Origin: Cadophora sp. MPI-SDFR-AT-0126
Taxonomy: Eukaryota > Ascomycota > Leotiomycetes > Helotiales > Ploettnerulaceae
NCBI GenBank assembly: GCA_020747065.1
Contig: JAGMVK010000016.1
Span: forward strand, 248,001-312,000
DNA: 64,000 bases
Direction: 5' to 3'
Part shown: positions 1-64,000 of the stretch, piece after piece
How the letters are laid out: the number at the start of each line of letters is the position of its first letter
Position numbering within the stretch: the stretch's first letter is position 1
Notes under the pieces: generated by a model
Told to the model about the DNA's origin: nothing
The model's input: the letters and a program-made list of their open reading frames with translations, nothing else
Databases searched by the model: none
Position numbers and translations under genes: made by a program

Positions 1-672
1 CTTGCCATTCTCGCCTCGTGTAATTTGACTTTCGGGGACTGGTGGTCGCTTGGAACCAGCGATCTCAAGGTTGTCAGAAGAATTGTTCGAATTGGTGCTA
101 TTACCAGAGCTGACAACCGGGGAGGCTTCTGTAGATGAAGTCAGTCGATTGTCGAGCTGTGATTGCAACGCAGTGAGGGAAAGCGATGCTTGTTCCAACT
201 GGGTGGAGGAAGTACCTTTGGATTGACCATCACTTCCCAACGGGCTGGGTCCCAGGCCAGAATCATGATATGAGTGGCCTCGGTGAGGTCTATATCTGTT
301 CTGCCTTGAGTCGATCACACCGTCGCTCTTGTCGAACCAAGTTGGATTGAAGCTGCTGTAACTGGAATTCCGTGGCAGCGGTGGTACCTGGGAGCTGGAT
401 CCAGCTCCTGGATTCATATATGACATCGTTGAGAGAGAGCTTGGGGTTCTGCTCATCACCATCTCACTCCTTCTCTTGTGTTGTGCCTTGATCTTAGATC
501 TGTCATCTCTGGACCAACTGGAGGGAGCTCCGCTGAGGGCGTCAACAGCGGCATGGGTGGGTGTATGTTTGTATGGAATGACAACGGCAGTCTCTGGATC
601 CTTCTGCTTCTCTGCGGCCTTGTGCTCCTTTGCAGCCTTCTTCGAGGCCTTGAGCTTCGAAAAGATTGACAT
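1..672 (-). CDS. Conserved fungal hypothetical protein, N-terminal part (partial at window edge)
   Basis: An uninterrupted frame runs from an ATG at 672 on the minus strand to the left edge with no stop, giving 224 residues of an incomplete protein. It opens with a short basic, lysine- and alanine-rich segment (MSIFSKLKASKKAAKEHKAA). Next comes a segment near residues 35-65 that includes THAAVDALSGAPSSW and KIKAQHKRRSEM; I associate this with a conserved ascomycete family of unknown function. The rest is serine-, proline- and asparagine-rich and looks disordered. No enzyme motif or membrane segment is visible. The function is unknown and the C-terminus lies outside the window. Confidence 0.7.
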   Translation of the reverse strand, partial: MSIFSKLKASKKAAKEHKAAEKQKDPETAVVIPYKHTPTHAAVDALSGAPSSWSRDDRSKIKAQHKRRSEMVMSRTPSSLSTMSYMNPGAGSSSQVPPLPRNSSYSSFNPTWFDKSDGVIDSRQNRYRPHRGHSYHDSGLGPSPLGSDGQSKGTSSTQLEQASLSLTALQSQLDNRLTSSTEASPVVSSGNSTNSNNSSDNLEIAGSKRPPVPESQITRGENGK

Positions 673-3600
673 CGTCGCAAGATGTCGTTGTGGTTAATGT
701 CTGGGGTTGACAAGTGAAAACCGTTGGGGGCGTTGATGTATTTGAACCGCTCTCCTTAGCTCTGACGCTCACGTCGACCCGCTCTTATCTAGACTGCTGA
801 GGCTTTTTTGGGACCTTGAATCTGCAGGACCTTGGAATATATATATCGGGCCCGCACTTGTTTAATTGGCTCTTCTGTCGACCTACTGCCCACTGAGTAT
901 TGATCAGCGAGACTTGCGGGGAGTCTAGTTTAGACAAAGGCGGAAGACCGGCTGGTCCAGTAGGGAAGATTGGTTGGTGATAGTCTGGAACGAGGTTGTT
1001 AGTGTTGCTCCATCGAGAATGGTCCAAACTCGTGATTGACAACACCAGCAGTCAACAAAAAACTATCGATTACCTGAGCTAGAAAATCGCTTCTTACGAA
1101 GAACGGAGAGTAGGGTATTTTTGGCTGAAGAATTGGCACCTTGGCGTACCAAGAATCTGGGAGAGCTGAGGAGGTCTGAAATTGGCAGAGAGGGGAAGAA
1201 GGAGGGTGAAGGAGGTATGTTGGTGAGGGACAAGTGGGTGAGAAGGTGGGAGGAAGTGCAAAAGGGATGTACTGGACGGTACTTTAGAAGAGTTAAGATG
1301 GGAGCCTACAATGGGCTTTGGGTCCAAATCAGAGGGATACGAGGCGCTCATGCATATTGCTCGAATCTTTTCTCCGTGCCTCCCGTGCTGGGGCGTCAGC
1401 TGAAGCTGGGGTGGCTTGCACTGGCAAACCCCTCGCTCGACATAAGCAGTAGTTGTCGGATAACGATGAAAACATTAGACGGTAAAACAGGGCTGGACAC
1501 TTGAGCGTGGGCCTTGAACAGGAATAGCTTCCTATCGTAACGTTGGACTGGAGTGCGTTGTGGATTGGATGCGTGGTGGTGGTGGTGCTGCTACTGTTGG
1601 TGCACCTGTCACGGTGCCTGGCTGGGATTTTCTTTTCTCGACGTTGGATTTGGCACACATCCTGGTCACAACTGATAACGAAAAGACCAGGGCCGAACAG
1701 TGGGTCTTACTTGCATCGGAGGCGAGGAGATGAGTAAGATGAGATGATACGCGAGAAAGGAGAGATGGATCACGGACAACTGTGCTGGAAAAGGAGGCAA
1801 AGACCGTCCTGAAACAGAAATATATTTCACCTGAATTACAGCGGCGGACAAGGTGCGTACCAACATCCTTCATGATCATCCAGTCGTGTGGCGAACATGT
1901 GGGATGAGGATGTTTGGTACGACTGAGCCTGCTTCCATTGTGAGAGTACTTACCCCTCGTGTTAAAGAATCCTGCAGCTACATGTTCTATCTATGCTGTA
2001 TAGTACAGTCGTACAGGTGCGTCAATTGATTTTCGGAGGCCAGAGCAAGTGGCAATTCCTCAGCAAAGAATCTCTATATTTCAACAATATACGAGTAGCA
2101 GGATCGGATTTCCCAATCATCCACTCCACGGGCCATGCGCGAGGCCCATCAACTACTTCTATCTGCATGCCAGCAGATCGTGGGCCCGCTATCATGTCCG
2201 CTGGCATGGGAGCATGCACCTAACCTGCACAAGGATGGGATAGACCGTAGCACCAGAACCTCAGCTAATCGCATCATCCGCCTCGGAACTTTGTTTGGCC
2301 ATGAAGTTTGAAAGGATCGGCTCGGCATCAGGGGAGGAGTCAACATCCAAGAGAGCACGGCGTCAAACCCTGGAAAAGGTTATCATACCGGCCACTGTTT
2401 ATCAAGGAAAGTCTACATAAAGCAAAGAACATCCTGTTTTCCCACTTTCAAGTCTCGATAATTGAGCCACCTGTCTGAGTTTGACTTTCCCGAATGCCTG
2501 GTCTGATTGCTGCTCATCTGCACAGGCCAAAGTCAAAAGTCTCCCCAAAATATATGTCTTACGATAAGAAGCGCGGGATATTTTGGCCACTATTGATGTC
2601 CTTCCCGCGTCAGTAGTGGTGGATCAACCACTGACGGAGGTTCGTGAGGTGTCAGCTTGCCAGGCTAGGAGAAACCTTATTTATCTCGTGTTTGCGGATG
2701 AGACAGACATGTGCGCTGTCAAGCCATCAGGTATCGCAAGTACCTGTAACAGAGCTCTGTATCAGTCACGAGAGGTCAAGTTTCGCTCACAGATTGAATG
2801 CATCCGAGGCGAAGTTTTGCTGTTGAGAGTTGAGATGGAACTAGAAGGGAATTCGGACCTGATCTGATAGGACCACTCTCAGCCGTCCGAAACTTGATAA
2901 TCGGGACAAAAATCAATATTGTCTCGTTCTGCATCGAGTCTGCGGCTGCAGAAGGAGGCTTCAGAAACAGGATGTTTAAGTGGTCCCCTTCTAACGAGGA
3001 GGCTCGGCGTCTCCAATTGCTGGCTGCCACTAGACCCGCTACTCCTGAAAATTTGTAAGCCCAGCCCCGGAAGCCAGCCCGTCTGTGACGCTCCTGTCTA
3101 CCTGTATTTCATGCTGACCTATTTTGGTATGGGCTTATGCCAGGGGCCCCTGCGTAAATCCAATGTCAAATCCGACCGGCTGACTGCATCTTGAAGCTTG
3201 TCAAGTTGACAGTCAAGACGGTTGGGAGCCAAGACGAAATCTCCTGTGTTGCCCACGCTTTGAGATTGCGCTGGACGAACGTCATATGCTCAGTTGTGTC
3301 ACTCTTTTCCCAATGGATACTCATTGCACCTCCCGAAAAGGCTTTGCACAAGTACCGGATCAGGAATTTCTTTTTCGAATGTTCCAAATCTAGCCTCAGA
3401 TATTCCGAGTGTTCATATTCCTGTCTGTCAGATTCTGATATCTACTTCTGCCATGGCTTGAGTGTCTTTCTTATCTCTTGACCGCTTGCCCATGTCGTCT
3501 CTCCTTTTCCCCTGCGATGTGCAGCACACAGCGCAGCCTCCTCCTTTTGTAAGCATGCCAGCCTGGTTGGTGATCATTGATCAAACATGAAATCTTGCTG

Positions 3601-4418
3601 GGGTACCTGCCCGTTCCATATTGATTTCCTGATGATCTGCTCAAGGATCCAGCGTGTCGCCGAGACCGACACTCCACTTTCGACCCACGTTGTTTGCGCC
3701 TGGACCCTTCTGCTTTCAGTATCGAATACTTTCCTCAGCCGTGGATATCGGTTCCATGGAAGTCCAATGCTCGATCAAGGGATCGCTGAAAGCGTGGTTG
3801 AGATCCCGAAAACGCCGTGCATAATTTTGTCACTGGAGAAGCTTTTGGCGGGAGGATGGCTTTTCAGGTCAAGAAACCTGGCGTATCGGGGAACTTGAGT
3901 GTGAGTGTGAGTGGGGGTTCGTGAGACCTCCCGTACAAGCGAACGGATAAGCTCTTCAGGGTCGAATTGAGGTCTCACCATGACGACGCCGCATTCACGA
4001 TCGCAATCGCAGCACGCGTGTCCTGCAATCGAAGGGCTTTTGGTTATCTTAGGCGCATTTTATACAACCATCCACTTTGAGGGCAAAAATCATTGTATGC
4101 TGCATGTACAGCATGCAACTGCATCATCCACACCTCATGCAAGCAGTTCGAAAAGGGACGAAACCGCAAGCCACATTGTGATATTCGGAAAAGCTTCCGT
4201 CTGCCTCTGCATTTCGACCCAACCGCTGGGGCGGAAGCTGTCTTTCAAGCTTTTGCCAAATGTTTCGGCCTCGGTCTCTGCTCTACTCGGTGAGGACCCT
4301 CGGGAATGGCTGGCTGGAACTGTGCAGAAGCACCCAATGCCTCGGTGATACCTTTCTCATGTCCTGTTGTCCGAATTGCCAGGCATCTGAACTCCTCTCT
4401 TCTCAAGAGCGACGAGCT
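673..4418. other. Long intergenic stretch without a convincing gene
   Basis: About 3.7 kb holds only short overlapping frames on both strands with low-complexity translations, no recognisable domain and no consistent splice chain. A short GTGTGA repeat lies near 3898-3915. The left part must hold the promoter and 5' leader of the minus-strand gene starting at 672. I see no tRNA, 5S rRNA or transposon ends. Confidence 0.5.
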
Positions 4419-6415
4419 TCACTTTGATCCGAATCCCTCAATTCTGGCTTTCAATTCATCTCCAGCTACCAATATCTCCTTTTCATTCCGTCTATATCTA
4501 GAGAGATCTCGCACATTAGGTCGTGGTGTCCATTCTCCACGGCAAGAGTCGCCAGAGACTGTGAAGACATGCATCACCGCGTTTGAGATCTTGATCTCGC
4601 CAGTCTCTGCATTCAAGGGTTCGAAGCCAGAACTCACCACAGCAACCGTACTTTGTGCGAGCGTTACTATGCCTTTGTTTGGATCGATGTACAGACCCGT
4701 TTGGACGGCATTTGGACCTGAGATCGACGCTCCAGTCCAGTATGGTATCTCAGACAACAACTTGTCTTCGGCCTTCGGACTTGCCATGGCAACTTGACCA
4801 AGAGCCAATTGATTAATCTTGCTACCATAAGCTGAGTTTGAATCACCACTTAACATATCCATGAGATCATGCCCATCTCCTTTCCATTTTTCAATACCTA
4901 TGTGAGGCAGCATTTGTAACAACATACAGTCAGAGCTAGATGCAAGACTGCTGCTGTAAACAGGTTCGCCTGCGCATTCATCTAGCAAAAATATGGGACC
5001 AGGGAAATAGACTCCTAGCACTGGATTTGAGCTAGGTGATTGCTGGTTGATAGTGACATTGGAGCTGGTGAAAAGTACAAGATAATGACTTTGAACCATG
5101 TTCTTGGTTACTTTGTCAGACAAAGACTTGACGAGTCAAGTGATTGAAAGGGAATTCTCGCCCGATTCAGAAGACAAAGAAGTCTCGATGTAGGCAATTC
5201 GAGTATCGTGCATTGCAAAATGCTCTCCATATCTTGCCAACGTGGCAGCTTGTGGAATTAACAGCGACAGCGAGCCAAGAAGATTATTGAGCAACTCGCT
5301 TGGTGCTCAAGGCTTGACAGAGAGCTCGCCTTCGTGTGCTTGAGGTTGAAAATCACACCCCAAAGTTGCAAAAAACGTAGGTGGAAGTTTGGCTGCACAG
5401 ACTGGTTAGATTGAAGGTATTGAATTTCGCGTTGACTTACCAAACCGACCATCATTCTCGTAACATCGTCAACAGCAACCATGTTACCATCCTCATTTCC
5501 CTCTGGCCTGGCTACGAATGAGTGGTTGGCGAACATCTTCGCAAATTCTGCTCCTCTTTTTGAACTATGTTCAGATCACCAAAATAAAAGTATCTTCCCC
5601 ATTTCTGTTTTCTGAGTCGCATCCGGGTCAAAAGCTCTATGAGAGAACGTACGTCCTCTTACGTGGCCGGGTATACATATCTCGGACCTGTGATCTCATC
5701 TTCATAGAAAGCTTTGGCGACCGGTCCGATTTGAGTCGGTGGCATGGGCGGCCGAGGTTGTGTCATAGATAGAACGTCCATGACATCGCTGACCCTTGAC
5801 TCTTGCTCGCTTTCATCATTATCTTCGGTCTCATCCAATTTCTCGACACTAGGCAATAGAATACTCCTCAGCATCCTCTCCCAGTTCTTCCTGTGAAAAT
5901 ACGTATCATTGTGTTGCCAGAACCAGTCACCATCTTGTGTACCGAGAAGATCATTCGTCTGCAGGGCGAGCAGCGTGGCGCCACGAAGGAAGGCACTCTC
6001 GTCGATCCGTATCTGATATACATCGCCTCGGGGAAATGGATGGTAAGCATAGTAGCTGAACGATCGCCAAAGTAGACTGCCTGTGTGATCTATCACGATG
6101 CTTGCATCATGTACGGTGCGAATACAGCCTTTGAAGCAACTTTCGTTCCAATCTGAATGGATCAGTCGAGCTGTTCCATAAATAATGAGAAACATACATT
6201 CAGCTTGTGTATCTGACTCGTGGATGGAAAAGGTCCAGAACAGGGCCGAGAACCTAGATTCGTGATCTCTTAACATGGGCTTCAAGACTCTCAATAAGTC
6301 TCCTCGAATCGAGTCTTGACTCCCAGATTAGCAGAAGAAGTAGAGGACAAACAAACAGGGCTAATAAACTCGCCTTGGCTAACGCTTTCCAGATATTTTT
6401 GTACCTTTCTATCAT
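4419..6415 (-). CDS. Unrecognised multi-exon gene (model approximate, possibly two genes)
   Basis: Several good coding segments follow each other on the minus strand. The first (about 6300-5659) contains SYYAYHPFPRGDVYQ and ends near GPRYVYPA. It is crossed by a clean 45-base in-frame intron (GTATGT...CTGAT...CAG, about 6198-6154). The second (about 5536-5440) contains FANHSFVARPEGNEDGN and ends at a GTAAGT donor. Later segments include ARYGEHFAMHDTRIAYIE near 5200 and a 226-codon terminal segment (5099-4419). A possible first exon begins at ATG 6415, and a 5' intron may precede the frame containing LRVLKPMLRDHESRF. I do not recognise a family. The exon joins around 5400-5100 are unresolved, so the last segment could be a separate gene starting at 5099. 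Confidence 0.45.
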
Positions 6416-8145
6416 GGGGAAATATCGCCTGGAAGAGCCCACCTAATAGCAGCAGCCCTTATGTGCGGGCCGTTGGGGTGCCATTCTTCATCTCGATATC
6501 CTCGCTTAGTCTACTGTCTTGACCAAACCTTAATAAGAAAACGTAACTTGCTTGGAGATGGCCAAATATGTCGAAGCAACAGACGAGGGGTTTCGCTTGT
6601 GGCTGATCGACAAGCAGCGGCAAGCGCCGGACCATGAATGAATCCGGATGTTGGAGCGCTGCATGCCCCTCTTCAATTAGCGAGGGGTTGTGAAGTTAAA
6701 CATTAACTTTCCACGATAGCTTGGCATCAGCCTGCCGCGAAGAAATGACTGATTGAGCCCTGAAGTGTAGTAACAACGTGAAAAGGTACTTGGCTCTCAT
6801 AGTCTCTAAATATTGGTAAATTTGTGCGTCTTGATCTGGGATTTAATAGATGCTCGGTTAGGCCTGCCTCGGACTGGTGAAAACGTCCGAGGGTTTCTCT
6901 GAGGGAAAGTAAAAATCCAAAGTCAATTTTCGTGTTGATGGCAACCGCTCAAGCGAACTGCCCAATGCTCAATGCCACATGGTTCTAGATTGGACGATGA
7001 AGAGTATCCACTTGCGAGATTATCTGATGCTTGAAGAGGATTTCTGAGATCCAACGCCTTGTGTTCCCAATCTATGGCATGAGAATATCACAACTATGGG
7101 CAGCATCGTTGATTTGTTTTCAGGTTGCTCGTTTTGTCAGAGTTAAAGAAGAGAATAATCATTGTCCTGCATACATTAGGGGCTTCTGGGGAACTTCTGT
7201 AGCTGTATGGAAATATTTCTTCTCTCAGCTGCAAACAAGAGACGCAGAGACGAATCTCTAGATATATTTGCAGATAACAGAGCATACAGAGAGTCTGATT
7301 ATTGACAAGGAGTAGTTCTAATATGGGTAAGGCGGATGTTATGTATTGACAGTCAGCCTTCGTTCTTGTTGATGTGGATGAAGCGAATACCGATTTAAGC
7401 TCAACTCACATCATATCTGAAACGAATGACGGAATACTGTTCCTCGAACTCTCACCGAGGCTCGTGCTACGACCAATCAAAGTTCCAAAAATAGCCTAGG
7501 CTTCGCTTCTTCTTCTCCACTAGAGAAAGAGGAAAGGCCCAAGCGGCTCAATCGGCTCAAGTAAGTGCTTCGAGAGGCACGTGAGTGAGTGACACCTGCT
7601 GAGTGACGTGGGAAGAGGCAGGCAGGAGTGACGGATGAAGTGGCAGGCACAGTAGTGACAATGTAATATATCTGCAACCGCCATTGCTGCTGCATTAGAC
7701 GACCAATTTGGATTGTCATGGAGTTGATGCATGCATTGGTTTGCCCACTGAGAGGATTGAGCTGAGCTTCAATCTGATCTCGACCCGATTTCGCGCTAGT
7801 GAGGGCTAGCGGCGAGCGCATCCCATCCAGTTCTCGTCAGAACCAAACCAAGCCCAGGCAAACAACGAACGTCCAACAATCCGGGACGGCAGCGTCAGAA
7901 CGATACGGCGCCTCGCGAACAACGACTCCGCAAAGTAAACAGAGTCGCGTCAACCTCAATCTAATCAGATCCTCACCCACCTATCCCTCCCACTAGAAGA
8001 CGCGCGCGCGATCGGGACGGGCGCAAATCGCAAAACCACAACCGTGGCGACGATTACCACCGAAACTCTTGCAACGACGATAGACATTGCAACATCTTCC
8101 GAAGACTACTCTGCGGAGGACTTCGAAGGGGAACTACAACCTCTG
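6416..8145. other. Intergenic region upstream of PSY2
   Basis: About 1.7 kb lies between the divergent unknown gene and PSY2. It holds only short frames with no recognisable product. It should contain the promoters of both neighbours. The part just before PSY2 (about 7830-8040) is rich in CA-type sequence, as in many fungal 5' leaders. Confidence 0.45.
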
Positions 8146-11048
8146 ATGATGGCACAAGCGGTGCCTAACCCGCCGAATGACAAGAAGAGAGTGAAGGTCT
8201 ATGAGCTGAAGAATAACGACTGGTTCGATCGAGGCACAGGTTTTTGTGTTGCCTCATTCATCTTTGTATGCCAGGCCTTCCCTTGAAACGCCACGTGCAT
8301 GCGCCATTGCAATGATCTCGAAATCGCAATGTTGTCGATATTGTGCTGACTCCTATCCCACAGAATGAAGTAACCCGTCAAGAGGAGCCCCGCGTACTTG
8401 TGCAGTCGGAAGATGAACCGGACAAGATTCTTTTAGAGACTCGCATCTGCAAAGAGGATTCATTTCAGAAGCAACAAGGTACAGAGGATTAGCAAGTCTT
8501 GTTTGTGGGCCGGTGCTGATTTCCCACTAGACACGCTCATAGTATGGACCGAACCAACAACATCGGTGGATATGGCCCTCAGCTTCCAGGAGGGAGATGG
8601 CTGTGCTGCTATCTGGTCAGTCTAAATATTTCTTTGAGGTGAGATTACCGAGAAGTCATTGCTAACATGCCTACAGGAAATTCATCAATAATATCCAGCA
8701 GCAGTTGCTTGCGATCGCAGGACCAGGTACGTGTGGTGCAACAATCTGATACTTGTGATATGCTAATTGAAACTCAAGATGACGCCTTATCGGACGACAT
8801 TTCTACTGACCCTTTTAGCAACGTCCTCTCCCTCCCTAATCCCGGTTTGGGCAATCTCGCGGAAATCGAATCACAAGTGCGAAGTCTGCATGCTTCACCC
8901 CAGGGACGGGAAGCATTGATGAAGTATGTCCTCAATGAGGACTATATCCCAAAGTTAATACCTTTGGTGGAAATGGCCGAAGATATGGAGGACTTGCCGA
9001 GTCTTCACCGGCTATGCAACATCATGAAGACGGTGATCTTGCTTAACGACCCCAACATCATGGACCTTGTGGTTTCGGACGAACTGATTCTTGGTGTGGT
9101 GGGAGCTTTGGAATATGACCCAGACTTCCCAAGTCATAAGGCAAATCATAGACATTGGCTGAGCAAGGAAGGAAGATACAAAGAGGTTGTGCATATCGAC
9201 GATGAAACTATTCGGAAAAAGATCCACGCCACATACCGATTGCAGTATCTCAAGGACGTTGTGCTGGCCCGGATCCTGGACGATCCTACTTTCTCTGTGC
9301 TTAATTCTTCAATTTTCTTCAACCAGGTCGATATCGTCGGACACTTGCAGACGAATCCCGCTTTTCTCAAGGAGCTGTTTGGGGTTTTTGGGCCACAGGA
9401 AACTGATCAGGAGAGGAAGAAAGAAGCTGTATTGTTCATCCAGCAATGTTGTGCCATTGCCAAGAATATTCAGCAACCCACCAGACAACAGCTTTACAAC
9501 AACTTTCTTGGGCATGGATTGTTATCAGTCATCAATTTTGCCCTTCGGCACAGCGATGTTGGCGTTCGAGTAGGAGCCACAGACGTTCTAGTCTCCATGA
9601 TTGATCATGATCCACAAATGATACGCCAAACCATCTTTCGCCAAATCAACGAGAAACAGACACCTCTCACAGACTCTTTGATCGATCTCCTCCTTGTGGA
9701 AGCAGACCTTGGGGTCAAAGCACAGATCGCCGATGCGATTAAAGTTCTGCTTGACCCTGGATCACAGAACGGACCGCTTGACAATATGTCGAGAGGTAAC
9801 GGAGATATTCCAGGCAGAATGCGACCACAACCTGACCCCCAGCAAGCCGAGTTCGTCAAAGATTTCTATGATGATTCCGCAAAGAAGTTATTCAAGCCTC
9901 TGGTAGACTTGAAAGATCGAGACAATATGGATTTCAGCGTTCATCAAGTATCCCTGTTCATCTATCTCATCGAGATACTCTGTTTCTTCGTCAGACAACA
10001 TACCCACCACAGCAAATACTTCGTACTCTCCGAGAAATTGGGCCAACGCATTGCGCAGCTTCTCAAGAGTCCGGAGAAGTACCTACGTCTGAGTAAGTAT
10101 TGTTCCCCTTATATATTGGCCAGTGCTAACACGCCTGCAGCTGCACTCAAATTCTTCCGCAATCTGATTGGACTGCAAGACGAGTTCTACAATCAACAGA
10201 TGACTCAAGGAAAGCTATTCGAGCCGATCTTGGACCTTGTGATTGAGACAATGCCTCGTGATAATCTCTTGAATTCAGCTTGCTTGGAGTTTTTCGATTT
10301 CATCAAGAGGGAAAATATCAAGAACATCATTAGTCATTTGGTCGAGAATTACAGGGAGAAATTGGCTAAGATTACCTATGTTGATACTTTCAACAACTAC
10401 ATCATCCGATATGACCAGACGCAGGGTTTTGCCTCGAACATGGAGACTTCATTTTTAGATACTGAGGAAGATACCCCGAAACGACCAGAAACAGGCAGAG
10501 GGACGAGGTGGGAAGGAATCAAGGATCTCGACGCTCAGGAGGAAGAGTACTTCAACACCTCAGATGACGAGGAAGATGTGGCAGTCAAGGCATCATCCAG
10601 TCGCCCAACGGTCAATGGCGCATCGCCTGCGTCGAAACCTTTGGTTGACTACAATTCTGACGAAGAAAACGACAACATGGATACTAACATATCTGCCGGA
10701 ATCTTGGAAGACACGGACGAAAACACACCTCCTACCCCTTCGCCGAAGGACAGCAGCAATGGTGTGCTTACCCCGCTGTCGTCATCTGCACCCTCGCCTC
10801 CGGAGAAGATCTCGGAGAAGCGCCGCCGCGAGGAGGAAGACGACGACGAGATGAGTAAACTCACGCACCCGAAGCGCCGAAACTCGACTAGCTCTGTGGC
10901 ATCAAATACAAGCAGTGTGCTCAGAAGAAAGAAGAGCTTTAACAACAATCAAAACGGAGCTACTGGCGGCAAGAACAAGATTGCAATTAGCCTATCCACA
11001 GCTATCAAGACCGGTGGTGATAGTCCAGGAGGAGATGGCGGTAGTTGA
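8146..11048 (+). CDS. PSY2: PSY2, protein phosphatase 4 regulatory subunit 3 (SMEK/PP4R3)
   Basis: This is the substrate-targeting subunit of PP4, which acts in the nucleus in DNA-damage recovery. Six exons join in frame to 863 residues: 8146-8265, 8364-8478, 8531-8615, 8677-8726, 8779-10092 and 10141-11048. The N-terminus (about residues 1-115) is the EVH1/PH-like module, with VKVYELKNNDWFDRGTGFC, LLLETRIC and KQQDTLIVWTEP. The SMEK/ARM region follows, from LPNPGLGNLAEIESQV at about residue 138 through WLSKEGRYKEVV to KFFRNLIGLQDEFYN. The C-terminus is acidic and serine-rich with basic clusters (EKRRREEEDDDE, HPKRRN) that suggest nuclear import. An internal ATG at 8667 lies in intron sequence and is not the start. 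Introns show good donors, GCTAAC/GCTAAT branch sites and YAG acceptors. Confidence 0.93.
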
Positions 11049-11873
11049 AAAAGTCATGTTAATTCGCAACAAGCTGAGAGGGCATTGAACTCAGCAGAGA
11101 GGGCGGCGTCTTGCCAGGGGGTGTATGGAGTTCTGGTCGAGTGATGTTGTTATTATGACGTGCCCATTTTCGTCTGGGTGTTGCTTGGCTAGGGGTGTTT
11201 TTTAACGAGCGGGACGGAGCATCTTATCATCACGATCATGGATTTGCTTGTTACGTGTATTATAGATGGGCTGGCTAGGGACACGAGAGATGATGCAGAT
11301 AAAGATACCGTCTGCGTCTCGCGACACAGCATGAATGAACATTTGATAAGCACAGCTCTCCTGTGCTTCCTAGAAGTCTTTCCCTTACATCTTGGTTTTT
11401 TCTTTTTAAATGCTTGCTCGGAGTGACGTATTATATCACATCTTCGTTCTGTTTCATGAAGCTTCAGCAGTCATAATGATGATGGGGGCTTCTTTTGCCA
11501 ATGGGGTTGTCTCTGGCTGGTTGAGCTTTTGAGAATCTTGAGACTTGGTGCCTATGTAGTACTCAAGTCTTAGATGAGGAATGGCATCTGTACCCAAGGA
11601 AACAGATTAGGGGCTCTCAGCCAGCCTTCAATGCTCTGACACGCTTCTCTTATATATTCATCACATTCACCTGTTCGTAGATCATGTCGAAAACAGGGTT
11701 GAGATACATGCTACTGGAATCATTTCTTATGAGCCCGAGCCATGAGAAGATTGCTTCCTTATCTTTTCCCATGGTCACCAGCAATATTACAAATTTCTCC
11801 AGTCTCGGAATGACCCACATTGAAAGCTTTTCGAGCATATGTACCCAGCTAAGAACAGAGTCATACATTCAAC
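11049..11873. other. Intergenic region between PSY2 and tRNA-Arg
   Basis: This stretch holds the PSY2 3' UTR and the 5' flank of the tRNA gene. No supported coding region is seen on either strand; the frames present are short and lack family signatures. A TATATATTC stretch lies near 11650, too far from the tRNA to act as a usual Pol III TATA element. Confidence 0.45.
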
Positions 11874-11999
11874 GGCCGACTGGCCCAATGGCAAGGCGCT
11901 TGACTACGAATCAAGAGATTGCAGGTTGTAAGTTATCCTCAAGGAATGTTATTCCAGAAATATATCCTAACATTCATTCAGCGATCCCTGCGTCGGTCA
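11874..11999 (+). tRNA. tRNA-Arg (ACG), split in the T-loop by a spliceosomal-type intron
   Basis: Two pieces, 11874-11927 and 11982-11999, join into a complete 72-base tRNA. The acceptor stem GGCCGAC pairs with GTCGGTC (one G-U). The D-arm is GCC...GGC. The anticodon arm is CTTGA, loop CTACGAA, TCAAG, giving anticodon ACG. The T-stem GCAGG pairs with CCTGC around loop TTCGATC, and the discriminator is A. The D-arm and loop context match tRNA-Arg(ACG) of other fungi. The A box is intact (TGGCCCAATGG, 11880-11890). The B box is cut after GGTT, between positions 55 and 56, by 54 bases that begin GTAAGT, carry CTAAC and end CAG. No intron is present at the canonical 37/38 site. A T5 run at 12008-12012 fits a Pol III terminator. 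It may be a working gene spliced by the spliceosome or a disrupted copy. Confidence 0.85.
11928..11981 (+). other. 54-base spliceosomal-type intron inside tRNA-Arg
   Basis: The insert starts with the consensus donor GTAAGT (11928-11933), has a CTAAC branch site (11967-11971) with the branch A 11 bases before the end, and ends with the acceptor CAG (11979-11981). Its length and signals match the protein-gene introns of this window, for example in PSY2 and SEC4. It does not resemble a tRNA-endonuclease intron: it is in the T-loop rather than the anticodon loop. Removing exactly these bases restores a canonical TTCGATC T-loop. Splicing itself is inferred. Confidence 0.75.
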
Positions 12000-12007
12000 G
12001 AAAATCA

Positions 12008-12012
12008 TTTTT
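12008..12012 (+). terminator. Probable Pol III terminator of tRNA-Arg
   Basis: A run of five T lies 9 bases after the tRNA 3' end, followed by further T4 runs at about 12016 and 12022. T runs of this length and position are the normal Pol III stop signal for tRNA genes. Confidence 0.6.
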
Positions 12013-12600
12013 AACTTTTGCTTTTGTCCCTGACTAAGGCCGAGTCATTTCAAGGGGCCAAGGGCTCTCTCTGATGAGAGGATTTCTCGAAGCCCGGAAG
12101 AATTCTCTTCCTTCCGTTTGAAGTGGATTTGGGTGGATTCTGCTAAGCGAAGATCTGGCTTAGCACATATCAAATGGATATCAGCAAAGTAGACTTTTTA
12201 ATTCTCGGTCGGCACGAAGGTCGGAAAAAAGAATGTTTAAAGCACGGTTGGATATTAGCAAAGGAAGGGGTGCATAAGAAAAAAGGAAGCACAGCCTCAG
12301 CCTCGCATGTAGCCTCGTAAGCCACATATTTTTAGCGTCTCGGGAGCGCTAAAATGACCCGCCCTGCTGGCCTCGTGTGAATCGTGTTCACAATCTATCT
12401 CAGGGAACGCGACTGCGCCGACGACGACATCTCCCTCCACTTCCTGTATAAGCTTCAATCGGCTCTGGGCCATGTGTACTTAGTTGTCGGTTCCCCGGAT
12501 CATGTGCGAGGTGCTTTCAATGTGGGAAATCGATCATTTCTTGCGCATTTCATAGTATCACTCGCCCACTAAGTCGCTCATTTGTTTGCATTTTGCAGCC
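12013..12600. other. Intergenic region between tRNA-Arg and ALG5
   Basis: This region holds the tRNA 3' flank and the ALG5 promoter and leader. TTTTGCAG just before the ALG5 ATG (about 12590-12599) looks like a splice acceptor, so a 5' UTR intron is possible. No coding region is supported. Confidence 0.4.
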
Positions 12601-13895
12601 ATGGAAGCCCTTCTTCAGCTTCCGCAGAAGCTGCTCTGGATTATCTACGAGAACTTCGAAAAGACCCCTTTGCCAATTCTGCTCATTTTAGCAATTACAA
12701 CAGCTGTCACTGTATTGACTTGCGTATGTTCCCCGCTACCTACTGCAACAACCTTGGTACTGACCTAGTGCTTAGGCATATGCCGCAGTATTTATTCTTG
12801 CACCTACCCCGCGACCTCCATTTTCTTCAGAGAAATCGTACATAACTACTGCCCCGGATGGCTCTACGACAGACCCAAAGCCGCTACCATGCTGGCACGA
12901 CGAATGGCTGTCCCATCGGAAGGAAGCAGAGAACATAAAGGATTTCTCAGAGAAGCACACTGGAGATATCGAAGAAGCAGAACTAGAAATGAGCGTGGTG
13001 ATTCCCGCATACAATGAGGAAGAGCGCTTGGAGATCATGTTGGAGGAAGCAGTACCATTTCTAGATGCCGAATATGGACGCACACCAAAGGCTAAGGACC
13101 CTTCCAAAGGTGACGCGAGCGGCATGGGGGGCTACGAGATCCTACTTGTGGATGATGGAAGTAAAGACAGGACTGTGGAGGTTGCATTGGCATTTTCAAG
13201 GAAACACAAGTTACATGATATCTTGAGGATATGCAAACTAAAGGAGAATAGAGGGAAGGGAGGTGCTGTCACACATGGTTTCAGACATGTGAGAGGTGCT
13301 TTTGCGGTATTTGCGGATGCGGATGGAGCATCTACTTTTGCAGACCTGGCGAAGCTGGTGGAGGGATGCAAGGCCGTAGCTGATCAGCCGAACCGTGCTG
13401 TTGCCGTAGGAAGCAGGTCACATCTCGTGGGCAGTGAAGCAGTTGTCAAGGTAGGAAACTCTGAATCGGTTCTCAGTATACTATTACTGACTCATATAGC
13501 GCTCTGCTATTCGAAATGTGCTCATGCACTCTTTCCATGCTCTGCTCAAAATCCTCACACCCCCCGCCACATCTCGAATTCGTGATACTCAATGCGGCTT
13601 CAAACTATTTTCTCGAGCCGCTCTGCCTCATATAGTCCCTTACATGCATGCCGAAGGCTGGATCTTCGACGTCGAAATGTTGATGCTGGCTGAAAGCGCA
13701 CCACCGGGGATCATTATGGACAGAAAAGGGGAGCAGATTGGTACCACTCCTGGCATCAGGGTCGCAGAGGTTCAGATCGGCTGGAAGGAAGTTGGTGGGA
13801 GCAAGCTGAATGTCATTTGGGATAGTTTGGGAATGGCGTGGGGGCTTGCCTTGCTGAGGGCAAGTTGGATGGCGGGTGTGTATAGAAGGCGGTAG
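12601..13895 (+). CDS. ALG5: ALG5, dolichyl-phosphate beta-glucosyltransferase
   Basis: The enzyme transfers glucose from UDP-glucose to dolichyl phosphate at the ER membrane, making the donor for the last glucoses of the N-glycan precursor. Exons 12601-12723, 12776-13450 and 13500-13895 give 397 residues. A signal-anchor helix is visible at about residues 20-52 (LPILLILAITTAVTVLTC and on). The GT2 domain follows: MSVVIPAYNEEERLE, then LLVDDGSKDRT, NRGKGGAV, and FADADGAS with the metal-binding DAD. Conserved IRDTQCGFKLFSR and EGWIFDVEML follow. Both introns have CTGAC branch sites. Length and motif order are normal for the family. Confidence 0.93.
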
Positions 13896-14274
13896 CAGAG
13901 TGAAATAGATGTTCTCGTGTATCATTTGAGTCTCATTGTGATATTCAACTGTAGGTCTACTTGACGCCACGAGCCAAAAAAAATCTTGCGGCTCGCTTAC
14001 CTGCCACCACAACAAACACTGATTTTGTCTTCATCTGCAAGTCGAACTGCTATGACAACTCAAGACCCATTGGCCATCCTTCTAGCACCCTGATTCTCCT
14101 GTCTAGTAGCAATCTCAAAGAACAGACTACCGGCACAATCCGTCTAATAGTATCTCTCTTCACCCTCCTATTTTCAGACCACTACGAAATCCAAGTTGCA
14201 ATCCCTCAATTCATCTTTGAAGAACTCTTTCTCTCTCTCTACACCAGAATAGAGAACGAAAAGCCGTCGCTCTT
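13896..14274. other. Convergent intergenic region (ALG5 / AFG2-like)
   Basis: The 3' ends of two convergent genes meet here. It holds 3' UTR sequence and a CT-rich stretch near 14226-14245. No gene is seen. Confidence 0.45.
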
Positions 14275-16734
14275 TTAATCTGTATCCCCCCTAGCGCCAG
14301 CCGCCCACTTCTCATATCCTTCAATCAGCTTGGGCGTAATCTGCTTCTTGACCAACTTAATGGCGTTCAAAAAGTCATCCATGTGCACCTGCAATTCCTC
14401 TCCCATCTGCTCGCACTTTTCTATCACATCATCGCAAGCAGTTTGACAGATGCCCACAAGCTCAGCACCAGAATAGCCATCCGTAAGCTCTGCAAGTCTG
14501 GAAATATCAACGTCATCCGCCATATCCATCGTCCGCTGTCTGACCCGGAGAATTTCCTTTCGGCCTTCGAAATCGGGTGGTGCTACGTAGAGGAGCTTGT
14601 CGAATCGTCCTGGTCGGAGTAGAGCGAGGTCAAGAGCCTGAGGTTGATTAGTGGCAGCAAGGACAGTGACACCTTTCAAAGTCTCAATGCCGTCCATTTC
14701 ATTAAGCAATGTAGTGAGGACATTGACACCATTGTTTCGTCCACTCCGCTTGCTTCCTATAGATTCGATTTCGTCGAAGAAAATAATACTGGGACTTGCT
14801 GCTCGTGCCCTGGCAAACACATCACGGACTGCTCGCTCAGACTCGCCAACATACATGTTTAGCAACTCGGCTCCTTTGACTGCAAAGAAATTGAATCCAA
14901 CTTCGGTAGCCATGGCTTGCGCACTCAGAGTCTTTGAGCACCCTGGAGGACCGTAGAGAAGGAGCCCCTTTTTGGGCGAAGCACCGACACGCTTCATACG
15001 TTCAGGATTCTAGAATTGTTAGCAAGATCTTTTGTATAGGAGGCAAACACTTACTAGTAGAGGAGTCTCAACAGCACGGCGAAGAGCGTTCTTCACACTA
15101 TCCTGTCCTCCAATCTCATCCCAACGAACACTTGGTGGTTGAAGTGTAATGTCGTGCATAGCTGTTGGCCGGACTAGAAGTAGAGCCTGTTCAATATCTT
15201 CCTGAGAAAGGAAGAAACCATGCTCGTTCTCTACACCAATTGATTCGACCTTTTCCTCTGCAATTTCACATGCAGCGTCCAGTAGAGCCACAAGGTCTTC
15301 TGCTGTATAGGCATGTGTCCGATCGCCAAGTTTGTTAAGAGTCTCATCTCGAGCATCAGGATGAACCGGTGGCTCGAGGGATTTAAGAATTGCCTTTCGC
15401 GCAGCTACATCTGGTATAGGCAGTGAGATCTCGGTTCGGAACCTTCCTCTCTTCTTGAGGACCATCGGGATGTTGCTTGAATTTAGTGCGGTTGCAATAA
15501 CAAGTACGCGTGGCAAAGAGTTTCCTGAGTGGCTCTGAGCAAGTAAATCGAGCTCCTCGCCAATAGCCTTTACCATGCTGCTGGATAAAGTGTCCTCTTT
15601 CGACACTAGAGATTCAAGGTCATCAATAGCGATGATGCTAGGCTGGCTGAGCTTGGCATCCCTGAAAGTCGACCTGACGTTCGCGAGCTTCGCATCGCTC
15701 TCAAGACGAAGAACATTCTTGCTCCAGCCGGTACTAAGAATCTTATTCAAAAGATAGGTCTTTCCCGTTCCATGGCCACCATGAATTAGCACGGCGCAAG
15801 ATCGTTGTGCCCAAGTGAACTTGAACTGCCGATCAAAGTTGCTTAGAAAGCGATTGAGTTTCTTGAGTGCTTGATCGATACCTGCAATATCAACTACTTC
15901 GAGACGTGCCAGTGGTCCATTGACTTCAATTTGAGCTGGACCTTCGACTTGGCTTGATATCTTGACGGATGTGGTCGAGTCGTATTTACCCAAACCGGCT
16001 GGCTTACCATTAATAAAGTCCACAATAAAATCTCGTTTAGGACCCCTGAGAGATATGTTTTTAAACATCATGCCTGGGAATATCACCTCCGCACGACCTA
16101 AGTACTGTTAGCCATGTCTGTATCTCAAAATATTCAAAGTGTGAGGAAAGCTATTGTGGAAGGTTCTGGGCTTTTTTTTTGCATGTGAAATATAAAGTGC
16201 ATTCAATACAAATCCCACACATGGCTTAAGCTGTGGGAGGGTGGTTAACGCACTGAGATTCTCCCGAAGAAACCATTCCCAGTGAGGTCTGTCGTCATCT
16301 GCAATCTCTGCAATTTCCGCCGACTCTTGCGGAGTAATGTCTCTCAAAAAGATAGAGCCTGCTATGGTCAAAATGCCAGCAGCAGCTATAATCAAGTCAT
16401 CCGCAAGCTTAAAGTCGCACACATCTTGGTAAGTTTTCGACATATGTATGACTTTTTTGTTGGTATTCTTTTCCGTGGTAAGCCAAGCGATAGCCTCTTT
16501 CTTCTCATGTCCATCTTTCTTCCAAATATGGCAAAGCATGCCGGGCTTCAGATTCAGCTCGGAGAGCGCTGTGCTTGTAAGGTATACACGTGAAACTCCA
16601 TTCTGATCGGCGCGGTCTTTGAAATTCTGGTTTGCAAAAGGCCGTATCTTGACCTCCAAGGTCTTCTGCGTATCCTGAATAGTCGACATGGTGAGTTGGT
16701 GGGCTGAAAGTTGATTCGCATCGTTCGTGGTCAT
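14275..16734 (-). CDS. AFG2: AFG2/Drg1-like AAA ATPase with a divergent first ATPase domain
   Basis: AFG2-type hexamers strip shuttling factors from pre-60S ribosomes in the cytoplasm. Exons 16734-16254, 16097-15055 and 15009-14275 give 752 residues. An N-terminal double-psi-barrel-like part contains VYLTSTALSELNLKPG and NISLRGPKRDF. The D1 domain is divergent: Walker A reads GGHGTGKT and Walker B reads IIAIDDLE, with Asp where Glu normally activates water. D2 is canonical: GPPGCSKT, FFDEIES, the pore motif MYVGESER, and ATNQPQALDLALLRPGRFD. The first intron could instead use a donor nearer 16215, which would change a few residues. A second in-frame ATG at 16689 is also possible. The gene is divergent from its right neighbour with 175 bases between starts. 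Confidence 0.85.
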
Positions 16735-16909
16735 GGAAATATGAAAGTTTGTTAGAAAAATAATTTTGTGCAGCCTTGCAGGAAGCTCGCCTCGCCTCCG
16801 TCGCCTCGCCAAGCCGAGTTGAAGCTCTCGGAGCTCTTTCGGGTACGCCCAAAATATTTCTCCTCACCATCAAATTGGACCGCCAGCATCGTGCCACTGG
16901 CGAACATTG
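16735..16909. promoter_or_regulatory. Short bidirectional promoter
   Basis: Only 175 bases separate the starts of the AFG2-like gene (minus) and the mitochondrial unknown (plus), so both leaders and core promoters must lie or overlap here. I see no clear TATA box. Confidence 0.45.
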
Positions 16910-18543
16910 ATGCTGTTGACGCGCTTGCTGCCTCCGCAGTTCTTGTTGCCAGCATGGACCACGAGACAGTTAGCCCAAGTTGCACAAAGGGCTCACAATT
17001 CCGATTACACGAGGGCAGATCAAGGCAAAAACGTTGATAGTCCAATCCGGCAGCCGACCAAGAGGCAACTTCGAAGATTGCAGTGGTCCAATGTTAGGAG
17101 AGTCAATATTAAGACGGTGGAAGGCGAGGATGGACTCTATGCAAGTCAGGAGGAGCTGGACAAACCCCAATCGCACGGACAACGTCACAAGTCCAGTTGG
17201 TCAGAGGAAAGTCAGCAAAGACGCAATGACAAAACATTGAAGCGGCAAGACGACGGCAGTGGCTTCACTCTGGACACACCGATGAAGCCACCGGTAGATG
17301 GCAAAGGGACAGTAGCAAAAGGCACTCCGCGCTCAAAGAAGATGAGCGAGATGCAATTCATGGATCCGGAGCCACAGTCGACACCAAAAGAATTGTCGCT
17401 GTTCGAAGAACTATTTCCAGAGGAGGCACTCGCGCGACAGAGGAGGGAGAAGAAGGCGAGGGAGAGATTGGAGAAGTTACCAGCATTCAACTGGGCTGTG
17501 GATACCAAAGATCTCGACGGACAGGATCGAAAGCTTGAGCAAGCACGCCGAAACATGAGGGAGAACTACACATCGATCCCAGAAATGAACACTGGAACTC
17601 GCAGTGCTTTGTCTCGGTCCAGTTTCCTGGCAAAGGAAAGCTCTCGGGATCGGCCTACAAGATTCGCGGCGGAGAGTGGAAAGCACAGTAGAGTCAGTAT
17701 TCTTGTTCTGAAGGCATGCAGTAGGACTTTGGAGGAGAGTGACTTCTACCGAGTTGGGCCCAAGGGCAACCACGTAGAAACATGGACTAATGGTCTCCTC
17801 AAAGGTATGGCTTCTCGTAACCAGAACATCAATTCTCCTGCTAAGATGTTCCAGTTATACCTGCCCGCGATAACGTTACACTTGAGCCCCTCGGCCAATA
17901 CTTTCTCCTTTTCTCGAGCATTGCGGCTGCACGACTATACCTAGACAAAACCATGCGACTTTTGGAATTGACCAAGTCGAATGACTTCTTCTCGAAACCT
18001 TATGGCCGTTCCCGGCTTAGGGAAGGAGAAGATCTCGATGCTATATTACGGAATTTTACCTTGGTACCCGCGGGCGGCAAGCTTTCATTAAGAATGCTCC
18101 ATCCCCCTTATAGCAAAGGATTACAGTGGATGATCGAGGCAGGCGGTCCGGCACCTCTAGTTGCAAGGCAGGAAAAGGCTCAGAACATCATTCTGTTCAG
18201 TACTGACCGTGGCCATGTCAAAAGCCACGAGCTCGAAAATGCGATTGTGGACGATGGCAAACTTCGAAATCTGCACTGGAAGCTAGCTGGTGCAAAGGGC
18301 GAAGCGATTGTGAAACTAGAGACAAACGGTCAGTCTGCTGGGGAGGATGTTGAATCTGTGGAAGATACTAGCCGCCCCCGTTCGAGGTATCGGGGCCCGT
18401 CGAGATATACAATATCCTTCAAAGACTCAAATGAGGCACGACGATTTGTCAGGGAGTGGCATCGGCGGCCATTTCCTACAAAACGGTCATCGCAGCCTGG
18501 GGATGACGCACCCCCTATAGTTAATGCAGAGATCTTGTGGTAA
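16910..18543 (+). CDS. Conserved hypothetical protein with mitochondrial targeting peptide
   Basis: Two exons, 16910-17804 and 17855-18543, join in frame to 527 residues; the intron has a GTATGG donor, GCTAAG branch and CAG acceptor. The N-terminus (MLLTRLLPPQFLLPAWTTRQ) is basic and free of acids for about 30 residues, typical of a matrix-targeting peptide. The middle (about residues 60-230) is charged and low complexity. The C-terminal half looks folded, with VIPARDNVTLEPLGQYFLLF, a GRSRLREGEDL segment and NLHWKLAGAKGEAIVKLE. I do not recognise a named family. The start at 16910 is chosen as the first ATG in a frame that opens just upstream. Confidence 0.75.
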
Positions 18544-18737
18544 TACAAGGCTGAATTTACTTTCACATATACAGTACTGTCCCATTATTCCATCGCATGC
18601 CTCACTTCTCTAGCCTCGAACCTCAACGGGATAGGCAAAAAATGCCTTCAATTTGTAATACCATATGATACGACCAAACTCCGCCCCATAATCTGTTCTT
18701 AACAAACGAAATGCATATCCTCCCACTCGCTCATTAT

Positions 18738-19461
18738 CTAGCAACACTTGCCTCCCAATCCATTTCCGCTTCCTTGTGCTCCAACATCCACGCCCTGGCT
18801 TGTCGATTGATCTGTTTTCGCCGTGTCGATGATTCTCTTCTTGATATCTGCCGCCAAACTGTAGAAAGCCTTTTCAACGTTGATGTTGCTCTTTGCCGAG
18901 ACCTCGAGAAATGGAATGCCGAGCTCGTCCGCCAACTGCTGTCCCCTTTCCGTAGAAACCACACGTCTGTCTTCCCAATCACATTTGTTTCCGATAAGGA
19001 TCTTGTTCACACCCTCGGTGGCATGCTGTTCAACGTTCGAGAACCAGGTTCGGATATCTGCAAGGACATATTAGCTCTTGTGGAGATTCTAGAGAATGCG
19101 GGGTGCATACTGTTGAATGAGCGCTCATCAGTAACATCGTAGACCAGTAATATTCCCATGGCACCTCTGTAATAAGCGGTCGTAATGGTCCTGAACCTCT
19201 CTTGTCCTGCTGTGTCCCAGATCTGCAGCTTGACCCTCTTTCCATCCAGCTCGATCGTCCTAATCTTGAAATCGATGCCGATTGTGGTAATGAAGGATGG
19301 CGTGAAGGAGTCCTCACTGAACCGAAGCAGACAGCATGATTTCCCGACTCCAGAGTCGCCGATTAGCAAGAGCTTGATCTATGGAATATGTTAGCAACCT
19401 GGCGTCCGGCAGCGGTGCGGGTAGGGCGTACCAGGAAGTCATAATTACGCGTACCAGCCAT
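18738..19461 (-). CDS. SEC4: SEC4/Rab8-type secretory Rab GTPase
   Basis: This GTPase drives fusion of secretory vesicles with the plasma membrane at growing tips. Exons 19461-19432 (10 codons), 19378-19111 and 19057-18738 give 205 residues. All Rab signatures are present: P-loop GDSGVGKS, switch [11 protein letters not shown], switch [21 protein letters not shown], the guanine motif GNKCD, and SAK. The effector-region sequence is of the Sec4/Rab8 type. The protein ends GLGGKCC, a double-cysteine geranylgeranylation site. Both introns have typical signals, including TTGCTAAC before the first acceptor. Confidence 0.95.
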
Positions 19462-20052
19462 CTCGGAGTTGATCGCGCAGTGGCCAAGGAGAGAGGTTTC
19501 CTTTGTATGAGGGTAGACCGTCTGATATCAGAGTTCTGTGGGGTAGCAAGGCGGGGAGTCGCTGATGTTGAAAGACAAGCTTGGGTGGGAGGCGGCGGTG
19601 CGGCGAGAGCGATGACGATGCGCGGTAAGGGTTCGCAACTGGATCAGTGATGCAGGTGGCACCAGCTGTAGAAGGACTCGATTTCGTGTCCGTAGTTTGT
19701 TTCTTGTGAAGGTCAAGACGGTAATGCGGTCGTGGTATTGGGTGTGGTGAGATCTACACAGGGTTGATGGTTCAGGAGGTTGAGTAGCGGCTCTTCTCTG
19801 TATCGCTCGCCAAAATGGGAAGGAATTATCAACGACGGCATGAGGGATGACATTCACATGAAGTTTCAGAATATCGACTTTCGGCAAGAGGTTGTAGGAA
19901 GATTCAGCAGTCATTAGGACTGGGACAATTTTAATGGGTATTTTCTTATGGCAACAAAAGTCCAGCAATTGGTACAGGGGAACATGTGTAACCCTCTATC
20001 ATGGAATATTTACATTGTTTGTCTGTAGCTGTATACTTTCTGTAATTTTGTT
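19462..20052. other. Promoter and leader of the Rab gene; NCA2 3' flank
   Basis: About 590 bases lie between the Rab start and the NCA2 stop. The frames here are low complexity and lack family features. The right part should be NCA2 3' UTR and the left part the Rab 5' leader and promoter. Confidence 0.4.
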
Positions 20053-22099
20053 TTACACCAGCCATTTGGCATAACCCCATCTAATCCGTTCGAGGACTCT
20101 CAACTGCTGTCCAATACCGCTATTGATGTTTGTCAGGTCAGAAAGATCTTCTAGAAACTCCCTCTCAACATTGTTTGGGAATAGCTTGTGAGCTCGCTGT
20201 CGCAGTACATGAACCTCACACAGAAGCAGTCCGTGGTCTTTGTATGACAGTAAGTTGTTGTGTGTTGGGGTGGCAAGTGTGAGGATGCGATCGATGTTGC
20301 GAAGCACCCTAACTGTCTGCCCAGCTTTTTGACCCTGCTTCAACCCTCTTCTGCTTCCAAACACACCTCCAAGATAACGGAAGGTGGCAAAACAAACCAG
20401 TATACCTGGAGTGAGACCAACAAATCCAAACACCAGCTCCTGGCTCTTGAGCAATGCATCGATACCACTGAGAGCAACTTCAACGTCCACCTTGGTCTTT
20501 TGAACCTGGATCAAGAGTGTCCGCACAAGATCACCACGAACTGTACCAATAAAAGGCTTCCGAAGATCTTTCTCATAGGCTCGAAGCACTGGAGTGAGGT
20601 CACCTTCCTTGACCTTGGCTCGGATATCAGCGATCTGAGTGTCGCTGAGTGAAGCTTCGCCCGTTGAGCTTTGGGGGTTGTCGATTGCAAAATCGACCAC
20701 CATTCGTTCCAAACTTTCCCGATCACCCTTCAGGCTCTCCTTACTCATGATAGCCACTTCGCTATCTTTGTCATGGCGTATTGTGCCAATGACCTTTTTT
20801 GTGGGCTCAACAACCCAGTTCAACCAGAAATCCCGTGTTGTTGCTCCCAGTTCTCTAATCCAAGCCACGATTTCTGCTTTTCTGTTGACAAAGATCCTAA
20901 GGATAGTCGTTGAAGACAAAAGAAGAGCGGTCGCTGGCAGCCAGTATCGTACAAGTCTTGATGGACGACCATACTTCGCTGCGAGAGTTTGAGAAGATGC
21001 AATGTGATTTGGGATATGGGTCTCGAGAAGATGCTGGAGACGCGTGCCTAACTTCGACGGTCTCGCCACTTCTGTTGGGGTAGTTTCTCGGGTTGTGATT
21101 TCTGGGTCATCATCGACAGTCGCAAAGACATTATCCTCGAATTCGGAGATGCCAGTATCAAGTGTTGTAACATTCCGTAGAACAGTATCCATCAAGGCAA
21201 CACTTCTCTCTACCACGAACTTCCACTCCTGTATATCGCTCTCCTCCGTCTTAGCCACATCAGATCTATCGTCGGAGACATCAAAGTTCATCCCTTCATC
21301 CATCAACATGCCCAACCCGCTTGCTCCCATCTCCCGAAGCCGCCGCAGTCGCGCTTGATTGTGTCTAGCCTGAGAACGGCAAAGGGCAATAGGAGACAGA
21401 ACCTGCTGCTGAATGTGCGCAACAGAGCTGTCCCTGATACTTTCTCTGACAAGCCCGTAAAATTGCTTCCATTCTTCCGTCAAGCTCGTACCGATTTCTC
21501 TTGCAGATATGCCATCTGGAGGAGATTCTCTAACCCGTTCCAATCGGGTTTTCGTGTCGCGGTAGATATCCTTGGACCATGCCCAGAATCTCAGCGGTGA
21601 CGTCTGGATTGTGTATAAACTCGAATAAGTGTATGATCCTAGCACCTCGTCCCAATACCAAATGTCGTCATTGAGAGGAATCGTTTGTTCCAGCAGTGTG
21701 CTCATCAATAGACCGTAGGTCTGCACTGTAGCTTTGCTCACTAAAAGCCATTCCAATTCAGCTTCGTATTTGCTCGTAACAGGATCCTGCTCGTCCTCTG
21801 CCATGAACTCGGAAAGCGCTGCCCGTTTGAGAAGTTGGGAAATTCGCCATGAGGGTAATAGTGGGCTCGAGGAGGAGGTCGTCGACAAAGACTTCACTAT
21901 GCTCTGCAGCTCTACTATCCGAGGGGAAGAAGATATTGTATGACTCTGCTCTGCGAAGAATTCACCGTTGGTCGAGCGAGGTACCAGGTGTAGTACTCCA
22001 TCCAGCGCGCTGTCAACACGACGAACCTGGCTATGAAGAGATTAGTGGTTGGTTGCGGAATAGGGTCTGCGGTTATCCATACTCAGCAACAATCGACAT
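20053..22099 (-). CDS. NCA2: NCA2, mitochondrial ATP synthase expression/membrane protein
   Basis: In yeast, NCA2 controls expression of mitochondrial Atp6/Atp8 and sits in mitochondrial membranes. A tiny first coding exon of 17 bases (22099-22083) joins 22030-20053 to give 664 residues starting MSIVADQVRRVDSALD, the conserved NCA2 opening. Without this exon the frame would have to start at a GTG. Family signatures in the C-terminal half include WLNWVVEPTKKVIGTIRHD, SLERMVVDFA, YEKDLRKPFIGTVRGDLVR, LLIQVQKTKVDVEVAL and LGGVFGSRRG. Hydrophobic segments fit membrane spans near YWLPATALLLSSTTILRIF and VFGFVGLTPGILVCFATFRY. Confidence 0.92.
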
Positions 22100-22620
22100 C
22101 ACGACTTCGGTTCCATCGATAAGCAGGATTGTTCCTAGGATAGAATGGAGAAGTGAATCAGGAGTGTTTTGTTGATTCCTCCTTTGAGTAAATATTTGGC
22201 GCGGAACAAGCAAGGAAGCCACAACCGAAGTACACGAGAACTCTAGCGCGGGCCGAACGCATTCCTGAAGTTATGACATCAACCAAATAATAATGCAATT
22301 GTATGATATTGGGATCATGTCAGATAATCTCACTCTCCTGCTATTTTTTGAATCGTCAGAACCAATAAATATCTCCCGCAGCCCGCTTTCACAGACTTCT
22401 CTCCTTGAATCCATACATTGATGGCATTGACCAATGTAAAGCAACTCGGATCTTGGAACATAAAAAAGCTACATTAAGCTGTGTCTTTGACTTTGACGTT
22501 ATTCCATCGGTAGAATACCATGAATCAATGCTGTGAAATCAGAAGGAAAGAAAAAATCTGATAATTTGGCTACAATGTACTATGTACAGTACATCATAAT
22601 TACATGTTACACCCCCCGAA
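22100..22620. other. NCA2 promoter / PPR gene 3' flank
   Basis: This is the promoter of NCA2 on the right-to-left reading and the 3' UTR of the PPR gene. A 7-base inverted repeat (ATGTACT/AGTACAT, 22575-22594) lies just past the PPR stop. No coding region is supported. Confidence 0.45.
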
Positions 22621-25578
22621 TCAAGCCCCAACTATGCCAACAAGTCGTTCAGGTTCATGAGATGTCCCAGTATCGAGATTCACCCAATTATCTTGCCAAT
22701 CATTCAACCCTTTGTCTTGATAGCCTTCTTGTACATACCCTTGCAGCTCCTCTGCCTTCGCTAAACGAGCCTGGTCCACATGTTCCTCGATAGCAGTCTC
22801 CATGATCTTCATTACCTTGATCTTGATTTCCTCCTTGGTAAGGAGAGCTTTTCGTCGCATTTCCTTCACCTCTTGGTGAGCGTCATCAAGGATAGCCCAC
22901 CACTCATGAAGCCTTTCGGAGCACGGATTTCGGTCCAATTGCTTGTTGGCCTGCTTCCGGGCCTCTTTTAGTACTGCTTTCAACCGAGCGTCTGGTGACA
23001 ACTTGTTGGCGGCTAGATTCTCTATGACCCATCGAACCCCATCGCCATTTCTCAACTCTATGTACGCTTTCAGAAGTGTCGTAAGACTTGGAAGGTCGAA
23101 ACTTGAGCTGGGAATATTTAAACGCCGGGACATCGTGTCCCAAAGATCAATTGCCATGCGATTCCTGCCTCGTCTCTGAAGAACACTCGCTGCGTGCGTT
23201 ATTACTTTCTGAGGCACTTTCATTCTGCATTCCTCGAAAGAAGATATTGTTCGATCGGCCAGCTCGACTAGAAGGTCTACCTGACTGCCATCTTCGTGAA
23301 GATCTGATATCTGGTGAACGAAAACGGATGCTATGGCATTGGTCAGATCCATAACACCGTTTCCTTGGGCGTCTCGAATAAGTCGCGCAGCCTCAGTGAC
23401 GTTCGCCCCATGAAGACGCAAGCTTGCGCGGACGGCAAGATTCAAATGCTTAGCCTCAAGACGTACATGATCAAGCTGAGCCCGTTTGTAGATTTTGAGC
23501 ACTGCAATGTCGTTGTTCTGTGCAGATGTTGTTGTCATTGCTCGATAAACCTCATTACTGCCAGAGACTTGGACTGGATCATCTAGATGCTTCAGGCTCT
23601 GTAGCTTCTGATTCCTGATTGCATCATTTGGAGAACGGGTCATGGCAATGTTCCGAAGTATACTGAGGGAATTATTGTCGACCACATGCGAACCAAGTTT
23701 CTTTACTGAGCAATACAATTGGTAGCATTCGTCGAATGAGAACCGAAATTGCAATGCACAGTTTCTCAAGATTGTGTTGAATGTGGCCGAGTCGACGACA
23801 TATCCATTGCCCGTAGCATAGGCAATCCACCGGGAGATAGCATCCACTTCGTGCGCTCTCGAATACACATCGATCATGGCATTCATGACGAGGGAGGTCA
23901 TTCTCAAGTGGAACCTGACGAGGAAGTATTGCATGAAATCCTCAATCTCATCGACGGAATGGGAGTTGGTGAATTCCTTGAGAATGGGGGTAAAAATGAT
24001 ACTGTAGACTTCATCTTCTTCCGGAACAATGTTCTTCATCTTGTGAAAATCTTCTTTGACCCCTTTCCAGTCTCCTCGGTAAGCCTTCGCAAGAGCAAAG
24101 TGGCCGTATATACGCAAGTCTTCTGGACGAGGGTCATGCGATTTGCGAAGCTCCCTGTAGTACGACGAAGCGAGCTCTTCGTCGCGAGATTCGATACAAG
24201 ACTGAATCATTGCACCATAAAGCGCTTGTGGATGGCGGGTGCGTGAGTACAGTGGTTGTAGGCGTCTGAACAGCTTCTGAAGTCGAACCAGATCTCGATG
24301 TGTTCTGTATTCCTCGCCAAGCACTCTGAGAAACCAAGTTGTTGACATTTCTAATTCACCTTCTTCCGCCATGAGGTTCGCAGCATTCAAAACTTGCTCG
24401 GCTTGGTCAAGCTTCCCGAGACTAAGCACCGAGTCGATGACCATGCCCATGACTTGGAAGAACTGCAACTGATCCGGATTGGTTTGAGTATAGAGTCTCT
24501 GAAAGTACCGGCAGATTTTCTTGTGTTGGCCTTTACCGTGTGTAGCCTTGATGAGACAATCTACAGCTGTGGGCGCGTTGCTACCTCGACATGACTCGAG
24601 TCGAGAAAACACTGCCAAAGTCAGGTCAAACATGCCTTGCCGACAAGTCGCCTTGCAAAGATCCCTTCCGATCGAGCGCACTTCCGAAGACATCGATTTC
24701 GGTTTCTCCTTGAAAGTTGTAAGGTATATCGAGCAGGCTTTTTCCAGGCGTTCAGAATCGACTGGAAGATGACATGTATCTCTCCTGGCAGATATCAGTG
24801 ATCGTATGACGCTGAGTGGATTGAATTTCCAAAAGTCCTCTTCGCTAATCTGCCCATAGCTCAAAATGATATCCAAAATTCTTGATGAGCTAGCAAACAA
24901 AGACTCCTGCCGACAGGCCTTGGAAAGCCGGATGGAGGCATCAATCAGCACTTGTGAGAGACCAGACTCGTCCACGGACAACCTTTCCTCCAGACCATCG
25001 AAGAACACGGCAGTAGCCTCATCAATGTTCGGTGGATATTGTGAAAGGAGCTGTGTTATGTTACGTGCAAGCTTTTGTTGACGGTTGTGAGCTTGCCGCT
25101 TCGGATGATCCCCAGCAGCAGTCGTTCGAGATTCCAGAGATGGACGGGGAATATTGAGAGGAGGTATTCTGGCAACCCTTATGTGAGGTGGTGAATCATT
25201 CGGAATGTCTGAGGCTTTCGTTGGCAGCTCCTGTTTTGCCGGCGATTCGACTTTGGGACAATCTGAGTTCACGGAAGTATTCAGAACCGCAGATGCTGTG
25301 CTTTTCAAAACATTGCTCGGCAGCCAAAATGCTGCATCTCGATACTGCAACGTTTGACCCTCTATTGCTTCTAAAGATGTAGTGCCAGCGCTGTGATATT
25401 TCCTCGATGACTTGAGCTTCTTCGCATTCTCGTGAACCTCCCTAGCAGAATGAATTCGACGTCGACGGTCCTCCGTTAGCAGACCTGCCCCGAATGCAAC
25501 TGTGCATGATGTTCCGAGGGCGAGTTTGCGGAGCGCTCGAAGTGCACCTTTGGAAGGCACAGGGAGAGTTGTTGGCAT
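22621..25578 (-). CDS. Pentatricopeptide-repeat (PPR) protein, mitochondrial RNA factor
   Basis: This is a single exon of 985 residues from ATG 25578. Fungal PPR proteins bind mitochondrial RNAs and act in their processing, stability or translation. The N-terminus is basic with few acids (ALRALRKLALGTSCTVAFGAG), which fits organelle import. From about residue 320 the chain is a series of roughly 35-residue helical pairs with PPR-like wording, for example LYGAMIQSCIESRDEELASSYYR, MNAMIDVYSRAHEVDAI and TFNTILRNCALQFRFSFDEC. The C-terminus (about residues 870-985) is charged and helical. The exact ortholog is not certain; a CYA5-like translation factor is one possibility. Confidence 0.82.
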   Translation of the reverse strand: MPTTLPVPSKGALRALRKLALGTSCTVAFGAGLLTEDRRRRIHSAREVHENAKKLKSSRKYHSAGTTSLEAIEGQTLQYRDAAFWLPSNVLKSTASAVLNTSVNSDCPKVESPAKQELPTKASDIPNDSPPHIRVARIPPLNIPRPSLESRTTAAGDHPKRQAHNRQQKLARNITQLLSQYPPNIDEATAVFFDGLEERLSVDESGLSQVLIDASIRLSKACRQESLFASSSRILDIILSYGQISEEDFWKFNPLSVIRSLISARRDTCHLPVDSERLEKACSIYLTTFKEKPKSMSSEVRSIGRDLCKATCRQGMFDLTLAVFSRLESCRGSNAPTAVDCLIKATHGKGQHKKICRYFQRLYTQTNPDQLQFFQVMGMVIDSVLSLGKLDQAEQVLNAANLMAEEGELEMSTTWFLRVLGEEYRTHRDLVRLQKLFRRLQPLYSRTRHPQALYGAMIQSCIESRDEELASSYYRELRKSHDPRPEDLRIYGHFALAKAYRGDWKGVKEDFHKMKNIVPEEDEVYSIIFTPILKEFTNSHSVDEIEDFMQYFLVRFHLRMTSLVMNAMIDVYSRAHEVDAISRWIAYATGNGYVVDSATFNTILRNCALQFRFSFDECYQLYCSVKKLGSHVVDNNSLSILRNIAMTRSPNDAIRNQKLQSLKHLDDPVQVSGSNEVYRAMTTTSAQNNDIAVLKIYKRAQLDHVRLEAKHLNLAVRASLRLHGANVTEAARLIRDAQGNGVMDLTNAIASVFVHQISDLHEDGSQVDLLVELADRTISSFEECRMKVPQKVITHAASVLQRRGRNRMAIDLWDTMSRRLNIPSSSFDLPSLTTLLKAYIELRNGDGVRWVIENLAANKLSPDARLKAVLKEARKQANKQLDRNPCSERLHEWWAILDDAHQEVKEMRRKALLTKEEIKIKVMKIMETAIEEHVDQARLAKAEELQGYVQEGYQDKGLNDWQDNWVNLDTGTSHEPERLVGIVGA

Positions 25579-26147
25579 TGTTGGGATGATGCTGTGGCCA
25601 TTGCATCTATGTCGAGTTGGAGGGATAAATCGTGAGGCTGGATTGTCGCTGCCAGCTGGCTTTCACGGTCGTGGTTCTCTGTAGAAATGAATCTGAATGT
25701 CATGAGGCGAGCTCGTATGATTCGGAAGACCAGACCATCCCGCACCCGCATTAGCGCACTTTGGTCAATGAACAAGCATCAGATGCAGATACTCCTACAA
25801 GTTCAACTCAACTTTCTGCAATTAAAGAATGATAAATGATTTATGACATTTGAGATGAATGACAAGGCAGACAATTCTTCAGTAAAGAATATCGAATAAT
25901 TCAAAGCAACGATAGGACTATCTTCGATCAGCGGTAGCTATTATTTCCACGTTAGACAAGCTCATGCTCCAGAAGACAAGCGAGAGGAATCAACAAGCTC
26001 AAAAGTGAAGATCTGATCTATTGTCTAATCCTGCATGCCGTATATGCATGCTAAACGCCGCCCAATGCTCTCAGTGTACAGTTACATATGCCTACAAAAG
26101 TTCCCAGAGCTCCCGTACCCCGCCATGCCCGCTTGAACGCTGCTCGC
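25579..26147. other. PPR gene promoter / carrier 3' flank
   Basis: About 570 bases separate two minus-strand genes. The part from 25790 to 26000 is AT-rich. It should hold the 5' leader and promoter of the PPR gene. No gene is seen. Confidence 0.45.
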
Positions 26148-27488
26148 TCATACAGCCAAGTCCTGATTCTCAGAAGCATTATAACCCTCTAGCTTCCGTA
26201 AAATGGTTTGATACAAGAAAAGCATACATCCGCTCTGGACACTGGTCCACACAAATCGAGGCCCGACCCCACGGAACCAGCCAGCTATCCCTTCGGTCTT
26301 ATAAATGAGCTTAAGTCCGGTGAAGACCGAAGATGTGTCGAGATTTATTGAACCCGGCCGAGGCATGTGTGTTGAAGGTGACGAAGTAGAGATTGATCTG
26401 ATTTGTTGTTTGATTACCGTCGGTCCGACCTTAACTTGAGATGGTCCTGGATTTGGTGAAGATGATTGCTTCATTACTGGCTGTGTAGTCACATTGACCT
26501 GGGTCTGAATTCTCGTCTTTACCACATCGAGTGGGCAGGTAATGACGCCAGCCAGGCCGCCGGCAGATGCACCTGTAAATAGCTCTAAAGGCAGTCCAAT
26601 TTCCCGGCTGCGTTTCCACTGTCTAGCCCAAGTCTGAGCTTGCTCATAAAAAGTGAATTGTAGTGCTGAGAAGGGGAGATCGCGGAATATGGTAGCTTTG
26701 TACCCATAGAAGAGAGCGGAGAATCCCTCCTGGCGGACTATCGTTCTAGCAGCATGTGCAGTTGATTTGTAGTTATATCCTGACTGAAAGAAGGGATTGT
26801 TGTATCGACCTTGGAGCTGTAATCGAGTTTTAAGTACTTCGGAGGGCACATAGACAAAGGATGCAGCGAAGTCCGCAAGAAATCCTGTTCACAATTAGTA
26901 TTTCCGTGAAATAAAGAAATTTACGAAGCATACCACTTGTGAGATAGGCAAGTTGAGGCGTTATGCCGTAATCTATCATGTGTCTCTTGCTATACTCATA
27001 CGTTCCAAAGAATATGACTGTGCCGGGAAAAGATCCAAGCATTGCTGGCATCCAGCCTCCGTATAGTCCGCGTCGTAATCCTTCTTGACGAAATATGGTG
27101 GCGTAAGATGAAGACATTGAAGCATACTTGGGCGGCATGTGAGGATCACCTTGTTGTCGCGTCTTAACTGTATCCAAAGAATGCATCAACAGGTCTCCCG
27201 TTGTCCCGCCTAGTCCTCCAGCTATCATAGACTATGAGATATCAGTATTGGTAGCTCCATTTTTGGGTTCCAGCTCACATGTAGGTACGGCGGGCGTCCC
27301 TCCTCCTCCTCAATCGCTTTCGGTGCCATGTTTTCCGTCCTGAATCTCCCTGCACCAAAGTTTGCATCCGCGAATGTCTGCTTCCCTCCCTCCAGTCCAT
27401 TATCAGCAAAGCCCAACTGGCTGCGATCCTCGTGGCTTTTTGTGGCTGATCCGGGGAGCAAATTGGCGACCAGAGAGCCTAAGGACAT
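26148..27488 (-). CDS. MME1: Mitochondrial carrier, MME1-type (yeast YMR166C, Mg2+ exporter)
   Basis: This is an inner-membrane solute carrier; the yeast homolog exports Mg2+ from the matrix. Exons 27488-27279, 27231-26934 and 26884-26148 give 414 residues. The three carrier repeats show signature motifs: [26 protein letters not shown] and [13 protein letters not shown]. The strings [34 protein letters not shown] and [14 protein letters not shown] are near-identical to what I recall of the YMR166C family. A low-complexity loop of about 60 residues interrupts repeat 3. The N-terminus is uncertain: the frame stays open upstream of the ATG at 27488, another ATG lies at 27329, and an upstream exon is possible. 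Confidence 0.88.
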
Positions 27489-28031
27489 GTCCTTTCTCAA
27501 TGTTCCGAATGAGTCGCCTTCAGGGCTTCTCGACGGAAACTTTGAGAGGCTTGATCCAGTGTTTGGCGGAGTAATGTGCGATTTGTTGTCTTGAAGTAAG
27601 TGAAGCGCGGCTTTCGTCAGATGCCTCCTGTACAAAAAAGTTCATGTTTATGTAAGGACGAGGCTGGCCAATCACAATCAAATGCCAATGCTTCTGAGCC
27701 ATCGAGAACGTCCCTCTGCATTACGCTGATTTATATTGCCGTTAATGGAGGATATCTCGGAATCAGTAAAAGGATATTCATACTTGCTCTCAATTCGTCC
27801 TCAATCAGCGTTTTTCAAGATTTCCAACGAATATGTGCTATGCTGGCAACAGAACATTCAAGACTTTCATTTCCCTCGTGGACAATATATCCTTGAGAAA
27901 CAGGGTGGGTATCTTTTCCATAGTATACATATAATCAGAGCTCAAACATCTTCACCGTGCAATATGCTAGTAAGAAGAACCAGTTTACATCCTTCATCGA
28001 CCTTTTCCTTTAAAGCATATCTCTTGCCATC
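27489..28031. other. Region between the carrier and IMP2
   Basis: This should hold the carrier promoter and IMP2 3' UTR. A TTTTTTGTACAG acceptor-like string on the minus strand near 27632 might end an extra 5' exon or leader intron of the carrier. The plus-strand frame at 27736-28182 has no family features. Confidence 0.4.
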
Positions 28032-28677
28032 TCAATCCCATCCAGGCGCATCATCCCTCCTGCGCTTAATGATCCTCGTCCTTCCCTTGAATTCCTCCCA
28101 ATGTATTGCTCCTCGGCTTCTCCAGGGCCATATAACATGTGTGAGTCTTCCTGTTATCAGGTTCACCGGAATAGGACCGTAGGTATTGCTGTCGAGCGAC
28201 TTGGTCGAGTCCCTGTTGTCTCCTTCAACCCAGACATGATTCGCAGGAATCAGAACGGTGGGCACCGGGCAAGGTGCTCGTGTGTATACAACATCTCCTT
28301 CCAAAGCAATGATTCGCTTCACTACTAGGACTTCTGGATGGGCTGGACTCCTAAATATAACTCGTAAGCGTATCTCATGGGAAGTGCGACAATTTGGCAT
28401 ACTGGTATGAGACGATCATGCCCCTCTTGAGGTTGGACGTAGGATTCCATCTGCTGTTCCAGCATAAATCTTTGGATAGATCCTCGTTGAAAGACGGATT
28501 CAGGAAGGGGTACATGGACTGTCCATTGATCCATACATGTTCTCCAACATGATCGTTGAAAAAGATCACGGCTGGTATCCAAGGTAAGATGGTTAGAGGC
28601 CAATATCGAACTTCTCTCCAGCTTGGCCTCCACCGGAGCCTACGATTCAGCTGAGAAAATATGCGACTGGATGACAT
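28032..28677 (-). CDS. IMP2: IMP2, mitochondrial inner membrane protease subunit 2
   Basis: IMP2 is a signal-peptidase-like serine protease on the outer face of the inner membrane that trims bipartite presequences, as in yeast cytochrome c1. Exons 28677-28403 and 28350-28032 give 197 residues. A transmembrane helix lies at about residues 25-45 (YWPLTILPWIPAVIFFND). The catalytic Ser is in NGQSMYPFLNP and the catalytic Lys in VVKRIIALEGD. The S26 box WVEGDNRDSTKSLDSNTYGP follows. The intron has a GTATGC donor and TTTAG acceptor. Length and motif order are normal. It is the last of four consecutive mitochondrial genes on this strand. Confidence 0.94.
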
Positions 28678-28939
28678 TGCGATTGTTGATGTTGGCAACG
28701 CTATAGGTGAAAGTCGGTTTCCACAAGCTAGTTTTCAGCCTCGCGAACCGAACCTAAGCCAGCCTCGCGCGGCACAAATATTACAAACAGGAGTTTTCAG
28801 CGTTTCAAGCATATCATGAAGTTTGTTTATTTCGTTCAGACAATACTAGAATATAGCCTTGCATCTGTTGACTTAGCCATCTATGCGCCCGCAATGCAGT
28901 TCTGAATCAAGAATGCTTTTGATTATCCCAAGATGCTCT

Positions 28940-30035
28940 TTACATCACCTCCACGGCATTCTCATCGCTTTCACTCTGGCTCTCATCTCCACTGACCTCA
29001 GCATTCTCTCTCTCACGCTTCTCCATCAAAGCCTGCAACTCAGCGTCGTCGTTCTCCGTTACTGCCTTGGGCTCCATCTTCACGATGCAGCTTCCACCAG
29101 CACCCTCGATGTTTTTCCTGATGTCGATAATTGCGGCCTCAAGAGTTTGAATTCCCACAGACTTCTCCAAACAGGTACTTGTCAGGACATAGAGGGGAGG
29201 CGAAACGAGCTTCACCTTAACCTGGTTGTCCGGGGTGTTTCTGGCTTCAGCAGTTCTCAGTGCGGTCTTGACAGCGTCAATCCCTTCGTAGCCAAAACAG
29301 GTAACCTCGACATCTGCTCGAACCTTGGTGGGTTGAGGCGTTAGACGCTTTCCGATATATGATTTGAGCTCATCTGCCACGATGTCGTTGGGAAACGACA
29401 CTTCTTGCCAAACATCGGTATTGCTTCAGATTCAAGTCAGCAAACGTATATGGTGCTGCGCATATTATCACTTACGTTATGGATAGCTTGAATGCATCTA
29501 CAGCGTGTCCGTACTTCTTGTTCAGCGGCCATGTAATGCGCTCATAAAGGTCCTCGATAGGATGCTGTGTCTTCTCTGCAACATGGCGCATAATCGAGTG
29601 TACCATCTTGCTCTTGTTATATCTCTCCTCACATTTGACGATATCCTCTGGTGAAACCCGACGCTTCGAAAGATCAATATAACCTACAGTCCAGCCTTGT
29701 CAGTATGATGATCCTCCACGAGTGGATATGTCCATACCCTTCTCCTTGTCTACTCGAAGAACAACCACTACTTCATTGCGACCGACCCGGATGAGCTTCT
29801 GGATACTTCGGATACGACGTCTTGACAGTTCGGAAAGCAGGATCATGCCGTCGATGTTATCGTATTCGAGGAGCTTAACATATGCACCCATCTCTGCGAT
29901 CTGGAACCAGGTTAGAACTACTGCAAAACCTCTCCATTGTGCCATTTCAGTGCGTACCTGCTTGACGTTTACCATCACAAAGCTATCGATCTCTGGGAAT
30001 TTCTCCTCATAGAAGCGGCAATTTGTTAATGACAT
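28940..30035 (-). CDS. SUI2: eIF2-alpha, translation initiation factor 2 subunit alpha
   Basis: This is the regulatory subunit of the eIF2 complex that brings Met-tRNAi to the 40S subunit; its phosphorylation slows initiation under stress. Exons 30035-29958, 29900-29738, 29683-29476 and 29423-28940 give 310 residues. The S1 domain contains [20 protein letters not shown], followed by [12 protein letters not shown], whose first serine after the leucine pair corresponds to the kinase target Ser51 region. The helical domain has [18 protein letters not shown], and the C-terminal alpha-beta domain has [16 protein letters not shown] and [15 protein letters not shown]. The acidic tail ends [11 protein letters not shown]. 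It is divergent from NTE1. Confidence 0.97.
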
Positions 30036-30455
30036 GTTGGCGGTGATTGCGCGGGGTAGCGCGAGTCTGGTATTGGTGCCTTCTTTTGTGCTCCGTCGCT
30101 GGTGCTTTGTGTGTCTCGATACTTGAATACAATTGCCTCGAAGGATTTGGGGTTGGCAGTTGCGTCGAAGCGATGTTGGCGCAGGTATGGGACTTGGTTG
30201 TTTTTGGAGTCACGACGGAATCTTTTGATGTTTGGTGGGCTGGCTGGTTTGGTGGGGAGCGGCCGGCAAATCCCGGCGGCCGCTCGCGTCCATTTCTTGC
30301 AGGCTCTGGTGCTTGAGCCGAGCTCTCTCGTTCGGCTCTCTCGTTCGAGTCTTGCACTTGAGCATGATGTACTGCATTCACTGACGACAAAGTCCCGAAA
30401 CCCACCTCCTTCTTCAGAAATGAAAGCTCAAGAAGCTGAAGGATGAATCACCGAC
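30036..30455. promoter_or_regulatory. Bidirectional promoter between eIF2-alpha and NTE1
   Basis: 420 bases separate two divergent starts, so both core promoters lie here. A GC-rich patch lies near 30260-30300. The minus-strand frame at 30007-30405 is low complexity and not supported as a gene. Confidence 0.45.
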
Positions 30456-33400
30456 ATGGCAGAGAGCTCTGGCCCAAGTGCTGATGGCTTTCAGCACTCT
30501 ATTGTCACGATGTCCGAAACCTTTTCCGCACTTGTTGAAGGCGTCACAAGCCTGCCAAATTCCATGGAGTCTGCAATTCCTTCCGCGCTAGCTGTAGCCA
30601 ACACAACAAGTAATGAGCAGAATGTCCAGTCTTCTTGGTTTGGACTGTTTGGGAGAATGATACTGTTCATGATCAAAGTCATTCCGGGGATTCTTTACTG
30701 GATCATTACTTTCTCAACTATCACCATGCCGACTTTCCTCTTCACACTGTTTTCTACAAGTTTGACGTTTACTATGAATGCAACCACTTTGTAGGTCTTC
30801 CTCTTCTCTAGCAGTGTTCTTTGCTAATCCACCGTACTAGGATGCTGATTGCCATTGCGCTTGTCTCAACCTTGAGCTGGTTCGTCCGGTACAGATTCCT
30901 GAACATGTATGCTCGGCTACCACCCGAACCCCAAAGAAAAGAACCTGAAATCGACCTGTACCCGGATACTCAAGAAGAGGGATCCAAGTCTGGATTCTCT
31001 AATTACTTGGACGAGTTTCTCAGTGCCATAAAAGTGTTTGGGTACCTGGAACGACCAGTCTTTCACGAGCTCACAAGGACTATGCAGACAAGGAAATTGA
31101 TAGCTGGAGAAACTCTGAACCTAGAAGAGGAGAAAGGTTTCTGCCTCGTCGTAGACGGCCTGGTCGAAATCTTCGTGAAATCCGCTCGCGAAAGCAGAGG
31201 ATCGGATTCGGAGCCAGCGTTTCACCCAGACGACTCATCTGATAGTGGAGAGGGACAATATCGGCGAAGTACTCAGCAGGGCTACCAGTTGTTGACAGAA
31301 GTCAAGAATGGCGCCCCAATGTCGTCCTTGTTCTCGATTCTATCTCTATTTACAGAGGATGTAAAGCTCAGACATGACGAAGATGACGAGATGGAGGGTA
31401 GCGGTTCATCATCGTACGGTCATCGACGATTTCCCTCGAGCGCTGGGTTTCCCTATGATCATAGTCACCACGAAACCCCTCCTTCTCTACCAACGAGCCC
31501 CATTTACGGGGCCCCAAGTGAAAAAGGCCAAGGCTCCTCACGCGACCGCTCCTCTACTTTAGCCAGTCCTACAGCTAAGAGCACGCTTCCTCGTATTCCT
31601 CCATTATCTCTTGACAATCACGATAGACCGCCCTCGAAGCAAAGACCAATGCCTAGACGAACTCAGACCAATTCTGCGCACCCGGATATTGTTGCAAGAG
31701 CTACTGTTGATACCACCATTGCCATCATTCCAGCGAGTGCATTTCGTCGCCTCACAAGGGTCTATCCCAAAGCTACTGCACATATTGTTCAGGTGATTCT
31801 GACCAGATTGCAAAGGGTGACTTTGGCGACAGGACACTCGTATCTTGGCTTGACGAGCGAGGTCTTGCGTACAGAAAAACATATGAACAAGTACACAACT
31901 TATGAACTTCCCAATTTCCTGCGAGGGGACGCTTTGGAACGATTAAAGGAGAAGTTCATTCGCGAACGGGAACGTATCGGTGTAGAGGAAGGGAGCAAGG
32001 GTATTGCTTTGCACAATTCAAGTGCCGGCCGCAGGAGACGATCCAGCAACAGCCTCCGAAAGGAGGCTACTTTGCATGCCTTGTCTGGAAAGACTGGGTC
32101 GTCCTTTTCTGCACGTGCAGAGCCAACACCTAGTAGTGATATCGGTGCGAGCCCAAGCCCTGGGGACCTTCTAACAAACATACAAATGTCTCGCAACGGA
32201 GGCCGTAGGGTCAGTAACTTCGGTCCGGCAACTTCGACTGGTCACTCGACAGGCAATGGTCCCGAGGTCTGGCACCACGATGCCCAAAGTCCTCTTGCGC
32301 AGAGATCTTTCAATCCTTTCAATAGCCCTGTCAATCCTCGAAGGACTCTTCATCGTCAAGAGTCCATAGATGAGGACAGCATGTTCCGTGGCTCAATCCT
32401 GGAGTGTATCTTCAAGGCCATCGGTTTGACAAACACCAAGAATGCCTTGCGAATGTCGGACTCAGTGGAGGCTTCACCAAGACTCGTATCGTACGATCAG
32501 CGACGTCAGAAGGCTGTTTTCAGCAACAACGCGTTCGGCTTCATAGACCCTTACGAAGGATCCGCAGATGGAGACACCGAGTCAATGACATCTGGAGGGA
32601 TCAGTGCTGGCGGTTTTCCAAGTACGCAAAGCCTTGCCCATGAGCTCAAAGATGAGGTGGAAATCGTATTCTTTCCAAAAGGATCGATACTTGTAGAGCA
32701 AGGTGAGCGGAACCCTGGGCTATACTATGTGATAGATGGATTTTTGGACGTAACCGTTCCTCTCGATGATAAGTCCGAATCCATTGTATTGGCTCACTCC
32801 AATCAAACGTCATCAAATGTTAGAGCTGGTCATGAGACTCTAGCGCCTCTTTCGCGGACACGGACTGGATCTTCTCGTGCATCTGGCTCAACCATGGGCA
32901 ACGGCGGCACTGATAGTAAAAAGCGAAAGTCCGCTGGTCGGAAAAGCTTAGCCTTAATCAAACCTGGTGGAATTGCCGGTTACATCGGAACTATTTCATC
33001 GTATCGATCATTCATTGATGTTGTGGCCAAAACAGATGTCTACGTTGGATTCCTGCCGCGGTCTTCTCTGGAAAGAATAGTGGAAAAGTACCCGGTTGTT
33101 CTTCTGACTATGGCAAAGCGATTGACAAGTCTACTTCCGAGACTGATCCTCCACATTGATTTCGCGCTGGAGTGGGTCCAGGTCAACGCTGGCCAGGTTA
33201 TCTATCACCAAGGTGATGACAGCGATGCGATATATATTGTTCTCAACGGCCGTTTGCGCTTGGTGACAGAAAATGAAGAAGCAGGAATGAAGGTTGTCGG
33301 CGAGTATGGGCAAGGAGAAAGTGTTGGAGAACTAGAGGTCATGACAGAATCAGTGCGACCTGCGACACTCCATGCCATTCGAGATACTGAAGTCGCCAAG

Positions 33401-35345
33401 TTTCCGCGTACGTTGTTCAACAGTCTTGCTCAAGAACATCCTGGAATCACCATCAAGATCTCCAAAATTATCGCGTCCCGTATGCGGTCCCTGGTAGAAG
33501 ATCCTGTCTTCCTCCAAGGAAAGGAAAAGACCACCGGCGCCACAAATAACAAAGTGTCCTCCACTATCAACCTACGAACGGTCGCGATACTTCCTGTCAC
33601 TGCCGGCGTACCTGTTGTTGAATTCGCCAGTCGATTGACGAATGCTCTTACTCAAATTGGAGCAACCAACGGGGTCACTTCGCTTAATCACGCCGCCATC
33701 TTGAACCATCTTGGAAGACATGCATTCAGTCGAATGGGCAAGCTGAAGCTTTCACAATATTTGGCCGATCTCGAGGAGAAGTATGGATTGGTGCTGTATG
33801 TTGCTGGTGAGTTTCTCTGTTTTCTGTTTACTCTTCTGTCATATGATGATCATACTTTTTAACCCCGAGTTCTTCGATGAAGACAAAACTACAACAACAA
33901 CAAAACTTTTCCTGACTGACACCGCTCACCTTGGTTTTTCATGTCTTTAAAGAGACTTTTTACTGACCCGGCATTCGTTAGATACAAACGTCAACTCCCC
34001 ATGGACTCAGACATGTATCAGCCAAGCTGACTGCATCCTCTTGGTTGGTCTTGCTGAAGGCTCGCCTGCAATCGGTGAGTATGAGCGTTTCCTCCTTGGC
34101 ATGAAAACTACTGCTCGAAAAGAATTGGTTTTGCTACACGCAGACAGATTCTCGCCACAAGGCTTGACGAGAGCTTGGCTACGCAATCGTGTGTGGATAA
34201 ATGGCGGTCACCATCATGTTCAGATGGCGTTTCGCTCCAGCTCGGTGCCAGTACACCCCCAAGCGAGAAAATTTGGGTCGGCCTTGAAGCAACGCGTTCA
34301 AGTAATTCAAGCTGAAATTCAAAAATACACATCTCGAAGAGTACGGCAAACGCCGCTGTACTCCGCAGAAACTCCTTTCAAAGGAGATTTCCATAGAATT
34401 GCCCGACGCCTATGCGGCAAGTCCATTGGACTTGTCCTTGGCGGCGGAGGTGCCCGAGGAATATCCCAGGTCGGTATTATTCGGGCCTTGGAAGAAGCTG
34501 GCATTCCGATTGATATAATTGGGGGCACATCCATTGGTGCATTCATTGGTGCTTTGTACGCGCGTGATGCCGATGTTGTCCCTATGTACGGCAGGGCGAA
34601 GAAGTTTGCGGGACGCATGGCAAGCATGTGGCGTTTCGCCTTGGATTTGACATATCCATCTGCTTCGTACACTACTGGCCACGAGTTCAATCGTGGTATC
34701 TTCAAGACTTTCGGAAATACACAGATTGAAGACTTTTGGCTGGAATACTACTGTAACACGACCAATATCAGCAAGAGCAGATCAGAGATCCATACCAGCG
34801 GATATGCTTGGCGATATGTCAGGGCTTCCATGTCGCTTGCTGGGCTTCTCCCTCCTCTGTGTGATGAGGGCAGTATGCTTCTTGATGGAGGATATGTTGA
34901 CAATTTGACCGTGTCGCACATGAAGTCTTTGGGAGCAGATGTTATATTTGCCATCGATGTAGGAAGTCTCGATGATGATACACCACAAACCTTTGGAGAT
35001 TCCTTGTCAGGATTTTGGGCATTTGCAAATCGATGGAATCCTTTCTCTTCATTTCCAAATCCGCCCACGCTTGCTGAAATCCAAGCACGACTAGCCTACG
35101 TATCTAGTGTCGATGCTCTGGAGAGAGCAAAGACAACTCCGGGTTGTCATTACATGCGTCCGCCAATTGACGATTATGGTACGCTAGACTTTGGGAAGTT
35201 CGATGAGATCTATCAAGTTGGGTACAAGTTCGGGCAGGAGTATCTGGCAAAGATGCGAGAGCAAGGAGTTCTTCCGTTGGTCGACGAGACAGAGGAAAAG
35301 AAGGCTCTTCGCCGAACCATGGCTCCTCGGAGAGCAAGCATTTAG
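30456..35345 (+). CDS. NTE1: NTE1, lysophospholipase/phospholipase B (neuropathy-target-esterase family)
   Basis: NTE1 is an ER-anchored enzyme that deacylates phosphatidylcholine to glycerophosphocholine. Exons 30456-30790, 30841-33806 and 33982-35345 give 1554 residues, normal for fungal NTE1. Membrane helices lie at about residues 65-110 and 112-132. Three cyclic-nucleotide-binding-like modules start near residues 198, 724 and 896 ([40 protein letters not shown]). Serine-rich linkers lie between the first two. The patatin domain has the oxyanion loop [11 protein letters not shown] (about 1254), the nucleophile motif [10 protein letters not shown] (about 1282) and the catalytic Asp in DGGYVDN (about 1402). 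The last intron (175 bases) is much longer than its neighbours; retention would stop translation before the patatin domain. Confidence 0.96.
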
Positions 35346-35874
35346 TCTTTTCACACACGGCGCCTGGGCAGAGCGGCTTCATAAATGGTAGGCGCTTGGA
35401 AATACCCATTTTAGAACATAAGATTAGACGAGATTAAATGACAGTTGATTGCAACTGATTGCCAGTGAAAATTACCTTGTTCGCCAAATGTGAAAATCTC
35501 ACCTCTCGGTTTATCGTGACAATGGTATAACTTCCTTTCAAGGAGGTATGAAGTCGCCACAGTATCTTATCACTTAGAAATTGTCGACAAGTCAAGATCA
35601 TAGACTCTGGTGGAAGCGAAACAAAGTAAAGCATTTAGCATTCATCGATCTAGTCTGCCAGCTCGTCGTCGGCGTTAGCCGGCTTCCGTCCAACGGGAGA
35701 AGTAACATCTCGACGGGAGCACGCATTGGCTGAAGGACCATAAAACGCAAACAGATCTTTCACCTTTCATTTCTCAAAGGAGGAGCAGCAAACTATCTAT
35801 AAAGCAGGGCTTTTTCTGACCGATCATTCATAGACTCAACCGGACGGGACGGAACACTGAAATCCAGCCTCATC
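35346..35874. other. Intergenic region NTE1 / guanine deaminase
   Basis: This holds the NTE1 3' UTR and the promoter and leader of the guanine deaminase gene. A TATAAAG near 35798 could serve as a TATA element, about 77 bases before the ATG. No gene is seen. Confidence 0.45.
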
Positions 35875-37307
35875 ATGGCCTCCCCCTCGGGTCAAAAGAC
35901 ATTATTTCTGGGAAGCTTCGTACATAGCAAGAGTTTGGGGGAACTAGAATTTCTACATGATTCTGCTGTTTGCGTTGATGAGAAAGGCGTGATTGTTGCT
36001 GTTGAGAAAGATTGCGGCCAGGAGCAGGTTGAAGAGATCGTCTGGCCCAGACTTGGATGGGCTGCTGGGGAAGTCAATGTACGAACTTCTCAACCAGGAC
36101 AGTTCTTCTTCCCCGGCTTCATTGGTCTGTTTGGTCTCGTCCCTGACTGAATTACTGCTGACCGTCTTCAGATACCCATATCCACGCATCACAGTATCCA
36201 AATGCTGGAATCTTCGGCAAAAGCACTCTGCTCGACTGGCTCAACACCTACACGTTCCCTATGGAAAGTAGCTTATCAGACTCCGCAAAAGCAAAGAAAG
36301 TCTACAGTCGCGTGATCGAGCGGACCCTCTCCCATGGAACAACCACAGCATCATACTACGCCACCATCTCAGTCCCCTCCACCAACCTGCTTGCAGATCT
36401 GTGCCTCGAGAAAGGTCAGAGAGCTTTTATCGGACGCTGTTGCATGGATTCCTTGGCGCCGGACTACTACCGCGATGAATCTGCAGCAACATCTCTAGCT
36501 GATACCCGAACAACTATCGAGCACATTGCTGGCATCGATCCGACTAATGCTCTCATCACGCCTATCCTCACACCACGCTTCGCACCCAGTTGCTCCAGAG
36601 ACTTGATGAACGGCCTTGGCGCCTTACAGAAAGAAACAAATCTACCTGTCCAAACACACATCTCAGAAAACAAGAACGAGTGCGCCTTGGTCAAGGAACT
36701 CTTTCCCGAGTTTGATTCTTACACCGAAGTGTATGATGGTCATGGTTTGCTTGGCCCAAGGACGATTCTAGCTCACGCTGTGCATCTTTCGGAGGCTGAG
36801 ATCGATCTTATTAAAACGAGAGAGGGGAAGATCAGTCATTGCCCGGTCAGCAATTCGTCAATTACCTCAGGTACGGCAAAGGTTAGATCGATGTTGAATA
36901 AGGGTGTTGAGGTTGGGCTGGGGACGGATATGAGTGGCGGGTACAGCCCTAGCATTTTGGAGGCTGTGAGACAAGCCGCTCTTGTGAGCAATCACGTTGC
37001 TATGGGAGGAGATGATTCAGCGAAGTTGAGTGTTGAGGAAGTTCTGTACCTTGCTACCAGGGGAGGGGCAAAGGTCGTTGGATTGGGTGATAACATTGGT
37101 GGATTTGGAGTAGGTATGGAGTGGGATGCTCAGCTCATTGGCATGGGTCAGGTCGACAGTGGCGAAAAGGGCGATACAGGCCCAGTTGATATATTTGGCT
37201 GGGAGACCTGGGATGAGAGGATTGCGAAGTGGGTGTTCAATGGCGACGATAGAAACACTCTCGCAGTCTGGGTCAAGGGAAGGCTGGTCCATGAGAGGAC
37301 ACTGTAA
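35875..37307 (+). CDS. GUD1: Guanine deaminase
   Basis: The enzyme hydrolyses guanine to xanthine and ammonia in purine salvage or nitrogen use. Exons 35875-36124 and 36172-37307 give 461 residues; the intron has a GTCTGT donor, CTGAC branch and CAG acceptor. Amidohydrolase metal ligands are visible: the HxH pair in DTHIHASQYPNAG (about residues 84-96), His in PVQTHISENKNE, His in ILAHAVHLSE and the Asp in GLGTDMSGGY. The segment SHGTTTASYYATI and CHCP-like SHCPVSNSSI are family-typical. The short metal-ligand exon boundary falls exactly at the DTHIH aspartate codon. It is cytosolic by the absence of targeting signals. Confidence 0.94.
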
Positions 37308-37507
37308 TGATTTGATCCTGACAGAAATAGAAAGGAGTGTTCAAGGATGGAAAGAAAGCGTCGGCGTGCTTCCTATAGACAGCTCTTGTACCAAATTACT
37401 ACTTCGCTTTGCTTCATTCATTAGATTCTCCTACCACGGAATCGTGACGACCCCACCCCCAAAGCAATCTCTATCCTGTTTACCCTCTCTTCTATTCTAA
37501 TTGAAAG

Positions 37508-39013
37508 TTACGACTCCTTCTGACTTTTCTTTCCCGTCTTCGGTAAAAGATAATCTCCGCCCATCATAGCTTTATAAACACCATACAAGCCCATTAATGG
37601 CCAAATACTCCAAAATAAAGTAGCCAGTCGCGACTCTTCTCTGATTCTCCTCTCTTTTTCCACATCGACCTTCACTTTGTCATACACACTTGGCAAGTAC
37701 GTAGCATGGTACTTTTCCCTCAAATTATCGTACTGCTCTCGATTATAGATCTCATCGAATTCCTCCTCGGTATAATATGTGTGAGCATATAACCATTTCT
37801 GTCCACCAAGTGCATCCACTTTCTTCTCAAATGCTCGATTCCACTGTATAAAATCTTCTCGCTTCTTGGGACCAGGTCCCCAGACACCAAAATTGAGCAT
37901 CATCTCAGGACGTTGCTTCTTCGTCTTCTGGACTTGGAGACTGTGTGTCGAAGCATTCCCACTTTGCTTGAGTGGACAGAGCCATATCGGGTAATTCTTG
38001 AAATTCTCATCAAGATATTCCATGAATGCAGCTGCTTCCTGGTAGGGTATTGCAACGTCTTGAATTGTATAGAAAGAGGAGAGTCCACTCTGATGTAGTG
38101 CGTGATACATCACCCGGGTGTGCATGAAGTAGTCGAGAAGGAAGCGGGTAATGCGATTGAATGGCGTGATGAAATAGGTATATGCATACTTCGCTACCCA
38201 GAAGCCGCCTCTGTCATAGCGGAAAAGGTAGTCCACAATCGGTACTGCTTCGGTGACTGGACTTGTACGATTCTTCATGAGACGTTGGACGTGGATATAA
38301 AACCATGGATCTGTTGGCCGTGTGAAACCCTGGACTTTCGCACCAGTCGGAACATCATTGGTAAGACGTCCAACACAGATGACTCCGTTGTCTTTCGAGT
38401 ACATGATCCCATCCAGATAGTCATTCGATGTGTCCTTGGTGGCTTTCTCAATTTCCTCTAGAGCTTCAGAGATGCTGGAGACAGGATGATAGGTCAACTC
38501 CACATATGTTCTGGCCTCTATCAGTTGGATTTCTAGGAGCGTTGTCACTCCCAGGGTACCAAACGATGAAGCGGCACCATAAAATAGATCCGAATTGTCT
38601 GCTGCGGATGCTCTGACGATCTCGCCACTGGCGAGGACCATCTCGATCCAATTGATAGTTCGGTCGAAGAAGCCATACCGAAACGAGGAACTCTCCCCGG
38701 CTGTTCCAGCAAAGCCACCTCCAACGGTGATTCCTGGAAATTCCATCACAACAGGAGGAAGTAAACCGTGCTTCAAGGTAGCCTCGACGAGAGAATCCAT
38801 TGGGACATTCGGTTCCACCAAAGCAGTCTTGCTCTTAGTATCAATTCTGAGAACGTTCTTGAGGCTAGAAGTGTGAACCATCCTGTCCCGTTGGTACTGT
38901 GATTGACGAGTACTGTTCGTAGAGCCATGATATATCCGAAATGCCTCTTTTTGAGCATGAAATTTCCCAACTGCAGTGGCAATGTGTGCCACTGCGCTAT
39001 CATGCTTGTCCAT
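37508..39013 (-). CDS. DHCR24/Diminuto-like FAD-binding oxidoreductase
   Basis: This is a single exon of 501 residues. The family comprises FAD-dependent delta-24-sterol reductases of the ER. An FAD-binding PCMH domain fills about residues 10-190, with FRIYHGSTNSTR, ALVEPNVPMDSLVEATLKHG, VVMEFPGITVGGGFAGTAGES and ASSFGTLGVTTLLEIQLIEA. The C-terminal half has the family wording, such as WLYAHTYYTEEEFDEIYN. A hydrophobic stretch near the C-terminus (LATLFWSIWPLMGLYGVYKAM) and the lysine-rich tail suggest membrane association. Fungi end sterol synthesis at ergosterol, so the true substrate of fungal members is unclear. It is divergent from ELP6. Confidence 0.88.
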   Translation of the reverse strand: MDKHDSAVAHIATAVGKFHAQKEAFRIYHGSTNSTRQSQYQRDRMVHTSSLKNVLRIDTKSKTALVEPNVPMDSLVEATLKHGLLPPVVMEFPGITVGGGFAGTAGESSSFRYGFFDRTINWIEMVLASGEIVRASAADNSDLFYGAASSFGTLGVTTLLEIQLIEARTYVELTYHPVSSISEALEEIEKATKDTSNDYLDGIMYSKDNGVICVGRLTNDVPTGAKVQGFTRPTDPWFYIHVQRLMKNRTSPVTEAVPIVDYLFRYDRGGFWVAKYAYTYFITPFNRITRFLLDYFMHTRVMYHALHQSGLSSFYTIQDVAIPYQEAAAFMEYLDENFKNYPIWLCPLKQSGNASTHSLQVQKTKKQRPEMMLNFGVWGPGPKKREDFIQWNRAFEKKVDALGGQKWLYAHTYYTEEEFDEIYNREQYDNLREKYHATYLPSVYDKVKVDVEKERRIREESRLATLFWSIWPLMGLYGVYKAMMGGDYLLPKTGKKSQKES

Positions 39014-39447
39014 CGTGGATGTTGATGGCGTTCAATGGAGCATATGGTTCATACGGACAAGTCTGACCGGAATGTTAACGTTAAAGAACAGATCAACGTG
39101 AAGAAACTCGATGCCTCTATCACTTACGACTTCAACTCTCACGGAGTGGAAATACCTAGTGCGACCAAGCAGCCAAGAGCCGAGTGTTCCGAGAACTATA
39201 TCGACTTGATGCAATACTGTGTGAACCGTCTGCGTGAGGAGGCTTCGAAGACAGAGGAATCCACCAAAGAGTCTCGCACAAGATGACTGACGACGAGAAC
39301 AGGAGATGGACCAGTAACAACAATGGGGAAAGGAGAAGTAACGAATGAGATATCATCGTCAGCCTGCACGTGATGTGCCTTGGCACAAAAAGTGCTGTAA
39401 AATTCATCGACTTTTCATGAGCTCCTGAAAGAACAACAACCAAGGAA
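39014..39447. promoter_or_regulatory. Bidirectional promoter DHCR24-like / ELP6
   Basis: 434 bases separate two divergent starts. Only short frames are present, none with family features. Confidence 0.4.
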
Positions 39448-40422
39448 ATGTCTTCCCGAATCCCGCCTTTATTGGAGCCGTATCTAGCTCTCCCATCGGA
39501 AGCTTCGCTGGTGCTCCTCACGAGCGTCTTGGGCGCCAGCTCGAACTGGCTTGTCCTGCGATTTCTTCTCAGCGCTTTGATTGGCTCAGAGTCGGCTTCA
39601 GAGGTAGCTTCTGAGCATGAGCCCAAGATATTGTTGGTGAGCTTCATGAGAGATTTGGCGTTTTGGAAGGAAAATTCTAGGAGACTGGTAAGTCCGGACA
39701 TGTTAAGCTGTCTCTCCAACTTAATTAGAGCTTACATCGAGGGACTTTTACTGAAAAGGGTGATGTTTAGGGTCTTGATCTTGACAAGCTTGCTCTCAAG
39801 AAAAGATTTGCTTTCGTGGACGGGTTGAGTAGTCTCTTTCTTCCCCGCCAGCCCAGCGTCGCGGCGAGAAATAGCGGAGAGAAAGTCATCATCAAATCAG
39901 GTCTTGAAAGTGTTGCCAAGGAAATTCAGGACAGCATTGAGACATTGCAAGCCCCACGAAGTACAAGCAAAATATTGCTTGTCATTGATCAATTAGATCT
40001 TCTGCTTGCAGCCGGAGGTGAGGAAATTGGCGCTGTCAAACTTCAGGATATGTTGATGGGCCTTCGCGAGGTACTTCACTCTGTCTACGAGAAAAACTGG
40101 TCTGACGTTAATGTTATCTCAGAATGTACATGCAACTGTCATGACGCTCTCAGCCGACCAGCCGCTGGTTTCGACTCAACAAACATCCCTGGAGTCAAAT
40201 AACGCTGCTCTCCTGCTAAGCACAGCTCATCAAGCGGATTTCATTATGAGTCTGAGGCTATTGGATACTGGAACCGCAAGGGATGTTAGTGGGGTGCTGA
40301 GAATCACTGGAGGGGATAGGATTGAAGAAGACATAGATATCCAGAAAAAGATAGAGGAAAGAGAACTGCTGTATTTCGTCGGCGGAGATGGTGGGGTGAA
40401 GGTTTTCGAAAGAGGCCAATAA
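39448..40422 (+). CDS. ELP6: ELP6, Elongator subunit 6
   Basis: ELP4-5-6 form a RecA-like ring within Elongator, which modifies wobble uridines of tRNAs. Exons 39448-39687, 39771-40070 and 40123-40422 give 279 residues. The joins restore family strings: FWKENSRRLGLDLDKLALKK across intron 1 and GLREN-VHATVMTLSADQPLV across intron 2. Other features are LLVSFMRDLAFWKE, ILLVIDQLDLLLAAGG (Walker B-like strand) and QADFIMSLRLLDTGTARDVSGVLRIT. As in other ELP6 proteins no functional P-loop is present. Confidence 0.9.
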
Positions 40423-40707
40423 TGCAGAGAAGAATACTCATCCATCAGACCCGTCAACTGCCTCACAGCGATACATATTTTTCCCATGTGGTGAGTTTGC
40501 CAGTGTATTTTTGATTTCGTTCAAGAACAATGAAGCAATGCATGAACCACAAAGAAACCGGCCGGGTGATGTCGTCACAGTTCACCATGCAGCTGAAATC
40601 CCATTGCTGCAAGTTTTGCATTCGCTAGCATGAACACAGCCCTGAAGACATCATGGGCAATCCATCCGCAACCCTTCCCAGTTCAACTCCGCAGATGATG
40701 ATTGAAT

Positions 40708-41295
40708 TTATTCGGCCTTGGCGGTTGGTCCTCTCGAGTCCTTTGGTACACCGGTTTGGAAGCCGTTCTTGAATCGTCTGGGAACGCCCTTCATGTGTCG
40801 CATGCGTCCTGTGCCGGTGGTCTTCCTACGCTTGGCCTTCTCACCCCAGTTGTCTGTCTTCACGTCAGCGGCTGGTCCCTGCTATCGATTGCTTCTCAAA
40901 TCTCCATTTGCTTCTCCAAGAATCGAGTATAACGTACATTGCCTAATCTTCGCAGCAGGGTATCCGCAGGATGAGCAGGTGTGCTTCTGGATGTGGAGGG
41001 ATCGGCGACCTGAGATTCGGTGTCAGTATAAAGGCCCCTGATCTGTCAAGCTTCTCGTTTTCGTGGTTCGATCTGCCTGGGGTCTTGGGAAAACTGACCG
41101 CAACGTCTGCACAAGGTGTGCGTCTTGTTCTATTTGTACGTCAGCTTCAGATCAATGTTATAAAAGGGCCAGGATAACTTGCGTGTCTAGCACCGAATGA
41201 ACTCGTTCCCTTTGCTGTAGATATATCAGTAAATGCTCATAGGATTTGAACCAGGTTGAGATGGAGGCTGGGGCAGTCGCCGGGGACGTACTCAT
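40708..41295 (-). CDS. RPL37: Ribosomal protein eL37 (60S)
   Basis: This small zinc-binding protein of the 60S subunit is built from five exons: 41295-41292 (4 bases), 41214-41183, 41129-41099, 41009-40938 and 40853-40708, giving 94 residues. The sequence starts [19 protein letters not shown] and has the zinc-finger pairs CRRC and CSSC ([12 protein letters not shown]). It continues through [20 protein letters not shown] to [13 protein letters not shown]. Intron 2 has a GC donor (GCAAGT) and TAG acceptor; the others are GT-AG. A likely 5' UTR intron spans 41382-41308. Neither the 4-base first exon nor the 31-32-base internal exons give a long frame. Confidence 0.95.
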
Positions 41296-41888
41296 TTTGA
41301 CGAATTTCTGCGAAAAAGTTTGTCAGTAAAATCCAGTCACCTCAAGAGCAATTCAGAGCAAGAGAAGAGTGTATTGGCTTACATGGCGTTGGTTGTCGAG
41401 GGTGTTGTTGTTAGCTAGTCACTCAAAGTTCTTCAATTGAAGGGTAGAAATTCAAATGTGCGGGTTAAAAGCCGCTAACCATATATGGCAAAGCGGCATG
41501 GTACCACAAGCGAGCATCCTCTACACCACCACCATTGAACCTCTTGAGCCTCAATCGATCCTACTGATTTGCGCATAATTTATAATCACTGCGGTGAACA
41601 AGATATGGTGTGTAATATTCTCGCATCTGCAAGCATGCCAAAGTACTTTTCAAATGGCTATTTGATGTCATGTTTGAGGAGCTAATCGTGGTGCCATATA
41701 CATGCATGCTATGCTATTCACATCCCTCTCTGCTCCTTCAGCTATAATCACCAAGCAAGTAAATATGTTCTTGAATGTCCGAACCTTCCAGCAATAAGCG
41801 AATATATATGTCCTGACTCTGACATCCTCAGAAAGCCACTCAACATTTGTTCTGATCGACACTGCCGATTCCAACCCAAAAGTACTTT
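41296..41888. other. eL37 leader and promoter; 3' flank of the SIM-bearing gene
   Basis: This holds the probable 5' UTR intron of eL37 (41382-41308: GTAAGC donor, CTGAC branch, TCGCAG acceptor) and its promoter. Copies of the palindrome AAAGTACTTT and AAAAGTACTTTT lie at 41640-41649 and 41878-41889. No gene is seen. Confidence 0.5.
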
Positions 41889-43998
41889 TCAGCCAGCTCG
41901 TAACTGCAAAGGCAGACCGTTGCGGGGTCGGAACCGCTGGTTGCTATACTCAGACATAACCTTGTTGATGATAGCGTCGTCCTTGGTCTGATGAGCAACA
42001 GACAAGGCATTGCGCCACGCAGTTCCGGCCTTCCACTCACTGATCAACCAAGCATATTTTGGCTGTGTATGGACACCACTGACATGCTCGATCAGTTCCC
42101 GAAGGGAGAAGAAGCAGTACACTCGCTCGTCATATGGATCAGTTCTGTAGAACCAATCGGCATCAATTGGCGATCTGAACCGGACGTAGACCTCAGCCAG
42201 CGAGAAGATGACAAAGATGTCCATGGTAGGATATCGAGTCTGGAGGCCAATCCAGCTATCCAGATGCAGAGATGATCCATCGATACCTCGAATTACCACT
42301 CCAAACGTAGAGAAATCGGGCTTGTCGGCAAAGAAGTAGCCGAATCTCCTATCTTCATTCTCGTTCCAGAGGTGCGCGTCCAGGACATCGAGTGGGAGAC
42401 CATCGTTGTTATCCCTGATGATCCAAGGCAATGCGTCATCAGCTCCACGCCCATGCCAGACCACAGACTCTGCAGTTAGAACAGGAATTGGAGTGACAAA
42501 GTCATTGATCACTTTGCCAAGGATCAACCAATTCGTACGCTCCAACTCTTCATGCTCACCATTCATCGCCTTCCAGCTCTTGCGCGCCAATATCATCATG
42601 TGGATACCATCTGTGTTGACTGGAAATGGCAAGGCGTTGATGACGGTGCATTTCTTTTGAATCTCCACGCCGGTGTCGGGGATTCTGATACCTGGGATTG
42701 GGTTCTCTGCCACCTCTGCAGCAGATCTCTGGTGATATTTGACCCTAGCCTCCACCCGCAGCTGTTCAACCTTTTCTGGGGTATAATTGGCGACCTGGTC
42801 TGCATGACGCAGGAAGTCGAAAGCTTCGACATATTCTGCATTTTGCTTGCGCCATGTCTTGGTTAAAGCGGCATCGTCCTCCTTCTTCTCGGCAGATCTA
42901 TTGTCGCGACGGATTTTGGCCTTGTCTCTCCTATTCTGAATGACTTCCCCCTTGGTGCGACCAAATTTGTCTTGTAGAGTCAGCGATGTTTCACAAAGTG
43001 GCTAGAGATACATACTGCGCAGCTTCCCATCATTTGGAATATCCTTCTTCACCACAGCCCATGGCGCCAGAGTTGGGTCGTCCTGAGCCTTCTTGGCATG
43101 ACTACCTCCTCTGTACTTGTTGACGCCTGCTTCATGTTAGCAAGTCGAAAAGTACTTTTCAATATGCATCGCGATGGACACTGCAGTCAGACACTGTCTG
43201 ATCAGAACACTTACGTGCGGGTCCTTTACCGTCCCCACGATTCTTCTTGTGCGGCCGGTATGGTCCTGTACGGTGGCATTAGCAAGTGCTTTGAAAAGTA
43301 CTTTTGCAATAGGTTATGAATCGGCGGTGTCGATTTGTTGGGAAAACTTACTCTTCCTCTTTGGTTCATCATCCTCCTCAATGAAGTCTTCCATATCATC
43401 GTCACCTTCATCCTCAGTGTAGACCTCACTCGCATCGTCGTTCTTGTCCTTGAAGAAATCCTTCTTGGTGCTCGTCTTGATATGAGGCTTCTTGACAGCG
43501 ACCGCCTTGGTGTCTCTCTTCTTACCATCTGCAGCCGTAAGCATCTCGACGTCGTTAACCTCGTCGAGATCAATGGGATTGGCAGTGGATGTGACATGTA
43601 CTGTACCAGAGTTAGCAGGCTGCCAATCACCACGGCTACGGAGGAATCACTCACTCTTCCTCATGGGCTGAGGTTCTTCATCCTCCTCATCGTCGTACAC
43701 GATAGTCCTAGCCCGGCCCCTTCTTCTCATTGGTTTGATGTCACTGTCGGAGTCCAAGTCTATGTACGTTGGCGTCTTCGTGATGGTACCTAGATCATTG
43801 TTAGCATGCAATCTAATATGCCCTCATCGACAGTGTCGATTACCTTCCGTAGAGCTGATCATTGATGGCGAGTAGGTGAGGCGTGGTTCCTCATCACCAT
43901 CTTCATCGTCATTGATCGCTCTCTCCTACCACTCATTAGCCAGCAGTCCTCCAGAAGTACTTTTGGGAACGTGGGCGAGCTCATACCTTGTCAACCAT
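41889..43998 (-). CDS. Acidic nuclear-type unknown protein with SUMO-interaction-like motifs
   Basis: Seven exons join in frame to 573 residues: 43998-43987, 43925-43844, 43789-43655, 43600-43352, 43265-43215, 43126-43016 and 42970-41889. The first 140 residues are acidic and disordered, with two hydrophobic-acidic motifs of the SUMO-interacting type (TYIDLDSDSD and NPIDLDEVND) beside basic patches (MRRRGRAR, EPKRKRPYRPHKKNRGDGKG). A basic helical middle follows (RTKGEVIQNRRDKAKIRRDN). The C-terminal 290 residues look folded, with PWIIRDNNDGLPLDVLDAHL, DIFVIFSLAEVYVRFRSP and KYAWLISEWKAGTAWRNALS. I do not recognise the family; it may be restricted to a lineage. Introns 1, 4 and 5 and the stop codon carry a common 12-base palindrome. 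Confidence 0.8.
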
Positions 43999-44460
43999 GG
44001 TAAATAACTGGTTATGCAGTGGACTGTGTTGTATATGGCGTTATATAATGGAATTGTACTGGTGAAATGGTGGTACAGACGTGACAAGAGTATATGAGGT
44101 GAGGTAGACTGTTGGTGTTGAAGAATGGTGAAGAAATGAAAAACTGGAGGAACGGCAGGTAGAAATAGTGGTGACTGTGGGCGAGGAAGGAGGCAGTCAC
44201 GATGCACTCCGTTTTACGCAGAAAGAGCAGTCACCATGATTTTGGCCTCGACCATCCCAAAACGGAAGGAACGACCTGCGCACTCTGGGCTTCTCCCCCA
44301 CCACAACCTTGTCATAAACACAATACCACCAAGTACTATTCGATCAAATCATTTGATTTTCCTCAAAGTCAACTTCCTCTTTTGGTTCATTTTGGTTGTC
44401 GCTGGTCTAAAACTGCTAACCTTTCTTTTCTGTTAACTAACTCGCCCAGCTGACCGTCCA
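43999..44460. other. Promoter region of the SIM-bearing gene
   Basis: This holds the 5' leader and promoter of the minus-strand gene that starts at 43998. Only low-complexity short frames are seen. The minisatellite begins at its right end. Confidence 0.4.
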
Positions 44461-44462
44461 TC

Positions 44463-45182
44463 AAGTGAAAGCTTCAACACAGGTCATTGAACTGGTTTCG
44501 TTAATTTGCGGATAGCTAGCTGATAGTTCATTAAGTAACAGTTTCAGTATAGGACATTAAAATATAAAAATGATTCCATTAATTTGCAAACATCCAACTG
44601 ATGGTATATTAAGTAACATCTCTAATACAGGACATTCAATCGCGAACATCCAACGAACAGTATATCAAGTAACAGGTTTAACACAGGATATTAAAGTGGT
44701 TTCGTTGATTTGCGAGTGTCTAACCGATACTTTATTAAGTAATAGCTTCAGCATAGAACGTTGAAGGATAAAAATGATTCCATTAACTTGCGAATATCCA
44801 ACTGAAAGCACATTAAGTAATAGCTTCAACACAGGACATTAACTTGCGAACATTCAACTAGCAGTACATCAAGTAACAACTTTAACACAGGACATTGAAG
44901 TATAGAAATGGTTTTATTAACCTACGGACATCCAATCAACAATGCATTAGGTGACAACTTCAGCACAGAACATTGAAGGATAGAAGTGATTCCGTTGACT
45001 TGCGATTATCTAATCGATAGTGCATCAAGTAACAAACTCAGCACAAGACATTGAAGTGCAGAAATAGTTCTATTGACATGCGGATATCCAGCTTACGGTG
45101 CACCAGGTAATAGCTTCAGCATGAGATGTTAAAGGACAGAAATGATGTCGTTGATTTGCAGATTACCAACCAATGATCTATG
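44463..45182. repeat. Diverged minisatellite, about ten units, with higher-order spacing
   Basis: An anchor (mostly AAGTAAC or AAGTAAT, twice AGGTGAC or AGGTAAT) recurs at 44463, 44533, 44611, 44667, 44737, 44815, 44871, 44949, 45027 and 45105. The steps are 70, 78, 56, 70, 78, 56, 78, 78 and 78 bases. The basic unit is therefore 78 bases, and the 70- and 56-base forms lack parts of it. The 204-base block (70+78+56) occurs twice with exact length. Shared strings include CTTCAGCACAGGACATTGAAG and GATTCCATTGACTTGCG with mostly transition differences between units. No frame stays open through the array on either strand. Confidence 0.85.
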
Positions 45183-45522
45183 TAGAATCTGAATCATCGT
45201 TTCCCAGCATCCTAGTAAAGTTGTTAATTCTCAGACCGGCCCCTCAGCTGAGGGAAGAACGCAATCAGATTCAATTATGAATGTTGAAGGTCTGAACACT
45301 TTGCGGACACCTAAACTTCCATTGTCAGTGAAGCTTTTCCTAGCCGTAGCCGAATCATCATTGCAAGTTCTAAAGACCTTGATGCGAAGGCACAGGATGT
45401 TCCACCGCAGTACATTGTCACATCAAGACAGCTATTCATTACTTCCATCAGAACGCCTTGCCCATGCCGTTGGTATACCCATAGTCCCCACCCAAGCAAG
45501 TTCCTTTCATAATTCTCAATCC
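45183..45522. other. Flank between minisatellite and SOS7
   Basis: This holds SOS7 3' UTR sequence and unique DNA. The plus-strand frame 45277-45765 runs antisense into SOS7 and shows no family features. Confidence 0.4.
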
Positions 45523-46413
45523 TCAATTCTCAACACCCAGCATTCCCTTCAATCCACCCTCAACACCCCTCCACCATCTCCCTCTCTCTTCCAGATCATC
45601 CCCAACTCCACCCAGGGCCTCCTCCTTCCTCCTCTTCGCCTCTCTTGCCGAAGCAGTACTACCAAGTCTCTTAACCTCCAAAGGCTGCAATTCTGCGTTC
45701 AGCCTCTCCAATTCCTTTGTCTTTCTCGGAACCATAACCTGCAACTGCTCCAACTGCCTATCTAGCTCGGCGCGTTCTCTTTCCCTTTCCTCAACCGCCG
45801 CAAGTGTCTTCTCCAATGGCATGTTCAACCGCGGATTCGAACCCGGTTGTTGTGCCGCTCGCAACTCCTCGATACTTGCTTCCATGCCTTCAATTTTCCG
45901 TGGTAAATCTTGCAGCTGTGAGGTCTGCATCTGAATATTCTCGTACTTCCGGCACAATTCCCGTCCTCGCTTTTCCAATTCCGCAACTAATTCTGCCACT
46001 TCTGTTTTCTGGGATTTTAAAGCGGCTTTAGAAACGGCTAAAGAGGCTTCCAATTCGACATTTTCTTGGTGTTCGACGACGAGTGGTGGATCACCGACGA
46101 TGGCGCGTATGAATTTCTCTTTCGTAACTTGCTCGAGGTAGGAGAAGCGGAGTTTGGAGAACAATTCCTGACAGAATTAACAAAGAACATTTATAATACT
46201 CATAGCTCTACATACCTTGTAGTGTGCTAGATCCGCTTCGAGACTTGCTGGCGTTGGGTTGTCGAATACGTCTGCAGACACGTCTGAGGTTCGCTCCCCA
46301 GCTTTCTGCTTTAGTTGTCCGGATACAGGCTCGCTGAGTTTGATAATCGAAAGTTTGTGTCCATTTTGGACTTCTAGAAGCGTCTCCAGGATATCTTCGT
46401 GAGATTGCGCCAT
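45523..46413 (-). CDS. SOS7: SOS7-like kinetochore coiled-coil protein
   Basis: Sos7 partners Spc7/KNL1 in the fungal kinetochore (the counterpart of yeast Kre28). Exons 46413-46216 and 46167-45523 give 280 residues. The N-terminal part has ILETLLEVQNGHKLSIIKLSE. The conserved block SLEADLAHYKELFSKLRFSY joins across the intron and continues LEQVTKEKFIRAIVGDPP, which I take as the family signature. The rest (about residues 95-250) is a long coiled coil rich in Glu, Leu, Lys and Gln. The C-terminal tail is basic and then tryptophan- and glycine-rich. The length is normal. It is divergent from the RS-rich protein gene with 365 bases between starts. Confidence 0.82.
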
Positions 46414-46778
46414 GTTGTTCAGTGAGTCGCAAAGGTCTCCTTATACTGCGCGGGGTGTTTTCGGAGGGGTGGAAAGAAATGACAAGACGCGTAAATCGGT
46501 ATCGGTCAAGCGTGGATCTGAAAACCTCAACCTAAAATATTGTAGAGCACGATTTTTCCGTAATTGCAGAGCTGCAGAATTGCGACGAGTAAACGATCTC
46601 GCACAAGGGATTGTGAACTGCGAAGCACTTTGTTTACTTTCAAGCCACAGCCTTACGTTACCAAGCCCCAATTTCTGTCACCGCTTCCTATTCGGGCAGA
46701 ACAGCCAAAAAGCACACTGGTGCCTGTGCCTGCCTTCAAGTAACTTCCATACTTAGCCAACACTTTCTTGCTGCAAAT
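46414..46778. promoter_or_regulatory. Bidirectional promoter SOS7 / RS-rich protein
   Basis: 365 bases separate two divergent starts, so both promoters lie here. No repeat or RNA gene is seen. Confidence 0.4.
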
Positions 46779-48021
46779 ATGGCGACCGACGATCTGACCG
46801 ATGACTACGTTGCCAGTCTTCTTGCTAAAGATGCCAAAGAGAGTTCTATCAAATACTCTTCCGTGGGCTTAGAAGCTTTCGGGCGCTCCAAGTATGTACC
46901 CCTCTCATTCATCCCATTCGGAAGTTGCAGCAACAAGAACTGACAAGTTCAGACCACCGGCGAATAAATCAAAGCCGAATACTCGCTTTTTGAGAAATAT
47001 TATTCAAGATACCGATAGTCATAATGCTGCACTTCTCGCGAAAGAGGCTGCAGAGTCTCGCGCGAGATTACAGAGTTTGGCAACTAGCCCGCAACGGGTA
47101 GAGAGAGCCCATGTAGGAGGTGATATCAGGAGAAGGCAACTTGGCGATATCGCGGCTATTCTTGGCGGAAGACCGGCGAAGAGGAGAAGGGTAGAAAAAG
47201 TAGAGAAAGACGGGAGAAGGCCAAATACTTCGAGTGAGGATGAGGAACGTGAAGAGAAGCCGAGAGTAAAGCGTGTGAGGGAGGAGAAAAGGGAAAATAG
47301 GGAAGAGGAGAGTAGGTCTAGAAGCCACAGGAGTCATCGTCGGAGAGACAGAAGTGTATCTGAAGAAAGAAGCCACGGCAGGGAGAGGAGGAGGGATAGA
47401 TCTCGGTCCAAATCGCCAAGGGACCATCGACGTAAAGACAAAGCATCACGACATCGACACAGATCGCCGAGGAGGAATCGCTCGAGAACTGCGGAACGAG
47501 AAAGGTCTCCAGAGAAATCCTATCGATCACACCATCACCGACGCTCTCCTTCGAGAGAAGACAAATCCTCAAAAGCAGATCTCAAGAAATCAGAAAAACC
47601 AGACTATGATTCTGATCCATTAGATGATATTATTGGGCCACGGCCACCTCCAATACCAGAAGTAAAGCGCAAGGGGCGAGGCACTGTATCCCATGCTTCT
47701 GGCATTGATTCTCGCTTCTCGGCCCATTACGACCCAACAGCCGATGTACAGCTTGATTTCGACGAGGAGAATGACTGGGATCAAGCCCTGGAAGCACTGA
47801 AGGACCGACAGAAGTGGAAACAGCAGGGTGCTGATAGGCTGAGAGCTGCTGGTTTTACGGAGGAGGAGGTCAGTAAATGGGAGAAGGGAGGTGAGAAGAG
47901 AGAAGAGGATGTGAGATGGTCGAAGAGGGGGGAGGGGAGAGAGTGGGATAGAGGGAAGGTTGTGGATGATGATGGGGCTGTTACTATCGAGCCGAAATTT
48001 GGAAGGTTGACGGATGATTGA
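46779..48021 (+). CDS. RS-rich nuclear protein, probably splicing-associated
   Basis: Exons 46779-46891 and 46953-48021 give 393 residues. It starts MATDDLTDDYVASLLAKDAK, followed by a conserved NTRFLRNIIQDTDSHNAALL segment and a bipartite nuclear signal (GGRPAKRRRVEKVEKDGRR). About residues 125-240 are Arg-Ser, Arg-Asp and Arg-His repeats as in splicing regulators. The C-terminal domain is conserved in ascomycetes: DYDSDPLDDIIGPRPPP, SRFSAHYDPTADVQLDFDEE and NDWDQALEALKDRQKWKQQG. Family members are often labelled pre-mRNA-splicing factor 38B-like, but that label rests mainly on the RS region. The role in splicing is an inference. Confidence 0.85.
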
Positions 48022-48437
48022 GACAAGATCTTGCATGAACAGTCCATGCGGAGGCTGGCCTTTCTCTCCGGATATCTTAATAGCTGGAGGGCTTGGAAGG
48101 AAATATGATATTCACACCAAGTGAGAAATCCACAATTCCACACAACTCTTCATTGATCAAGGTATGATTTCCGTAGCGACTCGAGATTCGGAAGCTCGAG
48201 CAAGTCGCTGCAGCCTAGCCTATGAGCCACTGATCAACGCATCTCATTCGCTCCTTGCGATGTTGTAGCCTTGTAGGGCTGACTTGCATATCCCGGTATT
48301 TAATGCCAGGAACCCTCACTTATCATTTGCTCTTTTCTTTTCGACCTTTCTTATTCTTCCTCCTAGAAGAGTCGAAGTTCTACCTGAACTCTGAAGTCCA
48401 AGCAGCTCGACCTCTCTCACTCGTACATTGTATAGTC
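48022..48437. other. Intergenic region before the acidic unknown
   Basis: This holds the 3' UTR of the RS-rich gene and the promoter and leader of the next plus-strand gene. A CT-rich tract lies at about 48330-48365. No gene is seen. Confidence 0.4.
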
Positions 48438-49342
48438 ATGTCTTCATCTCCCTCCCCTTCACCAGCACCACCATCGAACAACTCACCAACCCCCCAGCTC
48501 ACCCCCTCAGAGCGTAGCGCTCTCCTCGTATGTTATATTTCACATTCAAAATCTCCCGAAATCGAATTACTAGATCTAGCTCTTAACCCCAATCCCAACT
48601 TCAATCTTCATCCTTCATGATCCATCCCCCAATCATCTCACAACTATACACAAACTAACTCCATCACCAGCACTGGTCTCTCCACGGCCAAGGTCACGAC
48701 AGCTCTCTCCAATCCCTGAAACCCCGCACCGCACCGCCCAAACGCCAAAAACCCATCTCCAAACCCATCTCAGCGACATGGAACGTCCCTCTCTCCCCCG
48801 CACAGATGGTGAATCTGAGAAGGGGGTTCATGCCAGAGGAGATGGAGGATAAGTGGTTTGTGTATTCGAAGGATGGGGATGGTGACGAGGATGGAAGAGA
48901 TGGCGGGACAGGGGAGGATAGTGACGAGGAAGAGCCAGAGCCAGAACCAGAACCGGAAATCAACAACAATACCCACAAAGATATCCAGAAAGCAAATAAC
49001 AAAACAAGCAACGACCCACCCACCACCCCCGAAATCCTGCGCCTCTTCATGGTCCGCAGCTGGACGGGCAATCTCGTCTACATCGTCCGGATCCTAGTCC
49101 AACGAGAAGAGAGTCGCTCTGGTGGAAAGAAAGGAGAAGGGGAGATGGAGGGGAGGATTCTGGGGATTGTGTGGGAGGGGGATGAGAAGCTTGTGAGGGG
49201 GCAGGATGAGAGTGTGGCGAAGGAGACGGCGAGAGAGGTGTGTAGATGGATTCTGGGTGTTCAGCTCTTGCCTGATGTGCCAGCGCCGAGGAGGGGAAAG
49301 GTTGGTTTGAAAGAAGAATCCGAGATTGGGTCTTTGCAGTAA
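48438..49342 (+). CDS. Acidic conserved hypothetical protein
   Basis: Exons 48438-48527 and 48671-49342 give 253 residues; the 143-base intron has a GTATGT donor and CACCAG acceptor. The N-terminus is Ser/Pro-rich. The core has WNVPLSPAQMVNLRRGFMPE and MEDKWFVYSKDG, then a long acidic run (EEEPEPEPEPEIN). It ends with a folded-looking block, LRLFMVRSWTGNLVYIVRIL and KETAREVCRWILGVQLLPDV. I do not recognise a named family. No targeting or membrane signal is visible. Confidence 0.75.
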
Positions 49343-49626
49343 ACGTTTGTTTAGAGAAATGTCCCACAAATTCACAAACAAATAAGGTGTTGGAGCTAGG
49401 GGTATGTTCTTAAAATCTTGATTTTACTCGTTTCTATGCTGAGATGCTGGATCAGCTGGTATCTAATGCCCATCCATGCGTGTATGTACAGTTGTAACCA
49501 CACCGCAAACGATGAGGATGCAATGCAATGCAATGCCCAAACCCAACGCCATGCCGCTAAATTCAAAACCGTCCTCTGTACAATGGCATTCCCATGTCCT
49601 GTGTCCAACCGCAACCCCATATCCAC

Positions 49627-52600
49627 TCACAAGTTGATCAGATCGATCTCTGAAAAATCAGGAGGATTCCTCCCATAAACGACTCTAGCCTTTCCATCCA
49701 AGGCCGCACCAACGTTACTAATCCAGATATTGTTCCCAGCGAACTCTCTCGTCCTCTTCACCTCGTCATCGCTAACTCCAATATCATCTCTGGGGATCCA
49801 CACTGTAGGTCTTCTGGCCCGAAGAGCATAGTGTTGGAAGGCATGTCTGACAAGCACATCTCTCTCATCAGGCGTCAAATCTTCGATTTCATCATTATAA
49901 CCTCCGTACAATGCATCTGCAATCTTCATCTGTGCTTCAATGTCACGATGACGCTTGCGGCGATGAGGGTGGGGCGAGACGTGTTCCTGAACGCCATCGT
50001 TTCCAGTGCTGCTTCCCAAGGTCTTTGCTCTGATTTGGCGGCCTGACTTAGCAGCCCAGGTCCCTGCGCCGTGGGCGATATTAACAGGATTGAACTTGGC
50101 GAGCTTGCTTCCGGAATTGATCTTTGACATCTCGATTGCTCCATCATGCTGGGGAATTGCGGCAGCTTCATCGTCCTCCTCGGTTTCATCAAGGCCGAGT
50201 CGACGAGCTTGAGCTCTTTCGAAGGCTTCATCTCGAAGAACAGCCTCATCCTCGAACGTAATCGGGAGGTAGTTGAGTAGAGGCCCGAAAGACATGTTGA
50301 GCAGAAACTGGTACAAAACGGTGAACACGAGTGCGATGATCATGATGATCGCCTGGGGAATGCAGCTTGCATTGTCATTTTCGTCTCTGACCAAAAGGAA
50401 AAGACCAAACATGCAGAGCTGCATGACGTAGAGACCGGTGAAGGTTTGGTTGATAGCTCGAGGATATAGCAGTCCACCAGTGTCAAGTTGAAATCGGGTG
50501 ACATAAAGCATGTTGTAGCGATGTGCAATCCAAAGGAGTGTGAATGTGATGATGGCGAAGATGATAATGATCGGAGACACGACACTGTAAATCAGTGCAA
50601 TACATGCAAAGTTCGTATAGACAGGGAAGAATTTGCCCCAAGTAACGGTTGGAAGAGTTGTGTTTCGCTTCCACTTCTCTCGGGCCGTATTGTCGAAAAG
50701 CTTCGGAAGTAGATACCACATTATAAGTGTTGCAATTTGAAGCAGCGTTCCAGAACTCGTGGACAATGCTTGTAGGATCATGTATGAAAAAAAGTAGTTT
50801 GCGGCCTTCGGAAGCTGAGTTGCGAGTGTATTCGGGATGGAAGTGATGTCCGTTACATTCGTAAGTGCTGCAAGAGCACCTCCAGAGATGGAGACAACAA
50901 GGAAGACTTGGACGAACAAGAATGCAAAATAGTAGTTCTGCACACTTCGCTGCTTCTCGGAACCGGTCTGGGCACCTTGGACGGAAGCTAGATACTGAAG
51001 TATCATGGGAACCAAAGCCAGCAAGATACCCAAGACCAAAGCAGGCAACACACCTGCAATCGCCTGGAGAACTTTGTGAGGAATTCTGTTGAGCCAGTTG
51101 AGCCATTCGTACTCGTTTGCTAGTCCCTCGATCTGTGCCAAGGAAGCGGTCCAGGCAACTGGGAACGTCCATAAAACCACCATACCACCGACGATACCGA
51201 ATACTACTGCAGTTCTAAACCAAGCTTCCCACCATTTGATGGACATGTTGTCCCAAATGACATCCTTTGGAGAGATTTCAACGGTTCGTGGAGCCATCTG
51301 CTTTGGCACATGATGAGTAACAGATTGGCAGGCCATGTGTGCAGCGACTTGGTGGTTGAATTGAATGAAGGCGGAATTCATCAATGGAAAGCGTTCTGGG
51401 TGCTTTTGATCTATCTCAATCTCTAGATTCAGACGAGCTAATTCCCCTCTGCACCAGTAGATTGTGTCGACTTTCTTGCCTGTGAACGGTATCCAGGTGA
51501 GCCAGCCAGGGAACCAACTAGCTTTGGGATTCTTGTGAGTCGGTCGATCCTTTTCTTTCAGATATCGCTCCCATGCAGCACCATGGGCATCTTCCCTATA
51601 CTCTTCATTGTATGCGATGGGATAATCAGGCTTCTCCTTTTCATCGCCGCCGAGAAATGGAATGGCAGATTTAACCTTCTGCATGAATCCCTTCTTCTCA
51701 TCTGCGTCAAGTCTAGGTTTCGACATTGATCCGCGACCACCATCGTCCTGCGTGAGTGGGAATTCGTCGCCTTGTTCATACCCCGTTGGCAAAGGGGATG
51801 CAAACCCTCCTGATGGAGCTTTCCAGAACTTGAGAAATCCCCAACCGCGGTCATCGCCATTAGCCGCACCATCGTGACCATGGTGGAATGTCGCTTGCCG
51901 AGTCTTGTTCCCTGGCAGCCGCATATCACCTCCGTGGAGTCCAGGAGCTCTGGACGATATTGTCGAGACATCATCAGCTGCTTGTTGTCTCCGCTTTTCC
52001 GCATCTGCGTCAGCACCAGCTCCAAAAGGCCCACGGGCGGCAGCAGCTTGACGAGTAGCAAGATCTCCTCGATATCGGCCATATTGATCATATGCATCGT
52101 CTTCTGCAATCGATCCTGCGTCCATGTTTATGAAGCCGTTTGTCGTCTCAACCGTGTTATTAAGATCTCTTCCTACGTTTCGAGCTCCACCAACAACCGT
52201 ATCTCCGACCGTGTTGAAGCCTTTCCCAAGACCTTGACCTACGGCTTCAAATCCTTGTCCGACAGCAGCGATTCCTCCACCGATTACAGGAACCTTGAAG
52301 GTTCTCTTACGCTCTGTGCCATGAGTGCCATTCTCAATACCCTGCTCTCTCGCTCTCTGCTCTTCTTCATCTATGGCATCATCAACTGTATGAGGTACCT
52401 GATGTGGGTCTCCTGTGCTCACGCCTCCGGATTGAGCTAACGCTTCCGCTCTGGCATTTTCATCCTTCAATTGCTGCTCCTTGTCCACCTTGGTGGTCTT
52501 CTGCCGGCTCTGCTTCGCATTATACTTCTCATCTTTCTCGAGCTGCTTTTTCTGGGCTTTCTTTGCAAGCCTAACTAGCTCCGTCTCGGCACCCTCCAAT

Positions 52601-53464
52601 TTGAGGAATATTTCGTCTCGCTGTTTAATCTTTTCAAGCAGTTCATCGAAGTTTCGGTTGATCCAGATGTTTCGAATCCCTCCTGGGAACACATCATAAA
52701 GCCCTCCAAGAGCTTCTGTGGTCAACCATTTTGATGGTATGGCACTGACCAAGACCGTCGTTGCTGAAGCCCTCAATCGATGCTCAGCTGAGGTCAAATA
52801 GTCTTGTCGGACCTTGATGTACACTCTCAGTTCCGTAAAGAAGACACCACAGACCCAGACGATCACGAGGAGTGCCAGAATCAGATGCGCCCAATAGCGC
52901 TTGGTATGTGTCGGTCGAACATTTCCCCATGCGAGTACATCCAATCCCTTCACATTCACTCCTTCAACATTTGTACCAGCAGTCTCGTTCGCATAGTGTG
53001 GTCCACGCCCTCCATGGTAATTGAGGGGCACCAAAATCGGCAGGATAACAAGGGCGAGGGGTATGAAGATGACGAGGAGCGTCTGCAGATAACGTAGGAA
53101 GAAGTAGGCATCGAGACCACATTTATTTATGACTTCTCGATCTGTAAATCGGAATATGGCAACCAGCCAGCCCCAGGGGCTTCGTGGTGGGGGATCTGTT
53201 CGTTCTCGTTCGGGAACTAGGTAGGTTTTTGGTTTACTGTGGAATATTAACAACTGTTTCGATAGTAGATGTTTCAGGAGCTCACAATATGCGGGCCAGT
53301 TTGTTCTTCAGCAAGATGAACGCCAGCATCTGGATACCAAAAATAACGAGCGAAGTAGCCAACGCAGTGATGAAAGCTACCAGGCTGATGCCTTCTTGAC
53401 TTTGAGCTTCCCCAAAGGGATTTGTCGTCGTCGCCGCAGCGGCGCTGGCAGTCGTTGTAGACAT
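49627..53464 (-). CDS. CSC1/OSCA/TMEM63-type cation channel (DUF221)
   Basis: The family comprises osmosensitive or mechanosensitive calcium-permeable channels of cell membranes. Exons 53464-53286 and 53236-49627 give 1262 residues. The N-terminal three-helix part contains LVAFITALATSLVIFGIQMLAF and LLVIFIPLALVILPILVPL. The cytosolic domain has TVLVSAIPSKWLT, VFPGGIRNIWINRNFDELLE, FIQFNHQVAAHMACQS and PKDVIWDNMSIKWWE. It holds a long charged insertion of about 300 residues that includes repeated glycine-valine segments. The RSN1/7TM part follows (FAFLFVQVFLVVSISGGALA, FFSYMILQALSTSSGTLLQI). The C-terminal tail is acidic and basic by turns and ends SEIDLINL. Confidence 0.93.
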
Positions 53465-55933
53465 GTTGCGGACTGCAAATGGCGATTATCGAGACATGAA
53501 TTGATTGAAGAGGAGGGGGAGGTCGAGGAATTCGAATTCGTTTGAGGTGCCTGTGTAGTGGGTGGTGATTCACAAGTAGCAAAAGGAGTAGAGATAGGAC
53601 TCCACAACAGTTTAATCTTCAGCTGTTATTGTAGAAACAGAAGAAGATGACTGCGGGCAGGTAATAGCAGGTTTTTGATATGTTGTTCATGGGACAGACA
53701 GGGCAGAGAGCGGGCAGGGCTGTGTCCCGTGTGGTTTTGTTCGTTCTCTTTCTCCCTTTCGCGATGCTCGTACTTCCCCGATCGGCTTGGCTATTGGCCA
53801 GCCACGCAAGAAGGCAAGGATACCAGAGGGCAATGATGCCAGTGGCCGTTGATTTCAGCGTGCGCAGGGGATGTGACAGGGGCCCAGCAGGGATGGCAAT
53901 CTGGGAATGGGACTCGAGACAACGCTAAGCCCGCGCCTATGACGATAGCATGCATGTCCCTGCACACTGATTGGCTCTGGTCTTCAGGACAATTCTCGCG
54001 TGTTTCACGGTGTGGCTGTCGGTTAAAAGATACGACGAGACGAGAACAAATAAACGCTTTGCGAGAGCCGAATAAGGGCGTCTGTCAAAGACAACTGGTC
54101 GCGCCGCCTCTTGATACATTTCTATTGATAGATGACCTTCATTCGATGAAACAACTATGCGCTTAAGAATAAAGACTTTTCTATTTTAGATGAGCTTGCC
54201 GCCCACGAAAGCACTCAACAAGTCAACTAGACGCAGTGGTACCAGTGAAATCCAAGCATGAGATGTGGTTTGTCGCGCACCTGGCTGCCAACAAAGACAT
54301 CAGTCAGACTACAAAGCTTATATGTGTAAGGTGTGGTCGTGTACTGAGACATGGTAACATACAGAACAAAGGGCTCTTTGTGCTCGTCGTTTGTGACTCA
54401 AGTATAGCAACTTTTCTTTCAGTCAGATCAGGAGAAAGTTGGTTGAAGCATCTGTTTCAAGAGTATCAGTACAGTACTGTAATCCGGCTATTCACCAGTA
54501 AATACCCAGATAGTATCCCGAGTGCTGCTTTGAATCACATCACAATTCGCTGTGACCCAAACCTGTGACTCAAAACGGCGTTGCTCTATCAGAAAAGCAG
54601 TGGTTCTTGCTCATGATCTAATGTTTTAGACTGGAGAAACGTACCACTTATTAGACGCCTCTTATCAATATTTCTCGGGACGCTTCGTTACTCATGATTC
54701 ACAAAAGAGTATGTACAACTATGTGGATTATATAAAGCGTGTGGAAAGCATTTCTAAGATTGTATTCACACTCTCACTATTCGAAATCTATCCTCGAGTC
54801 TATCGCTTTTCCAAATTCATCGCTTTAGCAAATTCAGGTACATTTCAATAGTAGAAGAAGACTGAAACTTTCTCTCTACTGCCTCTTGAACTACTTGTTA
54901 TTCCCTTCTAATCTGTAGTGTAGAATTTCCAAAGTGATATGAATAATCATGGCAGGAGAAATATGGCCACAACGTATTATCCTCTGTTGACCTTGCTTGG
55001 CTGAATGTTGGATGTGATCATGAGAGCTTAGAATCCAGCTAGTCTGGCTCAACACCAATGTTTATCTCTCGAGACAATGACTAATCCTATATCCAAAGCC
55101 ATCACACGACTGGCTTTGGGCTTGAGAAGGATCAGCAGCAGGGGATCCACGAGTCCACTGTCTCTGAGCTGGTAGCAGCAGTTCACAGAATGGGTTCGTA
55201 TTTTCTGCGTACCAATAAGCTTAGAAAATGGTGCGGCTTTTACCTAAACGGTATCCGGTGCGGGTTCGGACGGTGATGGTTATTTAAGAGAACATCCCTT
55301 TAGCAGGTTTTCGTGATTTGGTTTTCGTTCAATTTAGGCGAGCAAAAGAGGCTCCCTCGGAAGGCGAGTTTCTTGGTCGGTGAATCCTCAAAACCACGAC
55401 TAAACTAGTCACCATGTGTGAAGAATAGTCTCAGACTTAGGGCCTGTCTATAATAATAGTCAAATCTCTTAAAGCTCTTAAGATGAGAAGCACAAGCGGA
55501 TCTGACTCAACTGAAGCCCATTTAGGACGGGTTTATTCTATTGAGCAAACTCTTGTCCAAGTAAATTCAGCGTAAGGTCAAGGGTTTGTGCCCAATGTGG
55601 AGAATAGAAAGTCTGGTTTTCTTAAGCTCATTTAAAGTGTCAAAACATTTCGTAAAACTACGAGGATATTATTTGGATACTCGTTTGACCTCTGCTTTTC
55701 TTATAGTGTTTTCTTCCATTGCGCACCAACAACTGTCCTTTTTCTTTAACTTTCTACTTTTATATCAATCGAATGACACCTGAAATTAGAGCTCGAATTT
55801 CAAGCAAGATACATCCACATACCCCTGAATCTCGAGCTCCGCCAAGGCCCGGCCCGAAGCGAGACCCCAGATCTTACATATCAAAACCCTCCAATTTCAA
55901 CCCTCAACCATCCTCCACCACCAACAACCTTTC
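53465..55933. other. 2.5 kb gene-poor region
   Basis: Only short frames are present (for example 53849-54166 and 54236-54568, plus strand), without family features or splice chains. The left part is the CSC1-type gene promoter and 5' leader. The rest is AT-rich from about 54600 to 55000. Two loosely similar segments lie at about 55411-55437 and 55590-55615. I see no transposase, terminal repeats, tRNA or 5S rRNA. Confidence 0.45.
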
Positions 55934-56773
55934 ATGCCCTCCCTCCTCGACCTCCCGCGCGAAATTCGCGATGAGATCTACACCTACTGCCTCGTCTCCC
56001 CCAGCGGGCTCGTCGCACCGTACCTCCTCCCCCGCGCCAAGTCCAGCCCCCTGAAACCCCATGCCTCTCGCCGACGGACCACCAAATCCGCCAAATCCAG
56101 ACCGACGAAGCAGCACCTTCACCTCATCAGCGACCCTCTCGCCCTCGAACCACACGACCCCATCTTCCAAACACCAGATCTCTTCCGAGATACTCGGAAA
56201 AAGGATTACTTGAGTCTCTCGCTGCGCTCGACATGTCGTCAAGTATACAACGAGACGGTTGGGCTGTTTTGGAGTAGGAACACTCTGTATTTCGAGGGGC
56301 TAAGGGAAGTGGCATGCGGGATGGGAGTTGCGAGGACGTTGAAACTTATGGGGCAGACGGCGAGTCGGTTGATTGAGAGGGTTACGATTCGGATGGCCGA
56401 GCTGGGACCAGAGTATAATGTGATTAGGAAGGTGTTGAAAACGCTATCTAGTCGCGCAAGACTCGGCAATTTCAAGAGGTTGGAGTTGGTGTGGGGGAAA
56501 GGGGAGTTTTGGAGTTTGATCGTTGCATTTTATGGACGTGATTTCTCGCTGTTTGATGCCATGATCGAGGATTTGGTAGGCGGGCTGGAAGGGGAGAGGT
56601 TTGAACGGGTCGTTAGGGTGCCGGGCTGGCCGCCGGGCGATGAAGACGGCGATGACGAGGAAGCTCTCACGGAGTTTGAAGAGGTGGTGAAATGTTTGCA
56701 TTATGCGATTGGGGGGACAATGGTATGCGGAGATGTGGTAAAGTGGCAAGACCGCGTTATGATTGCGATATGA
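55934..56773 (+). CDS. F-box-like protein of a large fungal family
   Basis: This is a single exon of 279 residues starting MPSLLDLPREIRDEIYTYCL, the short F-box-like opening common in expanded leotiomycete and dothideomycete families. A basic insertion (ASRRRTTKSAKSRPTKQH) follows. The typical second motif is SLRSTCRQVYNETVGLFWSRNTLYFEG. The middle has LIERVTIRMAELGPEY and the end has an acidic segment (GDEDGDDEEALTEFEE). Such proteins are often predicted ubiquitin-ligase adaptors, but partners are unknown. There is no intron and no targeting signal. Confidence 0.75.
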   Translation: MPSLLDLPREIRDEIYTYCLVSPSGLVAPYLLPRAKSSPLKPHASRRRTTKSAKSRPTKQHLHLISDPLALEPHDPIFQTPDLFRDTRKKDYLSLSLRSTCRQVYNETVGLFWSRNTLYFEGLREVACGMGVARTLKLMGQTASRLIERVTIRMAELGPEYNVIRKVLKTLSSRARLGNFKRLELVWGKGEFWSLIVAFYGRDFSLFDAMIEDLVGGLEGERFERVVRVPGWPPGDEDGDDEEALTEFEEVVKCLHYAIGGTMVCGDVVKWQDRVMIAI

Positions 56774-57026
56774 ATCTTGATCGAAGGACAGGATCCGGAT
56801 CTGGAAAAGCCTTGAGACATTGGCAAATTGTAACTTTAGCAATTAATTTAACAGGATCGACAGATTTGCTTTTGAGCATGGGCCAGTGTCAGAAATTACT
56901 ACGCTGAGCATCTGACGCACCTGAAATGTCTTGTATCCTCACTGGCCTTTTTCTGCTCTTGATGGAGTGACTGTTTACTTTTGCTCAGCACATAAAATCT
57001 GTATCTCCTCCAGGTTGGTTACAGAT
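56774..57026. other. Convergent intergenic spacer
   Basis: This short AT-rich spacer lies between the F-box-like gene and the orphan minus-strand frame. Nothing further is seen. Confidence 0.4.
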
Positions 57027-57443
57027 TTACTGTTCAAGGTCAAAAGTAGGAAATTCTGAGGCAGCAGCTGCCATATCCTTTTTCATATCTACTCTTTTTG
57101 GGAGTCCACCATTATCTTTATACCATTGTTTCCGATCCACCTGTTTTCCTGCTGCGTCATTTACTCGTGTCGCAGATGGCACACAAGCATACTCGCAATT
57201 GTCCACCACCATAGTCCTTAAAGTCTTACTACGATCGATAAGATTTCCAGATACCCAAGGGTGTAATTGTACGCTTCGGAAATACAAGTAAGTCAGGCTC
57301 CTGGAACCCTCTTCTATATCTCGGCTCGTGAGCTGTAAACACCTGATGACAAGCCCTTGCTCTAATACGGTCAAGGAGAAGACTTTATCATCAGACAAAC
57401 CTGCAGTCAAGCACAATTCTCCACAACATCTAAGCCCCATCAT
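57027..57443 (-). CDS. Orphan 138-residue frame, possibly a gene fragment
   Basis: An ATG at 57443 opens 138 codons with a protein-like composition (SLTYLYFRSVQLHPWVSGN, LRTMVVDNCEYACVPSATR). Two leucine-rich strand-like lines separated by about 25 residues hint at the tail of a leucine-rich or F-box-type protein. No complete domain is visible. No upstream exon can be joined convincingly. It may be a small gene, a fragment of a decayed gene or chance. Confidence 0.3.
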   Translation of the reverse strand: MMGLRCCGELCLTAGLSDDKVFSLTVLEQGLVIRCLQLTSRDIEEGSRSLTYLYFRSVQLHPWVSGNLIDRSKTLRTMVVDNCEYACVPSATRVNDAAGKQVDRKQWYKDNGGLPKRVDMKKDMAAAASEFPTFDLEQ

Positions 57444-57684
57444 AAAAAATCACCACGGGGGTGGGCTTTGAACTTGCTTCCAATAATAGACCCAAGCTTC
57501 AAGTGCGGTCTAATAGCTTAGGACTAAATAATCCGTGGCATTCTGTAATATCAATAAAAGCATGCAATCTGGTATAATGAACTCCTAGAGATGCACCTGA
57601 CAGCCATCTAACCCACGAAAACTCCCGCAATGCAAACCCATCCTTTCATAATAAGCCGTAACAGAACCCCAGTCAAACGCCACT

Positions 57685-60121
57685 CTAAAACTTCTCCATC
57701 AAGTTCTTTCTGACAGTCCACATCCTAGCTCGCTTTCCGAAGATGTACATCGGAACCGTGAAGACCATGAGAATGAGTTGAATGATACCAAGCCAGATGA
57801 ATACGGACTTTGAACCTGAATGTTCGAGCCAATCAGGGAAGAACAAGCTGAAGACAAGGCCGTGGAAGATATTCTTGCTGAAATTGAGGGTGACAAGAGC
57901 CTCGCCTGCATATTGACGATAGCTGTCGACGCAGAAAGTAATGGCTGTTGTAGATCCCAGGGAGCATCCGAATGAGATGACGCCGAAGAATATCGTAGGA
58001 ACGATCCAAGAATCGTGGATTTCTGAAGACCATCCAAACCCCATCAAACCAATGACGGTTGTGATCGCAACTGGAATAGCCATCACCAAACGAAACTCTG
58101 GCTCGTAAAGGCCGCCATTGCGTTTGGCCATCCCGCGTACGATAACATCACTGACTTTCCCAGCAACGGCTGTGCCCAAAACACCGCCAATGAACGGCGA
58201 AAGATAGATCAAACCCGTTGAAAGTGCAGAGAAGTTGTAGGTATCACGGCTGCGGTAAATAACTGCTACAGATTCCGAAAGGACAATCAACCAACCAACA
58301 GCGCAAGAGTACACAACAGCGGACCAGAGAACAGCTGGGTAAGCAAACAAAATAAATGGCCGAATGGCAACCCGAAACCAATTATCTTGGTGAAGCCTGC
58401 CATTGTAAGGCTTGAGCTGCTGGACAAATGTCAACGCTGGCCTGTCACGAAGAATCGTCGTATATCGTTGGATTTGGGGATTTTGTGGTGTGCTAGGTTC
58501 ACCCAGTACCATCGCAGACCTGTTGGCAGATGCTCCCCCATCAACATTGATGTTAGTTCCACCCGTAGCATTTCTGGTAGGACTTCCGACTGTCACATAA
58601 TCCAGAGTATTGCATTCAACATCCCGATACCATGGGGAGTCGAAATTATGCAATATAGGAGTTGGGGGAACACCACCAGCGGGTTCGACCCTATCCTTGA
58701 AATCATGCAGCGCCCCACGTAGTATCGGAGACGGCTCAGCTTCGGCTGGGGGAGAAGCTTTGATATCTTGTGCATCGTGGTCATGCTCGTTAGGCACAAA
58801 TCCCACGTGGAGATGTCGTGAGGTACTTGCACGATGTATTATCGATGGTCTTTTGGAAGCTGGTAAAGTGGTGGATGGCTCCGCTTTCTCGTACGTCGGA
58901 TTGTCAATAACTCCATCTGCCTGCTTCTCCAGTTCAGTGGCGGGTGCAGGAGCTGGTCGAAGTTTTGGTGATCTCAGCCCAGAGAACAGTGAAAATCTCG
59001 AGGTGGCATTTGAAGGCTTTCGACTCCGACTTTTTGGAACTGGGGAGCGGTCCCAAAATGTTTCTGGTACGAAGAAGAAAAGTAATACTCCACAGAAGCC
59101 TACGACCATGGCCACAATCCTGCCAGTGTTAGCAAGGTTGCTTTCGACATTTTCAGTCCTTCACATACCAGAAAACCCATCTCCAATTCAATCTTTCTAT
59201 AATGGCGGCACTGACCAATGGCACCAAGTTCTTACCGCCTAGAAGCAGAAGTGTGTAGATGCCTAGGCGATATGCCCTCTCGTGAAGGAAAAAGATCTCA
59301 GCAATTGTAGCGGATGGCAAGCACTCAACTGGACTGACAGAAACGCCTTGGAATATCCGCGCTACCAGCAATGAGTTGTAGCTTGGCGAAGCAGCACACC
59401 ATGTGGAGGTGCCGATGAATACTACCGCGCTGGCAAGGTACACAGGTCGTTTTCCATAGAGAATAGCTGTAGGAGACGCAAAAACAGAGCCTACTCCCAT
59501 TCCCATCATGTACAGTCCAGTAGTTAGAGCAACTTTTGGCACGCTGACATGGTACGTATCAGCAACATTTGTGAAGCCTGCTGCCAGGATTGGTGTCATT
59601 CCACCCCCCACCATACAATATATGCCAAGTGATAGAAGTGCCGCATCTCTTCTCCATGCTGGCCAATTTAGTGGATCGTTTCCTGAATCCTCTGGTTGCG
59701 GTGTAAGAATGATTTTTCCATCTTGGGTTGTCTTTTTGCCAGACGCAGACTTAGAGTGCTGAAACAGGCGTCTGCTCTGGGTTTGCGGTTGTGCAGGGAG
59801 AGAGGAGGCAGACGTTCTGGCAGGCGCATTTCGAAGTCCGAGGGGTTGATTATGGTCACCTGTGAGGAGGAGGACAGACCCTTGGGTTGCACGATTAGCT
59901 GTTGCATTTTCTCATCACATAGCTGGCTTACCTGGGACTTCATGAGTCGCATGGTCGTTCAAGACGCCCATACTCCATTTTGTCGGCCGGCCTTTGTCTT
60001 CCTCCTCCTCAACTTCCAGCTCTACATCAGATGCAGAGTTACGGCCAAAGAAGGACCGCGCTCGCTCTGAGGTTGGCGTTCCGATAGGTGGTCTTGCTTC
60101 GGTTTGCTCATTTTCGGGCAT
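57685..60121 (-). CDS. MFS transporter (DHA1-like, drug or polyamine type)
   Basis: Exons 60121-59932, 59859-59169 and 59119-57685 give 771 residues, with two introns ending CACAG and GGCAG. A cytosolic N-terminal region of about 140 residues is acidic (VELEVEEEEDKGRPTKW) and then Ser/Gln-rich. Twelve membrane segments follow in two blocks of six. The first block has DPLNWPAWRRDAALLSLGIY, SVFASPTAILYGKRPVYLAS and a GVSVSPVECLPSATIAEIFF segment. A central loop of about 200 residues separates the blocks. The second has LIYLSPFIGGVLGTAVAGKV. The DPLNWP opening is typical of fungal DHA1 proteins. The substrate is unknown. Confidence 0.88.
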
Positions 60122-60859
60122 AATGAGATGAGATGGATCGCAGCTCACAAAGCTAGGGATAGGTGTTACTCCAGTGGGAAACTGGTAGCAACCTAGGCGG
60201 ATTCAGCGAGAGAGTAGATTCCTAGGAGCAAAGGAGATATAGATGAAGGTCTACACAGGGTTGAAGAGAAGTGATTAGGGATAGGCGCAAAGACGTAGAA
60301 ATGTATTCAACGGAGCGAACGAAGGTCTAATAGCGGTATGGATGAGGCAAATGGAATGGCAAGAGACATCCCATTGCTCCAGACTGATCTAGACAGACTG
60401 TTGTCGTCCAAGAGGAAGGTTTATGGGAAATGAAAGCACACCTCAACAGTTGTTCTTTCTTGCCTGGGCGGCGGTGTAGTGGCGCAAGGAAAGGCCCACC
60501 AACAGAGTCTTGGGAGGAAGAAAGTCAGGCCCGAGGAGAGATGGATGGATCGAGAGAGATTGCTGAAGGAAAGGGCTGCAGAATAAAAAACGAGGATAAG
60601 ATAAAAAGAGAAATAGTTTTGAAATACTGCTACTTATCGTATGCTCTCGTAATCTTCGCCCGGCTCGGAACGTCTGGAAGATGAATTGTCAGATGCAAAA
60701 TACAGCTGTAAATCATAATGCGCAAGTGATAGCGAAGGAGACGGGTCCTTGCGGCGCGATGACGCACTTTTAAGATCGACAGATGCGCTTTGACGGGGGT
60801 TGGAGCTTCAGGAGATAAAGATTCTTAACATTCATTCGAGAGACTCGACAACAATCAAC
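60122..60859. promoter_or_regulatory. Divergent intergenic region MFS transporter / thioredoxin-like
   Basis: 738 bases lie between two divergent starts and must hold both promoters and leaders. Frames inside are short and low complexity. Confidence 0.4.
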
Positions 60860-61518
60860 ATGAAGATGATCACAAGACATACAACACGACTCTTACGAGT
60901 CTCAGTCGCCCCGGTCTTCTCGAATAAGTGCGCATATACGATCCCTACCCGACATTTCTCTACCACGAGAGACAAGCAGGCCAAGAACCGCATCTTCACC
61001 CCGTGAGCACGCTCTTCCTCAGCTGACCTGTGGAACCCGCAGCATTTCCCCAGAATTCATGCATACTAATACCAATCAACCGCAGTGTGCGCCGTCCAGA
61101 TGAATTCTACTCATACCTGTCGCTGTCAACATCCTCTCGTACACCCCTCCTGACCTTCTGGACAGCCTCCTACTGCAACACCTGCAAAGCGGTCTCCCCT
61201 ATCTTGCAGGATCTCATCAATGCCGGGGTAGGTGAGGCAGAGGGTGGCGTTTCTTTTTGCGAGGTCGAGTATGACTCGATGGATATTATGGACTCTGGAC
61301 TGGGGATGACTTATATGATTACGAGCATGCCTACTCTCCTGAGTTTTGATCGAGGGGAAGCGCAAGTCGGCACGAAGATCACGAATCCCAACCAGATGAA
61401 GGATATAGAAGGGCTTAAGGAATGGATAAGGAGAGAAGCGAGGAGAGGAGGAATTGGTGGGGATGGACGGGGCCAGGGATTATTTGGAGGATTATTTGGA
61501 TTTGGAGAGAAGAAATAA
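60860..61518 (+). CDS. Mitochondrial thioredoxin-like protein with a CNTC site
   Basis: Exons 60860-61002 and 61086-61518 give 191 residues. The first 48 residues are a clear import presequence (MKMITRHTTRLLRVSVAPVF, no acids, ending near TRHFSTTRDK). A thioredoxin fold follows: LLTFWTASYCNTCKAVSPIL in place of the usual WCGPC, the cis-proline context TSMPTLLSFDRG and FCEVEYDSMDIMD. The CxxC pair is intact, so redox activity is plausible, but the residue before it is Tyr rather than Trp. The C-terminus is glycine-rich. The gene is convergent with the rhamnose mutarotase-like gene, 81 bases apart. Confidence 0.85.
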
Positions 61519-61599
61519 AGGACTGGTGGGTGTCCGATCATGGCCATTTCATTGCTTCTTCTAAGTCTGGACATTCAACTTCTTGCCAAGTGCATTTGA

Positions 61600-62256
61600 T
61601 CATGGAGTGTAGAAGACCTCCTCGACACCCTTCCACCATGGTGGAACCCCATCATAGCTGTTCTTTGCGCCGGGAACGAACGATTCCTGGAAGCTGTCTG
61701 TCATCTTCCACCACTCCTGGACCTTTGGGTTCTCTTTCATCCGCTCCACTGGACTGCTGTCAGTATTATATCCGAAAGGTATCAATTTGGAAGAGGGCAA
61801 TTGTGTCGGAGGAAGAGAGGAACGAGCCACGGAACAGCTTGGACGGCATTTGAAGGATTGCTTACTATCTCCCGCCCAGTTATACCCAACATATTTGAAT
61901 GAAGCGAAGAGGATATGGGTTTCCGGATCATGGAAAATCGAGTCTGGGGGAAGATTATACATTAGCAAGCAGTCGCGAGTCCGCAGAGAAAGCCAAACCC
62001 GTCAAGAACAGGAAGTCAAATAGAAAGTCACAAACTTACAATCCTCAATGTTGGAATCCTTAATCTGCTTCAAAACTTCTGGCCAAACCTTCGCATGACA
62101 CTCCTTATACTTCTCCACAAACTCCGGCTTCAGCTTAACGATCTGCGCGACTCTACGGCCCTGATTCTTCAGCCTGTACGTCGGCTTTGAGGCTGCTGGC
62201 GTCGTAGGACTGGTCGGGGAAGTCGGGTTCGATGAGGATGATGTTCCTGCCCACAT
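61600..62256 (-). CDS. L-rhamnose mutarotase family protein
   Basis: The family interconverts the anomers of L-rhamnose. Exons 62256-62040, 61943-61866 and 61748-61600 give 147 residues. A Ser/Thr/Pro-rich N-terminal tail of about 28 residues precedes the domain. RVAQIVKLKPEFVEKYKECH and HAKVWPEVLKQIKDSNIED lead across intron 1 into YSIFHDPETHILFASFKYVG, then across intron 2 into NPKVQEWWKMTDSFQESFVP and VPPWWKGVEEVFYT. The His, Trp and Tyr positions of the family are present. No other rhamnose gene is in the window, so the pathway role is uncertain. Confidence 0.88.
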
Positions 62257-63020
62257 TGTTGCTGCTTTCCACTTCCAAAACTACTGTAGATTGGCACGCT
62301 CACGCTTTCTGCAAAGAATCAAATGTTCAAATGGCTATGCCGGAATATCGGATTTGTAAATGCGAGGTTGAGATATCGCGGATCGGTCCGTTGCAGCTTA
62401 ACAGCAAGTCGAATAACGGTATCCGAATGGATGGGGTTCGTGAGGTTGAAAGATGCGGTGCGGGGTTGATCTGATCTCAATTCTACCTGCAATTCTTGTG
62501 CAACACCCCAACAATTAAGCCTCAACAAGAAAATCAATCTCTCAAAGGGCAAAACAAAGTGTAGGTCTTTTGAAGAAGAACACGGACTCGACGAGTTGGG
62601 TAGAGAGTTAGCTTCACGAACACTGATTAGAAAGTCGACCCGGAACTCCAGATGGTGGCCGGTCTGCATGTAGATTTCTAAGCTATGGAGCTTCTCGATT
62701 TACTTTCCTTTCCCACCCACCAAGCAAGCAAGCGGGCCACATCTCCGAAAGCGCTGCTGCGGGCCTTGCGCTTTGCTTTCTGGGCAAAAACCGAGGTGAG
62801 CTAAAAGGCACAATGAGTGGAATTTATCCGGTGCACGTCACCGTCTTTTTGCTTTCTTGGTGGGGTGGACTGAAGGCAGGTGGGGGACGTAGCTGTAGCG
62901 GATTTCATTCCAAAGATCGAACAAAGGACTCATTTCACGCGTAAGTATATAGTTGTAGATAGGAGTCGGAACGTCTAACAGAGGAGTTTGCTGGTCACTG
63001 CAAGGCAATCTAGGTCACTC
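62257..63020. other. Intergenic region before the kinase-like gene
   Basis: This holds the mutarotase promoter and the kinase-like gene's 3' flank. The minus-strand frame 62319-62669 has no family features. No repeat or RNA gene is seen. Confidence 0.4.
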
Positions 63021-63983
63021 CTATCGAGTAATCCATTCTTCGAAGATTCTTTGTACCCCTTGCCAATCTCCTTCCTTTGTCCCTGCTTTCTTGCGATCAA
63101 CAAAGTCCTCAATCCACCCACCGCCGAAATCCACAATCCAAGCATCGAAATTCTTGTCGATGACGATATTCCCAGGATGAACATCACCCCAGACAATATC
63201 ATGGGAATGTAGCTCCTTGACAATAGCCGTGACTTGCTGCTTCCACTTTGCATGATGTTCCGAGGCCATCTTGCACTCGCGACTTTGCAAAGATTCGCCG
63301 ATTGAGGGTATCAAGTCAAACAGCAGGCCGATCGTCATCTCGGCGTCTTTGGATATCACAACGCTGTGAAAGTTGGCCACTCGAATCTTACCCTTCAAAC
63401 CGGCATTAATGATACGTGAATGCATGTCGATTTCTCTAATAATTTGGCTCTTGTCAAGCGCGGGCTTAAAGAACTTGATTGTGCCATCGCCCACCATGGC
63501 CTTTCGGGGGATTTCGGACAAATAGTCATAGGTTTCCGTAACCGCAGGGACAATTTGGATATCTGATGCCTTTGAGCAACAGACTTGTGGATATTGTGGA
63601 AGGTCTCGAGACGGGATCATCAGAGCGAAAGGATTGATATTGTGATGATCTTGAGTAGCCTTAGCGTAAAGGGAAGGCCCTGAAACCATAAGCTTCAGAT
63701 GATAGGTTGGTGGATAGTAGAACGCTTCGAAAGTGATTTCCTGAGGCACATGTGTTGTATGTTCTCGAAAGTAAGAAAAGCATGGTTCCACCATCCAGCT
63801 ACACAATGCCTCGTAATCCTCGTCAGCTCCACCGTCCATATCGTCGACTTTGGCAACCAGTTGGGAGTACTCTAGCTCAAAGCAGCTTCCGCGAAGATCT
63901 TTAAGTGATACAGTAATCTGAAATCGCGAGGCTCGACATATGACCGTTATCCATGAGCTTTCGGGATCGAATTGACTGTCCAT
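63021..63983 (-). CDS. Fungal protein-kinase-like protein
   Basis: This is a single exon of 320 residues from ATG 63983. The N-terminal 140 residues have no recognised domain. The C-terminal half resembles the kinase fold: a Lys-bearing strand in MVGDGTIKFFKPALDKSQI, an Ile/Glu helix (IREIDMHSRI), the catalytic loop HDIVWGDVHPGNIVIDKNF (Asp-Pro-Asn pattern DVHPGN, near residue 265) and IVDFGGGW in the DFG position. The DVHPGN form resembles aminoglycoside-phosphotransferase-like and fungal orphan kinases. Single-exon genes of this kind are often expanded in fungi. Substrate and partners are unknown. Confidence 0.75.
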   Translation of the reverse strand: MDSQFDPESSWITVICRASRFQITVSLKDLRGSCFELEYSQLVAKVDDMDGGADEDYEALCSWMVEPCFSYFREHTTHVPQEITFEAFYYPPTYHLKLMVSGPSLYAKATQDHHNINPFALMIPSRDLPQYPQVCCSKASDIQIVPAVTETYDYLSEIPRKAMVGDGTIKFFKPALDKSQIIREIDMHSRIINAGLKGKIRVANFHSVVISKDAEMTIGLLFDLIPSIGESLQSRECKMASEHHAKWKQQVTAIVKELHSHDIVWGDVHPGNIVIDKNFDAWIVDFGGGWIEDFVDRKKAGTKEGDWQGVQRIFEEWITR

Positions 63984-64000
63984 AATTTGGTGGCTAAGAC

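Follow-up and report, generated by a model that had tools for sequence, protein, structure and literature searches.

Candidate spliceosomal introns at many sites in the nuclear tRNA genes of a Cadophora species

We identified at least 18 introns of the mRNA type in at least 16 tRNA genes of Cadophora sp. MPI-SDFR-AT-0126; the genome survey, which was incomplete, located at least 63 tRNA genes in all. Nuclear tRNA introns in eukaryotes are usually credited to the tRNA endonuclease alone and mostly occupy one site. Here, introns of the type handled by the other splicing system occupy 12 different tRNA positions, in stems as well as in loops, in 16 of the 63 located genes. Very probably these tRNA genes work: RNA polymerase III (Pol III) would transcribe them, and the spliceosome would splice their precursors. 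Their upstream elements, compensatory stem pairs and restored cloverleaves suggest, as far as sequence can tell, that the genes are maintained in working order.

The interrupted tRNA-Arg(ACG) gene

A tRNA-Arg(ACG) gene lies at 11874-11999 on the forward strand of the window, the 64,000-nucleotide stretch analysed here, which belongs to contig C8. Exon 1 (tRNA positions 1-55; 11874..11927, + strand) and exon 2 (positions 56-73; 11982..11999, + strand) were recognised by sequence reading, DNA search and ARAGORN, and exon 1 by the pair count as well; between them stands an mRNA-type intron of 54 nt (11928..11981, + strand). The first-pass annotation had claimed that removal of exactly these 54 bases leaves a cloverleaf, and this holds: the acceptor, anticodon and T stems then have all 17 of their pairs. 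It had also read spliceosomal signals in the insert, and its reading agrees with ours for the 5' splice site GTAAGT (11928..11933, + strand), the branch-site motif CTAAC (11967..11971, + strand), which places its branch A 11 nt from the 3' end of the intron, and the 3' splice site CAG (11979..11981, + strand). The insertion falls between T55 and C56, as it had placed it, and not at 37/38, and the junction slides by 0 bases. Unspliced, the DNA receives no ARAGORN call and the gene scores 21.1 bits against RF00005, under the cut-off of 29, whereas the spliced sequence is called as tRNA-Arg(acg).

With the spliced gene as a DNA query, seven loci were recovered: two uninterrupted ACG genes (on C34 and C23), one ACG gene with a 20-nt intron at 37/38 (C37), two uninterrupted TCG genes, the window gene itself and a tRNA-Arg(TCG) gene on C1. 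The check on other ACG genes that the first-pass annotation had proposed thus shows the same insert to be absent from them, and since ACG genes without it exist, the window copy is dispensable for decoding. The window exons match each of the two uninterrupted ACG genes at 69 of 72 positions (96% identity); the three differences from L009 and the three from L010 all keep pairing, and the acceptor stem is distinct from those of the paralogs. A chance cloverleaf or chance intron is ruled out by this exon identity together with the 17 introns of similar signals in 15 other tRNA genes. No match to a second copy of the window intron was found in the genome.

The A box region TGGCCCAATGG (11881..11891, + strand; sequence reading) is intact, and the intron splits the B box, the first part of which, GGTT, occupies 11924..11927 (+ strand; sequence reading). 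Upstream, CCAGCTAAGAA (11845..11855, + strand) is a weak match, by position weight matrix (PWM), to the consensus CCAAATAAGCA of this genome's tRNA genes, with a score of 8.96 vs a shuffled 95% threshold of 8.01. Downstream lie a T5 run resembling a Pol III terminator (12008..12012, + strand) and a T4 run (12016-12019). Because its B box is plainly split and its upstream element weak, the window copy may be poorly transcribed. Folding suggests a precursor whose T-stem can form around the intron, and since the exons can pair across the intron in this way, the T-stem may keep both splice sites close. For comparison, some 0.7 kb downstream of the tRNA gene a glycosyltransferase family 2 gene contains a 52-nt protein-gene intron, GTATGT...CTGAC...TAG (12724..12775, + strand; by eye), and the exon that follows this intron matches PF00535. 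A scan of the window for protein-intron motifs was rejected, as it gave 23 matches vs 34 in the reversed control, and for this reason a single protein-gene intron, read by eye, is cited.

Interrupted tRNA genes and their introns across the genome

The gene described by the first-pass annotation is one of at least 16. The 54-Mb genome (38 contigs) was searched by RF00005 matches, the spliced-gene DNA query, queries with the genome's own tRNAs, a tRNA box pattern and a laxer RF00005 search, and because only the best candidates were scored in these searches, the gene and intron counts are lower bounds. The 63 located genes comprise 48 RF00005 matches, five of which carry mRNA-type introns, 11 further interrupted genes and four uninterrupted ones (on C37, C27, C19 and C21); the remaining 43 RF00005 matches were judged to be without mRNA-type introns from ARAGORN calls and by eye. 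Besides the window gene, 14 interrupted genes were discovered by tRNA homology or the tRNA model, one by the tRNA box pattern and none by splice signals.

Intron positions are given in standard tRNA numbering, set by hand; 11 of the 18 junctions are unslidable and the other seven slide by one or two bases, and the intron boundaries are fixed because the tRNA sequence sets them. From the 5' end of the tRNA, introns interrupt Ile-AAT on C13 (5/6), Ile-AAT on C1 and on C18 and Arg-TCT on C13 (all 6/7), and Thr-AGT on C4 (15/16). Ser-GCT on C33 holds three (15/16, 28/29 and 42/43) in addition to an ordinary 37/38 intron. Further along are Met-CAT on C18 (46/47), Ala-AGC on C12 (50/51), Gly-GCC on C11 and on C23 (53/54), the window gene Arg-ACG on C8 and Arg-TCG on C1 (55/56; the latter intron is 50 nt long and different from that of the window), Ala-AGC on C34 (58/59), Pro-TGG on C7 and on C3 (59/60), and Pro-TGG on C34 (61/62).

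All 18 introns begin with GT and end with AG, and each contains a CTRAY motif that places the branch A 9-17 nt ahead of the intron's 3' end. The first six bases are GTAAGT in seven, GTGAGT in three, GTATGT in two, GTACGT in two, and GTGCGT, GTTAGT, GTGAGA and GTAAGA in one each. Seventeen of the 18 are 50-60 nt long; the exception, of 116 nt, is the T-loop intron of the C3 tRNA-Pro(TGG) gene (L124, C3:320010-320380), which has grown by a GA microsatellite and lies between exons identical to those of the C7 copy.

Ordinary tRNA introns of eukaryotes sit at a fixed 37/38 site, are removed by endonuclease and ligase, and have no GT-AG ends or branch motif. Such introns co-occur in 10 of the 16 interrupted genes and differ from the mRNA-type ones in both site and signals, none of the 18 mRNA-type introns being at 37/38. 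Inserts outside 37/38 that lack GT-AG and branch signals were not found among the counted genes. We nonetheless considered ectopic introns of the endonuclease type, with a bulge-helix-bulge structure and only a secondary GT-AG look, for which the red alga Cyanidioschyzon merolae provides a precedent: its nuclear tRNA genes carry endonuclease-type introns in the D-, anticodon- and T-loop, some of them several (PMC3978253). The likeness extends to nuclear tRNA genes interrupted at unusual sites, some several times, but those introns have the bulge-helix-bulge and are ascribed to the tRNA endonuclease, whereas the introns here bear spliceosomal signals and interrupt stems too. A strict bulge-helix-bulge (four central and 3+3 flanking pairs, one-base shifts allowed) is present in 0 of the 18, in what is a weak test, as it is also failed by all 10 ordinary 37/38 introns. 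With GT...AG and a branch motif in 18 of 18, an endonuclease-type origin appears exceedingly unlikely.

Beyond their splice signals the introns are unalike. Among 17 of them (the 116-nt one left out; 136 pairs), the mean similarity score is 5.73 vs 5.64 for shuffled sequences, which argues, as far as tested, against a burst of one recent element. An introner-like element, which would occur in many near-identical copies, was rejected for the window intron, of which the genome yielded no other match. Within the introns there are two T4 runs and no T5 run in 1,023 nt, a count without a usable control; T-run depletion as an adaptation to Pol III was set aside, with Fisher p = 1 for T4 and the protein-intron control unusable (23 vs 34).

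Several details bear on how the counts are to be read. A scan for the T-loop splice pattern gave seven matches, and by eye a tRNA surrounds only those of the window gene and the C1 Arg(TCG) gene. General tRNA patterns gave 17 matches (control 17) and 51 matches (control 76), so most are due to chance, being no more numerous than in the controls; what they newly provided was Pro on C34, with an mRNA-type intron, and Tyr on C21, without one. C12:2869785 was found only at E 0.012, in the laxer RF00005 search. Judged by their exons, L060, which ARAGORN calls Phe, is a Lys gene, and L014, which it calls His, is the Arg(ACG) gene interrupted at 37/38; the isotype of L061, called Asp, is ambiguous. 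L119 (C27), counted as uninterrupted, is a slightly degenerate Ser copy. Two loci were not counted: L128 (C4:1054042), a tRNA-Gly 5' fragment that lies roughly 300 bases from a complete tRNA-Gly(CCC) gene and has no visible 3' half, and L133 (C7:1453260-1453460), a tRNA-like sequence of unclear isotype whose anticodon arm is odd. Twelve tRNA sequences used as queries returned no matches, an empty outcome that carries no weight. In the incomplete survey, tRNA genes for Phe, Asn, Glu and His went unrecognised, as did any clear Asp gene, which reflects either a limit of the tools or families that are also interrupted.

Structure, paralogs and transcription signals

With the introns removed, all 16 genes were called by ARAGORN as tRNAs of the right isotype. 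With the introns left in, 12 were not called and four were called with wrong ends or a wrong intron, and since none of the 16 is called correctly unspliced, such genes may be hidden in other fungal genomes. In the spliced genes, the acceptor, anticodon and T stems have 270 of their 272 pairs formed (the D stem was not counted), and the two unformed pairs (Met, Thr) are likewise absent in the intron-free paralogs compared. When each gene was set against one paralog (L009 for the window gene, L005 for Arg-TCG), 26 pairs of the acceptor, anticodon and T stems differed, with the rows for Pro on C7 and C3 representing one shared change. Of these pairs, 22 are changed on both sides and paired, four are changed on one side and paired, and none is broken.

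It could be argued that these are dead copies, tRNA genes inactivated by recent intron gain whose decay is yet to come. Paralogs that are intron-free or have a 37/38 intron only are present for all ten isoacceptor families concerned, so no interrupted gene is proved essential; by eye, the introns cut the B box (52-62) in eight of the 16 genes and the A box in two, 10 in all. High exon identity to paralogs, which reaches 81 of 81 mature positions in the Ser-GCT gene with its four introns, would by itself also be expected from recent gains. However, recent gain does not sit easily with the absence of broken pairs among the 26 changed ones, or with the Ala copy on C34, which has better pairing than the intron-free paralog L062.

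Copies that share an insertion site point the same way. At 53/54, the Gly genes on C11 and C23 have identical exons (71/71) around introns that match at 32 of 52 positions vs 50% when shuffled; at 6/7, the Ile genes on C1 and C18 have identical exons (74/74) and introns matching at 39 of 60 vs 49%; and at 59/60, the Pro genes on C7 and C3 have identical exons (72/72) and introns matching at 29 of 116 vs 23%, all three intron figures including the shared splice signals. The Pro pair also shares a stem pair that is absent from two other Pro genes, although its 37/38 introns and downstream flanks are partly alike by eye, which suggests a younger duplication. In most comparisons, the 50-nt flanks are about as similar as shuffled sequence; the upstream flanks of Gly on C23 vs L064 (37/50) and of Ile on C13 vs C1 (35/50) depart from this most clearly, and as some flanks exceed shuffled similarity, those copies have not fully diverged. 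Three observations speak against recent gain: common sites hold diverged introns, none of the 16 genes has a newly broken pair, and the introns (17 of the 18 compared) are too unalike for a recent burst of a single element. Compensatory changes and identical exons around diverged introns are the mark that selection on the spliced product would leave.

Signals for transcription appear to be retained as well. A PWM for the upstream element was built from 41 tRNA genes lacking mRNA-type introns (47 distinct sequences minus four interrupted ones, and minus L009 and L014, whose ends or intron were miscalled). The element, CCAAATAAGCA, is strong, precedes the tRNA by a median of 42 nt and is likely a TATA-like Pol III element of this lineage. 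It exceeds the shuffled 95% level in 38 of the 41 training genes and in 13 of the 16 interrupted genes, which were not in the training set; Arg-TCG, Pro on C7 and Pro on C34 fall below the threshold. A T-run of at least four follows within about 40 nt in 16 of 16 genes (the sixteenth in a longer fetched stretch), a count made without comparison to random intergenic sequence. In the Gly genes, the bases at the intron edges nearly restore the B box, by eye.

These signals also bear on the idea that the tRNA-like exons belong to long non-coding Pol II transcripts, spliced in the usual way and never seen by Pol III. Such units would have splice signals of the Pol II-gene type, as found here, and could afford a cut B box. 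The idea is very unlikely in our view, as it leaves aside the ordinary tRNA upstream element, which is at distances seen in ordinary genes, and the nearby T-runs, while the feature that is conserved is tRNA structure. As for the two outcomes that the first-pass annotation had contemplated, a spliced gene or one killed by intron gain, intact cloverleaves in 16 of 16, the compensatory changes and the lack of newly broken pairs favour the former, with further backing from the upstream elements, the T-runs and the identical exons around diverged introns; the dead-copy reading is, we think, quite improbable.

A proposed processing route and related systems

For spliced, working genes we infer the following route and order of steps from sequence. 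Pol III would transcribe from the AAATAAG-type upstream element and the remaining A and B boxes and end at the T-run. The nuclear spliceosome would excise the introns, which are of the ordinary major type (GT-AG, CTRAY), from the tRNA precursors. Splicing would restore the acceptor, D, anticodon or T arm and should therefore precede RNase P, RNase Z and most modification. In genes that also have a 37/38 intron, the tRNA endonuclease pathway would act on the product of the spliceosome. If spliced, these genes imply a spliceosome that routinely handles short Pol III precursors, before end processing, and tolerates tRNA structure. We speculate further that the spliceosome might be a regular second tRNA-splicing machinery acting before the endonuclease, obligatory for isotypes without an uninterrupted gene. 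The unrecognised Phe, Asn, Glu, His and clear Asp genes would fit obligatory splicing, though in an incomplete survey, and we regard the proposal as possible but rather doubtful; were it true, translation capacity would be coupled to spliceosome activity.

Reverse splicing has been proposed as the origin of U6 introns. Because tRNA exons are highly constrained, insertion sites can be placed with nearly single-base precision, and tRNA genes could offer a clean setting for testing intron gain and reverse splicing into abundant RNAs.

Among the open-licence PMC papers listed by our searches, none describes nuclear tRNA genes with mRNA-type introns. Fungal U6 snRNA genes with mRNA-type introns are known (Tani and Ohshima 1989 and Canzler et al. 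2016, as cited in PMC5832005), U3 snoRNA genes have such introns as well, and according to that article, in 2017 no small structured RNAs besides U3 and U6 were known to carry introns often. The tRNA genes described here resemble fungal U6 and U3 in that short GT-AG introns with branch motifs lie in genes for small structured RNAs, U6 being a Pol III product. They differ in their host, a tRNA: both its internal promoter and its processing rely on the structure that the introns interrupt. A second likeness is to lichen rDNA: according to PMC8527467, an intron of the spliceosomal type in a non-coding, non-Pol II transcript is removed by the spliceosome, and a lichen intron of this kind in Pol I rRNA is removed by yeast, which indicates that spliceosomes can act off Pol II. 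The lichen introns lie in Pol I rRNA, while those here lie in tRNA (Pol III).

A search with RF00026 gave four U6-like loci in this genome. By eye, L115 (C38:2221085) is a U6 gene with one mRNA-type intron, located upstream of TTGAAACG, and L118 (C11:486589) is a U6 gene with two. These two interrupted genes show that the genome encodes Pol III RNAs with mRNA-type introns, and their introns fit the known fungal U6 introns. Of the other two loci, L117 (C38:2220452) looks degenerate and L116 is a U6 copy without an intron.
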